Below are positions 1-64,000 of a DNA stretch of 64,000 bases, in pieces. Made by a program: the position numbers and the translations under genes. The DNA is taken from positions 186,001 through 250,000 of the forward strand of contig CAJXZO010000001.1 of assembly GCA_913062975.1 (NCBI GenBank). Reading direction: 5' to 3'. The notes beneath the pieces were generated by a model, which was not told the origin of the DNA, did not search any database, and saw only the letters and a program-made list of their open reading frames with translations. Numbering within the stretch: the first letter of the stretch is position 1; every line of letters starts with the position of its first letter. Origin of the DNA: an uncultured Micrococcales bacterium (GTDB lineage Bacteria; Actinomycetota; Actinomycetes; Actinomycetales; Microbacteriaceae).

Positions 1-1
1 T

Positions 2-739
2 GGTGAGGATCCAGGTCGGGACTTCATGCCTACTCCAGGCAAGATCCAAAGTATCCACCAACCCTCAGGTCCTGGAATCCGATTTGACTCGGGGGTCAAG
101 GCAGGCGACACAGTGAGTGGAAACTTTGACAGCATGCTTGCCAAACTCATCATCACCGGCGACAGCAGAGACCAGGCATTGGAGCGGGCGCGTCGGGCTC
201 TGGATGAGATTCAGGTTCATGGAATCCCAACCGTGATTCCTTTCCATCGACTGTTGGTCAATCAACCAGAATTCACTGCCGAAGGTCAGCCATTTTCAGT
301 CTTTACTCGCTGGGTTGAAACAAAGTGGAAAAATGAGATCGAACCCTGGTCGGGCATTGCTGAATTAGATCAGCAGGATTCAATGCAAACAGTCACTGCT
401 GAGGTGGATGGTCAATTGGTCAGTGTGTCACTGCCAAGCAGAATCTTGGGCGAGGGAGTTAAGTATTCAAGCCCACCGAGAAGAAAACAGTCTCACCGAC
501 AAACGTCACACTCTGGTATCAAGGGCGATGTTGTGTTTGCGCCCATGCAATCCAATGTCGTGAAAGTGGTGGTCTCTGAAGGCGATCATGTGAATGAGGG
601 CGATTTACTTCTGGTGTTGGAGGCTATGAAGATGGAGCAACCCGTGACCGCTCACAGAAGCGGTAGAGTCACCGATTTGAAAGTTGAAACGGGAACCACT
701 CTGTCAGCGGGAACCAAGATTCTCTCTATAGCCGATTAG
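2..739 (+). CDS. Acetyl/propionyl-CoA carboxylase alpha subunit (biotin carboxylase C-terminus plus BCCP), 5' truncated by window edge
   Basis: Reading frame is open to the window edge (GEDPGRDFMPTPGKI...); the C-terminal biotinyl motif EAMKMEQPV is typical of BCCP domains. Confidence 0.92.
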   Translation, partial: GEDPGRDFMPTPGKIQSIHQPSGPGIRFDSGVKAGDTVSGNFDSMLAKLIITGDSRDQALERARRALDEIQVHGIPTVIPFHRLLVNQPEFTAEGQPFSVFTRWVETKWKNEIEPWSGIAELDQQDSMQTVTAEVDGQLVSVSLPSRILGEGVKYSSPPRRKQSHRQTSHSGIKGDVVFAPMQSNVVKVVVSEGDHVNEGDLLLVLEAMKMEQPVTAHRSGRVTDLKVETGTTLSAGTKILSIAD

Positions 740-2133
740 ACAATCGGCACGTGCAAAGCTCTTGCGGCATCAGAAATTGAGTCAGATAAAGATGGGTAAA
801 CAGCAAAGGTGGCACTGAGGTCATCCACTGTCAACCTGTTTTCAACTGCCACTGCAATCGCATAAATCAACTCACTTGCACGAGGTGCTACAACCACTCC
901 ACCGATGACGGTTCCACCCGTGGATGCAAACAGTTTTATAAACCCATCCTGAACACCCATCATTTTTGCCCTTGGATTACTCTCAAGTTCAATTTTGTGA
1001 ATGAAGCCTCTGACCTCATCGTTTTCAATTGCTGACTGAGGCCAGCCAACGGAGGCGATCTCAGGCGAGGTGAAAACGTTGGCTGTCACATTGCGAAGCT
1101 GAGTCGGGGTTGAGACATCACCCATTGCGTGAAACACAGCGGTTCTGCCCTGCATCGAGGACACAGATGCAAGAGGCAAGAAATTGGTGCAGTCACCCGC
1201 AGCATAAACATTCGCCCTGGATGTTCCAGCTACTTTGTTTACAACAATCTGGCCTTGGTCGTTGGTCTCAACACCAGCTTCTTCCAAGTTCAAACTTTCG
1301 GTGTTTGGGATTGAACCTACCGCCATCAGGCAGTGAGAACCCATCAGCACTTCCCCGTTGCCAAGGGTCACCCTGACACCATCCCCGGTGTTTTCAACCT
1401 TTTCGGCCCGGACCTTGTTCATAATTCTCATGCCGCCACGCTTGAAAACATTTTCCAAAACAACTGCGGCGTCCTGGTCCTCACCCGGCAACACATAGTC
1501 TCGACTCGACACCAGTGTTACTTTTGTTCCAAGAGCTAGATAGGCACCTGCAAACTCAGCGCCGGTCACACCGGATCCAACAACAATTAGGTGCTCGGGT
1601 AGTTTTTTCAGGTTGTAGAGCTGCTTCCAGTTAAAGATTCGCTCACCATCCGGTTTCGCATCCTCCAACTCCCTTGGCCTTGCCCCTGTGGAGATGATGA
1701 TTGTTTTGGTTTCAATTCTTTGTTCTGGGCTTCCATCATTCGGGGTGACAATGACCGCATGGTTTCCATCCAGTCGCCCCGAGCCATTGATCAGTTGAAC
1801 TCCAGCCTGCTCGAGCTGCACCTGCATGTCTAATGATTGTTCTCTGGCAAGATTTTTAAGCCTTTGATTGACAGCTTCCAAATCAACTTCAATTTTGGCT
1901 CCAGCAGATTTTAGCCCCAGCGAGTCAATCTCTGAAAATCTCTTAGAGATATCTGCAACCGCGATTAATGTCTTAGATGGAACCACATCGGTCAAAACCG
2001 CTGACCCGCCCCAACCCTCGCGCTCAACCAGGATTACCTCAGCTCCCAGTTGCCGACCGGCAAGGGCAGCTTCAAAGCCGCCGGGACCCGCTCCGATGAT
2101 AACTATTCTGTGTGTTGGAAATTTCTGTGCCAC
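736..2133 (-). CDS. lpdA: NAD(P)H-quinone dehydrogenase / LpdA-like flavoprotein disulfide reductase family protein
   Basis: N-terminal GxGxxG FAD motif, central NAD-binding VVGSGVTGAEFA, YAAGDCT motif; the usual redox CxxxxC is absent (WGGSAVLTDVVPSKT); located near deoD/pmmB as in M. tuberculosis. Confidence 0.85.
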   Translation of the reverse strand: MAQKFPTHRIVIIGAGPGGFEAALAGRQLGAEVILVEREGWGGSAVLTDVVPSKTLIAVADISKRFSEIDSLGLKSAGAKIEVDLEAVNQRLKNLAREQSLDMQVQLEQAGVQLINGSGRLDGNHAVIVTPNDGSPEQRIETKTIIISTGARPRELEDAKPDGERIFNWKQLYNLKKLPEHLIVVGSGVTGAEFAGAYLALGTKVTLVSSRDYVLPGEDQDAAVVLENVFKRGGMRIMNKVRAEKVENTGDGVRVTLGNGEVLMGSHCLMAVGSIPNTESLNLEEAGVETNDQGQIVVNKVAGTSRANVYAAGDCTNFLPLASVSSMQGRTAVFHAMGDVSTPTQLRNVTANVFTSPEIASVGWPQSAIENDEVRGFIHKIELESNPRAKMMGVQDGFIKLFASTGGTVIGGVVVAPRASELIYAIAVAVENRLTVDDLSATFAVYPSLSDSISDAARALHVPIV

Positions 2134-2193
2134 GTCTCCATTCTCTTACACATATCGCTTCTTGGTGAGGCCCTATTCAAATAAACTGCAGGG

Positions 2194-2991
2194 ATGGAAA
2201 ACCCCAAACTAAATGCTGAGGCAGCTTCCAAAACAATCACCGAACTAACTGGCATCGAATCAGTCGACATGGCACTGACTCTTGGTTCAGGCTGGGCCAA
2301 AGCTGCTGACCTGGCAGGAGAAGAGCTTGCAAACATTGACGCTTCTGAGGTTCCAGGTTTTCATAAAACCAGCGTGAGTGGTCACACCGGAAAGCTCAGA
2401 ATTATGCAGTTGGAGAGTGGGAAGAAGGCGCTAGTTGTTGGCGCTAGAACTCATTTATACGAGGGCCACGGTGTTGACTCCGTAGCCCACGGCGTCCTGG
2501 TTAGTGCTGCCATGGGGGCAAAAATCATGGTGCTAACAAATGGAGCGGGTGGCATCAATGAAAAGTGGATAGCTGGACAACCAGTGTTGATTTCCGATCA
2601 CATCAACCTAACCGCAAGCTCTCCATTGAAAGGCGCCAACTTCGTAGATCTAACGGATCTGTATTCATCCAGAATTCGCAAGCTAGCCTTGGAGGTTGAC
2701 CCAAGCCTGGATTCGGGTGTTTATGTGCAATTTCCCGGCCCTCACTACGAAACGCCTGCCGAGGTGATGATGGCCAAGTCCATCGGTGGGGACATCGTTG
2801 GCATGTCCACCGCAATCGAGGCAATCGCTGCCCGAGCAGCAGGCATGGAAGTTTTTGGCATGAGCTTGATAACCAACCTGGCGGCGGGAATTCAAAAAAC
2901 CCCACTTTCCCATCAAGAGGTTATTGATGCAGGCAAGATGGCAGAGCCAAAAATAGCCAAGTTATTGGCAGAGATTGTGAACAGGCTGTAA
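2194..2991 (+). CDS. punA: Purine-nucleoside phosphorylase
   Basis: PNP family motifs (LTNGAGGIN, GPHYETPAE, GMSTAIEAIAAR). Confidence 0.93.
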   Translation: MENPKLNAEAASKTITELTGIESVDMALTLGSGWAKAADLAGEELANIDASEVPGFHKTSVSGHTGKLRIMQLESGKKALVVGARTHLYEGHGVDSVAHGVLVSAAMGAKIMVLTNGAGGINEKWIAGQPVLISDHINLTASSPLKGANFVDLTDLYSSRIRKLALEVDPSLDSGVYVQFPGPHYETPAEVMMAKSIGGDIVGMSTAIEAIAARAAGMEVFGMSLITNLAAGIQKTPLSHQEVIDAGKMAEPKIAKLLAEIVNRL

Positions 2992-4601
2992 TGGAATTAA
3001 GTTATGTGAAGTCTTGGCTGGATGCAGATCCGGATCCAGAAACTAAGGCTGAATTGCAAGAGTTGATCGATAGCAAAAACCACGAGACGCTTGAGAAGCT
3101 TTTTAGTGATCGACTAAGTTTTGGAACGGCTGGTTTGCGAGCGGCTCTCGGTCCAGGACCAATGCGCATGAATCGTCTCACCGTCAGTCAAACCAGCAAA
3201 GGACTCGCTGATTTTCTCAACAAAAATCGTGAGCAATACCTCGATGCTGAAAGCGGATTGTCGATAGTGATTGGCTATGACGGCAGAAAAAACTCAAAGA
3301 TTTTTGCCAAGGATTCAGCCGAGATTATGGCCGCAGAGGGCATCAAGGTTTATCTTTTCGATCAAGCAATCCCAACACCTGTAGTTGCTTTCACCTCAAA
3401 AAATCTAAGCTGCTCGGCTGCGGTGGTGGTCACCGCCAGCCATAACCCACCGGCTGATAATGGCTACAAGGTTTACCTTGGGGGAGAAACTGGCCACTCA
3501 CAAATCACCCCACCTCAAGATTCTGAAATAGCCGATGCGATTGCCTCAGTTACTGAAATCAATCCGGCAAACAGATCCAGTGATTATCAGTTGATTGGCA
3601 ATCAACACATTGATAAATACCTTGAGCGGGCTGCGCAATTGGTGGATTCTGTCGGTGAATCAGACCTGAAAATTGTGCACACAGCAATGCACGGAGTTGG
3701 CTGGGGTATTGCAGAAAAAGTTCTGAATCAGGCAGGGTTTGAAAATCTGTTCCCGGTGGAGGAACAAATGCAGCCAGATGGGGACTTCCCGACGGTTGAT
3801 TTCCCAAATCCAGAAGAGCCTGGAGCCATGGATTTGGCACTTATGAAAGCACTCGAGGTGAATGCAGATCTAATCCTTGCCAATGATCCAGATGCCGACC
3901 GATTAGCAGTTGGGGTGAAACACGATGGTGAATACTCCATGCTCACTGGAAACCAATTGGGAATTCTGCTCGCTGATCACATTGCCAGGTCTCACAAATT
4001 TGGAACGCTGGCTGCAAGCTATGTCTCCAGCACGCAAATAAGCAAACTGGCCAAGTTTTATGGGTTGAATCATGAACTAACCGCAACTGGATTTAAGTGG
4101 ATATCAAAGGTTGAGAATTTAGTCTTTGGATTTGAAGAAGCACTTGGTTATTGCGTGGACCCCCACTTCACAGCCGATAAAGATGGCCTAACGGCTGCAT
4201 TGCTGGTGAGCTCTGTCGCCAATCAGATAAGTTCAGAGGGTCTTAGCCTGATTGACCGTCTGAACGAAATCTCTGAGTTCACGGGGTTTTATGAAACCGA
4301 TCAAATCTCTCTAAGACTAGAAAGCAATCAAAAAGTTGCCCAAACGGTTTCAATCATCAGGGCATCTGGAGAGCTAGAGGTTGATGGCAAGACTAGTCAG
4401 ATCACTGATTTGAGCATCACCGACCCCAGGCTGGATATGTTGGAAATACGCTTTGATGAAAACTCAAAGGCATTGATTAGGGCCAGTGGAACAGAACCCA
4501 AACTCAAGTGCTATCTGGAGAGTAAGGGGACCGATGCTCGGGAGGCCAAGTCTAAGATGGACCAAATCAGGGAGTCAGTTCAAAAAATTCTAGAGCAGTG
4601 A
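2991..4601 (+). CDS. pmmB: Phospho-sugar mutase (phosphomannomutase/phosphoglucomutase, PmmB-like)
   Basis: TASHNPPADNGYKVY active-site serine loop, DPDADRLAV metal-binding loop, RASGTEPKLKCY phosphate-binding motif. Confidence 0.92.
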   Translation: MELSYVKSWLDADPDPETKAELQELIDSKNHETLEKLFSDRLSFGTAGLRAALGPGPMRMNRLTVSQTSKGLADFLNKNREQYLDAESGLSIVIGYDGRKNSKIFAKDSAEIMAAEGIKVYLFDQAIPTPVVAFTSKNLSCSAAVVVTASHNPPADNGYKVYLGGETGHSQITPPQDSEIADAIASVTEINPANRSSDYQLIGNQHIDKYLERAAQLVDSVGESDLKIVHTAMHGVGWGIAEKVLNQAGFENLFPVEEQMQPDGDFPTVDFPNPEEPGAMDLALMKALEVNADLILANDPDADRLAVGVKHDGEYSMLTGNQLGILLADHIARSHKFGTLAASYVSSTQISKLAKFYGLNHELTATGFKWISKVENLVFGFEEALGYCVDPHFTADKDGLTAALLVSSVANQISSEGLSLIDRLNEISEFTGFYETDQISLRLESNQKVAQTVSIIRASGELEVDGKTSQITDLSITDPRLDMLEIRFDENSKALIRASGTEPKLKCYLESKGTDAREAKSKMDQIRESVQKILEQ

Positions 4602-4862
4602 TTTTGTCAGCTTTTGAGATAGCTCGTCTAGATCAAAAACATTTTCCACGCTGATGACTTCAGCTCTAATTCCATCAAGTTGCGAGCTAAGTTCAGGGGT
4701 GCAGAGAACTATCTGAGCGAGTGAATCAGGATTGAGTGCAGATTTGATGTCGGTTGCGTCAACATCAGCCTCAATATCCAGTTGACTGAGGACTTTCTCA
4801 GCGTTCATTTTCAACAAAACTGAGGTTCCGATCCCCATTCCACACACCGCTAAAAGCTTCAT
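4590..4862 (-). CDS. PTS system IIB component (ascorbate/lactose-like fold, phosphocysteine motif)
   Basis: 90 aa, N-terminal CGMGIGTS phosphocysteine loop. Confidence 0.85.
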   Translation of the reverse strand: MKLLAVCGMGIGTSVLLKMNAEKVLSQLDIEADVDATDIKSALNPDSLAQIVLCTPELSSQLDGIRAEVISVENVFDLDELSQKLTKSLL

Positions 4863-4869
4863 GAGAAAA

Positions 4870-5334
4870 TCATGTCAGGTTTATGGAAAATGCATCGAGA
4901 ACTTCGCCAGAAGAGGAACAATTCACCAGGTTTTCAACAGCCTTGGGCTGACTAAAAACCTCAGCAATCGCAGTAAGCATCTGCAAATGAGCTGCATCGT
5001 CTTTGGCAGAGATTGCAATAATCACTCGAACCGGATCGTTTTTCTCATTCCCGCTAAAAACCCCTTCGCGGTTGATGATTACAGATGCACCGGTTTTGAT
5101 AACAGAATCGGATGGTCGTCCGTGAACAATTGCCACTGATGGAGCAATCACCATGTAAGGGCCCTTTGTTTGAATTATCTCTAAAATCTCATCTACATAG
5201 CTTTTCAGCACCAGTCCAGAGCTGACCAGTAAATCACCAGCCGCCTCACTTGCCTCTAGAAAACTCTCGAAGTGGCCGAAGGTAATTGCTTCAGGGGCGA
5301 TAAATTCATTCAAACTGGGTGAAGCCACTATCAA
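4870..5334 (-). CDS. PTS system IIA component (mannitol/fructose/ascorbate type)
   Basis: 154 aa with VAIVHGRPSDSV around the candidate phosphohistidine; adjacent to the IIB gene; start lies inside the 3' end of add. Confidence 0.85.
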   Translation of the reverse strand: MIVASPSLNEFIAPEAITFGHFESFLEASEAAGDLLVSSGLVLKSYVDEILEIIQTKGPYMVIAPSVAIVHGRPSDSVIKTGASVIINREGVFSGNEKNDPVRVIIAISAKDDAAHLQMLTAIAEVFSQPKAVENLVNCSSSGEVLDAFSINLT

Positions 5335-6388
5335 TCATCTCCATCAGTTCCTCGCGAGTGTCAAGGCTTTGGAAACTGGCTTCAACGGCGTTGATTTGAA
5401 ACTGATGAAGATCTTCAATGCCGTATTCAAAATTCTCACTTAGCATCTCCAATTCTCGTGTCAGGGTGGTTGCTGACTGCAATCTGTTGTCGGTGTTAAC
5501 AGTCACCTGAAAACCAAGCTCATACAAAGAGTCAAACGGGTGATTAGCGATTCCTGAACCCAATTGTTCACCTGCTCCGGTCTGCAGGTTTGAACTGGGG
5601 GAAATCTCTAGGGCAATTTGCCTATCGTGCACCCACTCGGCAACTGGTCCCAGCAAGACCAAATCCGTGTCACCCTCGGTTCGAGTCAGCATCACATCCT
5701 CAATGATGTTCACTCCATGCCCAAGCCGCAGCGCACGACCGGTTACGATTGCATCCTTGATTGAGCTCAACCCATCCGCTTCACCCGCGTGAACGGTGAT
5801 TGGCATTAGCTGATCCGCTAGAAAATCAAAGGCTGTTTTATGCATGGATGGCGGGAATCCTTTTTCAGGCCCAGCAATGTCAAAGCCAACCACTCCATCG
5901 TTTCTATTGGCAACAGCAAGTTCTGCTATCTCGAGACTGCGATTTCCCTGCCTCATCGCAGAAACTATTTGGCCGGTGCGGATAAATCCACCCATCGCCT
6001 CCACCAGCTCCATGCCCTCTTCCAGTCCATCCTGAACCGCATCAACTGCCTCTTGCAAAGTCAAACCAGATTGCTGGTGCTGCTCCGGAGCCCAGCGAAG
6101 CTCGGCATAAATGACACCATCGGCATGAAGATCCAATACTGTCTCGGTTGCAATCCTGCGCAGGTGTTCAGGCTTCTGCATAACAGCGATGGTGTGGTCA
6201 AAGGTGACTAAGTAACGCTCCAAGGAGCCTGAATTGGCGTTTTGATAAAACCAGGTCGATAGCCCATGCGGTTCGCTTTCGGGAAGCTTGTAGCCAATCT
6301 CATCTGCAATCTCGATCATGGTTGAGCTTCGAAGACCACCATCAAGGTGGTCATGAAGTGAAATCTTTGGCAGTTTCTGAATGTCCAT
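5306..6388 (-). CDS. add: Adenosine deaminase
   Basis: SLHDHLDGGLR metal-binding motif, VHAGEA, GHGVNI, NTDNR motifs. Confidence 0.94.
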   Translation of the reverse strand: MDIQKLPKISLHDHLDGGLRSSTMIEIADEIGYKLPESEPHGLSTWFYQNANSGSLERYLVTFDHTIAVMQKPEHLRRIATETVLDLHADGVIYAELRWAPEQHQQSGLTLQEAVDAVQDGLEEGMELVEAMGGFIRTGQIVSAMRQGNRSLEIAELAVANRNDGVVGFDIAGPEKGFPPSMHKTAFDFLADQLMPITVHAGEADGLSSIKDAIVTGRALRLGHGVNIIEDVMLTRTEGDTDLVLLGPVAEWVHDRQIALEISPSSNLQTGAGEQLGSGIANHPFDSLYELGFQVTVNTDNRLQSATTLTRELEMLSENFEYGIEDLHQFQINAVEASFQSLDTREELMEMIDSGFTQFE

Positions 6389-7656
6389 CAGCGCATCTCC
6401 TTCAAAATAATCGGCTTGCGTTCAATTTTTTCTCCGATTTCAACGGCCTGTGCAATGTCCATCGTTGCCCCCTCAATTTTCTGCTCAGCGTCAGTAAACA
6501 ACTCACATATCAACTCGCCCTTGCTAACCCATTCACCCTGAGTTTTATTCAACACCACCCCAGCAGCGTTCTGAACCTCAGCACCTTGTTTTTCCCTGCC
6601 CGCACCCAGGCGCCAACTTGCCATGCCAACCCCGAGGGCATCAATGTTTAGATAACCATCGGTCTCAGCAACGACCGATTCTGAGTGCTTGGCTTTGTCC
6701 AAGGGAGCATGCGCATCACCGCCCTGTGCTGCAACCATCTCAACCCATTTATCCATTGCCTTGCCATTTTTGAGATTCTCTGACGGATCCGCCTCAACCC
6801 CAGCTAGTTTCAACATTTCTCTTGCTATCTCAACCGTTAGCTCAACAACGTCTGCTGGTCCACCGCCTGCTAGCACCTCAAGGGATTCTTCGACCTCCAA
6901 AGCATTTCCAATTTTTTTGCCAAGTGGTGTGGACATATCGGTGAGGAACGCACTTGTTGCAACCGAGGAGTCCCTGCCAATCTCGACCAGGGTGTTTGCA
7001 AGCTTGTCTGCCTGCTCTAAATCCTTCATGAACGCACCACTACCGACTTTCACATCAAGCACCAGAGCCTTGGTTCCCTCAGCAATTTTTTTACTCATAA
7101 TCGAAGAAGCAATGAGAGGAGTTGCCTCCACCGTGCCGGTTACATCTCTAAGTGCATATAGCTTTTTATCTGCCGGTGCCAATCCGTCTCCCGCTGCACA
7201 CACCACAGCACCTACGGTTTTTAGCTGATCAAAGATCTGCTGATTGCTGAGGCTTGCCTGCCAGCCAGGAATGGCCTCAAATTTGTCCAATGTGCCACCA
7301 GTGTGGCCAAGTCCCCTGCCACTCAGTTGAGGAACCGCTACCCCGTAACTTGCAACCAGCGGGGCCAGCGGCAAGGTGATCTTGTCACCAACACCACCGG
7401 TGGAGTGTTTATCGGCTGTGGGTTTATCAAGACCTGAAAAGTTCATGGTCTCACCAGACTCAATCATGGCTTGAGTTAGAAATCTGACCTCATCGCGACT
7501 CATGCCATTGAGCAAGATTGCCATGGCCATTGAGCTCATCTGCTCATCGGTTATTTGGCCGGTTGTGTAGTTTTCAATCAACCACTGAATCTCTTGGTTT
7601 GAAAGTTCGTGCTTATCTCTTTTTTTTACAATCAGCTCAACGGCACTCACAGCCAT
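6388..7656 (-). CDS. deoA: Thymidine phosphorylase
   Basis: DKHSTGGVGDKITL signature, GRGLGHTGGTLDKFEAIPG. Confidence 0.95.
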   Translation of the reverse strand: MAVSAVELIVKKRDKHELSNQEIQWLIENYTTGQITDEQMSSMAMAILLNGMSRDEVRFLTQAMIESGETMNFSGLDKPTADKHSTGGVGDKITLPLAPLVASYGVAVPQLSGRGLGHTGGTLDKFEAIPGWQASLSNQQIFDQLKTVGAVVCAAGDGLAPADKKLYALRDVTGTVEATPLIASSIMSKKIAEGTKALVLDVKVGSGAFMKDLEQADKLANTLVEIGRDSSVATSAFLTDMSTPLGKKIGNALEVEESLEVLAGGGPADVVELTVEIAREMLKLAGVEADPSENLKNGKAMDKWVEMVAAQGGDAHAPLDKAKHSESVVAETDGYLNIDALGVGMASWRLGAGREKQGAEVQNAAGVVLNKTQGEWVSKGELICELFTDAEQKIEGATMDIAQAVEIGEKIERKPIILKEMR

Positions 7657-8049
7657 TTAGTTCTCCTGCAAATCACTTGGGCCAAAGGCATCTGGGATTA
7701 CTTCCTCGATGCTTTTGATTCCGCTTATGGTCTCCAGCATCATGCCGGTGGCTGCATGCTCGCTCAACAGTTGACGGCATCTTCCGCAGGGCATGATCAC
7801 CGCACCTTCTTGGTCAACGCAGCAAAACGCAACCAATTTGCCGCCGCCCTTGGCAAACAATTCTGAAACCAGTGAGCACTCGGCGCAGAGAGTCAATCCA
7901 TAGCTTGCGTTTTCAACATTTGCACCACTGATGATTTGCCCACTGTCTGTGATGGCGGCAGCCCCAACCGGATAGTTTGAATAAGGGGCGTATGCCTTTT
8001 CACTCGCCTTGGCGGCGACTTGCCTAAGTTGTTCCCAGTTAATTTCCAT
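7657..8049 (-). CDS. cdd: Cytidine deaminase
   Basis: NVENASYGLTLCAE...PCGRCRQLLSE zinc-binding motifs. Confidence 0.95.
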   Translation of the reverse strand: MEINWEQLRQVAAKASEKAYAPYSNYPVGAAAITDSGQIISGANVENASYGLTLCAECSLVSELFAKGGGKLVAFCCVDQEGAVIMPCGRCRQLLSEHAATGMMLETISGIKSIEEVIPDAFGPSDLQEN

Positions 8050-8051
8050 AG

Positions 8052-9281
8052 CTAGCTCTTCACGTAAGGTTTTCCGGCCGCCGCAGGGCCTTTCACTTTT
8101 CCAACCAGACCTGCCACGGCCACTACTGTAAGCACGTATGGAAGCATCAGCAAAAACTCGCTAGGTAGAGGTGATCCAACTATCTGCAGCGCATATTGCA
8201 AATTTAGAGCAAAACCAAAAAGCAAAGCCGCCATTGCTGCGTAAACGGGGTTCCATCTACCGAAAATCAAGGCTGCCAATGCGATGTATCCAGCCCCATT
8301 TGTCATTTCTTTTCCAAACGCTCCCACCTGGCCAAGGGTGAAAAAACTTCCTCCGAGTCCAGCTAGTGCGCCACCAATCATTACCGACATATATCTGGTT
8401 CGGAATACATTAATACCAACCGTGTCACTGGCCTTTGGGTATTCTCCGACTGATCGAAGCCTGAGGCCCCAGCGAGTTTTGAATAAAGCCAAAAACACTC
8501 CGGCAACCGCCAAATACATCAAATAAACAATCAGTGTCTGATTGAACAAAACGGGGCCAATGACGGGAATCTGTCCAAGCAGCGGAATTGAGATTCGCTC
8601 AAACCTTGGCGGCTGGTTTAACAACGAGATGTTATCCGCCAGCAGTGTTGAGAATAAAAAGCTGGTGAGACCAATAATCAAAACATTTATCACCACACCG
8701 GTGATGATTTGATCAACCAGATACTTGATTGAAAACACTGCCAAAATTGATGCCACCAGGGCACCCGCAATCATTGCCGCTAAGATTCCAAGCAAAACAC
8801 TGTCGGTTACCGAGGCCACCAGAGCCGAGGTGAAGGCACCAGCCAGTAGCTGACCTTCAATGGCAATGTTGATGATTCCAACTCTTTCACTCAAAGCTCC
8901 AGACAAAGAACCAAAAATCAATGGAACGGCAAGTGCTAATGAACCCGCCAAAAGAGTTGTGAAGGTCATGGTGGCTCCAGAGAAAAGCCATGCAAGAACC
9001 GCCATGATCAAGCCAAAGCTAAATGCTATAACAGCAATCAAAGGGGTCTTTTTGTTTCTAACAAAGGTCAAATAAACACTCAGAGCCGTCATAGCAAGCA
9101 TCAATGCCAGCATCACGGTTGCAAAACCCTGTGAGGGGAGAATGATATTCGGAATAGGAAACAAATCTGTCCTGGTAGCTATTTGAACCTCAAGTTGTTC
9201 TCCCCCAACGTTTGGAACAATCAAACTCGCAGCCAGGAGCAAAACAATTAGTGCAATTGGGGTCTTTTTACTCTGTTTCAC
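8052..9281 (-). CDS. Nucleoside ABC transporter permease
   Basis: Polytopic membrane protein with BPD_transp_2-like segments (SLSGALSERVGIINIAIEGQLLAGAF), adjacent to a second permease and ATPase. Confidence 0.9.
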   Translation of the reverse strand: MKQSKKTPIALIVLLLAASLIVPNVGGEQLEVQIATRTDLFPIPNIILPSQGFATVMLALMLAMTALSVYLTFVRNKKTPLIAVIAFSFGLIMAVLAWLFSGATMTFTTLLAGSLALAVPLIFGSLSGALSERVGIINIAIEGQLLAGAFTSALVASVTDSVLLGILAAMIAGALVASILAVFSIKYLVDQIITGVVINVLIIGLTSFLFSTLLADNISLLNQPPRFERISIPLLGQIPVIGPVLFNQTLIVYLMYLAVAGVFLALFKTRWGLRLRSVGEYPKASDTVGINVFRTRYMSVMIGGALAGLGGSFFTLGQVGAFGKEMTNGAGYIALAALIFGRWNPVYAAMAALLFGFALNLQYALQIVGSPLPSEFLLMLPYVLTVVAVAGLVGKVKGPAAAGKPYVKS

Positions 9282-10438
9282 GCCTGCACCGCCTTGGGCT
9301 TGGGAAGCCTAAACAGTGACCTCACCAAAGGAGGGGCGGCTATAAACAAAACAATTGTTGATTGAACAACCAACACGATGTCAACCGGCACACCTTGGTT
9401 GGCCTGCATTAACACGGCACCTGAGCGCAGCCCACCAAACAACAAACCTGCGGCCAACACCCCGAATGGGTTATTCCTCCCCAGAAGTGCCACGGTAATT
9501 GCATCAAATCCGAAGGTTGCGCTGATGCCAACGGTTAGCTGTCGATCAGCCCCCAGCACCTGACTGGCTCCAGCCATGCCTGCCAAACCACCACTTACCG
9601 CCATCACCAGGATGTAGGTAAGTGGAATGTTAATTCCCGCTGTTCTGGCAGCAGATGGGTTGTAGCCCAGTGCCCTGAACTGGAAACCAATAGAAGATCT
9701 GTGCATCAACCACCAAACGGCAACAACCATGGCAAGCATGATTATCAATCCGAAGTGCAGTCTGAACCCGTCACCCAAAATGCCGGGAAGTCGAGAGCTT
9801 TCCGCAACCGGCGAAGAAATGGGGTTGACCTGATTGGGTGCTTGAAAAACTGGTGTTTTCAATAAATAGGTCAAAAGTAGCAGCGCCACATAGTTGAACA
9901 TGATGGTGACAACAACCTCATTGGCACCAGTGGTTGCCTTCAACAGTCCAACCAGTCCGCCCCAGAGTGCCCCACCTAACAGACCTGCCAAAACAGCCAT
10001 TGGCATATGAATCAAAAACGGCAATTCAAAACTCAAGCCAACATAACCTGCAAACATTGCGCCGAAAATAATCTGACCCTGCGCGCCAATGTTGAAAAGA
10101 CCACTCCGGAAGCTAACCGCCAAGCCAAGACCAGCAAGAGTGATTGGTGTAGCGAAAGCCAGGGTTTCAGTCAACGGTTTAATCATTCCCTGAGCAGTTG
10201 ACGCTTGGTAGTTGAAAATCGACCCTCTGAATAAAGCGTCATACGCCCCAACTACGCTGTTCAGAACAGCGGAAATTGTGTCGCCAGGCCTTGAGAAGAA
10301 ATAACCACTCGCCTCCTGCACCTCTTCATTGGCAAATGCAATCAGGATGCCACCGAACAAGAAACTGGCTACAACAGCAAAGATTGGAATTACGGCATTA
10401 CCGCTGAAGATCTCTCTGATTAGATTTTGTTGTTTCAT
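9278..10438 (-). CDS. Nucleoside ABC transporter permease
   Basis: Polytopic membrane protein (SFRSGLFNIGAQGQIIFGA), paired with the neighbouring permease. Confidence 0.9.
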   Translation of the reverse strand: MKQQNLIREIFSGNAVIPIFAVVASFLFGGILIAFANEEVQEASGYFFSRPGDTISAVLNSVVGAYDALFRGSIFNYQASTAQGMIKPLTETLAFATPITLAGLGLAVSFRSGLFNIGAQGQIIFGAMFAGYVGLSFELPFLIHMPMAVLAGLLGGALWGGLVGLLKATTGANEVVVTIMFNYVALLLLTYLLKTPVFQAPNQVNPISSPVAESSRLPGILGDGFRLHFGLIIMLAMVVAVWWLMHRSSIGFQFRALGYNPSAARTAGINIPLTYILVMAVSGGLAGMAGASQVLGADRQLTVGISATFGFDAITVALLGRNNPFGVLAAGLLFGGLRSGAVLMQANQGVPVDIVLVVQSTIVLFIAAPPLVRSLFRLPKPKAVQA

Positions 10439-11934
10439 GCGCTGATTCCAGCCATCAGTTTTCCAAGCTCTTCTCTTTGGGTATCCGGGCTGACCACTCC
10501 CACAATTTTGCCTTTATACATAACCGCTACCCGATCCCCAAGCTGGGTGGCTTCATCCAATTCGGTGGCAATGATGACCACCGGAATACCTGAATCTCTG
10601 GCTGCAACGATTTGCTCGTGAACAAACTCAATAGATCCAACATCCAGACCTCTGGTTGGCTGAGACGCAATAAGTAGTTTCAAGTCTCTGGAAAGCTCTC
10701 TGGCCAAAACCACCTTTTGCTGATTTCCTCCAGAGAGCTGGTTTGCTTTACTGAAGATGCTCCTTGCGCGAATGTCGAAAGACTTTAGTTTCTGCCCCGC
10801 AAACTCATGAAGATTTTTCAGCTGAAGTTGAATTCCCTTGGCAAATGGTGGCCTGTCACTTCTATCCAGCATCAGGTTTTCGGCAATGGTGAAATCTGCA
10901 ACCAGTCCATCTTCGGTTCTGTCTTCTGGAACAAATCCAACACCCGAGTCCAAAACCTTTTTCACCGATTTCCCTAAAAGCTCCTTCCCCTCAAGCTTTA
11001 TAGAACCCGAAACCTTGTCTTGAATACCAAGGATTGACTCGGCCAACTCCGTTTGACCATTCCCCTGAACACCCGCGATGACAAAGATTTCTCCTCGTTG
11101 AACTTCAAAGCTGACATCGTCCAAAACCTTATTGCCACTGGGGCTAAAGGCAGTCAGGTTCTGAACCTGAAAACTAGCCTCGCCTAGATTGGCCGGATCT
11201 TTGTTAACAGAAAGGTCAACCTCACGACCAACCATCATCGAAGCCAACTGCTCGGTTGTGTCAGAAGGTTTTGCCTGACCAACGACTTTGCCCAATCGAA
11301 TCACAGTGATTTTGTCAGCTACTTCCTTAACCTCACGTAGCTTGTGGGTGATGAACACAATAGCTTTGCCCTCATCTTTCAGTTGGCGCATTATTTCCAT
11401 CAGCTCATCGGTTTCCTGAGGGGTCAATACCGCTGTCGGTTCATCAAAAATTAAAACCTGAGCATCACTGATAAGCGCCTTGATGATCTCAACTCGTTGC
11501 TGAACTCCTACCGGAAGATCACCGACCACTGCGTCGGGATCAATATCAAAACCAAATCTGGAACTAATCTCACGAACTAGCTCCCTCGCCTTTTCAACAT
11601 CCAGAAAGCCAAGTGGTTTCGTTGGTTCGTGACCCAGAATGACATTCTCGGCAACGGTGAAAACAGGAATGAGCATGAAGTGCTGGTGCACCATGCCGAT
11701 GCCAGCTTTCATGGCTTCTCCCGGACCTGCAAATTTAGTCGGTTTTCCATCCAGGATGACCTCGCCCCCATCGGCTTGATAAAGACCATATAAAACATTC
11801 ATCAGGGTGGATTTGCCTGCACCATTTTCACCAAGCAAACAATGGATTTCGCCGGACTCGGCAACCAGATCAATTTGATCATTGGCTGTGAAGTCACCAA
11901 ATTTTTTGGTGATTCCCTTCAGCTCAAGTCTCAT
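10435..11934 (-). CDS. Nucleoside ABC transporter ATP-binding protein (tandem ABC domains)
   Basis: Walker A GENGAGKSTL, LSGGNQQKVVLARE signature in the second domain; tandem RbsA/YufO-like architecture. Confidence 0.93.
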   Translation of the reverse strand: MRLELKGITKKFGDFTANDQIDLVAESGEIHCLLGENGAGKSTLMNVLYGLYQADGGEVILDGKPTKFAGPGEAMKAGIGMVHQHFMLIPVFTVAENVILGHEPTKPLGFLDVEKARELVREISSRFGFDIDPDAVVGDLPVGVQQRVEIIKALISDAQVLIFDEPTAVLTPQETDELMEIMRQLKDEGKAIVFITHKLREVKEVADKITVIRLGKVVGQAKPSDTTEQLASMMVGREVDLSVNKDPANLGEASFQVQNLTAFSPSGNKVLDDVSFEVQRGEIFVIAGVQGNGQTELAESILGIQDKVSGSIKLEGKELLGKSVKKVLDSGVGFVPEDRTEDGLVADFTIAENLMLDRSDRPPFAKGIQLQLKNLHEFAGQKLKSFDIRARSIFSKANQLSGGNQQKVVLARELSRDLKLLIASQPTRGLDVGSIEFVHEQIVAARDSGIPVVIIATELDEATQLGDRVAVMYKGKIVGVVSPDTQREELGKLMAGISA

Positions 11935-11983
11935 CGTTGATCCCTACTCTTAGGTGCGCCTGAACAGCATACAACTGAAAATA

Positions 11984-12017
11984 AAAGGGTCGGGAGCAAC
12001 TAAGCCCCCGACCCTTT
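11984..12017 (-). terminator. Intrinsic terminator/attenuator-like hairpin between bmpA and the transporter ATPase gene
   Basis: Perfect 11-bp inverted repeat aaagggtcggg...cccgacccttt, followed on the minus strand by tattttc. Confidence 0.75.
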
Positions 12018-12031
12018 GCAAAACTAAATAA

Positions 12032-13180
12032 TTAGTTTTTGTAAAGCGAATTGACTACCAACTCGCCTGAGATGATCTGATCAGTCAAAGCATCTAGCTC
12101 TGCCTGAATGCCATCTGGGTAAGCAACCTCGTGCTCGGGGCTGATGCGAACACCTCCGTTGGCCAAGTTGCCAACATACTGGTTCTCATCGCCACCGGTG
12201 AAGGTTCCATCAACACCACTCTGAATCACGTTGAATACAGCATCACTCATCTTCTTCTCAATGCTTGTAAGAATGTTCTGCTTGTATTCTTCGTGCGCCT
12301 CTAGGTTGTACCAGTCGCTGTCAACACCGATTAGCTTCACGCCTTCAGAGTCCAAAGATGCTTGACCGGTTCCCTGACCAACAGGTCCTGCCACTGGCAA
12401 AATGATGTCTGCACCCTGATCGATGAACTGCTCAGATAGGTTTTTACCCTTAGCGATATCAGAAAAGTCGCCGGTGTTGCTCCAGCTTGCCTGATCGTCA
12501 CCAGTTGCACCCAAAACCTCAACCTCGGTTCCGTTTTCTGCGTTGTAGTATTCAACACCCTGCTTGAATCCGTCCATAAAGATTGTCACGGTCGGGAACA
12601 GCTGTCCGCCGTAGGTTGCCAATGTTCCAGTTTCAGTGGTGGCAGCCGCTAGGTAACCAGCAAGGAATGCTGCCTCTGCGGTGTCATACTGAATTGGCTT
12701 TACGTTTTCTAGGCTCAATGGGCTGAAGTCATCGTTTGATAGACTTGAGTCAATCAAAGCAAAGTCAGTGTCTGGGTTTGCAAGTGCGGCATCACGAACC
12801 GCAGTTGCCAGTGCGAAACCAACACCGAAGACCATGTCGCAACCCTCGCCAACCAGGCTGTCAATTGCGCTTGAGTACTCGGTCAGGGTTGCGCCAGTGT
12901 TCGACTCGACCTCTGCAGTCTCAATCCCTAGTTCGCTTTCTGCGCGCTGAAGCCCGTTGAAGGCCTCCTCGTTGAAGGATGCGTCGTCAAAACCACCCTC
13001 GTCACTAACCATGCAAGCCTTGTAGTCAACAGTCTCGGTTTCAGTTTCCTCTGATGTGCCCGAGTCTGTTCCCTCCGCGCTTTCCTCGTCCTCCGGGGCT
13101 GCTGCGCAACCTGCAAGAACGAGGGCGGATGCGGCTGAAAGGGCTATTCCCTTGATTGCCTTACGTGAAATTGTGCTCAC
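12032..13180 (-). CDS. bmpA: BMP family nucleoside-binding lipoprotein
   Basis: Lipobox LVLAGC after signal peptide (VSTISRKAIKGIALSAASALVLAGCAA); GTG start at 13180 preceded by AGGAGG; the ORF-track start at 13243 is upstream of this. Confidence 0.9.
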   Translation of the reverse strand: MSTISRKAIKGIALSAASALVLAGCAAAPEDEESAEGTDSGTSEETETETVDYKACMVSDEGGFDDASFNEEAFNGLQRAESELGIETAEVESNTGATLTEYSSAIDSLVGEGCDMVFGVGFALATAVRDAALANPDTDFALIDSSLSNDDFSPLSLENVKPIQYDTAEAAFLAGYLAAATTETGTLATYGGQLFPTVTIFMDGFKQGVEYYNAENGTEVEVLGATGDDQASWSNTGDFSDIAKGKNLSEQFIDQGADIILPVAGPVGQGTGQASLDSEGVKLIGVDSDWYNLEAHEEYKQNILTSIEKKMSDAVFNVIQSGVDGTFTGGDENQYVGNLANGGVRISPEHEVAYPDGIQAELDALTDQIISGELVVNSLYKN

Positions 13181-13305
13181 GAATATTCCTCCTGAATTTT
13201 GGGGTGGGGCGTTTTGCCCCATGGGTGGCACTAGACTACCCAATGAAATACTTCGTTAAGGGCTTGGAAACAAAAACTTAACGAGATTTTGATAACGATT
13301 ACGAA

Positions 13306-14409
13306 TTAGAGCAATTCGTCTTGGCCACTTGCCCTGAGTGAATCGACTAATCCCTTAACCTTCTGAGCATGTTGCTTGGTTGTCACCAGCAGAGCATCTG
13401 GGGTGTCGACAACGATTATGTCCTCGACTCCGATAAGGGCAATTAGCTTGTCGTTTTCACTCACCAGAATGCCGCTGGATGAATCACTCAGCACCTTGGC
13501 TTTGCCAAGCACTGCTAGGTTCCCACTCCTGCCCTGAGATTGCAGTTCGGCAATTGCAGCAAAGTCACCAACGTCGTGCCACTCAAAGCTTGCTGGCACG
13601 CAGGCCACTAAACCCTTTTTGGCCGCAGGCTCTGCCACCGAATAATCGATGGCAACTTTTTTCAACGCATGCCAAGTCTTGACTGCTTCTTTGTCAAATC
13701 CTCCCGCAACAACTTTCTCGGCCAAGTAATCAATCGACTCAGCAAGCTTTGGTTCGGTCTCGGCCAGAACCTCCAGAAACAATTTTGCAGGAGCAATGAA
13801 CATTCCCGCATTCCAAAGATAGTCACTGCTCTGAAAATATTTCTTGGCTTTGTTGATGGATGGCTTTTCAATAAATTCCCTAACCTGCACGGCGGAATCG
13901 AATCCGGCGAGGCTATCGGTTGTCCTCACATAACCAAAAGCGGTTGATGGTTCCGTTGGGTTTACCCCAATTGTCACGATCTTTCCAGTCTTGGCAACTT
14001 CGATTGCCTCCTTGACTGCGATTTCAAATTTGTGAGTTTCATGAATCACGTGATCAGCAGCGAAGGAGCCAATCACCACATCGGAGTCTCTTTTTGACAG
14101 AACTGCTGCGGCAAGGGCAATGGCGGCTGTCGAATCTCTGGGAGATGGTTCTAAAAATAAATTTGTAGGACTCAGATTCGGGAGCTGGTCAGTGACATGG
14201 GATGCGTGAGTGGAGCCAGTGACAACCGCTATGTTGTCTCCACAAATCGGTTCTAGTCGGTCCCATGTGTCTTGCAACAGGGTCTGACCACTGCCAGTCA
14301 GGTCGTGCAGAAATTTGGGAGCACTGGCTCTTGACAGAGGCCAAAGCCTCGAGCCGATTCCCCCCGCTGGAATAACGGCGTAGAAGCTTGCATCGGTTTG
14401 CATGTTCAT
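13306..14409 (-). CDS. manC: Mannose-1-phosphate guanylyltransferase
   Basis: IPAGGIGSRLWPLSR nucleotidyltransferase motif, FIEKP motif. Confidence 0.9.
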   Translation of the reverse strand: MNMQTDASFYAVIPAGGIGSRLWPLSRASAPKFLHDLTGSGQTLLQDTWDRLEPICGDNIAVVTGSTHASHVTDQLPNLSPTNLFLEPSPRDSTAAIALAAAVLSKRDSDVVIGSFAADHVIHETHKFEIAVKEAIEVAKTGKIVTIGVNPTEPSTAFGYVRTTDSLAGFDSAVQVREFIEKPSINKAKKYFQSSDYLWNAGMFIAPAKLFLEVLAETEPKLAESIDYLAEKVVAGGFDKEAVKTWHALKKVAIDYSVAEPAAKKGLVACVPASFEWHDVGDFAAIAELQSQGRSGNLAVLGKAKVLSDSSSGILVSENDKLIALIGVEDIIVVDTPDALLVTTKQHAQKVKGLVDSLRASGQDELL

Positions 14410-14500
14410 AGGCTATCGAGAATGTAACAAAGGTTGTGAAGCTGGAAAATAATTTGGTTGACTCGGTTAGACTTGGAACACGGAAGCTTGGAGGAAATTA

Positions 14501-14878
14501 ATGTCTGTTGTGCCAGCAGGGACCCTCTACCGAGGAAAGGTAGGGATGTGGTCCTGGGTGCTACACCGAGTTAGTGGTGTGGCGATTTTCTTTTTCTTGC
14601 TCGTTCATGTTTTGGACACAGCCTTGGTGAGAGTCTCACCAGAGGCTTACGACATAGTTATCCAGTCTTATAAGACACCAATCATCGGTCTCGCCGAACT
14701 GGGATTGGTCGGGGCAATTCTGTTCCACGGACTCAACGGCGTCCGCATTATCTTGGTGGATTTTTGGTCCAAGGGGACCAGATACCAAAATGCCATGTTT
14801 TGGATTGTGTTGGTTTTGGCCGTTGGCATCACCGCCTACTTCACCCCTGGCCACCTAGAGAGAATTTTGGAGTTTTAG
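14501..14878 (+). CDS. sdhC: Succinate dehydrogenase cytochrome b556 subunit
   Basis: HRVSGVAIFFFLLVH and three TM segments; operonic with sdhDAB. Confidence 0.92.
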   Translation: MSVVPAGTLYRGKVGMWSWVLHRVSGVAIFFFLLVHVLDTALVRVSPEAYDIVIQSYKTPIIGLAELGLVGAILFHGLNGVRIILVDFWSKGTRYQNAMFWIVLVLAVGITAYFTPGHLERILEF

Positions 14879-14882
14879 AAAA

Positions 14883-15332
14883 ATGTCAGTTCAGATTGAA
14901 ATCCCAAACTCCCCAAGGAAGGAAAAAGTAACCAACTGGGAGAAATACGGTTGGCTCTACATGCGAATCAGTGGTCCACTGCTGATTGTTCTAATTTTCA
15001 CTCACGTTTTTGTAAACCTCTTCACTGGCGAAGGCATCAAGCAGATTGACTTTGCCTTCGTGGCTGGCAAATGGGCGGACCCATTTTGGCAGTGGTGGGA
15101 TGTTTCAATGCTGTGGTTAGCGCTTATCCACGGAACATTGGGAATGCGCACAATCATCAATGACTACACCGAGAAACCCAAGCTAAGAACTGGACTTGTT
15201 GGCACTCTCTGGAGTGTCTCTGGTGCCCTTATCTTGTTGGGAACCTTGGTTGTATTCACCTTCGACCCTTGCCCAGCAACGGCCGACCCAAACCTATTAC
15301 CTTCTTTCTGCGAAGCGATTGCGAGCAACTAA
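14883..15332 (+). CDS. sdhD: Succinate dehydrogenase hydrophobic membrane anchor
   Basis: Position between sdhC and sdhA, TM segments, HGTLGMRTIINDY. Confidence 0.9.
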   Translation: MSVQIEIPNSPRKEKVTNWEKYGWLYMRISGPLLIVLIFTHVFVNLFTGEGIKQIDFAFVAGKWADPFWQWWDVSMLWLALIHGTLGMRTIINDYTEKPKLRTGLVGTLWSVSGALILLGTLVVFTFDPCPATADPNLLPSFCEAIASN

Positions 15333-17102
15333 ATGACCAAAGTTCACCACCACGAATTTGATGTAGTAATTGTTGGCGCCGGCGGCGCTGGCATGCGTGC
15401 TGCCATCGAGGCGGGTCCTCACGCTAGGACGGCAGTAATCTCAAAACTATTCCCTACCCGCAGCCACACCGGTGCTGCTCAAGGTGGAATGGCGGCAGCA
15501 CTTGCAAACGTCGAAGAAGACAGCTGGGAATGGCACACATTTGACACGGTAAAGGGTGGCGACTACCTGGTGGATCAAGATGCGGCAGAGATTCTTGCAA
15601 AAGAATCAGTGCAGGCAGTTATTGATCTTGAGAACATGGGTCTTCCTTTCAACAGAACCCCGGATGGAAAGATCGACCAGCGTCGCTTCGGTGGTCACAC
15701 TCGCGATCACGGAAAGGCCCCTGTTAGAAGAAGTTGCTACGCAGCTGACCGCACCGGCCACATGATTCTGCAGACCCTCTATCAAACTTGCGTCAAACTT
15801 GGCATCGAGTTTTTCAACGAGTTCTACGTTCTAGACATGGTGATGACCGAAGTTGATGGTAAGGAAGTCCCGGCCGCCGTTGTTGCCTATGACTTGGCTA
15901 CGGGGGAACTCCACATAATCCGTGGCAAGAGCATTGTTTATGCAACCGGTGGTTTTGGAAAAATCTTCAAAACAACCTCTAACGCTCACACCTTGACCGG
16001 TGATGGCATTGGCATCATTTGGCGTAAAGGTTTGCCACTTGAGGACATGGAGTTCTATCAATTCCACCCAACCGGTCTGGCAGGTCTTGGTATTTTGCTC
16101 TCAGAAGCAGCCCGAGGCGAGGGTGGGATTCTAAGAAATGCCTCTGGTGAGAGATTCATGGAGCGCTATGCGCCAACCATCAAAGACCTTGCTCCTCGAG
16201 ACATGGTTGCAAGAGCCATGGCAAATGAGGTCCGAGAGGGCCGTGGTGGAGGACCAAACAAGGACCATGTATTCCTTGATCTAACTCACCTGGAACCTGC
16301 TGTTATTGACGCCAAGTTGCCAGACATCACAGAGTTTGCAAGAACCTACCTGGGAGTTGAGCCTTACACTGAGCCAGTTCCAGTTTTCCCAACTGCTCAC
16401 TACGCAATGGGTGGAATCCCAACCAACATCAAAGCTGAGGTGCTCAGTGACAATGACACCGTAGTTCCAGGTTTGTATGCAGCTGGTGAGTGCGCATGTG
16501 TGAGTGTTCACGGAGCAAACCGTTTGGGAACCAACTCTTTGCTGGATATCAACGTGTTTGGTAAGCGTGCGGGAATCTATGCCGTGGAGTATGCAAAGAC
16601 TGCAACCCTGCCCCCACTTCCAGAAAACGCTGAAGCAGATGTTGTTCAGCTTTTGGAGCAGGTCAGGTCATCTACAGGTGATGAAAAGGTTGCTGTTTTG
16701 CGCCGCGAATTGCAAGACATAATGGATGCAAACGCCCAGGTTTACAGAACGGAAGAAAGCCTGAATGAGGCACTAGACAAAATTGGTGAGTTGAGAGAGC
16801 GTTATAAGAACATCTCCATCCAGGATCACGGCCAGCGATTCAACACTGATTTGTTAGAGGCAGTTGAACTTGGTTTCTTGCTTGACCTTGCTGAGGTCTT
16901 GGCATACGCATCAAGGGAGAGAAGAGAAAGTCGCGGTGGTCACTTCCGTGAGGATTACCTCGACCGCAACGACGATAAATTCATGATGCACTCAATGCTT
17001 TATCGCGATGGAGAGCCAACCGGTGAAATCGGAGCTGGAATTCGAGTCGGATGGAAGCCGGTAGTAATCACCAACTACCAGCCGATGGAAAGAAAATACT
17101 AA
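15333..17102 (+). CDS. sdhA: Succinate dehydrogenase flavoprotein subunit
   Basis: [16 protein letters not shown] motif, [15 protein letters not shown] and [12 protein letters not shown] motifs. Confidence 0.96.
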
Positions 17103-17840
17103 ATGTCAGAAGTAAAAGAAATTGCAGAAATCCCATACTTTACGGTGACCCTTAGCATTCGCAGGTTCGATCCTGAGAAAAGCGAGGAGGCAAGCTGGGA
17201 AGAGTTCAAGGTGGAGATGCACTCAACCGATCGCGTCCTGGATGCCCTTCACAAAATCAAGTGGGAACAAGACGGATCACTGACCTTTAGACGCTCCTGT
17301 GCTCACGGTGTTTGTGGCTCGGATGCGGTTAGAATCAACGGTCGAAACCGTCTTGCCTGCAAGACGCTGATTAAGGACCTAGACATCAACTCAACAATCA
17401 CCGTTGAGCCAATCAAGGGCCTTCCCGTTGAAAAAGACCTAGTGGTAGACATGAACCCCTTCTACCAGGCCTATAAAGACATCAACCCATTTCTGGTTGC
17501 CAATGACAAGCCAGAAAAAGAAAGACTGCAGTCGCCAGAAGATCGTGCTCGCTTTGACGACACCACTAAGTGCATTTTGTGTGCAGCCTGCACCACTTCA
17601 TGCCCTGTGTTTTGGACAGATGGTCAATACTTCGGACCAGCGGCAATTGTTAACGCTCACCGCTTTATCTTTGATTCTCGCGATGACCAGGCGGATCTGC
17701 GTCTTGACATCTTGAATGACAGAGAAGGTGTTTGGCGCTGCCGAACCACATTCAACTGCACCGAGGCTTGCCCCAGAGGCATTGAGGTCACCAAGGCAAT
17801 CGCCGAGGTGAAGCAGGCTATTTTGCGGGGTAAGCCATAA
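17103..17840 (+). CDS. sdhB: Succinate dehydrogenase iron-sulfur subunit
   Basis: CAHGVCGSDA, CILCAACTTSCP and CTEACPRGIEV iron-sulfur motifs. Confidence 0.96.
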   Translation: MSEVKEIAEIPYFTVTLSIRRFDPEKSEEASWEEFKVEMHSTDRVLDALHKIKWEQDGSLTFRRSCAHGVCGSDAVRINGRNRLACKTLIKDLDINSTITVEPIKGLPVEKDLVVDMNPFYQAYKDINPFLVANDKPEKERLQSPEDRARFDDTTKCILCAACTTSCPVFWTDGQYFGPAAIVNAHRFIFDSRDDQADLRLDILNDREGVWRCRTTFNCTEACPRGIEVTKAIAEVKQAILRGKP

Positions 17841-18277
17841 TGCTCTCGCGCCGGATTGTTCTATCCAGCGCGCTGGGAACAGCTGCAGCCGCAACTCTGG
17901 CTGCCTGTGCTTCAGGAACTCAGGACACTGGTCCAAACCCAAGTGAAACAGCTGAGGCTGAGGACAACCAGCAACCCAGCTCATTTGTGATTGGAGCTGC
18001 CAGCGAGGTGCCTGTTGGTGGTGGTGCAAAGTTTAGAGCTGGTGACACCGAAGTATTTGTGACCCAACCAACCAGCGGAGAATTCAGAGCCTTTGATGCT
18101 CGCTGCACTCACGCAGGTTGTGCCGTGACAGCAGTTGTCAGTCAGCAGATTGAATGCCCATGTCACGGTGCCAAATACAACTTTGAAACAGGTGATGTAG
18201 TTTCAGGACCTGCGCCAAGAGCATTGGGGAAACTGACCATAAATCAGGTCGGCGACCAATTAGAAGTCAGTTTCTAA
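17840..18277 (+). CDS. Rieske (2Fe-2S) lipoprotein with Tat-like signal
   Basis: N-terminal SRR plus lipobox TLAAC; Rieske ligands CTHAGC...CPCHGA. Confidence 0.9.
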   Translation: MLSRRIVLSSALGTAAAATLAACASGTQDTGPNPSETAEAEDNQQPSSFVIGAASEVPVGGGAKFRAGDTEVFVTQPTSGEFRAFDARCTHAGCAVTAVVSQQIECPCHGAKYNFETGDVVSGPAPRALGKLTINQVGDQLEVSF

Positions 18278-19797
18278 ACAGCTAGTTTTTGTCTAAGAGC
18301 GGGTAGCAGTGCACCGGATGCACTCAAAGAAGACGCTCCCAGGTCGATAAACCACTTGGCGGCTTCGGGCTCACCTGCTATCTCCCCGCAAAGACTCACC
18401 GGCTTGCCAGCGGTGATTCCAGCTTCAATGATTGATGCAACGGTGGAAATCACCTCGGGGTGCTTTGCATCACTGAGGCTTCTGAAAGTTGATCTTGGCC
18501 GTTTCAGAACATACTGCGCCAAGTCATTTGTTCCAATTGAAACAAAGTCAACTATCTTGAAAAGTTCTGAAAGCACCTGTGGGGTTGCCAATTCCGGCAC
18601 CTCAACCATCACCCCGAGTTTGTCAAAGTCATATTGCTTTGCCATTTCCAAAAACTGCTCTGCTTCCGAAAGTGTCACAACCATTGGCGCCATCACCCAA
18701 AGCTCAGTTTCTGGGTAATAGGAGCTTGCCCTGGCAAGCGCCTGCATTTGAGTTTCGATAACTTCTGGGTTTGCCATTAGCGTTGCAAGCCCCCTGCCAA
18801 AATAATCTCCGGATCCAGCTGGCTTCAAAAACGGTAGGGGTTTATCAAAATCAAGGTCTAAAAGTCTTGCGATAACCAGTTTGTTTTTAAATCTTGCCAA
18901 CAGCCTTGAATATTCAAATACCTGTTCATCAAAACTTGGGGCGTCCTTGCGACCAAGGAACAAAAGCTCAGTTCTATAAAGTCCGACACCCGATGCACCC
19001 GCCTTGATGGCACTACCCCCCTCAATGGCACTTCCAACGTTTGCTAAAAGTGGCACTGGTGTTTCCAAAGAAAGATCAACCTCGGTTGCAATTGCCGCTC
19101 GATAATTAGCCATCTCATCTTGGCTCGGGTTTATAAAAACCTGACCGCTGGTTGCATCCAGCAAAATGGTGTCGCCGTCTTTGATCACCCCAGAACCAAC
19201 CACACCCATCACTGCAGGAAGCTTGTTGGCCCTGGCCATCACTGCCGTGTGTGAACTGACTCCCCCTTGCTGGGTGATAAACCCTGCGATGTTTTCAGGC
19301 AGGTTGGACAAATCAACAGGTGAAAGACTCTCGGCAATCAGAATCTTTTTTTCATCCTCAGCTTCGTCAGCGGGTTCGTTTGCCAGGTGTGAGATTGTTC
19401 TCTCAGCAATGCCGGTTAGGTCATTTGATCTTTCCGCGAAGTAACCGCCAAGATCAGCGAGTTTTCTTGCAAACTTCGCAAAAGACCCCCTGATGGCGGT
19501 TGCCGCATCCGATCCTTCAATCATTCGAGCTTTGATTTCTTCAAATAGCTCTTTGTCAGAGAGCATTATTGCCATTGCTCTGAGAATTTCAACCGACTCT
19601 CCGTGGGAGTCAAAGGCCTCAATCTCAATCTGCTCTCTCATCTGTTGCAGAGCTACCTTGACATCCAGCAGATTGAATCTCTCGCCAGGTTGATTTGATA
19701 AAACTATGCTTCCGGGAATCTTAACTCTGGCCTTGGCAATCACCACGCCATCATCAGCACTGGCAACTCCAGTTCCAACTAAAACTCTCTCGGACAT
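18274..19797 (-). CDS. ptsI: PTS enzyme I (phosphoenolpyruvate-protein phosphotransferase)
   Basis: GGVSSHTAVMARA phosphohistidine region, TELLFLGR, GTNDLAQY, SLCGEIAGEP motifs. Confidence 0.93.
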   Translation of the reverse strand: MSERVLVGTGVASADDGVVIAKARVKIPGSIVLSNQPGERFNLLDVKVALQQMREQIEIEAFDSHGESVEILRAMAIMLSDKELFEEIKARMIEGSDAATAIRGSFAKFARKLADLGGYFAERSNDLTGIAERTISHLANEPADEAEDEKKILIAESLSPVDLSNLPENIAGFITQQGGVSSHTAVMARANKLPAVMGVVGSGVIKDGDTILLDATSGQVFINPSQDEMANYRAAIATEVDLSLETPVPLLANVGSAIEGGSAIKAGASGVGLYRTELLFLGRKDAPSFDEQVFEYSRLLARFKNKLVIARLLDLDFDKPLPFLKPAGSGDYFGRGLATLMANPEVIETQMQALARASSYYPETELWVMAPMVVTLSEAEQFLEMAKQYDFDKLGVMVEVPELATPQVLSELFKIVDFVSIGTNDLAQYVLKRPRSTFRSLSDAKHPEVISTVASIIEAGITAGKPVSLCGEIAGEPEAAKWFIDLGASSLSASGALLPALRQKLAV

Positions 19798-19830
19798 GCT
19801 CAGATTCTAGGTGTGCATAGACTTAAGTGC

Positions 19831-20652
19831 ATGGCAAGCATAAAAATCGCAACGGTAAACGTAAATGGAATTAGAGCAGCTCACCGAAAAGGGATGTCTG
19901 AATGGGTTGAGCAATACAACCCAGACATTCTCGCTCTGCAGGAGGTGAGAGCTGGAGATGCAGATGTTCGCAAGATTGTTGCAGACATTGGAGGCCTGCA
20001 AGAAGAAGGCGGCATTTGGCACCTAGAGCATGATGAAGCGAGCGCCAAGGGGCGCGCTGGAGTTGCTGTTTTATCAAGGCTTCCCATTAGGTCAAGATCT
20101 GTTGAGCTTGGCCCAGCTGAATTTGATTCAGCTGGCAGATGGCTGGAGACTGAAATTGAAGTTAATGGCAAAGCTCTAACTTTGGTCAGTTGCTACGTTC
20201 ACTCAGGTGAGGCGGATACGCCAAAGCAGGTTGAAAAATACAAGTTCTTGGATGCCATGACCCAGCGCATGCAAGCACTGATGAAAAAAGATTATGTTGT
20301 CGTGGTTGGAGATCTCAATGTTGGCCACACCGAACTTGACATCAAAAACTGGAAGGGCAACCTCAAAAATTCAGGCTTCTTGCCTGAAGAGCGAGCATAT
20401 TTTGATGTATTCATGAATGATCAGGGCTGGGTTGATGTTGGCAGGTCGATGCATCCCGAAACTCCTGGGCCCTATTCCTGGTGGTCATACCGTGGGCAGG
20501 CTTTTGATAATGACGCTGGATGGCGGATTGACTATCACCTCGCGACTCCAAAACTAGCCCAGCTTGCAAGTGACTACCAGGTTCACCGAGCAGCAAGCTA
20601 CGATACTCGATGGAGCGATCACTCACCCGTGGTTGCCAGTTATTCCATCTGA
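19831..20652 (+). CDS. xth: Exodeoxyribonuclease III
   Basis: [42 protein letters not shown] motifs; start taken at the internal Met of the ORF. Confidence 0.93.
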
Positions 20653-20663
20653 TCGGATCGAAC

Positions 20664-21674
20664 ATGACTAAGCCCAATCTGCTATCGGGTATGCAGCCAA
20701 GTGCATCATCGCTGCACTTAGGGAACTACCTCGGTGCTTTGCGCCAGTGGGTGGCAATGCAGCAGACCCATAGTGCTCACTACGTGATTGTTGACCTGCA
20801 CGCGATAACTGTTGCTCAGGATCCAAAGATGCTTGCCGAAAACATTCGCAAGACAGCCGCTCAATACATTGCTGCGGGTTTGGATGTTGACTCCTCAACA
20901 CTTTTTATTCAGTCGCATGTTCCAGCGCACTCAGAACTTGCCTGGATTTTGAACTGCATTGCAAGTTTTGGTGAAACTTCTAGAATGACGCAGTTCAAAG
21001 ACAAAAGCCAAAAAGGTGGGAGTGATAACGCCTCTGTCGGGCTTTTCACCTATCCGATTTTGCAGGCTGCCGACATTCTTTTATATCAACCAAAGGCTGT
21101 TCCAGTTGGCGAGGACCAAAGACAGCACCTGGAGCTAACTCGCAATCTGGCCGAAAGGTTTAATAATCGCTATGGCAAGGTCTTTGAAATGCCAGAGGCT
21201 GTGATCTTGAAAGAAACAGCAAAGATTTATGACCTGCAAAACCCAACTGCAAAAATGAGCAAGTCAGCAGGTGAACCCAAAGGGATTGTCAATCTGTTGG
21301 ATGAGGATTCAGTCATCTCCAAAAAGATTAAGTCTGCCGTCACCGACACGGATGGTGAAATCAAATTTGAGCCTGAGTCAAAGCCAGGTGTTTCCAACCT
21401 GCTTGGAATCTACTCAGCGGTGAGCGATAAGCCAATTTCTGTGCTGGTGGAGAGCTATCAGGGTGTGGGTTATGGGCAGTTGAAGCAAGATGTGGCAGAT
21501 GCGGTGATTGCCACTGTCTCTCCGATTAGAGAAAAAACCAATGAGCTTATGAACGACACATCTCACCTTGATTCAATCTTGGAAAAGGGAGCGGCGAAGG
21601 CAAGGGAAACTGCCGATAAAACTCTTAGGGATGTTCAGAATGCTCTGGGCTTGATTCCAAATCGGAATAACTGA
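20664..21674 (+). CDS. trpS: Tryptophanyl-tRNA synthetase
   Basis: [19 protein letters not shown] (HIGH-like) and KMSKS motif; start taken at internal Met. Confidence 0.95.
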
Positions 21675-21698
21675 GAAAAAAAGAGTATTGTTCTAAGT

Positions 21699-21842
21699 GT
21701 GCTTCGGGGTCAGTGAAAATCTGAGCCGGCGGTTAGAGTCCGCGACCCGAGTTTGGACACCGCATCCAGCGGTGAGACTGAATGAGGTTGAGCTGGTGAA
21801 ATTCCAGCACCGACGGTAATAGTCCGGATGAGAGAAGCAGAC
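21699..21842 (+). promoter_or_regulatory. FMN riboswitch (RFN element)
   Basis: Conserved RFN blocks: gcttcggggtcagtgaaaatc, gagtccgcgaccc, ctggtgaaattccagcaccgacggtaatagtccggatgagagaagcag, directly upstream of ribD. Confidence 0.97.
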
Positions 21843-21898
21843 GGTCGTCCCGCTTTGGGCTGCCCGCTCGCCCCGTGGTTTTTTCAGAAAGGGTGAGC

Positions 21899-22936
21899 AT
21901 GTCAAACAATCACAAGCTCGAACTGGCAATGCGCCACGCACTCACCCTTGCCCTGAATGGTCCCGCTTATGGCATAAACCCCCAAGTTGGTGCGGTGATT
22001 TTGGACCCGGACGGAAACATAATTGCCGAAGGTTGGCACATGGGTAGTGGCACGGCACACGCCGAGATTGTTGCTCTGGAGCAGGCACGAGAAAGATTTG
22101 GTTTTCAAAACAAATTTCCACCTGGCTACACAGCGGTTGTCACCTTGGAGCCATGCAATCACACTGGCAAAACTGGTCCCTGCTCAGAGGCTTTGTTGGG
22201 CGCTGGAATTGAGCGAGTTGTCTATGCGTCAAATGACCCCGGTGACAAGTCCTCCGGTGGTGGAAAATTCCTAAAAAAACAAGGCGTTGAGGTAATCAAG
22301 GGACTATTGAAGTCAGAAGCTGATGACCAGTCAAGACACTGGTTGGTTTCAAACAAATTGGGCAGGCCTTTTGTGACTATAAAGTATGCCTCCACGGTGG
22401 ATGGCAGAGGAGCTGCTCAGGATGGCTCCAGTCAGTGGATCTCTGGTCCTGAAAGTCGTGCTGATTCCCACCGCAGAAGAGCTGAGGTGGACGCAATCCT
22501 GGTTGGCACCGGCACGGCCAAAATCGATGACCCAGAACTCACCGCCAGAAAACCGGATGGTAGCTATTACGAACACCAGCCTCTACGCGTGGTGGTTGGA
22601 CAGCGTGAGTTGCCAAACGAGCTAAGAGTCCTAAATGACAGAGCAGAAACGATAATCCTACCAACCCAATCGTTACAAGAGGTGATGACTGAGCTGTGGG
22701 ACAAAGGAATAAGGCACCTTTTGGTTGAAGGTGGTCCCAACGTTGCCTCAAAGTTTGTCACCGAGGATCTGGCTGATGAGTTTTTGATTTATATGGCCCC
22801 AATGCTTCTGGGTGGGGATAAAACAGCAATTAGAAGCATTGGTGTGAATAACATCTCAGATGCAATAGATCTAGACATCAAAGAAATGACAACCCTTGGA
22901 AAAGATATTTTCATCAGGGCGAGAAGGAGTAAGTAA
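21899..22936 (+). CDS. ribD: Bifunctional diaminohydroxyphosphoribosylaminopyrimidine deaminase / 5-amino-6-(5-phosphoribosylamino)uracil reductase
   Basis: HAEIVAL...LEPCNHTGKTGPC deaminase motif plus reductase domain; ATG at 21899 preceded by aaagggtg. Confidence 0.95.
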   Translation: MSNNHKLELAMRHALTLALNGPAYGINPQVGAVILDPDGNIIAEGWHMGSGTAHAEIVALEQARERFGFQNKFPPGYTAVVTLEPCNHTGKTGPCSEALLGAGIERVVYASNDPGDKSSGGGKFLKKQGVEVIKGLLKSEADDQSRHWLVSNKLGRPFVTIKYASTVDGRGAAQDGSSQWISGPESRADSHRRRAEVDAILVGTGTAKIDDPELTARKPDGSYYEHQPLRVVVGQRELPNELRVLNDRAETIILPTQSLQEVMTELWDKGIRHLLVEGGPNVASKFVTEDLADEFLIYMAPMLLGGDKTAIRSIGVNNISDAIDLDIKEMTTLGKDIFIRARRSK

Positions 22937-23535
22937 TGTTCACAGGAATCATCGAAGAATTGGGCGAGATCAATGCAATCGAACAGCAGCCAGATGCCGT
23001 TAGGTTGACCATCAGTGGTGAAAAAGTTCTGGACGATCTAAAGCGCGGAGAGTCCATATCTGTCTCTGGCACATGCCTAACAGCAATTGAAATTGATGAC
23101 ACCTCCTTCACAGCAGACGTAATGCACGAAACCATCCGCCTCAGTGGTCTGCAGCGAGTAAAAGTTGGTGACAAAGTCAACCTCGAGCGGGCAATGACCG
23201 CTGCCACCAGATTTGGCGGTCACGTGGTTCAGGGTCACGTGGACGGAGTCGGCGAATTCGTTTCCAGGGAAAAAAGTGACAACTGGGACTGGGTAAGAAT
23301 TAGTGTGCCCGACAACCTAATGAAATACGTTGTCATGAAAGGTTCAATAACCTTTGACGGCATCTCCCTCACCGTGAATGAAATTGAAGGAAACGTAATT
23401 GGCCTGAGTCTCATCCCGGAGACCTTGGAGGTAACGACCCTTGGCTATAAAAACCCCGGGGATTTGGTCAATGTTGAGGTCGATGTAATGGCCAAACACA
23501 TTGAGCGATTGATGGAAGCGCGAGAGCAGGGATGA
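22936..23535 (+). CDS. ribE: Riboflavin synthase alpha chain
   Basis: MFTGIIEELG start, two tandem lumazine-binding repeats (GHVVQGHVDGVG). Confidence 0.95.
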   Translation: MFTGIIEELGEINAIEQQPDAVRLTISGEKVLDDLKRGESISVSGTCLTAIEIDDTSFTADVMHETIRLSGLQRVKVGDKVNLERAMTAATRFGGHVVQGHVDGVGEFVSREKSDNWDWVRISVPDNLMKYVVMKGSITFDGISLTVNEIEGNVIGLSLIPETLEVTTLGYKNPGDLVNVEVDVMAKHIERLMEAREQG

Positions 23536-24764
23536 TTTTTAGTCCAATTGAAAAAGTTTTAGAGGACCTCAAAGCTGGAAAGCCAGTGCTTGTCACCGAC
23601 GATGAGTCCCGCGAAAATGAGGGTGATGCGATCATCTCGGCAGAGCTTGCCACACCAGAGTGGGTGGCCTGGATGATTCGTTATACATCCGGTTATATCT
23701 GCGCACCTATGACCGAGAGTCGGGCCAATAAGCTGAGTTTGCCGGTGATGTGGGGAGACAACCAAGACCCACATCAAACCAACTACACAGTCAGCGTTGA
23801 TGCTGCCAGCCGAAAATCAACCGGTATCTCTGCCGCGGAAAGAGCTCTCACTGGAAATGTTTTGGCAGATCCAAATTCCACACCTGAATCACTGATCAGA
23901 CCGGGACACGTCCTGCCTCTGCGGGCAAAAGCTGGAGGGGTGTTAGAAAGAGCGGGTCACACCGAGGCTGCAGTTGATTTACTCAAGCTTGCAGGCCTTC
24001 AACCGGTTGGGTTGATGGCTGAAATGATCAATGATGATGGAACCATGATGCGAGTTCCGGAACTTTTTTCAATGGCAGAGCGGTTTGACCTAACCATGAC
24101 AAATATTCATGAGCTCAGCGACTACGTTCGCCAGAGAGCAAACGAAAGCGAAACCCAGGAGAATCGCGTTCGTTTGGAAGCAGAGACAAATATCCCAACT
24201 ACCTGGGGCGAGTTCAAAGTTCGTGGCTACTACGACGCCAAAACAACAGCTGAACACGTTGCCCTGATTGCAGGAAACCCAGGAACCAAAGACGTTTTGG
24301 TGAGACTCCACTCAGAATGCATCACGGGTGAGGCATTTGGTTCGCTAAAGTGCGAGTGTGGTCCACAGCTGGATGCAGCCTTGGAGCGGGTGCAGAACGA
24401 AGATGATGGAGGCATAGTTCTCTATCTGCGCGGTCAGGAAGGTCGCGGCATTGGTCTTCTGAACAAACTGAAAGCCTATGCATTGCAAGAAAAAGGTTTA
24501 GACACAGTTGATGCAAACCTTGCTCTTGGTTTCCCCAGTGAAGCCAGAGAGTATGGTGCAGCGGTAGACATGCTGAAAGATCAGGGGGTTGAAAGCGTGA
24601 GATTGATGACCAACAATCCAGCCAAGAAGAAATTCTTGGAAGAAGCTGGCATTAGAGTAACTGAACTTTCACCGCTGCTGGTTGGCATCGGTGATGACAA
24701 CCAAGGTTATTTGGACACCAAGCGTGCCCGCATGGGTCACATCATCCCTGAAAACGAGCAATGA
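23532..24764 (+). CDS. ribBA: Bifunctional 3,4-dihydroxy-2-butanone-4-phosphate synthase / GTP cyclohydrolase II
   Basis: DDESRENEGDA (RibB) and HSECITGEAFGSLKCECGPQL, GRGIGLLNK (RibA) motifs. Confidence 0.96.
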   Translation: MIFSPIEKVLEDLKAGKPVLVTDDESRENEGDAIISAELATPEWVAWMIRYTSGYICAPMTESRANKLSLPVMWGDNQDPHQTNYTVSVDAASRKSTGISAAERALTGNVLADPNSTPESLIRPGHVLPLRAKAGGVLERAGHTEAAVDLLKLAGLQPVGLMAEMINDDGTMMRVPELFSMAERFDLTMTNIHELSDYVRQRANESETQENRVRLEAETNIPTTWGEFKVRGYYDAKTTAEHVALIAGNPGTKDVLVRLHSECITGEAFGSLKCECGPQLDAALERVQNEDDGGIVLYLRGQEGRGIGLLNKLKAYALQEKGLDTVDANLALGFPSEAREYGAAVDMLKDQGVESVRLMTNNPAKKKFLEEAGIRVTELSPLLVGIGDDNQGYLDTKRARMGHIIPENEQ

Positions 24765-25213
24765 GCAAAGCTGGCTCCCCTGATTTCGAACTAGATGCCT
24801 CTGGGCTGAAGGTTTCTGTCATTACAGCGGGCTGGCACTGGGAAATTGCCGAAAAACTCTTGGCTGGTTCCAAAAGAGCCTTGGAGCAGGCAAACTGTTC
24901 CCAAGTTAGCTTTCATGATGTGCCAGGGGCCTTTGAACTACCACTTGCGGCCAGCAAGTTGGCTGAGGAAAATCACGCAGTGATTGCCCTTGGGGTTGTA
25001 ATCAGGGGTGACACTCCACATTTTGACTATGTCTGCAGTGCCGCCACAGATGGATTGCTAAGAGTAATGCTTGATGCCCAGACACCTATTGGATTTGGTT
25101 TGCTTACTGTGGACAATGAAGAGCAAGCACTTTTGCGTGCAGGCGAGGGCGATGACAACAAGGGTGTGGAATCGGTTCAGGCAGCGTTAAAAATGGCCTT
25201 GGATTTCCACTAA
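24761..25213 (+). CDS. ribH: 6,7-dimethyl-8-ribityllumazine synthase
   Basis: VPGAFELPLAA, ALGVVIRGDTPHFDYVC motifs. Confidence 0.95.
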   Translation: MSKAGSPDFELDASGLKVSVITAGWHWEIAEKLLAGSKRALEQANCSQVSFHDVPGAFELPLAASKLAEENHAVIALGVVIRGDTPHFDYVCSAATDGLLRVMLDAQTPIGFGLLTVDNEEQALLRAGEGDDNKGVESVQAALKMALDFH

Positions 25214-25246
25214 TCTTCTAAACTGGTTTTATCGAGAGGTAGAGCC

Positions 25247-25621
25247 ATGGAACTAACATTTGAAGTCATTCGCAACATCACCCTGATTCTCCACTTCATT
25301 GGAATCGGAGCATTGCTGGGTGGATTCCTAACTCAGATGAAAGCCATGAGAACCTCCCAGGCAAAAATCGTCCCAGCCATCAACCACGGTGCGTGGACAA
25401 TGTTTGTCACAGGCCTGATTCTCACAGGTGTTGCTGAGTATCGAGCGGGAATCATTGGTTTCGAGGTCAATCACGCACTGATTGGTGCAAAGACATTAGT
25501 TGTGGTTGTCATCTTGGTGCTTGTATTGCTAAACCGCAAAAAACCCTCAGTTTCTCCCGCGGTGTTTGGGTCAATTGGACTTTTGACAATTGCCAATATC
25601 AGCATGGCCGTGTTGTATTAG
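25247..25621 (+). CDS. Small integral membrane protein of unknown function (124 aa)
   Basis: Intact ORF with about four hydrophobic segments; RBS-like gagaggtagag upstream. Confidence 0.7.
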   Translation: MELTFEVIRNITLILHFIGIGALLGGFLTQMKAMRTSQAKIVPAINHGAWTMFVTGLILTGVAEYRAGIIGFEVNHALIGAKTLVVVVILVLVLLNRKKPSVSPAVFGSIGLLTIANISMAVLY

Positions 25622-25676
25622 CTCGCCCACAGAGAAACTGAAGCTGAATTCAATAAACAGGTCTTAAGCTCAAACT

Positions 25677-27446
25677 GTGAGTAATCCAAATGAAAACAAC
25701 CCTCGATCCAGAGAATACAAAGGGCCCAGGGCTAGTTTCAAGCAACTGATTCCCTACCTAACCGCTCAGAAAAAGCCAGTCATCATCGCGGCTGTTTTGA
25801 GCATAATCGGCGCTGGACTATCGCTGGCTCAACCACTAATGGTGGGTCAAGTTATTTCAGCTGTCGAGCAACAGCAAGAGATCCTCCCCTTTGCAACGAT
25901 TCTGGTTGGACTAATTATTCTCTCGGCAGCTTTTTCAGGTTTTCAATACTTCTTACTGGCCAGAACCGGTGAGGCGGTTGTTTTAGACACCAGAAGGCAA
26001 TTGATTGGCAAGTTGCTTAGATTGCCAATCAATGAATACGACCAGCGTCGAGTCGGCGACCTGGTGTCAAGAGCGGGAAGTGATTCAACACTTTTGCGAG
26101 CGGTCTTAACCCAAGGTTTGGTGGAGGCCATCGGTGGGGCGTTTTTATTCTTGGGTGCATTAGTCGCCATGGCGGTCATTGATCTTCCACTACTTTTGGC
26201 AACTCTCGGTGTTTTGGCGTTTTCAATCATTGGCATCTCAATCGCTGGTCGCAGGATTCGATACGCAACCACCCAGGCTCAGCAGCGAGTTGGCGAGATG
26301 AGCAGCAGCATTGAGCGAGCGTTGAGTGCGATTAGAACCATCAGGGCGGCCAGGGCCGAAACACGTGAGAGTGAAGCAATCTATAAAGAGGCTAATCAGG
26401 CCTATGACCAGGGAGTAAAGATCGCTTCCTTGAGTGCGATTGTTGCTCCAATTGCGCAGCTGTCTTTGAACATTGCATTCATTGTTGTAATCGGTGTTGG
26501 TGGAATCAGAGTGGCAAGTGGGGAAACTGAAATTGCCAGCCTGGTCACATTTGTAATCCTTTTATTTTTCTTGGTGGGCCCCCTATTGCAAGCATTCGGT
26601 GCCTATAGCTCTGTAATGAGTGCTTTGGGAGCTCTTGCTCGAATTCAAGAAATCATGGCCTTGGATGACGAGCAGAGAGACCCTGCCCCCGAGGACCGAA
26701 AGCCTGTCAATGACATCGCCATTGAGTTCCGAAATGTCAGTTTTCAATATCCAGGGGATGAGTCAAAACCAGTTTTGAAAGACCTGAGTTTCCAAATTAC
26801 AAGAGGACAAAGAGTTGCCTTGGTCGGTCCATCCGGAGCCGGCAAATCTACAACATTTTCACTCATCGAAAGATTCTATGAACCAACCTCCGGGCAACTG
26901 CTGATGGATGGTCAACCAGTGACTGAGTTTTCAAGAGATACTTTGCGCGAAGAGATTGGCTATGTTGAGCAAGATGCGCCTGTTTTGGCTGGCTCGCTTC
27001 GAGACAATTTGCTGCTTGGCAAGGAATCGGCTTCCGACCATGAGCTTATTGAAGTTTTGGAGCAGGTGAATCTCTCGGATGTCCTCAATAGGGACAGCAG
27101 AGGACTGGATGCCGAGGTGGGTGAAGATGGCATCATGCTCTCGGGGGGTGAAAAACAAAGACTGGCCATCGCCAGAGCATTGCTAGCAACACCCGAAATA
27201 CTGCTGTTGGATGAATCGACATCATCTTTGGATGGACTAAACGAGCAACGAATGCGTAAGGCAGTTGATGCAGTTAGTGAAAATAGGACAATGCTAGTGA
27301 TTGCTCATCGACTCTCCACCGTTGTCGACAGTGATCTGATCATCGTTTTGCAAAACGGAGAAATCATCGGACAGGGAACTCACGAGCAATTGTTGAAATC
27401 CACCCCGCTCTATCAGGACTTAGCTAAACATCAGCTTCTGGTTTAG
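25677..27446 (+). CDS. ABC exporter, fused permease/ATPase
   Basis: N-terminal TM domain, Walker A GPSGAGKST, LSGGEKQRLAIARALL, LLLDESTSSLD. Confidence 0.92.
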   Translation: MSNPNENNPRSREYKGPRASFKQLIPYLTAQKKPVIIAAVLSIIGAGLSLAQPLMVGQVISAVEQQQEILPFATILVGLIILSAAFSGFQYFLLARTGEAVVLDTRRQLIGKLLRLPINEYDQRRVGDLVSRAGSDSTLLRAVLTQGLVEAIGGAFLFLGALVAMAVIDLPLLLATLGVLAFSIIGISIAGRRIRYATTQAQQRVGEMSSSIERALSAIRTIRAARAETRESEAIYKEANQAYDQGVKIASLSAIVAPIAQLSLNIAFIVVIGVGGIRVASGETEIASLVTFVILLFFLVGPLLQAFGAYSSVMSALGALARIQEIMALDDEQRDPAPEDRKPVNDIAIEFRNVSFQYPGDESKPVLKDLSFQITRGQRVALVGPSGAGKSTTFSLIERFYEPTSGQLLMDGQPVTEFSRDTLREEIGYVEQDAPVLAGSLRDNLLLGKESASDHELIEVLEQVNLSDVLNRDSRGLDAEVGEDGIMLSGGEKQRLAIARALLATPEILLLDESTSSLDGLNEQRMRKAVDAVSENRTMLVIAHRLSTVVDSDLIIVLQNGEIIGQGTHEQLLKSTPLYQDLAKHQLLV

Positions 27447-27461
27447 CAATATCCTTATAAG

Positions 27462-28772
27462 ATGACCTTTTTTGAAAGTGATCCAACTCAACTTGAGAAC
27501 ATAGAAAAACTTGATCAAGAGGATCCGCTAAAAAACTATCCTGATCTGTTTTATAAACCAGACCCAGAGATTTGCTACCTGGACGGAAACTCGCTTGGAA
27601 GGCCACCAAAGAAAACCATCGAAAACATATCAGAGTTTCTAACCGAGGGCTGGGGAACAAAGCTGGTGGACGGCTGGGCAGATTGGATTGACCAAGCACA
27701 AACCGCCGGGGACTTACTTGGTCGAGCAACCCTGGGGGTTGGTCCCGGTCAAACATTGGTTTGTGACACAACCAGCGTAAATTTCTACCAACTGTGTGTG
27801 GCAGTTGTAAATCACAGGTCCGAGAGAAAAACTGTGGTAATTGACAGTGCTAACTTCCCAACAGATCGCTACATCCTGCAGGGTATTGCCAAACAATTCT
27901 CGCTAAACCTGATCACCCTTGACACCGACGGTAGTGGTGGTCCCGGTGCGGTGGCAATAAACAGTGAGCATGAAATCATTACTCCCGAAGAACTCGCGAA
28001 GCATCTATCCGAGGATGTTGCCCTTCTCACATTGCAGGCAGTGAACTACCGAAGTGGTGCAAGGCAACCAATTCTTGAGATCAACAAGTTGGCCCAATCA
28101 CTTGGCATCTTGGTGGTTTGGGATTGCTCTCACGCAGGAGGTTCAATCAATTTAGATTTTGATGCAAACCAAATCGATCTAGCTGTTGGCTGCACCTATA
28201 AATACGGAAACAGCGGTCCAGGTTCACCTGCTTGGCTATTTGTCCGCAGTGAGCTGCAGCAAAAATTACAGGTGCCAATTCAAGGCTGGTTTGCGCAAGC
28301 CGATCAATTTGAAATGGGGGCTGAATTTGAACCGGCTGATGGCATCCGCGGATATCAAATCGCTTCTCCCCCAATCACCGGAATCAAAGCGGTTGAAGCA
28401 AGCTACGAAATGATTGAGGCTGCGGGCATTGAGAATATTGAAGCCAAGGCCGCTGCCGGTAGTCAACTAATGATCGAGTTATTTGATGCATGGTTGCAAC
28501 CTCTGGGATTTGAATTGGGAAGCCCAAGAGAATGGCAAAAACGAGGTGGTCACATAATCATCACCCACCCTGAAGCCAAACAAATTGCCCACGCCCTGCG
28601 GGTTATCAGCAAGGTGATACCTGACTACCGTGAGCCGAATTCAATTAGGCTGTCGATGTCGCCGCTGACCAATAGCTACCAAGATATCTATCTAGGTTTT
28701 TCCAAACTGAAACAGCTGGTTGAAACTGGGGAATTCAGATCAGTCCAACAAAGCGAAAGCAAAGTGACATGA
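27462..28772 (+). CDS. kynU: Kynureninase
   Basis: YLDGNSLGRPPK, WGTKLVDGW, PLP-lysine region GCTYKYGNSGPGSPAW. Confidence 0.9.
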   Translation: MTFFESDPTQLENIEKLDQEDPLKNYPDLFYKPDPEICYLDGNSLGRPPKKTIENISEFLTEGWGTKLVDGWADWIDQAQTAGDLLGRATLGVGPGQTLVCDTTSVNFYQLCVAVVNHRSERKTVVIDSANFPTDRYILQGIAKQFSLNLITLDTDGSGGPGAVAINSEHEIITPEELAKHLSEDVALLTLQAVNYRSGARQPILEINKLAQSLGILVVWDCSHAGGSINLDFDANQIDLAVGCTYKYGNSGPGSPAWLFVRSELQQKLQVPIQGWFAQADQFEMGAEFEPADGIRGYQIASPPITGIKAVEASYEMIEAAGIENIEAKAAAGSQLMIELFDAWLQPLGFELGSPREWQKRGGHIIITHPEAKQIAHALRVISKVIPDYREPNSIRLSMSPLTNSYQDIYLGFSKLKQLVETGEFRSVQQSESKVT

Positions 28773-29591
28773 GTAACAATAAACATCTCACTTACACCAG
28801 CTACCTTTTGGTTGACTAGCTTCTGCAGCTTCAGAAACCACTAAGTGACGGGCCGAGCACGATGAACTACTTTTCATCACAATTCATCACGTTAATGAGC
28901 CTGGTTCAAGCAAATTCTGCATGAAATTGAAGCACTGCAGGTCGCATTCGAATCAAGCCAAACCCATTACTCACTTGGTTTGCTGGGCCGAGTGAGAACA
29001 ATGATGCAAAACTGCGTTTCACAACTAGACGTATTAGAAACCATGACCCCGCTTCAGTTCAACTCCTTTCGAGAGCGTCTTGCTAGTGCCAGTGGATTTC
29101 AGTCAGCACAGTTTCGTGAATTGGAGGCAGTCCTTGGAAGGCTAGACAAAGCTGGTGATGGTTCCGACAAATCAACCGGAATGGGCGTGAGTGAGCACCT
29201 GTCCCCAGGTAGTGAAGCTAGGAATCGAGTGGAGAGTGCCATGAACAGGAAATCCCTTTGGCACTCAGCCCTTCACTACTTCAACTCAAAATCGGCCATG
29301 CCGGCTGAGGCAATGCAGGCTGACCCAACCCATGCCTGGCAAGCGAGCCCCGAGGTTCAAAAAGTCCTAATCGAACTTCACCGAAATGACCCAGAAGCTA
29401 ACCTGATTGGCGAAGCTTTGATTGATCTGGATGAAGGGTTTCAGGAGTGGCGTTATCGGCACGTGAAAATGGTGGAGAGAACTATTGGCAGAAAAAATGG
29501 GAGTGGTGGATCAAGTGGTGCAGACTATTCGGCATCAACTCTTTTCAATCCAGTCTTTCCAGATCTTTGGGCAATCAGGAGTCAGTTTTAG
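28769..29591 (+). pseudogene. kynA: Tryptophan 2,3-dioxygenase pseudogene: in-frame TAG at 28817-28819 and two single-base net deletions near 28854 and 28900
   Basis: ATG at 28769 overlaps the kynU TGA. Translation is MSNNKHLTYTSYLLVD*LLQLQKPLSDGP, then after restoring one base HDELLFITIHHVNEL, then after restoring another FKQILHEIEALQVAFESSQTHYSLGLLGRVRTMMQ; the remaining frame contains WRYRHVKMVERTIGRKNGSGGSSG and FPDLWAIR, typical of TDO. Confidence 0.9.
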
Positions 29592-30435
29592 CCAGTTGCA
29601 AAACATTTTTTAGGAGCATCACCCTGGTCATTGGACCAACTCCCCCAGGGTTGGGTGACATCCAGCCTGCAATGTTTGCAACGTCTGGATGAACATCGCC
29701 AACCAAGCCGTTTTCAGTTCTGGTGATTCCAACATCAAACACTGCCGCCCCTGGTTTTATATCTTCTGGTCGGATCATGTGCGGGACACCGGTAGCGGCG
29801 ACCACAATGTCTGCATCCGATATCAGTTCTGGCAAATCTAAACTGCTGGAATGCGCAATCTGAACAGTTGCGTCAACTCCCTTTCTTGTAAGCAGAAGCC
29901 CAAGTGGCCTGCCCACGGTCACTCCCCTGCCAATAATCAGTGCCTTTTTGCCCTTGGTTTCAATTTCGAATCTTCTGCAAAGCTCCAAAATTCCCGAGGG
30001 TGTGCAGGGAAGTGGGGTAGAGATATCACCTGAAGCGTTCAGCACTAATCGACCTAAATTAATTGGATGCAAGCCATCCGCATCTTTCTTGGGGTCAATG
30101 ACCTCAAGCAATTTATTGGTGTCAACTCCACCAGGCAAGGGCAGTTGAACTATAAAACCCGATACCTCAGGGGCGGAATTTAGATCATTGATTGCGTATT
30201 CGATGTCTATTTCAGAAGCAGTTGAGGGCAGGTCGACCCGAATAGACTCAATTCCTACCTGCTGACAATCTCGATGTTTACCAGCCACGTAGCTTTGACT
30301 CCCAGGATTATCCCCCACCAGGAGAGTTCCCAAGCCAGGGGTAATGCCTTCAGTCTTTAGCTTGGATACTTCGATACTGATTTCATCTTTAATTTCGGCA
30401 GCAGTTTTTTTACCATCAATTACTTGTGCTGCCAC
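29575..30435 (-). CDS. folD: Methylenetetrahydrofolate dehydrogenase / methenyltetrahydrofolate cyclohydrolase
   Basis: VGDNPGSQSYVAGK, VQLPLPGGVD, PCTPSGILEL, GRGVTVGRPLG, PNPGGVGPMT motifs. Confidence 0.95.
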   Translation of the reverse strand: MAAQVIDGKKTAAEIKDEISIEVSKLKTEGITPGLGTLLVGDNPGSQSYVAGKHRDCQQVGIESIRVDLPSTASEIDIEYAINDLNSAPEVSGFIVQLPLPGGVDTNKLLEVIDPKKDADGLHPINLGRLVLNASGDISTPLPCTPSGILELCRRFEIETKGKKALIIGRGVTVGRPLGLLLTRKGVDATVQIAHSSSLDLPELISDADIVVAATGVPHMIRPEDIKPGAAVFDVGITRTENGLVGDVHPDVANIAGWMSPNPGGVGPMTRVMLLKNVLQLAKTDS

Positions 30436-30438
30436 TCA

Positions 30439-31728
30439 CTACCAGCTCTCGTGGCCCTCATAAAGAGGAAACGCATCAGTAAGTGCTTTTACCCTTGCCT
30501 GCAAAGCAGGGATATCAGGGTTTGGTTTGATGCTGTTTGCAATTATGTCTGCAACCTCAGAAAACTCAGTTTCTGCAAAACCTCTGGTTGCCAAAGCTGG
30601 AGTTCCAATTCGGATTCCGCTTGTAACCATGGGGGGTCTGGGGTCATTAGGAACGCTATTTCTGTTAATGGTGATTCCAACTTCGTGCAGAAGGTCTTCC
30701 GCTCCCTTACCGTCAATCTCTGCGTTTCTTAGATCAACTAGTACAAGGTGAACGTCACTACCACCGGTCAGGACTCCAATTCCAGCCTCGGCAACATCAG
30801 CCTCAACTAGACGCTTTGCAATGATGTTTGCACCTTGAACAGTCCTGGTTTGGCGATCCTTGAAATCATCAGCCATGGCAGCTTTGAACGCCACCGCCTT
30901 TGCTGCAACCACGTGCATAAGGGGTCCGCCCTGCTGACCCGGGAAGACAGCACTGTCAATCTTCTTAGCGAACTCCTGCTTGCAAAGAATCAAGCCAGAA
31001 CGAGGTCCAGCGAGGGTTTTGTGAACGGTTGTCGAGACAACATCTGCATAAGGAACGGGGGATGGGTGAACCCCGGCTGCAACCAAACCTGCGAAGTGAG
31101 CCATGTCAACCCAGAACTTTGCGCCAACCTCGTCAGCAATTTCTCTAAACTTAGCAAAATCTAAGTGCCTAGGGTATGCACTCCAACCAGCAATAATTAC
31201 TGCTGGCTTCACCTCCAGAGCCCGCTCTCGAACGTGATCCATGTCAATTAGGCCTTCGTCGTTTACCTGGTATGAGTGGGCCTCGTACATCTTTCCGCTG
31301 AAATTCAAATGCATTCCGTGGGTCAGGTGACCGCCGTGGGCCAAATCCAGACCCAAAATCTTCTCCCCAGGCTTCGCCAGTGCCATCAAAACTGCAGCTG
31401 AGGCAGACGCGCCTGAGTGTGGCTGAACATTTGCATGATCTGCCCCAAAAAGTTCCTTTGCACGGTCAATTGCCAAATTCTCTGCAACGTCAACCACTTC
31501 ACAGCCACCGTAGTATCGTCTCCCGGGGTAGCCCTCTGCATACTTATTGGTGAGCACAGAACCCTGAGTTTCCAATATGGCCCTGGAGACAAAGTTTTCA
31601 CTTGCAATCATCTCTAGCGTTCCGCGCTGACGCTCAAGCTCTTGCTCCAGCACTGCTGCTATTTCGGGGTCGACTTCACTCAGCGACGCACCAAAACCGT
31701 TAGGTGTCTTTATCAGGGTTCTTGTCAT
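30439..31728 (-). CDS. glyA: Serine hydroxymethyltransferase
   Basis: [38 protein letters not shown] motifs. Confidence 0.96.
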
Positions 31729-31786
31729 GCTCCAGATTCTAACATCCGACTAGGTGAAAAACTGTTGAGGGCAAACCCCTAGAATT

Positions 31787-32644
31787 ATGCCCATGCCAAA
31801 TCAAGAACACTGGGTACTTACTTTTGTTTGCCCCGACAAGCCAGGAATTGTTCATGCAATTTCGGGAGCAGTTGTGCAAGCACAGGGAAACATCACAGAA
31901 TCCAAGCAGTTCACCAGTGAGAGCAATCACTTTTTCATGCGCTTGCAGATTGAGTCATCAATTTCCAAATCTGAATTTGAAACCGTCATCCAAGAAATTG
32001 CTGAAGCGTATCAGATGGAATGGCAACTTGATGTTGTTGGCAGACGCATGAAGACCTTGGTTTTGGCATCAAAGGCAGCGCACTGCCTAAATGACATGCT
32101 GTTTAGACAACTTTCTGGGCAATTGCCCATCGAGGTAGAGGCAGTTTTGGCAAACCACCCAGATCTAAAATCTCTTGCTGAGTTTTACAAGACCCCATTT
32201 GAGCATCACAGTATCGAATCGGCTAACGACAAGCACAATTTTGAAAAACGCATCGAAGAACTAATTGAACAAAAAGAAATCGAACTAATTGTTCTAGCTA
32301 GATACATGCAAATTCTCAGTCCAGAGTTTTGTGCCAGACATGCTGGAAAAATTATCAATATTCACCACTCATTCTTGCCAGGCTTCAAGGGTGCGAACCC
32401 CTACGCTCAAGCTCACCAGCGTGGCGTGAAGCTAATTGGAGCCACCGCTCATTTCGTCACCGAAGATTTGGACGAGGGTCCGATTATTGAACAGAACGTT
32501 GACCGCGTGACCCATGAGGAATCAAAGCAGAAACTAGTTCGCATCGGTCAAGACATTGAATCTCGCACCCTCGCCCAAGCCGTCAGCTGGTTTGCTGAGC
32601 ATCGAGTGCTAGTCGATGGCTCTCGAACGATTGTTTTTAGTTAG
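31787..32644 (+). CDS. purU: Formyltetrahydrofolate deformylase
   Basis: N-terminal ACT-like domain plus formyl-transferase fold ([17 protein letters not shown]). Confidence 0.94.
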
Positions 32645-34960
32645 AACTATCACCGCCAGCAGCAAGGCCAACACGACTAAAGCGGCAATCACTATTGCCC
32701 AGACGTTAACCGTCTCCTGATCTGAAGTGGTTGCTGCTTGATTAATTTCTTGGCTTCCAGTGAACACCGCCTCCGGCAAGTCACGGTATTCAATTGCTGG
32801 TGGGTTTAGGTTTTGTTGGACATCTCCTGTTGGTTCTGACCCTACTTCATCACGCTCCCCAAGTGGCGATTGTTCATCATCGCTCTGCTGAATCGACTCC
32901 ACCTGTGTGTTCGTATCCTCCTCCGCAGAAATCGTTGCCTCAGGCTCTATTTCGGTCTCAGACGTGATTTCTGACCCAGCATCATCCTCTGGTTGCGAAT
33001 CGGTTTCAGGGTCTGAAATAGGCTCTGGTTCAATCCCTTGATCCACATCGGGTCCGCTCGGGTTCTCAATCACAGCCGACCCTTGATCTCTGTCCTCAGC
33101 TGGCGCTGGTTCTGGATTGGGTCTTGGTTCAGGCGCTGGCTCCGACTCAGATTCTGGCTCAGGGTTTGGCTCAACCTCGGGAGCTGGTTCAGGAGATGGT
33201 TCTGGATCTGGTGCTGGGGCCGGTTCTGGGGTTGGATCCGGACTTTCCTCTGGTTGAGCTTCCTCAATGATTAATTGTGGGATAGTGAACCTAGTGGTGG
33301 CTGAACTAACTGGTCCTACATTACCAACCGGATCCGCAAGTGACTCTGCAGGAAGTGTCCAGCTGACCTCACCACTGGAACAACCCTTGGTTATCAGTGA
33401 CATTCCAGATTCATTCTGTTCTGAATAAATTCTGCATTCTTGGCTACCCTCAAAATTAAATTGTTCAAAAGTTGCAGGAGTTTCGCTAAACACCACAGGT
33501 GTAACCGACATCATCTCCTGGACGGGTTCTTCGAGTTGCTCAATATGGGTCTCCTGAAACTCAATACTCGGTTCAGTTAGATCAATTTGAATCAAAACTT
33601 CCATGGGCTCGCCGAGGGATTGGTTTCCAAACTCATCAGTGACCAGCGCTTTGGGTAGAGTCACAGAAACCTCGCCCTCCACGCATTCACTCAAACTCAG
33701 TACGGCGAGGTTTTGTTCTTCAGTTGTGCTGAATTCGCAACCGGTAACCGTTATGTTTTGAAAATCAAATACGCCAGTTTCATCTGTTTCCAGCAGGAGG
33801 TCAAAGCTGGACTGATTGGTCGCCTCTGGGGCGGTTAGCTGAAAATCAGGAGCTACTTTGTCCAGTGCTATTGCCAAACTTAGGTTGCTAAGCGGCAGGT
33901 GTTGGTTTTCGCCCATTGTCCTCGCCTCTATATCCACAACTGCATCTGCCATGCAGTCGCTAAGAATAAGAGAATAGGTGCTTCCTTGAGAACCAAGTTC
34001 CGAACTTGCACATCCTGTGATTTCAAATGCAGATAGGTCGACTGACTGCACTTCCGAATCAAAAGCTAAAGTCACCGAAACCGAATCGGAAGACAGTTGC
34101 CGATAGCTAAATTCTGTTACTTCAGCAGGTTTCTGAAATCTCAAAATGACTAATCCGTCACCCTCTTGCGTTCCCTTACTGTATGTAACTGAGGATGTGT
34201 GATTCGCATCGGCATAGGAAGATCCGCCGCCTCCGCCGCCTGCGTCCATGCAACAGATGTCAGTGTCAGCACCGCCTCCACCGCCGCCGTAATAACCGCC
34301 ACCGCCTGCTCCACCTCCGAAACCGCGCTGGTCGTAACCACCGTCACCACCGAGTCCTAGCTGCCCAGGCTGTCCATCACTGCCACCGGAAGAATTGGTT
34401 TCACCACCAACTCCACCTGCTGACTGCGTTCCCCCGCCTCCAGCATCACCTTGGCCAGGAATTCCGGCATCAGCAACAGTGCCACCGCCATCACCGCCGT
34501 AACCGCCAAAAGGCCCACCCTGACCCCCACCTCCGCCAGCAACCACCACTCGATCGGATAGAGCACTTCCAAACCGCAAATCACTTGCCCCGCCCCCACT
34601 ACCCGGAGGTCCCACGCCACCACCAGAGACCCCACCGCCGTTGAAACCGCCGGGAACTCGATCACCTCTGATTCCAGCGCCACCCACCATCACCGTGATT
34701 GTCTCTGGGAAATCAGATAAAACACCGCTGACAAAACCTCCTTTACCACCGCTTGCACCTCCGCCCTCGGCACCGTAAAGCTCAAACTCAATTTCAGTGA
34801 CTCCGGGAGGGACCTGAAAACTTTGTGCAGAGTCCGTGTTTAGAAACTCAACCTCGCATACACCTTCTTCACATATGGGCGCGGCTATTGATTCCTGGTT
34901 TACGATTTGGCCCAATCCGGCAATGGCCAAGCTGGCAATAATTGCATTTATTTTTCTCAT
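32609..34960 (-). CDS. Surface protein: signal peptide, ALK/LTK-like glycine-rich domain, three Ig-like repeats, Pro/Glu-rich stalk, C-terminal TM anchor
   Basis: 783 aa; [21 protein letters not shown]...[11 protein letters not shown]...GDGLVILRF; acidic [17 protein letters not shown] stretch; C-terminal [21 protein letters not shown] followed by KNNRSR. Confidence 0.85.
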
Positions 34961-34975
34961 GAGGAGAAAAATAAA
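34947..34975 (-). repeat. Perfect 12-bp inverted repeat with 5-nt spacer spanning the start codon of the surface protein gene
   Basis: tttatttttctc-atgag-gagaaaaataaa; minus-strand ATG occupies 34960-34958. Confidence 0.85.
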
Positions 34976-35004
34976 ACTCCTGAGCGATTTCGCTCAGGAG
35001 TTTT
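34973..35004. terminator. Intrinsic terminator downstream of icd (potentially bidirectional)
   Basis: aaaactcctgagcg-attt-cgctcaggagtttt, perfect 14-bp stem with A/T flanks. Confidence 0.88.
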
Positions 35005-35016
35005 CCACAGGTGGCT

Positions 35017-36234
35017 CTAGGAGAGCTTGGCCTGCAAATTCTCAGCAAGGCTGTTCATGAACTCATCTGTGGTCTGATAGCCCTGATTCTCACCAACCAA
35101 CAAGGCCAAGTCCTTGGTCATATTGCCTGACTCCACTGTCTCCACAATCGTCTGCTCCAAGGCCTCCGCAAACTTGGCAACCTCTGGGGTGTTGTCAAGT
35201 TTGGCGCGATGCTGCAGTCCCCTGGTCCATGCATAAATCGACGCAATTGGGTTTGTGGATGTTTTCTTGCCCTCTTGCCATTGGCGATAGTGTCTGGTGA
35301 CAGTTCCGTGGGCGGCTTCTGCCAGTGCAACCTTTCCATCTGGAGTTGAAAGCACTGAAGTCATCAACCCAAGCGACCCAAAGCCCTGAGCCACGGTGTC
35401 ACTTTGCACGTCACCGTCATAGTTTTTACAAGCCCAAACGTAGCCACCCTCCCACTTCAAGGCAGCTGCCACCATGTCATCAATCAGGCGGTGTTCATAG
35501 GTCAAACCGGCTTCTTCAAACTTGTCTCGGTATTCGCTGTCAAACACCTCCTGGAAGGCATCTTTAAAAGCGCCATCGTAGGCTTTCAAGATTGTGTTTT
35601 TGGTGGACATGTAAACCGGGTAATTTCTTGAAAGTCCGTAGTTGAAGCTCGATCGTGCAAAGTCCCTAATGGATTCCATGTAGTTATACATGCCCATAGC
35701 GACTCCGCCATCCTCACCATACTCCGCAACCTGCATGGTTTTAGGTTCGCTTCCATCCTCAGGTGTCCAGGTAATGGTTACGGTTCCCTTTCCAGGAACC
35801 TTGAAATCCGTTGCCTTGTACTGGTCTCCGTGAGCGTGACGACCGATGATGATTGGCTGGGTCCAGCCTGGAACCAACCTTGGCACATTAGAGATGATGA
35901 TTGGCTCCCTAAACACAACGCCACCAAGGATGTTCCTGATGGTTCCGTTTGGGCTTCGCCACATCTTTTTTAGACCGAATTCTTCAACACGAGCCTCATC
36001 GGGTGTGATGGTTGCACACTTAACACCGACACCGTGTTTGTTGATGGCCTCTGCTGCGTCGACCGTCACCTGGTCGTCAGTCTTGTCTCGGTGGGTAACT
36101 GAAAGGTCGTAATACTCTAAATCAATGTCTAGAAATGGAAGTATTAGTTTGTCTTTGATGTCCTGCCAGATGATGCGAGTCATCTCGTCACCATCGAGTT
36201 CGACTACCTTGCCAACAACCTTTATTTTGCTCAT
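35017..36234 (-). CDS. icd: Isocitrate dehydrogenase, NADP-dependent (homodimeric, eukaryote-like subfamily)
   Basis: [46 protein letters not shown] motifs. Confidence 0.95.
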
Positions 36235-36299
36235 GAAAAAATCTCCAGAAATAGCCTAAGTTCGCCCTTCAGCCTATCTTGAAATCAAATCTCAGATGT

Positions 36300-38105
36300 C
36301 TAGACCAAAGATTCTCGCCAGGCTTTGTGAAGTTTAGAAAACTTCCCCTCGCCCTCAATCAATTTACTGGGCGAATCGTCTTCAATGATTCGTCCATGCT
36401 CCATCACCAGCACTCGATCTGCAATAGCAACAGTGGAAAGCCTGTGAGCAATGATGATTGCAGTTCTCCCTTTGAGCAGTGTTTGCAATCCGAGCTGCAC
36501 CTGACGCTCGGAGGGGATGTCCAAAGAGCTGGTTGCCTCATCCAAAATTAATACACTCGGGTCTGCCAAAAACGCTCTTGCAAAACTAATCAGCTGCCTC
36601 TGTCCGGCACTGACTCTTCCACCTCGCTTATTGACATCGGTGTCATAGCCATCAGGAAGCTGCATGATGAACTCGTGCGCACCAACTGCTTGAGCTGCCG
36701 CGGCGACCTCCTCGGCTGAGGCGCCGGGCTTGCCAAGGGCTATGTTGTCACTCACGCTGCCGCTAAACAGGTAAGCCTCCTGGGTAACCATCACAATATG
36801 CCTGCGAAGATCAGTCGAAGAAATTTCCCTTAGGTCAATTCCGTCTAATGAGACAGAGCCCAAAACCGGGTCATAGAACCTTGAAATCAATTTGGCCAGG
36901 GTGGATTTACCAGCTCCAGTGGTGCCAACCATGGCTATGGTTTGACCGGCCGGGATATTCAAACTGAATTCTGGCAAAACCGGAACATTATTCGAATAGT
37001 TGAACGAGACCTTGTCAAAATCCAACTCTCCCTGGATTTTTTTCAACTCCGCTGGCTTCTCAGGTTCTGGCACAGTTGGTTCTTCCTCCAGCACACCACT
37101 AATTTTTTCTAATGCCGCACTAGCTGCCTGGTAGGAGTTATAGAAAACTGCAATTCTCTCGATGGGTCCAAAAAACTGCCTTGTATACAAAAGAGCTGCG
37201 GTTAGCACACCGATACCCAATTCGCCCTCAATTACCCTGGAACCGCTGAAAAGCAAAACAAAGGTCATCGCAACACTTCCGGTGAAGATCAAAGATGGGT
37301 CAAAGATTCCAAAAAGCTGAATGGTGCGCTTAGTGATCCTGCGGTAGTCCTCGTTTAGGTCACCATATTTCTGCTGGTTACGCTTTTCGGTCCTGAATGC
37401 CTTGACGGCCCTGATTCCAGTCATGGTTTCAACGAAGTAAACAATCAGCCTTGCGGAGGCAACTCGTGATCGACGGTATTGCAATCTTGCCGAACGAATA
37501 AACCAGCGGGTGATGAAATATAGAGGTATCCAACTGGCCATCAACACCAAAAAACTCTGTGGATCCAAAATCAACAAGGCTCCACCGGTGAAAATCATAA
37601 ACATCAAGCTGACAACCATCTCATTGCCACCTGTGTCCAACAGCTCTCGGATGCTGTCTAGGTCAGATGTCTGCCTGGCAATAACTCTCCCGGAGGTGTA
37701 GCGCTCATGAAACTCAACTGAGAGTTTTTGAGTGTGACGGAACATCCTTTGACGCAGATCTAGCAATACATCCTGATTGATGCGGGCTCCGTAGCGGATG
37801 AAAAATGCAGTCATGGATGCAGTGGCGACTGCCACTAGCAAGTATCCACCAACAGCGGTTAGCAATGGGATCTGGTCGTCGTTTACTGCCGCTGGCAACG
37901 CGGTGTCCAGCGCATAGGCGATGATTGCTGGCCCGATAACTCGCAATAATTGCGAGAGGATTCCAATGCCAAAAGACAGGTAAAGCCTTTTCTTCACCGG
38001 CTGAATCAAAGAAATCAGAAGCTTTAGGCTTCGATTTCTAATTACCTTTGAGTCCTCTTTACTTAGATCACTCTCATCTTCATTCAGGGTTCCGAAGGTG
38101 CTCAA
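36300..38105 (-). CDS. ABC exporter subunit (permease/ATPase)
   Basis: Walker [13 protein letters not shown] signature-like [25 protein letters not shown]. Confidence 0.93.
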
Positions 38106-39865
38106 ATTATCACCTGCTTCTCTGAATCGAAGCTGGATATAACGTAGCGATAGTGCTCGCTGTTGTTCAACAACTCAGAGTGAGTGCCGATCGCGGTTAT
38201 TTTTCCATCCTGCAACAAAGCCACCCGATCAGCCAACATAACCGTGGATGGTCGATGGGCAACAATTAGCGCGGTGGTGCCAGCCAACACCTTCCGCAAA
38301 GCATTCTCAACCAAGGCCTCAGTGTCAACATCTAATGCGCTCAAGGGGTCATCCATCACCAAAATAGAGGGCTTTGCTGCAACCGCTCTAGCAAGGGCAA
38401 GTCTTTGTCTTTGCCCTCCGGAGAGACTCATCCCCTCCTCACCAATGATGGTTTCAACGCCCTCGGGTAGGTCATAAACGAACTCTGCCTGCGCAATTGA
38501 TAGAGCTTGTTTGAACTCTTCCTCACTGGCATCTGGGCGACCAAGCAAAACATTGTCCCGAACACTTGCAGAAAACAAAGTTGCATCCTCAAAAGCCATG
38601 GCTATGGTGCTTCGAAGTTCGCCAAAACTTAGTTTTCGAATATCCACTCCATCAATCTCGATTGAGCCAGAGGTTGTGTCATACAACCTCGTTGCCAAAG
38701 AAGTCACGGTGGACTTACCGCTGCCGGTGATTCCAATCAGCGCTACAGATTCTCCGGGTTCAATTTTGAAACTAACCCCATCAATCAAATCTCGCTGTTT
38801 GTCAGGGGCATCTGGATAGCGGAAGTGGACATCTTTGAATTCCAGCCGCCCGACAGGGTTTTCAATGCTCTGCAGTTGCTCTTCCTCGGAAATGTCTATT
38901 GGCTGATCAATCACCTCAACAAACCTCTGCACCGCAGCCTTTGCATCCAAGGTAAAGGCCAAGAGGAAACCAAGAGATTCAATTGGCCAACGAAGCACCA
39001 TCACGGTTGCGAAATAACTGACAAGACCACCAAGAGTTAGCTCACCACTGGAGATCAAGTACACACCCGCCAGCAAACTGAGTCCTATTGACAGCTCAGG
39101 GAGCATGATGATGAACAGCCAGAGATTTGAATTAAGTCTCGCCTTTCTAAGTTCAGTCATTCGCAGTTCTTTTGCACCTCGAGAGAAAACGCCTGCTGCC
39201 TGCTCTCCCCTGCCAAAAGCTTTCAATACACGAATTCCGTGAACAGACTCCTCAACATTTGTTGCTAGATCTCCGGCCTGATCTTGAGACTGCCTGCTGG
39301 CCATACCGTATTCCCGTTGATAATTAAAGCCTCTTACCCAAAACGGGAGAGAGCTCACCAACAGAATTGTTCCCAGCATCCAGTGGGTGTTGAACAAAAT
39401 TCCCAAGCCAACTGCAATCATTACGATGTTTGCAATCAACAGCACAAAACCAAAAGAGATCCACCTTCGCAATAAACCTAGGTCTTGGACCGAACGAGAC
39501 AACAACTGCCCACTTGGCCACTGGTCGTGAAAACTAATCGGGAGTTTCTGCAGCTTTTCGTAGAGGTGATTTCGCATCCGTGCTTCCACCTGTGTGCCAG
39601 GCTCCAAGACCAACCACCTGCGAAGCAGAACCAAAATTGCCTCACTGGCCCCGAGGAGCAAAAACAGACCAACTGAACCAAGCAAAAACTGAAGGTTCAA
39701 ATTTTGCTCTAAACCGTTAACCAAATCACGCAGTACCTGCGGCAGTGCAAGCGCAAACATGTGTGCCGCGATGCCCACCAATACCCCAAGCATCAATCTG
39801 GGTATGGTGTTGCCCGCGTATGGAATTAGTCTGGCGAGAGTTGCCAGTAATCCTTTTTCCCGCAT
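38102..39865 (-). CDS. ABC exporter subunit (permease/ATPase), probable heterodimer partner
   Basis: Walker [35 protein letters not shown]; overlaps the next gene by 4 bp. Confidence 0.93.
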
Positions 39866-39905
39866 AGTTCCTCAAACTTAGTCAGCGTCTCAGGCTAACA
39901 GCGAT

Positions 39906-41477
39906 CTAGTGGTAAAAATGTCTTTCACCGGTGAAAAACATTGGAATCGAATTGCTCTTCGCCAACTCAATCACCTCTTCATCTCGAATTGAGCCTCCGG
40001 GCTGAACAATTGCTGTTACCCCCGCATCAATCAAAATCTGCAATCCATCGGCAAACGGGAAGAAGGCATCTGATGCCACCACCGATCCAGAAGCTTTGTC
40101 TCCGGCCCTAGTCACCGCCAAGTTGCAAGAGTCTACCCTGTTCACCTGTCCCATTCCAATTCCAACAGAGGCCTTATCTTTGGCAAGCAAGATAGCATTG
40201 GACTTCACCCCGCGAACCGCTCTCCAAGAAAACTCCAAATCTGCCAAAACTTCATTGCTGGGGAGCTTGCCACTCACCAGCTTCCAGTCCCCTGGGTTTA
40301 CTGATTGGAAACGATCTGACTGCTGCACCAAAAACCCACCAGAGATCTGCTTTAACTCTGTTTCTGGGTAACTGAAATCGCCAGCAAGAGAGAGTATTCG
40401 AAGATTTTTCTTCTCGGTCAAAATTGATAATGCCTCAGGGTCAAAGCTTGGAGCAACCACAACTTCTGTGAAAACATCCTTTATTTGATTGGCCATCTCA
40501 ACAGTCAACTTTCGGTTCACCGCAACAACACCACCGAATGCACTGACTGGATCACAATCAAATGCTTTTTTATAGGCCTTTGCGACATCATCTGCTTCAC
40601 CCACCCCGCAAGGGTTTGCGTGTTTGATGATTGCCACAGCAGGGTTTAGGAAATCGTAGGCCACCCTCAGAGCACTGTCCGCATCCACGTAGTTGTTGAA
40701 ACTCATCTCTTTTCCATGCAAAAGCCTTGCCTGCGAAAGCCCAGGTGAAACATCGGTTCGAGCATAAATAGAGGCTGATTGATGTGAGTTTTCGCCGTAG
40801 CGCAAAACGCTTTGCAAGGATGCCTCTATCTCAAGCTTGGGTTCTGCGGATGTGTTTTGCTGAATTTCATTGGCAAGCCAGCCACTAACAGCAGAATCAT
40901 AATTAGCGGTGGTGCTGAATGCTTTCAAAGCCAACTTTTTACGCTCCTGAAGGGTGGTGCCACCCTCAGCAATTGCAGGGGCTAACTGAACATAATCATC
41001 AGGGTGGGTGACGATTGCCACATTGGCAAAGTTTTTTGCACTCGCTCGAACCATCGCTGGTCCACCGATATCTATCTGCTCAACCGCATCATCAAAATCT
41101 GCACCATCTGCAACTGTTTGAACAAATGGGTATAAATTCACCACCACCAGCTCAAATGGCTTTAGCTGCAACTCATTTAGTTGCTGACGATGTTCAGGTT
41201 TACGAAGATCCGCCAACAAACCAGCGTGCACATTTGGGTGAAGTGTTTTTACTCTTCCATCCAAGGTTTCTTGAAAGCCTGTTAGCTCACTTACCTCGGT
41301 CACCGGCATTCCAGCTGCGGCAATGGTCTTAGCGGTGGAGCCGGTGGAGACAATCTCAACTCCGGCAGCAACCAACTGCTTTGCTAGCTCCTCCAAGCCC
41401 GTTTTGTCACTGACTGAAATCAATGCCCGTCTGATTTGAATCCGATCCCGATAGTTCATTGAGTTATCTGTTGCCAT
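39906..41477 (-). CDS. purH: Bifunctional AICAR transformylase / IMP cyclohydrolase
   Basis: [46 protein letters not shown] motifs; start taken at the Met beginning [11 protein letters not shown]. Confidence 0.94.
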
Positions 41478-42060
41478 CGAATTCCTCCAAATTGATTTTT
41501 CCCTCAGCAATGTTTCTAACCACCCCAACAAGCATCATCTGCTCTTGGACCTTAATTCTCTCGTGCAGGCTCTGCTCATCATCATCAGGATGAATTTCAA
41601 CCTGTCTTGATTCAATGACTGGTCCCGTGTCAACACCTGCATCAACAACATGAACACTGCAACCAGTTACTTTCTCACCTGATTTCAAAGCATCTCTAAC
41701 CGCATGAGCACCAGGGAAGTTTGGCAATAAAGAGGGATGAAGATTGATGATTTTGGGCGAAAAGCGATCAATGAAAAGCCCTGGCAAGATCTTCATAAAC
41801 CCAGCCAACACAATTAAATCTGGCTTCAGGTGATTGATGTTTGAAGCTAACACCTCGGCCCAATCCTGCCTGGAGTCAAACTTGTCTGGCTCAACCACGA
41901 ATGTTGACACCCCAAACTCCTCCGCATGCATAAGCCCTGCTGCATCCTTGTCACTGCCAACAGCCAGCACCGTTGCTGGGTATAACGGGTTATCGCAGGC
42001 TTTCAAAAGGGAGAGCAGGTTTGATCCAGAGCCTGAAATAAGGGTGACTATGCTGAGCAT
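41464..42060 (-). CDS. purN: Phosphoribosylglycinamide formyltransferase
   Basis: [51 protein letters not shown]. Confidence 0.95.
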
Positions 42061-42069
42061 TCACTAAGC

Positions 42070-43314
42070 CTAGCGTTGCCTTTTATCCTCAGGCCTAACG
42101 ACAACCAAGCCTGCCAAAAATGAAAACACCAACACCACAACGAATACCGCAAGCGTTACCATGAGCGCATCAACACCAACGAATTGCAATCGACCGGGTC
42201 CAAACGCGCCACTTGCAAATGCAGCAATCAAACCAAGCTGCAGACTCGTAACCAGGGCAACTGCCAAGGACAAGCTGAATGAACTTGCCCAAGAGGTTGC
42301 AAACTCCCACCTGATGTCCGAAGTTGATTTTCTAACCAGCACCAGGGCGATTATTGAGAAAAGGCCAAGTAGCAAAATCACCCAGATGGATCTTTCAAAT
42401 GTTTCACTCGGGATTGCTCCGAAAAATGGGATTGCTGGCAATGGTCCAAGGTTGGTGCCAAGTGGACTGACATTGGAACCAATACCAATTGCGAAACCGG
42501 GACCAATTAACCAGCTAGCAACATAAACAATGATGTTTGGCAGAATCGCCAGTTGCCCAACAGTCACTATCACGCCACCAAGGATGGTTATCTGCAAAGC
42601 CTCATACAGCCTGATCACCTCCACCCAGTTCGCCGCCATCAGCAAACCGGTTAGCAAAGCTGCCGCAGAAATCATTAGCAGGCTGATTATTGTTCCGGCC
42701 CGAATGGCAGGATCTATGACTGTTCGAATGCTCCAATGAAGTTTTGATTTCAAATTGGATGCGAGTGATCTGATTGCGCGTCGCTCGATTGCCTCGGTTT
42801 TTTCGCTGGCCGAGGCAATCATGAAGTTTTTGCCAACCAGACTTGATAAAACAACCGTTAGACCAAATATGAGTGTTGGTGAAAATACTGCCTGCAATTG
42901 AACGGATTGAGCATATTCACTGATTGTTAGTTGTGAGAGCAGAAAACTAATAACCGCAAAGCTTCCAATTCCACCAATCCAACCAAGCACTAGTGACCCA
43001 GAAGAACTAAGTCGAGAGCCAAGCCTGTAGCCAAGCAATACGGTAATCAGAGTTAGACCCAATGGCATGGCATTAATCGAGAAGGTTTCAAAAGAAATCC
43101 CCGCCAACTCGGCAGCCGGAATCACAATCTCGACTCCGTGCGCTGCTAGCCATAAATTGCTGGAGATCAGCAGATTGCCAAGCCAAGGGAAGCCAACATC
43201 GGGTTCAAAAAGCCAGACTAAAGTTAGCGGCGCAAGCGTGATGCCTATGCCGATAGCAATAATCAACGCCGCTTCCAGTGCAGCCACCAGGGCTGGAACC
43301 AGCGCTCTGTTCAA
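42070..43314 (-). CDS. PerM-like (DUF6350) polytopic membrane protein
   Basis: Polytopic protein located between sucD and purN, matching the position of perM in mycobacteria. Confidence 0.75.
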   Translation of the reverse strand: MNRALVPALVAALEAALIIAIGIGITLAPLTLVWLFEPDVGFPWLGNLLISSNLWLAAHGVEIVIPAAELAGISFETFSINAMPLGLTLITVLLGYRLGSRLSSSGSLVLGWIGGIGSFAVISFLLSQLTISEYAQSVQLQAVFSPTLIFGLTVVLSSLVGKNFMIASASEKTEAIERRAIRSLASNLKSKLHWSIRTVIDPAIRAGTIISLLMISAAALLTGLLMAANWVEVIRLYEALQITILGGVIVTVGQLAILPNIIVYVASWLIGPGFAIGIGSNVSPLGTNLGPLPAIPFFGAIPSETFERSIWVILLLGLFSIIALVLVRKSTSDIRWEFATSWASSFSLSLAVALVTSLQLGLIAAFASGAFGPGRLQFVGVDALMVTLAVFVVVLVFSFLAGLVVVRPEDKRQR

Positions 43315-43320
43315 GGTTGG

Positions 43321-44208
43321 CTATTTACCTAGGACAATCTCACGCATCAGCTGGGCAGTCTCGCTCGGAGTTTTTCCAACCTTGACACCAACCGCCTCAA
43401 ATGCTTCTTTCTTTGCCTGTGCGGTTCCAGCTGATCCAGAGACAATTGCTCCGGCGTGACCCATGGTCTTACCCTCTGGAGCGGTGAATCCTGCAACGTA
43501 GGCAACCACTGGCTTGGTGACGTGCTTGGAGATGTATTCAGCGGCTTTTTCTTCGCTGTCACCACCAATTTCACCAATCAAAACCATTGCTTCAGTTTCA
43601 TCATCAGCCTCAAAAGCTTTCAGTGCGTCGATGTGGGTGGTGCCAATAACCGGATCTCCACCAATTCCGATGCCAGTTGAGAATCCAATATCTCTAAGCT
43701 CAAACATCATCTGATAGGTCAGCGTTCCACTCTTACTGACAAGACCAATTGGACCGTGACCGGTGATGTTACTTGGGGTGATACCCGCATTGGATTTACC
43801 CGGGCTGATGATTCCTGGGCAGTTAGGGCCAATCATTCGACTCTTGCTGCCTTTTTGCAGGTTGTAATCCCATGCCACTGCGCTGTCGTGGACAGGAATG
43901 CCCTCAGTGATTGTCACAATCAGTGGCATCTGCGCATCAATTGCTTCAATCATTGCGGATTTAGCAAATGCTGGTGGCACAAAAATGACACTCACGTTTG
44001 CATCAGTTTTAGCAATGGATTCTTCGACTGAGCCAAACACAGGAAGGCTGTGTCCTTCGATTTCAACTGTCTCGCCAGCCTTGCGAGGGTTGACACCACC
44101 GACAATGTTGGAACCACCCGCCAGCATGCGCTGGGTGTGCTTCATTCCCTCGGCACCGGTCATTCCCTGAACGATGATTTTTGAATCTGAATCTAAATAA
44201 ATAGCCAC
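43321..44208 (-). CDS. sucD: Succinyl-CoA synthetase alpha subunit
   Basis: [32 protein letters not shown] active-site histidine. Confidence 0.96.
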
Positions 44209-44210
44209 TT

Positions 44211-45368
44211 TTATACCTTTGCCAATTCTGCGGCCCTGTCGGCTCCGCCATCCATTGTTTCCGCCAGAGTGATTAGAGGGTGGTTGTATTCGCTAAGAAT
44301 TTTTCGACCCTCGTCCACATTGTTTCCATCAAGTCTCACAACCAGTGGCTTGCTGGCCGCATCGCCAAGTTTGTCCAATGCACCAACGATTCCATTTGCT
44401 ACTGCATCACAGGCGGTGATTCCACCAAACACGTTCACAAACACGCTCTTGACCTGACTGTCTCCCAAAATCACATCGAGTCCCGCGGCCATCACCTCAG
44501 CACTTGCTCCACCACCGATGTCTAGGAAGTTGGCTGGCTTTACCCCTCCGTGTTTTTCACCCGCGTAGGCGACAACGTCCAGAGTGGACATGACCAATCC
44601 AGCACCATTTCCAATGATTCCAACCGCGCCATCAAGTTTTACGTAGTTCAAATCATTTTCTTGAGCCTTTGCTTCGAGTGGGTCAAGCTGGTCACGCTCC
44701 ATTTGCTCACGCTGGTGACGGAACTCAGCATTCTCATCCAGTGTCACCTTGCCATCAAGTGCAATGATCTTGCCCTCGGCTGTTCTAACCAGAGGGTTTA
44801 CCTCAACCAAGGTTGCGTCTTCTTTTTCAAACACGTCATAGAGCTTCACAAAAACTTCGCTGACTGAATCAATCAACTCAGCCGGGAAGTTAGCCTCGGT
44901 GGCAATCTCCTTGGCCTTCGCCAAGTCAATGCCCTCATTGGCGCTGATTTCAACTCGAGCCAAAGCCTCTGGTCGCTCCTCAGCAAGCTGCTCGATTTCA
45001 ACTCCACCCTCAACCGAGCACAACGCTAGGAAGGTTCGGTTGGAACGGTCTAATAGCACCGAAAAATAATATTCACTTTCAATGTTTGCTCCCTGAGCAA
45101 TCATCAGCCTTTTCACCACGTGACCCTTGATGTCCAATCCCAGAATGGACTCGGCTGCGGCTTTTGCTTCTTCTGGAGTCTTCGCGACCTTCACTCCACC
45201 GGCTTTTCCTCGGCCACCAACTTTGACCTGAGCCTTTACAACTACTACTCCACCGATTTCCTTGGCAGCCTGTTCCGCCTCTTCAGGGGTTTCAACAACA
45301 ATCCCTGCGAGAACTGGAACTTGATGGGCTTCAAACAAATCGCGGGCCTGATATTCAAAAAGATCCAC
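44211..45368 (-). CDS. sucC: Succinyl-CoA synthetase beta subunit
   Basis: [56 protein letters not shown]. Confidence 0.96.
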
Positions 45369-45423
45369 TGTTTCCCTATCTAAATCCGCTGTACAAACTA
45401 AAGCTTAGCGGGGATTTCAAAAT

Positions 45424-47673
45424 CTATTTAAGGACCCTGATGGGTGCAACTTTCACCATCAGTTTCTTAACCTGGCCATTATCAAATCTGATTTCAGCTG
45501 TTTGCCTTGGTGGGTTTCCGGTGACCTGAATTACCTCTCCTTCGCCAAAGCTGTCATGCACCAAACGGTCCCCGGCCACCAGCTCTAAATCATCGTTGTC
45601 CCGAACCTGAGAGGGTGAGGTGATAGCACCCTGCCAACTGCTGACTGGCTTTGATGCAGCACTTCTGCGCTCACCCACTGTGTCAATCAAATCCTCTGGG
45701 ATGTCAGTCAAAAAACTACTTGCCATCATTGAAGACTGAGATCCAAATAGGGTTCTCGTTAATGCACAACTGAGAACTAGTTTTTGCTTGGCCCTGGTCA
45801 TCCCCACATACATAAGCCTGCGTTCCTCGCTAAGCCCGCCCGGTTCCTCAAAAGCCCTGACGTGAGGCAGCGTTCCCTGCTCCAAACCGATTAGAAAAAC
45901 CACCGGATATTCCAAGCCCTTTGCGGTGTGCAGGGTCATCAGTGATACCGCACCAGACTCATCCTGTAACTCATCTTGAGCGCTTGCCAATGTCACATCA
46001 GCCAAGAAATCACTGAGTGAACCATCTGGGTTTTGAGCTTGGTAGTCATAAACCTGACCAATCAACGCATCCAGGTTTTCAACCCTTGCCTCATCTTGAG
46101 GATCTCTTGAATTTTCCAATTGGGTTTTGTATCCAGAACCACTAAGCACTTGCTCCAGAATCTTGGCAGGCGATTCAATCTCCAACTGATCTCGCATTTG
46201 ATTCATCAAAGTTGTGAATGCATTGATTGAATCAGTGAGCTTTGGCCCCAGGCCAAGTTCGGAAACATGCATCAGCGCCTGCTGGAAGCTGATTTCTTTA
46301 GACCTCGCCAACTGCGCAATCTTTAGCTCAGTCTTCGTCCCGACACCCCTGGCGGGGGTGTTCAGAATTCTTCTGCAGGCCTCATCGTCTCGGGGGTTAC
46401 TGATTGAAACCAAATAGGCAATGGCGTCTTTGATTTCTTTTCTTTCATAAAACTTCAACCCACCCAGCACCTGATAGGGAACTCTTTGGTTTTTCAACTC
46501 ATTCTCAATTGGCGGAGTCAAAGCGTTGGTTCGATACAAAACAGCGATATCGCTGTAATTGACTCCCTGCTCATGCAGTTCTGAAATTCGATCGACAACA
46601 AAGGCTGCCTCATTACGCTCGTCGTAGCCCGTGAAAAGTGTCAACAATTCTCCCGAACCCTCATCGGTCCAGAGATTTTTTGGGGGTCTATCGAAGTTTT
46701 GACTAATCACTGAATTCGCAGCACTCAAAATATTCTGCGTGGAGCGATAGTTCTGCTCAAGCAGGATCGTCTCAGCTCCTGGAAAGTCTTTTTCAAACTC
46801 AGTGATGTTTCTTATGTCAGCCCCACGGAATGAATAAATCGACTGATCTGAATCTCCAACAACGGTGAGTCCAACTGGAGGCAATAGCTCTCCGGTTTGG
46901 TTGTGGAAATTCTCGTAGCCTTCCGGCAAAGCCCTGGTCAACTCGCGAATCAATGCATACTGGGCGTGATTCGTGTCTTGATACTCATCAACCAGAATGT
47001 GCCTAAAGCGCTTTTGGTATTTTTGACGAATCTCCGGAAAAGCTCTCAGCAGTCCAACAGTTTGGGCTATCAGGTCATCAAAATCAAAGGCATTGTTTCG
47101 CTTGAGAGCCTCCGTGTATGCATAGTAAACATCTGCAATGACTCGGTTTCTGGGGTTTGATCTGTCTGCGGTTGATGCAAAGTCTTCAGCATCTTTCAAT
47201 TCGTTTTTCGCATTGGAAATCGCTGCCGCCACCTGCTGCGGCTTCAGATCAGTTTCCTCAACCCCTGCCTCTTTCAAAAGTCGCTTTATTAGTGCCCTGG
47301 AATCACTCGCGTCATAAACAGTGAAGTTTGAATCCTGACCAAGCTGTTCAGCTTCTCTTCTAAGGATCTGCAGACAAGCTGAGTGAAAAGTCTTTATCCA
47401 CATTCCCTCAGCGGTTTCACCAATAAGGCTTTCAACCCGATCTCGCATTTCTGACGCTGCTTTATTGGTGAAGGTTATGGAAAGAATCTGGGAGGGCCAG
47501 AGTTCTCTAGATTCCAAAAAATGAGCAATTCTGTGACTAAGCACACGTGTTTTACCACTACCCGCTCCAGCAACAATTAACAGAGCGCGTCCACGATATT
47601 GAACAGCTTTTTGCTGTTGGGGGTTTAGTCCAGCAAGCAAGTCCTCTGGGTTTGTGGAAGTAAGCGAAGTCAT
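45424..47673 (-). CDS. pcrA: UvrD/PcrA-family ATP-dependent DNA helicase
   Basis: LNPQQQKAV, GAGSGKTRVL, VDEYQDTN, TLHTAKGLEYPVVF; C-terminal tudor-like segment. Confidence 0.95.
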   Translation of the reverse strand: MTSLTSTNPEDLLAGLNPQQQKAVQYRGRALLIVAGAGSGKTRVLSHRIAHFLESRELWPSQILSITFTNKAASEMRDRVESLIGETAEGMWIKTFHSACLQILRREAEQLGQDSNFTVYDASDSRALIKRLLKEAGVEETDLKPQQVAAAISNAKNELKDAEDFASTADRSNPRNRVIADVYYAYTEALKRNNAFDFDDLIAQTVGLLRAFPEIRQKYQKRFRHILVDEYQDTNHAQYALIRELTRALPEGYENFHNQTGELLPPVGLTVVGDSDQSIYSFRGADIRNITEFEKDFPGAETILLEQNYRSTQNILSAANSVISQNFDRPPKNLWTDEGSGELLTLFTGYDERNEAAFVVDRISELHEQGVNYSDIAVLYRTNALTPPIENELKNQRVPYQVLGGLKFYERKEIKDAIAYLVSISNPRDDEACRRILNTPARGVGTKTELKIAQLARSKEISFQQALMHVSELGLGPKLTDSINAFTTLMNQMRDQLEIESPAKILEQVLSGSGYKTQLENSRDPQDEARVENLDALIGQVYDYQAQNPDGSLSDFLADVTLASAQDELQDESGAVSLMTLHTAKGLEYPVVFLIGLEQGTLPHVRAFEEPGGLSEERRLMYVGMTRAKQKLVLSCALTRTLFGSQSSMMASSFLTDIPEDLIDTVGERRSAASKPVSSWQGAITSPSQVRDNDDLELVAGDRLVHDSFGEGEVIQVTGNPPRQTAEIRFDNGQVKKLMVKVAPIRVLK

Positions 47674-47685
47674 AGCTTGCCTAGC

Positions 47686-48585
47686 CTAGGTCCAACCCTT
47701 GACAAAGCTACGAAAGACATCTGGCTGGTCGGTAAAAACACCATCAAATCCAAGGTTTGCTAAAAATTCAAAATCCCTCGAAGCATCGATTGCCTGCTCA
47801 ATGCTTGCGGTGTAGGTGTAAACCAAGAGGCCTTTTTCCTGGGCCATGGATAAAACTTGGTTTTCAGAGATTTGCTCAAGATCATAATTTTGCAGAAACT
47901 GTGGCACTGCAAGTGAGATTCCATCGAAGTTATCTGCCACTGCATCTATAAACATCTGGATGTCATCAGGTGTTGTCGCAGGCTCAGCTAAAAACACATA
48001 ATTGGCAGTTGGCCCAATCAGCTCTTTGGCTCGGGTTAAGCCCCGCCAATCAAAACTCTCGATTGTGAATTGGTGATTCGCCTGTGGGTCCATCTGTGCA
48101 ATTTGAATTTCGCGTTGCAACATGCTCGGCAAATCAAGACCTATATCTAGAAAGTGATCGGGGTGCTTGAGCTCAATTACCAGGTGCCTGCCAAATAGCT
48201 CAGGTGTTGCCAATAAATCACCAAGGGTGGGAATCAGGTATTTTCCATCATGCTCAGCCGATTCAACCCGGTTTGGAAAACGCTCAATGGCTCTCAGTTC
48301 GAGAATCTCCCGTGAAGAGTAATCCTGTGAGAACCAGCCATGAAACTTCTCGCCATTAATGGTTTCTTCTCTCCTGCGGGATTCAAACTCAGGAAGTGCT
48401 GAGATGTTGGTTGTGGTGGATAGCTCTGGTTCGTGACGAATTATTAGTTGCTGGTCGCGTGTTGGAACAACATCAAACTCGACTGCATCGGCACCCATCT
48501 CAAAGGCCAATTGCATGGACTCAATTGTGTTTTCAGGTAAATATCCGCTTGCGCCACGATGGCCGATGACTTTCGTCACTCCCAT
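47686..48585 (-). CDS. Glycerophosphodiester phosphodiesterase
   Basis: [30 protein letters not shown]. Confidence 0.92.
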
Positions 48586-50129
48586 TCAATGGTCCCCGGT
48601 GGTTTGCTAGTGATATCCAAAACAACCCGATTGACATCACTGACCTCATTGGTGATGCGATTAGAAATCTTGGCAAGCAATGCATAATCAAGCCTTGACC
48701 AATCAGCGGTCATTGCATCCTCGCTGCTCACTGGTCTCAAAACGATTGGGTGGCCATAGGTTCTGCCATCGCCCTGAACACCGACCGATCTAACATCGGC
48801 CAACAAAACAACTGGTGATTGCCAGATCTCCTCATCCAGTCCAGCAGCTGTCAGCTCGTCTCTCACGATTGCGTCTGCTTCGCGCAATAGATCCAGTCTT
48901 TCTGCCGTAACCTCACCAATGATTCTGATGCCAAGACCCGGACCGGGAAATGGTTGGCGATTGACAATTGGTTCTGGCAGACCAAGTTCTCTGCCAATTT
49001 CACGAACCTCGTCTTTGAATAAGGTTCTCAGAGGTTCGACCAGTTCAAACTGCAGATCCTCTGGAAGTCCACCTACGTTGTGGTGGCTTTTGATTCCAGC
49101 AGTTGCACCACCTCCAGATTCGACAACATCCGGATATAACGTCCCCTGCACCAAAAACTTGATTTGCTTATTCTGCTCATTGGCTTCGGCAATTAGCTCT
49201 CGCTCTGCCTGCTCAAAACTTCGGATAAATTCGCTACCAATGCTTTTTCTTTTTTGTTCTGGGTCGCTAACTCCAGCCAAGGCATCCAAAAACTGCTTCT
49301 CGGCATTTACGACCTTGAGCTTGATTCCAGTGGCTTCAACATAATCGCGTTCAACCTGCTCGGCCTCACCTTTTCGCAATAGCCCATGATCAACAAACAC
49401 CGCTGTCAACTGATCACCAACGGCTTTGTGAACCAAGGCTGCGGCAACTGCCGAATCAACACCACCACTAAGACCACAAATGACCTTTGAATCTCCGACC
49501 TGAGACTGAATCTTTTCAACCTGCTCAGCGATTACATCCCCCGATGACCAGTTGGCTTCCAATCCAGCCCCGTGATACAAAAAGTTTTCCAAAACTCTCT
49601 GACCAAACTCGCTGTGTTTCACTTCTGGGTGCCACTGAACACCAAATATTTGTCTTTCAACTGATTCGAAGGCCGCCACCGGAGTTGTCTCAGTTGAAGC
49701 TAGAACCTGAAAACCCTCAGGTGCTTTGGTCACCTGGTCACCATGGCTCATCCAGCAAATTTGATTAGGTTTTTGATCACTGAGTAGCACACCAGGTTCA
49801 CTTAGGGTCAACTGAGTTGAGCCATACTCGCGCTTTCCTGAGTTATCGACAACTCCACCGAGGGCGTGCGCCAAGGTTTGAAATCCATAACAAATGCCTA
49901 AAATCGGAATCCCAAGTTCGAGAATCTGAAGATCCATCGAAGGCGAACCATCTTCATAAACACTTGATGGGCCACCACTTAGAATCAAAGCGGATGGGTT
50001 TTTCAGCATCAGATCTGCAGCTGAGATGTTGTGCGGGGCAATCTCAGAATAAATATTCGCCTCGCGAACTCGCCGGGCAATCAACTGAGCATACTGAGCA
50101 CCGAAGTCAATAACTATTACAGGTCTGAT
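48576..50129 (-). CDS. guaA: GMP synthase (glutamine-hydrolysing), likely non-AUG (ATC) start
   Basis: [30 protein letters not shown]. Extending the ORF track upstream from 50084 gives (I/M)[14 protein letters not shown], the conserved GATase N-terminus, starting at ATC 50129 (or 50132); AAAGGG SD at 50142-50137. Confidence 0.88.
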
Positions 50130-50566
50130 GATGCTGCCCTTTCAATCTCTGCAATCTCTTGTTTGGCAACCTTCGCATACCTTGCCTCTGTCCAAAAGCT
50201 CAGGAGAGGCACGATGCCACCAAGGGCAATCAACATAAATCTCCAAATGCTCCAGCGAAGCAATGTCCACATCCTGAAATCTACAAATAAATACAAAACA
50301 TATAGCCAACCGTGAACAATCAAAATAATTACCGTCAGGTTGAAACCCTCCAACGGCAGTCCATTGCCCTCATAGCCATAGTTTTCGAAGGTGATGAAAC
50401 CATTGGGGCCCAATAACCAAAGGTCGTAGCCCAAAAATGGAAGCCTTCTGATTCCCCAGGTGATCATCAAAAGAATCAGAAAGATTCCGGTGATATAACT
50501 GGAAACCTTGAACAGTTTCAGAGTGGATCTAATCTGGGGCAGGCGCGAGGCAGGAATTTTTGGCAC
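50117..50566 (-). CDS. DUF3817 family membrane protein
   Basis: 149 aa with three TM segments ([27 protein letters not shown]); characteristic guaA neighbourhood in actinobacteria. Confidence 0.8.
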
Positions 50567-50570
50567 GTGA

Positions 50571-51347
50571 CTAGTCTAAATCGGCTAGCGCTTCGATTTC
50601 TCGCATGCGCTCATCTGAGACCAATCTGAACCAAAAATACAAAGCAAACAAAGCAAAGATTATCCACTCAATGGCATAGAAAGCAGTCAGCCAGTTGATC
50701 TCCACTCGTTCATCCTGGATGTCAATCTTGATCATGTCTAACTGAGCCGGAACGGGACCCTGTTGAACAATCACAAAAGTGGGCAAATGAGGAGTGGGTT
50801 CATCGAAATACAGATTCACTAGCTGCGCCAGCGACAACGAAGAAACCACATTGCCATCCAAAACGCCCGGCGCCTCCGTGGGCTCTAGGTAACCAATGAT
50901 GTTCTCTGGCTCTGACTGGCGATTTTCAAGTGATTCAGCAACTGACTGAATCTGTTCAAGGTCTTCACTGAACCCTAGAGCCAAAGTCAATGACTGTGGT
51001 TGACCATCAAACTCGAGGTAGCTATTTGCAATCAACCAATATCCAGGAATCAACTCTGGGTCCATAAACTGCTTTCTATTGGAAACGATATACAACTCTG
51101 AATAATCAACGGTTGCCTCAAACTCAACCAAACGATCCAAGGAATCCTGTCTTGGGGGTTGAGCTGGTATCACCAGTTGCTCAATAGGAACCTCGGGTAG
51201 TTCCGCCTCTGCAATACCAACGGTGTTGAAGGTTCTCTCCAGCTGCCATTGAGCAAGTCCTGCGAAGCCCGCCGCCACCAGCAGCATCGCAAACAACACC
51301 GCTATCCACTTGGGACGCTTGGCGATGCCTAACCAGCTGGGCTTCAC
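50571..51347 (-). CDS. SURF1 family protein
   Basis: Two flanking TM helices, GLAQWQLER near the N-terminus, NWLTAFYAIEWIIFALFALYFWFRLV near the C-terminus. Confidence 0.85.
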   Translation of the reverse strand: MKPSWLGIAKRPKWIAVLFAMLLVAAGFAGLAQWQLERTFNTVGIAEAELPEVPIEQLVIPAQPPRQDSLDRLVEFEATVDYSELYIVSNRKQFMDPELIPGYWLIANSYLEFDGQPQSLTLALGFSEDLEQIQSVAESLENRQSEPENIIGYLEPTEAPGVLDGNVVSSLSLAQLVNLYFDEPTPHLPTFVIVQQGPVPAQLDMIKIDIQDERVEINWLTAFYAIEWIIFALFALYFWFRLVSDERMREIEALADLD

Positions 51348-52465
51348 TGTGCTCGGTAGGGGCTAATGACTACATCGACTTTTTGGAACTCCTTGAGATC
51401 TGTGTAACCAGTGGTTGCCATTGCTCTGCGAAGTGCGCCCATCAAATTCGATGTTCCAAAAGCATCGTTGGCCGGTCCAGTCAAAACTTGCTCCAAAGTC
51501 CCGTTTTCCCCAACGTGAACTCTGTGACCTCTTGGCAGGTTTGGATTAACGGCCTCTTGACCCCAGTGGTAGCCAGCACCTGGAGCATCACTGGCTTTAG
51601 CTAGAGCACTTCCCAACATCACTGCATCCGCCCCACAGGCAATTGCTTTCACAATGTCACCACTTGTTCCCAAACCACCGTCAGCAATCACGTGAACATA
51701 ACGCCCACCAGATTCATCCATGTAGTCACGTCTCGCGGCCGCGATGTCTGCAACTGCTGAAGCCATTGGCGCATGGATTCCCAAAATCTGTCTGGTTGAG
51801 CTTGCAGCACCTCCACCAAAACCAACCAAAACCCCGGCAGCTCCGGTGCGCATTAGGTGCATGGCAGCCTGATAGGTGGCCGCACCTCCAACAATTACTG
51901 GCACATCAAGCTCATAAATAAACTTTTTCAAATTCAATGACTCAGAGTTTTCACTCACGTGCTCGGCACTAACAGTTGTTCCACGAATAACAAAAATGTC
52001 AACACCGGCATTCAAAACTGTTTCGTGAAACTCAGCTGTGCGATGAGGACTCAGTGATCCCGCAACCGGAACTCCAGCATCTCGAATCTCACTCAAACGC
52101 TGCTTGATTAGCTCTGGCTTTATCGGTTCCGAATAAATTCTTTGCAAAACCTCATTGGCACTCTGCTCACCGGAGGCAATAATCTCCTCATACTGCTGGG
52201 CTGGGTCTTCATACCTCGTCCACAAACCCTCTAAATCCAAAACCCCCAGGCCGCCAAGCTTGCCAATGGCGATCGCTTGTGCTGGTGACATCGCTGAGTC
52301 CATGGGAGCAGCTATCACCGGCAGTTCAAATTTGAAGGCGTCGATACTCCAGTTAATGTTCACATCCTCGCTGTCACGAGTTCTGCGAGTTGGAACGATC
52401 GCTAAGTCATCAAATGAATAACTGCGGGTCGCTCTTTTTGATTGCCCTATTTCAATTTCGGCCAT
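51344..52465 (-). CDS. guaB3: IMP dehydrogenase-related protein GuaB3
   Basis: IMPDH-like barrel without a CBS insertion (SYSFDDLAIVPTRRTRD), actinobacterial GuaB3 type. Confidence 0.9.
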   Translation of the reverse strand: MAEIEIGQSKRATRSYSFDDLAIVPTRRTRDSEDVNINWSIDAFKFELPVIAAPMDSAMSPAQAIAIGKLGGLGVLDLEGLWTRYEDPAQQYEEIIASGEQSANEVLQRIYSEPIKPELIKQRLSEIRDAGVPVAGSLSPHRTAEFHETVLNAGVDIFVIRGTTVSAEHVSENSESLNLKKFIYELDVPVIVGGAATYQAAMHLMRTGAAGVLVGFGGGAASSTRQILGIHAPMASAVADIAAARRDYMDESGGRYVHVIADGGLGTSGDIVKAIACGADAVMLGSALAKASDAPGAGYHWGQEAVNPNLPRGHRVHVGENGTLEQVLTGPANDAFGTSNLMGALRRAMATTGYTDLKEFQKVDVVISPYRAQ

Positions 52466-52471
52466 TTTTCC

Positions 52472-53977
<1,506 letters not shown>

Positions 53978-54107
53978 CTACTCGCGCTTTCAAATCCTGT
54001 AACCCAATCCTAACTGCTCGCCAAAGGTATCGAGCGAGTAACTAATTGCCCAGAAATGTTTGTTTGGGTGGAAAACAAGTGTATTTTTGTTATACGCATT
54101 TTGGGAT

Positions 54108-54143
54108 GACCACTCTCTCAGAACACGAAGGGAGTGGTCTTTT
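54108..54143 (+). promoter_or_regulatory. Terminator-like hairpin in the livH leader
   Basis: gaccactctct...agggagtggtc (11-bp stem, one G-U) with a 10-nt loop, immediately followed by TTTT. Confidence 0.6.
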
Positions 54144-54181
54144 CACTGACAGGCGAAAGTCGAATCCGAATAGGAGCCTCG

Positions 54182-55474
54182 GTGCAACTGAGTAAAACTG
54201 GAAAGAGAACGATCAGTGCCATAGCAGCAGTGTTCGCAGCAATGATGCTACTACTAGCACTTCCTGTGTCCGCGACTGCAGACGAAGTGGGAGCTGAATT
54301 TGAGAATCAGATTATTGGCAACGTTCGAGTTGCTGGCGAACCGGTAGAGGGGGCCAAAGTTTCAGTGACAGGTAACGGTTACTCTGTCTCTACGGTCTCT
54401 GATGAAGAGGGAAAATGGTCGGTTGGTGTCCCGGTCGTTGGAGTCTACGAAGTCGCTATCGATCGCACCACTATTCCGGAGGAGGCTCCAATTGAAGAGT
54501 TCGGACCTCTAACGCGGCAAGTCGAGTTTGATCTGACGAGCACTGTTATCGCCAACTACTATTTTGGCGAAGCAGAGAGGGAAGAGGTCGGAATACTTGC
54601 ACAATTCCTCACGCGCTTGGTTTACGGCATCAATTTTGGACTAATGCTTGCTCTTGCGAGCGTAGGCTTATCTTTGGTCTTCGGTACGACTAAGCTGTCG
54701 AATTTTGCACATGCTGAAATGGTGACATTTGGTGCCGTCATCGCCCTCTTCTTGTCAAGCCTTAACATCAACCCTTTCCTAGCAATACTGTTGGCCGTGT
54801 TAGCCAGCGGCGCTGGTGGACTAGCCCAGGACGTAGTGATCTGGCGACCGCTCAGACGAAAGGGGCTCGGAATTGTCCAGTTAATGATTGTTTCGATTGG
54901 CTTAGCCTTGACCCTGCGGTATATTTTCCAGTTTTTCATCGGCGGAAGCACGAGCCAGCTTCCAAGCTTGGGTGGTGAAACATTCAATTTTTTCGGAACT
55001 CTCACCCTCTCAACCACTGATATCGCCTCTATGGCTATTTCGATCGCTGTTCTCATAAGCTTCGCGCTTTGGTTGACGATGACAAAGACAGGTAAGGCGA
55101 CTAGGGCAATCAGTGACAACGTAGACCTTGCCGCCGCCAGCGGTATAGATGTTGACCGAGTAGTTCGATATGTCTGGGTCGCAGCCAGTGCACTTGCTGG
55201 ACTCGGCGGCATTCTTTGGGCCTACTTCCGTCCAGGAATCAAGTGGGACATGGGAGAAAAGATTTTGCTTCTAATTTTCGCAGCAGTGGTGCTGGGTGGC
55301 TTAGGGACAGCTTTTGGGGCTCTCATTGGGGCTCTAATCGTTGGCATTATGGTTGAAACCTCCACTCTGATCTTGGCTCCCGACATCAAGTATGTCGGTG
55401 CACTCATAGTGCTCATTGGAGTCTTGTTGGTGAAACCAACTGGTTTGTTGGGATCGAAAGAGCGAATAGGTTAG
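54182..55474 (+). CDS. livH: Branched-chain amino acid-type ABC permease (LivH family) with secreted N-terminal beta-sandwich-like domain
   Basis: Signal-like VQLSKTGKRTISAIAAVFAAMMLLLALPVSATA, then NVRVAGEPVEGAKVSVTGNGYSVSTVSDEEGKWSVGVP, then permease (GLSLVFGTTKLSNFAHAEMVTFGA); GTG at 54182 preceded by AGGAG. Confidence 0.88.
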   Translation: MQLSKTGKRTISAIAAVFAAMMLLLALPVSATADEVGAEFENQIIGNVRVAGEPVEGAKVSVTGNGYSVSTVSDEEGKWSVGVPVVGVYEVAIDRTTIPEEAPIEEFGPLTRQVEFDLTSTVIANYYFGEAEREEVGILAQFLTRLVYGINFGLMLALASVGLSLVFGTTKLSNFAHAEMVTFGAVIALFLSSLNINPFLAILLAVLASGAGGLAQDVVIWRPLRRKGLGIVQLMIVSIGLALTLRYIFQFFIGGSTSQLPSLGGETFNFFGTLTLSTTDIASMAISIAVLISFALWLTMTKTGKATRAISDNVDLAAASGIDVDRVVRYVWVAASALAGLGGILWAYFRPGIKWDMGEKILLLIFAAVVLGGLGTAFGALIGALIVGIMVETSTLILAPDIKYVGALIVLIGVLLVKPTGLLGSKERIG

Positions 55475-55484
55475 GAAGGCTGAA

Positions 55485-56468
55485 ATGGACTGGATACAGA
55501 TACTTTCAAACACCGCTGAATCAATACTGAGCCCGGTGACATTTGCTTTCGTATTGGCAAGCCTCGGCCTTGCACTGCACTTCGGTTTCGCGGGCCTGCT
55601 GAACTTCGGTATTGCCGGGTTTATGGCAATTGGTGCCTACGGCTACGCACTGAGCATCCTGCGCTTCGGATTTCCCTGGTGGGCCGGAATCCTCGTGAGC
55701 ATAGCAGCTGCGATAGTCTTTGCGATTCTGTTGGGCGCCCCAACCCTTAGACTGCGAGGAGATTACCTTGCTATCGTAACCATTGCGGCTGCTGAAATTG
55801 CGCGCTTGTTATTCCTAACCAACACATTTGATGACTTCACTGGAAGCGCCAGCGGTTTGTTTGGGTATCACAATAGCTTCAGAGAGGCTAATCCGCTTCC
55901 GGATGGATTTTATGGTTTAGGGCCATTTTCCTACTCGTCAACAGACTGGTGGGTGAGGATTGTTGGCCTCTCACTCCTAATCGTGGTCATCTGGTTGCTG
56001 TGGGCACTGACAAGAAGCCCTTGGGGTCGAGTCCTCAAAGGTATTCGTGAGGACGAGGACGCTGTTAAGGCACTTGGCAAGAACGTATATGCCTACAAAA
56101 TGCAGGCGCTTATAATTGGTGGCGTTTTTGGAGCACTGGGCGGCGTAGTGTATGCCTTACCAAGCGCCATCAACCCAACCGTCTATGTCACGTCACTGAC
56201 CTTCTTTATTTGGACAGCACTTCTGCTGGGGGGAGCTGCAACCGTGTTTGGTCCTGTTCTTGGATCAATCATCTTCTGGGTACTTCAGGCGTTTTTGACA
56301 AATGTTTTGCCAGCGCTTACTCAGGATGGGGCAATCTTGGAAGGACTAACAAGTCAGCAGGGATCAACTTTGAGATTCATCCTTGTGGGAATTGGTTTGA
56401 TGTTGATTGTTATCTACAGACCTCAAGGTATTCGCGGAGACAAGAGGGAGTTGACCTTTGTCAAATAA
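55485..56468 (+). CDS. livM: Branched-chain amino acid-type ABC permease (LivM family)
   Basis: GLALHFGFAGLLNFGIAGFMAIGAY, GDYLAIVTIAAAEI. Confidence 0.92.
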   Translation: MDWIQILSNTAESILSPVTFAFVLASLGLALHFGFAGLLNFGIAGFMAIGAYGYALSILRFGFPWWAGILVSIAAAIVFAILLGAPTLRLRGDYLAIVTIAAAEIARLLFLTNTFDDFTGSASGLFGYHNSFREANPLPDGFYGLGPFSYSSTDWWVRIVGLSLLIVVIWLLWALTRSPWGRVLKGIREDEDAVKALGKNVYAYKMQALIIGGVFGALGGVVYALPSAINPTVYVTSLTFFIWTALLLGGAATVFGPVLGSIIFWVLQAFLTNVLPALTQDGAILEGLTSQQGSTLRFILVGIGLMLIVIYRPQGIRGDKRELTFVK

Positions 56469-57348
56469 CGAACCAGTAAAGAGCACCGGCCTGCACATCG
56501 GCGATGCCAAGCCAGGTGTTGCTAAAAAAGATCCAATCCTGGTAGCAGACCATGTCACCAGAAGTTTCGGTGGATTGACCGCGGTAGATGTTGAACACCT
56601 CGAGGTCCCAAGGGGAGCAATCACCGCCTTAATTGGACCAAATGGAGCGGGTAAAACAACATTTTTCAATCTGTTGACCGGTTTTGACACTCCCAACACT
56701 GGGGAAATGCACTTCGACGGAAAGAGCGTCAGGGGAATGCGCAGTCATCAGATTGCAAAACTCGGGCAGGTTCGAACCTTCCAGCTAACCAAGGCATTGA
56801 GCCTGCTAACCGTGTTGGAAAACATGAAACTTGGTGCCGGTAATCAGCTTGGTGAGGGAATCCTCAAGTCCCTAATTCCAAGCATTTGGAGGAAACAAGA
56901 GGCTGAAATAGAAGAGCGTGCAATTGAGCTTCTAAACCGCTTCAAGCTTTCTGAGAAGAAAGATGACTTTGCGGCCAGTCTGTCAGGTGGTCAAAGAAAG
57001 CTTCTAGAGATGGCAAGGGCTTTGATGACCAATCCATCACTTGTGATGCTGGATGAGCCTATGGCGGGTGTTAACCCGGCCCTTACCGAAAGTCTTTTGG
57101 GTCACGTTTTGGACCTCAAAAAAGAGGGCATGACGGTTTTGTTTGTTGAGCACGACATGCACATGGTTCGCCACATCGCCGACTGGGTGGTGGTTATGGC
57201 CGAGGGCAAGATTGTTGCAGAGGGTCCGCCCGACAGCGTAATGGAGGAGCAGGCGGTTATTGATGCCTATCTGGGAAGCCACCAGGAAACAGACCTTGGT
57301 GTCGTCACCGGTCGAGTTGATGCTAGTGAGGGTGGAGAGAAACAGTGA
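56458..57348 (+). CDS. livG: Branched-chain amino acid-type ABC ATP-binding protein
   Basis: GPNGAGKTTFFNLLTGF, LSGGQRKLLEMARAL, LDEPMAGVNP. Confidence 0.94.
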   Translation: MSNNEPVKSTGLHIGDAKPGVAKKDPILVADHVTRSFGGLTAVDVEHLEVPRGAITALIGPNGAGKTTFFNLLTGFDTPNTGEMHFDGKSVRGMRSHQIAKLGQVRTFQLTKALSLLTVLENMKLGAGNQLGEGILKSLIPSIWRKQEAEIEERAIELLNRFKLSEKKDDFAASLSGGQRKLLEMARALMTNPSLVMLDEPMAGVNPALTESLLGHVLDLKKEGMTVLFVEHDMHMVRHIADWVVVMAEGKIVAEGPPDSVMEEQAVIDAYLGSHQETDLGVVTGRVDASEGGEKQ

Positions 57349-58064
57349 CCCCTGTAATAGAAGTAAAAAACCTTTTAGCGGGATATCTCCCCGGGGTCAA
57401 CATTCTCAACGGCGCCAACCTATATGCAAACAAGGGTGAATTGATTGGGATCATCGGCCCCAATGGTGCCGGTAAGTCAACCCTATTGAAGGCAATATTT
57501 GGGCTAGTGAACGTCCGAGATGGTTCAATTTCACTAAACGGCGAGGACATCACCGGCTTGAAGGCCAACAAGCTGGTTGCCAAGGGAGTTGGTTTTGTTC
57601 CTCAGAACAACAACGTATTCCCCTCACTGACCATTGAGGAAAACTTGCAGATGGGCATCTATCAAGACCCATCGCACTTTGACCAGCGCCTGGAATTCGT
57701 CGTTGACATCTTCGGTGAGCTTGGAAAGAGGCTTAAGCAGCGAGCTGGCTCTCTCTCCGGAGGTGAGCGCCAAATGGTCGCCATGGGAAGAGCTTTGATG
57801 ATGGACCCACAGGTCTTGCTCCTAGACGAGCCCAGCGCCGGTCTAAGCCCAGTTAGACAGGATGAAGCATTCATACGTGTCTCCGACATCAACAAGGCTG
57901 GTGTGACCACCATTATGGTGGAGCAAAATGCCCGTCGCTGCCTTCAGATCTCTGACCGTGGATATGTTCTTGACCAGGGTGTGGATGCGGTTGAGGGAAG
58001 CGGTAGGGAGCTCATGGATGACCCGAAGGTTGTCGAGCTCTACCTTGGTAGCCTCGGTGCGTAA
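57345..58064 (+). CDS. livF: Branched-chain amino acid-type ABC ATP-binding protein
   Basis: GPNGAGKSTLLKAIFGL, LSGGERQMVAMGRALM, LDEPSAGLSP. Confidence 0.94.
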   Translation: MTPVIEVKNLLAGYLPGVNILNGANLYANKGELIGIIGPNGAGKSTLLKAIFGLVNVRDGSISLNGEDITGLKANKLVAKGVGFVPQNNNVFPSLTIEENLQMGIYQDPSHFDQRLEFVVDIFGELGKRLKQRAGSLSGGERQMVAMGRALMMDPQVLLLDEPSAGLSPVRQDEAFIRVSDINKAGVTTIMVEQNARRCLQISDRGYVLDQGVDAVEGSGRELMDDPKVVELYLGSLGA

Positions 58065-58179
58065 ACAGGCTTACCTCCCAATCTGGATTGGTATAGGCGC
58101 TGCCATTGGTGTGGCAATAGACGAGGTTGGAGTCGGCATAGCTGTGGGAGTTGCTATTGGTGTGGCTCTATACAGCTGA
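58057..58179 (+). CDS. Putative glycine-zipper membrane microprotein (40 aa)
   Basis: GTG at 58057 overlapping the livF stop; translates to (M)RKQAYLPIWIGIGAAIGVAIDEVGVGIAVGVAIGVALYS with regular GxxxG/GxA spacing; followed by a terminator. Confidence 0.55.
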   Translation: MRKQAYLPIWIGIGAAIGVAIDEVGVGIAVGVAIGVALYS

Positions 58180-58202
58180 AAATAAGGAATAAAAGTTAAG
58201 TA

Positions 58203-58232
58203 AAAAACCCCGAGGTGAACCTCGGGGTTTTT
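58203..58232. terminator. Intrinsic bidirectional terminator between livF/microprotein and livK
   Basis: aaaaaccccgaggtgaacctcggggttttt, strong GC stem with flanking A and T tracts. Confidence 0.92.
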
Positions 58233-58246
58233 CGGTGACTAGCTAA

Positions 58247-59497
58247 TTAGTCAATTGGAGCGAAGTTGTTGTCTGAACCGAACTGGTAGACAATTACTGA
58301 ACCCTCTGTTGGGTCCCCGACCTCGTCAAAGGTAATTGGGCTTGATACACCGTCGTAGTCGGCTACACCGCCACCATTGATGATCTCAGCACATTCAGCG
58401 AAGCTGGTGCACTTCTCGCCGTTACCTGAACCACCAGAAACTTCCTGCAACTTGTCAGCAATGGCACGTGAGTCGGTTGAATCCGCTGCCAGTGATGCAA
58501 GTGCCAAAAGTATGGTGGCGTCGTATGACTCAGCTCCGTATGAATATACGTTGTTCAAGTCATCGTTACCTAGCTCTACCCAGTAGTCGTTCATGCGGTC
58601 GTTGAACTCAACAACATCACGAGGGTCTACACCTGGCTGAGTTCCCTTGGCACCCTCAAGCAGGCCTGCCTCGAAGTCTTCTGAATAGTTTGAGAGGTTT
58701 CCATCAACTAGGTAGAAGTTTGATGCGTCGTACTGTGCTGCCAGGTCAGGAGCAATGGTCTTAAACTCATCGAAAGTGATAAGAACGATTGCGTCTGGGT
58801 CTACAGCCAATACCTCGTTGATCTGTGAGGTGAAGTTGGTGTCACCGGTGTTGTATGTTGGCGCAGCCAAAACCTCTCCACCAGTGGCCTCAAATACCTC
58901 GGTTACGCGATCACGCAGACCAGTGCCATATGGGTCGTTTAGAACGATCATGGCAATCTTCTCGTGTCCGTCAGCGGCGATCTGATTCGCTAGGACCTCA
59001 CCCTGCAATACGTCTGAAGGTGCTGTGCGGAAGTACAACCCATTGTCATCGTAGGTAGTGAAATCGGCAGAGGTGTTGGCTGGTGAGAACTGGATAACTC
59101 CAGAACCAGTAACCTGGTCGATAAACTGCAGTGAAACACCTGATGACGCGGCACCGATAATTCCAGCGACGCCTGCATTGAGCAGTCTTGGAACCTCAGT
59201 TTCGTAAGCTTTGTTGTCGGTGTCTCCAGAATCACCGAAGATCATCTGAAGTTCGATGCCAGCTCCAGCTGAATTGATCTCATTTTCGGCCAAGTAGACA
59301 CCAGCCTCCTCGGGTGGTCCCAGGAATGCAAGGTTTCCGGTGATTGGAAGTGCTGTACCGAGACATAGTTGAAGATTTTCGCTCTCCTCATCAAAGACAC
59401 AAGTCTCCTCGGTGGCTGTACAACCGGTCAATACCAAGGCTGCAGCAGCGGTAAGCGCTGATGCCTTGACTAGACCTGAACGTGAAAATGCGCTCAT
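58247..59497 (-). CDS. livK: Branched-chain amino acid-type ABC substrate-binding lipoprotein
   Basis: Lipobox LVLTGC; periplasmic-binding fold segments (LGTALPITGNLAFLGPPEEAGVYLAENEIN). Confidence 0.92.
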   Translation of the reverse strand: MSAFSRSGLVKASALTAAAALVLTGCTATEETCVFDEESENLQLCLGTALPITGNLAFLGPPEEAGVYLAENEINSAGAGIELQMIFGDSGDTDNKAYETEVPRLLNAGVAGIIGAASSGVSLQFIDQVTGSGVIQFSPANTSADFTTYDDNGLYFRTAPSDVLQGEVLANQIAADGHEKIAMIVLNDPYGTGLRDRVTEVFEATGGEVLAAPTYNTGDTNFTSQINEVLAVDPDAIVLITFDEFKTIAPDLAAQYDASNFYLVDGNLSNYSEDFEAGLLEGAKGTQPGVDPRDVVEFNDRMNDYWVELGNDDLNNVYSYGAESYDATILLALASLAADSTDSRAIADKLQEVSGGSGNGEKCTSFAECAEIINGGGVADYDGVSSPITFDEVGDPTEGSVIVYQFGSDNNFAPID

Positions 59498-59739
59498 TAG
59501 TTAGCTCCTTTGTTTTGCTAAAACAACTCTGACGCACGCCAAAGTTGACCCGTAAAGAATAGTAAGTAAACACGATTCCTAGAGAGTGTTAAGTATAAGA
59601 AACACCAACAATCTTCCTGTTATCGGCACTAATTACGTAACATTTTTATAAAGTACAGAATATTTCGTTGAATGTTATCAATTCCTCGACGGAATTGCCT
59701 GTAAATCACCGAATGGTTGCGACATGTAACAATCAGGTT

Positions 59740-60648
59740 TCAAGTTGCTACCGTGAGCCGCATGCGATTGGCTCTAAAAGCGTCAAAAGTTAGAATCATA
59801 AGCCCAATCCAAACCAGGATAAACCCGGCCCAGCGAACTGGTCCCATCTCTTCTCCGAAGTAATAAAGTCCGAGCGTGAATTGAATCAGGGGGGTTAAGT
59901 ACTGAATAAATCCAATTGAGGACAATTGGATTCGACTTGCCGCAGCTCCGAACAAGATCAAAGGAACTGCTGTCATGAGGCCAAATGCCACCAGTGCACT
60001 GGTGCCTGCAACACCCACCACTCCAAACTGAATCTGCACAAAGCTTCCAATAATCAACAACTGAATGATTGCAAATGGAAGCAGCACACCACTTTCAATG
60101 GTGAAGCTGTGAATAGCTCGCACCTTTGATCCCATTTTGTTTTTAGCCAAGCTATACATGCCAAAACTTGCCGCCAAGATAAACGCAATCCAAGGGGGTC
60201 TTCCATAATCAACACCGACCACGATTACTGCAACGAAGCCAAACCCCAGAGACACCCACTGCAAAGGCCTGAGCTTTTCTTTTAACACCAAGACTCCGAG
60301 CAAAACTGTGAACAGTGGGTTTATGAAATATCCAAGTGATGTCTCAATCACATTGCCGGTTGCGACTCCGAAAACATAGGTCTGCCAGTTGGCATAAATA
60401 AACACAGCGGCGATGAAAACCCAAATAAGACTTTTCGGTTTTCTAAACAGCGTGACAATCGGTCCCCAACCGCGAGTGATGGTGACAATAAGTGATGCTA
60501 AAACAAAGCCAAACACCACTCGCCAGACAACAACTTCGAAAGGGGAGGCGAAACTGGCAGCATCGATAAAGAGAGGGAATGAGCCCCAGATCAGGTATGC
60601 GAACACCGCAAGCATCGCTCCAAGCACTGGCTCTGAAAATTTGTTCAC
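59740..60648 (-). CDS. rarD: RarD/EamA family transporter
   Basis: Polytopic protein: AYLIWGSFPLF, WQTYVFGVATGNVIETSLGYFINPLFTVLLG. Confidence 0.88.
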   Translation of the reverse strand: MNKFSEPVLGAMLAVFAYLIWGSFPLFIDAASFASPFEVVVWRVVFGFVLASLIVTITRGWGPIVTLFRKPKSLIWVFIAAVFIYANWQTYVFGVATGNVIETSLGYFINPLFTVLLGVLVLKEKLRPLQWVSLGFGFVAVIVVGVDYGRPPWIAFILAASFGMYSLAKNKMGSKVRAIHSFTIESGVLLPFAIIQLLIIGSFVQIQFGVVGVAGTSALVAFGLMTAVPLILFGAAASRIQLSSIGFIQYLTPLIQFTLGLYYFGEEMGPVRWAGFILVWIGLMILTFDAFRANRMRLTVAT

Positions 60649-60670
60649 TGAGCAATATTAGAGCAATAAA

Positions 60671-60694
60671 AAACCCCGGGCGTACCCGGGGTTT
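60671..60694 (-). terminator. Intrinsic terminator downstream of groES
   Basis: aaaccccggg-cgta-cccggggttt with an A-tract on the + strand (U-tract on the minus strand). Confidence 0.9.
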
Positions 60695-60706
60695 CTAAAT
60701 TCGGTT

Positions 60707-61000
60707 TTAGCCTACGATTGCCAGCACATCACGTGCGCTGAGAACCAGTAGCTCTTCTCCGCCATACTTCAGCTCAGTGCCTCCGTATTTCGAGAAAATA
60801 ACCTTGTCGCCAACTTGGACATCAACCGGAATGCGGTCTCCGTCATCATTGAAACGGCCAGGTCCGACAGCAACTACTTCTGCCTCCTGGGGCTTTTCTT
60901 TTGCAGTATCTGGAATAACCAATCCAGATGCGGTTACCTGCTCTGCTTCTAGTGGGCGAACCACAATTCGATCTTCTAGTGGTTTGATTGAAACCGACAC
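60707..61000 (-). CDS. groES: Co-chaperonin GroES
   Basis: [30 protein letters not shown]. Confidence 0.97.
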
Positions 61001-61061
61001 TTTGACCTCTTCTTAAACTCAAGAACTTATCTAGCAATCTCGGAATTCGAGTGCTAAGAAA

Positions 61062-61090
61062 ACTTTAGAGAAGAATTAGCACTCAGTCAA
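61062..61090 (-). promoter_or_regulatory. groES promoter (-35 TTGACT, 17-nt spacer, -10 TAAAGT)
   Basis: Minus strand TTGACT-gagtgctaattcttctc-TAAAGT; the -35 lies in the CIRCE spacer. Confidence 0.7.
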
Positions 61091-61102
61091 GGTGAGTGCC
61101 AA
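61076..61102 (-). promoter_or_regulatory. CIRCE (HrcA operator) upstream of groES
   Basis: TTAGCACTC-agtcaaggt-GAGTGCCAA: 9-nt spacer and one mismatch to the CIRCE consensus TTAGCACTC-N9-GAGTGCTAA. Confidence 0.9.
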
Positions 61103-61127
61103 GTGTCGCTATTGGTAGTTTTAGCTG

Positions 61128-62306
61128 GTGGAGAAAAATATTGCCCGAGCCCTGCTCACTGAGCCAGCTCTAAAACTTCTAAACGAGATTGATCAGGTCG
61201 AACTGAGTGATGAACTAGGGCTTAGCAGCAGGCTAAGAAAAACTCATACACCAGAATTAGTGAGCGCCTGCATCACTCAAGCCAAACTTAGACAAAAAGC
61301 CGAGAAGAAATTCGGGCCCTTTGCAAAGAAAATGCTTTTCACTAAAGAGGGCTTAGAGCAGGCCACCAGGCTGACAGTTTCAGCCCAGCGTGTTCCGAGG
61401 TTTCAAAAAGCGGGCATTGAATCAATTGTTGACCTTGGATGCGGCATAGCGGGTGATGCAATGGCCTTTGCAAGTTTTGGTATGAACGTGACAGCCGTGG
61501 AACTGGATGAAGTGACAGCAGCTTTTGCCCAATTCAACAGCTCCCGCTTGGGGGTAAACGTCATTCATGAAAATGCCGAGAACGTCGATATAGAAAAATA
61601 TCCAGCTTTTTTTGCAGATCCCGCCAGAAGAAAAACCACCGGCAATCAACAAAGGGTTTCAAAATACGACTACTCCCCCTCGCTTGATTGGCTGATCAAT
61701 GAAGTCGCCGCTAAAAAACCAACGGCCATCAAATTAGGACCAGCCGATGATTACAAACAGTTTGGCGATGAGTTTGACTATGAGTGGATATCTGATTCCG
61801 GTGAGTTAGTTGAATTGACCCTTTATTCAAATCAACTCAGAGGAAACTCAATCAGGCAAGCGAGGCTTTTGAGCAAGGGGGAGGTTCATGTCTTTGGTGC
61901 AAACAGTTTCATTTCAAAAAAACCCGATGTTCGAGAACTAGGCAACTACATTTATGAACCCGATGCTTCACTGATTCGCTCTGGACTGATGGGAGAGTAT
62001 GCGATTGAAAATGGTCTAGGCCTAATGGACGAGAAGATCGCCTACCTAACTTCTGATGAGGAGCTTCGCTCTCCCTGGCTTAGGGGCTTTGAGATTTTAG
62101 AGGTCTGGCCCTTTGATGAAAAATTCATCGCCAGAGAATTGAAGGCTCGCTCCATTGGAATCTTGGAAATTAAAAAAAGAGGTGTGGATCTAATAGCGGA
62201 GCAATTTAGAAAAAAACTCAAGTTAACTGGAAAGGGTGCCGCCAGCTTAATAGTGACCAAGCGGGGCGACACCCGAATAGCACTTTTAGGGAAACCTATC
62301 CACTAG
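61128..62306 (+). CDS. Class I SAM-dependent methyltransferase with THUMP-like C-terminus
   Basis: IVDLGCGIAGDAMAFA SAM-binding motif, FADPARRK, C-terminal VTKRGDTRIALLG. Confidence 0.82.
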   Translation: MEKNIARALLTEPALKLLNEIDQVELSDELGLSSRLRKTHTPELVSACITQAKLRQKAEKKFGPFAKKMLFTKEGLEQATRLTVSAQRVPRFQKAGIESIVDLGCGIAGDAMAFASFGMNVTAVELDEVTAAFAQFNSSRLGVNVIHENAENVDIEKYPAFFADPARRKTTGNQQRVSKYDYSPSLDWLINEVAAKKPTAIKLGPADDYKQFGDEFDYEWISDSGELVELTLYSNQLRGNSIRQARLLSKGEVHVFGANSFISKKPDVRELGNYIYEPDASLIRSGLMGEYAIENGLGLMDEKIAYLTSDEELRSPWLRGFEILEVWPFDEKFIARELKARSIGILEIKKRGVDLIAEQFRKKLKLTGKGAASLIVTKRGDTRIALLGKPIH

Positions 62307-62422
62307 ATGGCTCTCCTAGTGGAGCGGAATTATGAATACGGCTGGAGTCCAAATTCATCTAAAAAGCGCTATTGGTGTCAACGAGTTAACTCAGAGCAAA
62401 CATTCCCAGTTTTATAACAAAT

Positions 62423-63910
62423 TTATAAACTTTGAACTTTGCTAACTTCCATCGTTGATTCCGAACCAAAACCCAAACTTGAGGGCTCTCTGCCTGCCAT
62501 TACCAACTGAGCACCCAGACTTGCGATCATTGCCCCGTTGTCCGTGCAGAGAGAAAATTTTGGAATTCTTAGCTCAATTCCAGCCTCATCACATTTCTGT
62601 TTAGCCAGCTCGCGCAAGCGAGCATTGGCCGTAACTCCCCCACCCAGAATCAAACGTGGGACACCATATTCAGCGCAGGCCTTGACTGCCTTAGTTACCA
62701 ACACATCCACCACAGCTTCTCTAAAGCTGGCTGCGACATCGGAAACCTGAACTTCTTCACCTGCCTCCTCTGCTTTTTCAACGTAGCGAGCAACGGCAGT
62801 TTTCAACCCGCTGAAGCTGAAGTCATACTTATGTTCGGCCATGTCCTTGGGCAGACTTAGCCCTCTTGGGAACCAAATCGCATACGGGTTTCCATTGATT
62901 GCAACCTTGTCTATCTCAGGCCCTCCCGGATAGGGCAAACCCAAAACCCTTGCTACCTTGTCAAAAGCTTCACCAGCAGCGTCATCAATTGTTTCTCCCA
63001 AGAGTTCAACATCGTCTAATAAATCCCTGACCAAAAGCAGTGAGGTGTGACCACCGCTGACAAGCAAAGCAATGCTGGGGGTTTGCAGACTGCCCCGCTC
63101 CAAGATGTCAGCTCCAACATGCCCAACCAAGTGATTCACCGCATAAATAGGTTTATCTTGGGCAACTGCGATTGCCTTGGCCGCTCCGATGCCGACCATC
63201 AAAGCTCCTGACAGTCCGGGCCCATTGGTGACAGATATTGCATTTAGATCAGCAATCTCAATTCCTGCTTCTGACAGTGCTGAATCGATGGTTGGCTTCA
63301 GTGCTTCTAGGTGTGCTCTTGCGGCGACCTCTGGAACGACTCCTCCGAATCGGGCATGAATCTCCATGGAGCTGTTTAGAGCGTTAGAAATAAGCCTATT
63401 TCCCCTAACAATGCCAACTCCGGTCTCATCGCAGCTTGTTTCAATTCCCATTACAAGTGGTTGATAAATCTCTTTGCGCATCACAAGAGCATCCACCCCA
63501 GCTGGCTGATAGTAGTTTTTTCTTGTGTCAATATGTTCAAATTCAAAGCCTTGATAGAGCTTGATGGCACCTGGGTTGTCTGCTCGAACATCTAAAAACA
63601 GATTTTCAGCACCATGTCGGGTTGCCAGTTGAATCATTCGCTCCACCAATTGCCTTGCTAGACCCTGCCTTCTGTGAGACTCGGCAATGGCAATGGTGTT
63701 GATATCCGCTTGAAAGCTACCCGGAGGAGAAGAAAGACCTGCATAGCCAACAACCTTTTCATCTTCAGTAATAACCAAATAATTGGTATGACTCGCTTCG
63801 CTATCTGCGGTTAGGTTTTGCTTCGACCAAGCGTCTGATTGAAAAATCTGCTTTTCTAGCCGATAAACATCATCAATATCGGTGCTGACCAATTCTCTGA
63901 TTTGTATCAT
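62423..63910 (-). CDS. tsaD: Fused RimI-type N-acetyltransferase / tRNA threonylcarbamoyladenosine biosynthesis protein TsaD
   Basis: N-terminal GNAT ([20 protein letters not shown]) continuous with TsaD ([33 protein letters not shown]) in one 495-aa frame. Confidence 0.92.
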
Positions 63911-64000
63911 CCGGTCACCCGCTTTTTGGTTGAGGGCGTAACATCTGGAGACCTCAGATAAAGAGCTGTTGCGTCATGCAATTCAACACCTGCGGCAATT
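63907..64000 (-). CDS. tsaB: Probable TsaB C-terminus (partial, continues past window edge)
   Basis: Minus-strand frame ...[18 protein letters not shown] ends at 63907 and overlaps the ATG of the rimI-tsaD gene (ATGA). Confidence 0.7.

Follow-up and report, generated by a model that had tools for sequence, protein, structure and literature searches.

Probable AUC initiation of guaA in a Microbacteriaceae genome, and AUU or AUC codons at the guaA start site in related genera

The guaA locus

The window analysed here is a stretch of 64,000 nucleotides (G000:C1:186001-250000) from the genome of an uncultured bacterium, a 1.14 Mb draft in 32 contigs that is about 79% complete. In a guaA tree the window genome grouped with Aquiluna and with genomes G207, G015 and G096, among the Microbacteriaceae sequences. 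The gene for GMP synthase, guaA, lies on the minus strand downstream of a DUF3817 gene (Table 1).

The guaA product scored 763 bits against NF000848 (cut-off 400), with residues 4-517 aligned to model positions 1-512; it also exceeded the cut-offs of TIGR00888 and TIGR00884 and matched GMP synthases in the PDB. This full-length match above curated cut-offs places it in GuaA, the glutamine-hydrolysing GMP synthase, and its frame is open down to 48576. The DUF3817 gene overlaps the guaA start by 13-16 nt (13 nt when counted from ATC 50129). Its stop codon falls inside guaA on the same strand, a stop/start overlap of the kind found in translationally coupled gene pairs. The original prediction had named both genes from the nucleotide sequence, and Pfam and the GuaA models agreed with it.

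Table 1. Features of the guaA start region, in window coordinates.
Feature	Position	Strand	Remarks
guaA, glutamine-hydrolysing GMP synthase	48576..50129	-	intact; 517 codons counted from ATC 50129
DUF3817 gene, upstream of guaA	50117..50575	-	stop-to-stop frame; stop TAA 50119-50117; PF12823, 56 bits
ATC, most likely guaA initiation codon	50127..50129	-	no canonical in-frame start; SD-aligned spacing 5 nt; kept in L003 and L004
ATC, alternative initiation codon immediately 5'	50130..50132	-	in DUF3817 register aligns with sister-genus ATG; about 2 nt from SD core, less likely
GAAAGG, Shine-Dalgarno (SD) match to 16S tail ...CACCTCCTTTCT	50138..50143	-	best anti-SD match
TGA closing the guaA frame upstream	50142..50144	-	in frame; sequence reading
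TTG, first canonical start-type codon of the guaA frame	50082..50084	-	rejected: conserved N-terminus lost, no SD

On the minus strand the guaA frame reads TGA AAG GGC AGC ATC ATC, continues with AGA CCT GTA ATA GTT ATT and passes through the block encoding DFGAQYAQ (GAC TTC GGT GCT CAG TAT GCT CAG) to TTG. No ATG, GTG, TTG or CTG is in frame between the upstream TGA and the conserved GuaA N-terminus. The original prediction had described this gap for ATG, GTG and TTG, and its positions for ATC 50132 and 50129, TTG 50084 and the DUF3817 stop at 50117 were correct to the base. The AAAGGG that it had proposed as a Shine-Dalgarno sequence was confirmed at 50142-50137; the best anti-SD match, found with the 16S tail of the sister-genus genome G207, is GAAAGG at 50143-50138.

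The NF000848 match opens at residue 4 of a protein begun at ATC 50129. The initiation region (window 50070-50180, minus strand) folds less stably than 200 of 200 dinucleotide shuffles (z +2.1). An altered initiator tRNA was considered as an explanation and rejected, as the initiator tRNA is ordinary (CAU anticodon, GGG-CCC stem, C1-A72). From its sequence, translation of guaA very probably begins at AUC instead of AUG.

Start codons of guaA in the Microbacteriaceae

Upstream regions were compared for 108 distinct Microbacteriaceae guaA loci. ATT or ATC occupied the guaA start site in 45 of these loci, from 27 genera (the window genus and 26 others), a fraction that is not a family-wide frequency because the loci were drawn from best matches. 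Amnibacterium flavum (L013), with ATT, is a cultured example. When SD strength alone, over 150 nt, was used to pick the start, loci of high GC content gave noisy results, since GAGG-type runs occur in the coding part of DUF3817; taking the DUF3817 stop as the anchor gave a cleaner picture.

Across the census the type of start codon tracked the frame relation of guaA to the DUF3817 stop. With the stop in frame +1 the two genes overlapped as NTGA, and guaA started with GTG (39 loci), ATG (14) or TTG (3). With the stop in frame +2, 35 loci had an ATT whose last T is shared with TAG or TAA. GGAGG stood exactly 6 nt before this ATT in 30 of the 35, and in 26 of the 35 the ATT was followed by no in-frame ATG, GTG or TTG ahead of the conserved block. 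In ten further loci, those of the window genus among them, ATC or ATT occurred but the 1-nt overlap was absent. When the start label was placed by parsimony on a 59-sequence GuaA tree, seven changes were needed, of which supported branches make at least five unavoidable; shuffles gave a mean of 15.6. Start type is therefore clustered, yet it has switched several times.

These AUU and AUC starts could be a neutral by-product of the overlap with the DUF3817 stop and have no regulatory role. Such an explanation concerns the function of the starts, not their use, and is given slightly less than an even chance. A start that shares the T of TAG or TAA must itself end in T, which leaves AUU as the sole AUN choice. 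Each of the 35 overlapping ATTs belongs to an ATTAG or an ATTAA, frame +1 gives ATG, GTG or TTG through NTGA, and there were several switches, with both directions possible. The ATC starts that are free of the overlap constraint (window genus, L106, L115, L147, L151 and L159) are explained less well, and GTG or ATG solutions lie only one indel off, yet AUU has not been replaced in 26 genera.

Placement of the start

The two other genomes of the genus that were compared (L003 and L004) carry ATC ATC at the same place, so that the pair is present in three of three genomes. The guaA genes of the window and these congeners differ at 18-23% of nucleotides and at 56-63% of fourfold sites, which is near saturation. 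Conservation of the codon had been put forward with the original prediction as a check on an AUC start. The result supports that start, as do the ATT or ATC codons at SD distance in many relatives and the ATC of infC (see below).

In the frame of DUF3817, the bases of ATC ATC fall into two serine codons (TCA TCA). Conservation of ATC therefore proves no start by itself, and part of it could come from the overlapping gene. In the sister genus (G207, G015 and others, with Aquiluna sp. L044) guaA has an ATG that overlaps the DUF3817 stop as ATGA. The original prediction had counted an ATG at this column in relatives against its proposal; the ATG is there, and it is taken to be ancestral in the clade and not to refute the proposal. 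Where the sister genus has TGA the window genus has TCA: the G of the ATG is gone, and DUF3817 is extended by SSDL to a new TAA. The window genus would thus have arisen from the ATGA of the sister lineage through ATG to ATC, with the DUF3817 stop TGA becoming TCA and the stop moving downstream. The serine codons, the sister-genus ATG and the SD, GAAAGG being weaker than the GGAGG found in relatives with AUU, all weigh against an AUC start in the window.

Initiation at the first ATC (50132), or at both, is unlikely. ATC 50132 matches the sister-genus ATG in the DUF3817 register, but its aligned SD spacing is only about 2 nt, against 5 nt for ATC 50129 and 6-7 nt in the relatives. ATC 50129 is favoured because its spacing fits better.

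It is very improbable that GuaA lacks a start of its own and arises through a -1 frameshift that fuses it to DUF3817. The frames do overlap, and the guaA frame has no stop between TGA 50144 and the gene, but GAA AGG GCA GCA TCA TCA contains no in-register slippery heptamer (X XXY YYZ). Among relatives the frame relation varies (+1 or +2) and most loci have a clear start of their own; joining GuaA to a small protein that is probably bound to the membrane would also do harm. Still less credible is a start at TTG 50084, the first codon of the usual type. As the original prediction had stated, it would cost the conserved N-terminus of the amidotransferase: its first strand is lost, and so are the first 12 positions of NF000848, among them DFGAQYAQ, a motif that is conserved in PDB GMP synthases and present in some form in all 106 different relatives aligned. 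No SD precedes this TTG. There is a negligible chance that faulty sequencing or assembly has removed an ATG here, in spite of the draft state of the genome, because both congeners kept ATC ATC across the divergence given above.

From the sequence comparisons, the preferred reading, to which we give high confidence, is that AUC 50129 is a true start and that its use is probably coupled to termination of DUF3817. The site combines three features of starts of the infC, pcnB and sigR kind: no canonical in-frame start, an SD at initiation distance and a conserved codon.

Non-canonical starts elsewhere in the genome

Each of the 28 genomes compared for infC, the gene for IF3, had a start codon after an SD, which was ATT in two genomes and ATC in the others; the window genome (L214) and a congener (L210) were among them. 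In the window genome infC lies at G000:C1:13350-13844 on the minus strand, and its ATC follows AAGGAG. The negative control, pyrG, had a GTG start in most genomes.

In total, 751 orthologue pairs were compared between the window genome, of whose 1,136 kb about 897 kb were used, and the sister-genus genome G207. Many false candidates appeared when antisense frames were left in. With one frame per region 56 of the 751 pairs remained, and most of these were judged by eye to be out-of-frame readings of the preceding gene. Homology clearly ahead of any canonical start was seen by eye, after the automatic filtering, for guaA, rpoD, rimM and atpB. The short list argues against a general sloppiness of start codons; it is a lower bound, since genes with a chance canonical codon upstream were missed, infC being such a case.

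For rpoD (main sigma factor; G000:C3 about 80650, minus strand; L389, also L386, L371 and L373-L375) the apparent start was ATC GCT or ATC GCA. Six of six genomes from the Aquiluna-like clade, which takes in the window genus and its sister genus, had this ATC; other Microbacteriaceae genera had ATG GCN ACN. For rimM (G000:C2:136173-136770, L401; also L404, L405, L409, L411, L424, L429 and L430) no ATG, GTG or TTG lies near the conserved N-terminus. In many genomes of the family an ATT lies at, or overlaps, the 3' end of the KH-protein gene that precedes rimM; this case is less certain because the SD is weak. An apparent CTG start after AGGAG was found for atpB (ATP synthase A chain, PF00119; L279:6501-7343, minus strand; G000:C1 about 67340), where the sister genus has ATG. 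Within the window, a tryptophan 2,3-dioxygenase gene (PF03301; 28770-29588, plus strand) has a broken N-terminal part with in-frame stops, by pseudogenization or assembly error. It was rejected as a further non-canonical start because the gene is broken.

Discussion

Very few bacterial genes are known to use a start other than ATG, GTG or TTG, and annotation mostly misses such starts. AUU, AUC and GTC starts have been described for infC, pcnB and sigR, and guaA appears to be a new addition to these. No report of an AUU or AUC start of guaA was found in the papers searched, and the overlap of AUUAG or AUUAA with an upstream stop is an element that we have not seen described. In coupled overlaps of the ATGA and TAATG types the start also shares bases with the upstream stop, as in the guaA relatives; those relatives differ in that the start in AUUAG or AUUAA is non-canonical, and the window differs in the length of its overlap, 13 nt from ATC 50129.

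Like guaA, infC has a near-cognate AUN start with an SD, and in the window genome its codon is the same ATC. It is autoregulated by IF3, whereas GuaA is a metabolic enzyme, and no direct feedback loop is expected for guaA because GuaA cannot sense IF3. Escherichia coli pcnB, a gene unrelated to guaA, likewise has an AUU start, which holds its expression low; we know of no stop-start overlap at that gene.

Streptomyces sigR (PMC5472188) is an actinobacterial parallel, with a conserved non-canonical start, a strong SD, an operon context and a history of misannotation. It differs from guaA in that its start is GTC rather than ATC or ATT, and it is the first gene of its coupled pair, where guaA is the downstream gene. 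IF3 represses non-canonical starts such as the GTC of sigR, as experiments have established (PMC5472188); for guaA we infer such repression. In vitro, IF3 discriminates against pairing that is weak at the third codon position, as between AUU and CAU (PMC10158994).

At guaA, the Shine-Dalgarno sequence, which lies within the 3' end of the DUF3817 coding region, would place the 30S subunit, and AUC 50129 would be read by the ordinary CAU initiator tRNA, with pairing at the first two codon positions only. Ribosomes that terminate at the DUF3817 stop, a few nucleotides downstream of the AUC, would probably assist by reinitiation. The guaA start is likely to be sensitive to IF3, which would lower or tune GuaA synthesis by analogy with infC and sigR. 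Regulation through the non-canonical start of guaA, as the original prediction had suggested, may be expected on the same grounds.

The census suggests that many GuaA records from the Microbacteriaceae may have a wrong or truncated N-terminus. An essential biosynthetic enzyme with an AUU or AUC start in 27 genera and at least five switches of start type provides a natural comparative series on the retention of weak starts. Tentatively, and with rather low expectation, infC, guaA and rimM, together with rpoD in the Aquiluna-like clade, might form a small IF3-sensitive AUU/AUC set in the family. The level of IF3 or the fidelity of initiation would then jointly adjust GTP supply, ribosome maturation and the main sigma factor. 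The guaA start would tie IF3 to GTP synthesis in a manner that can be tested.
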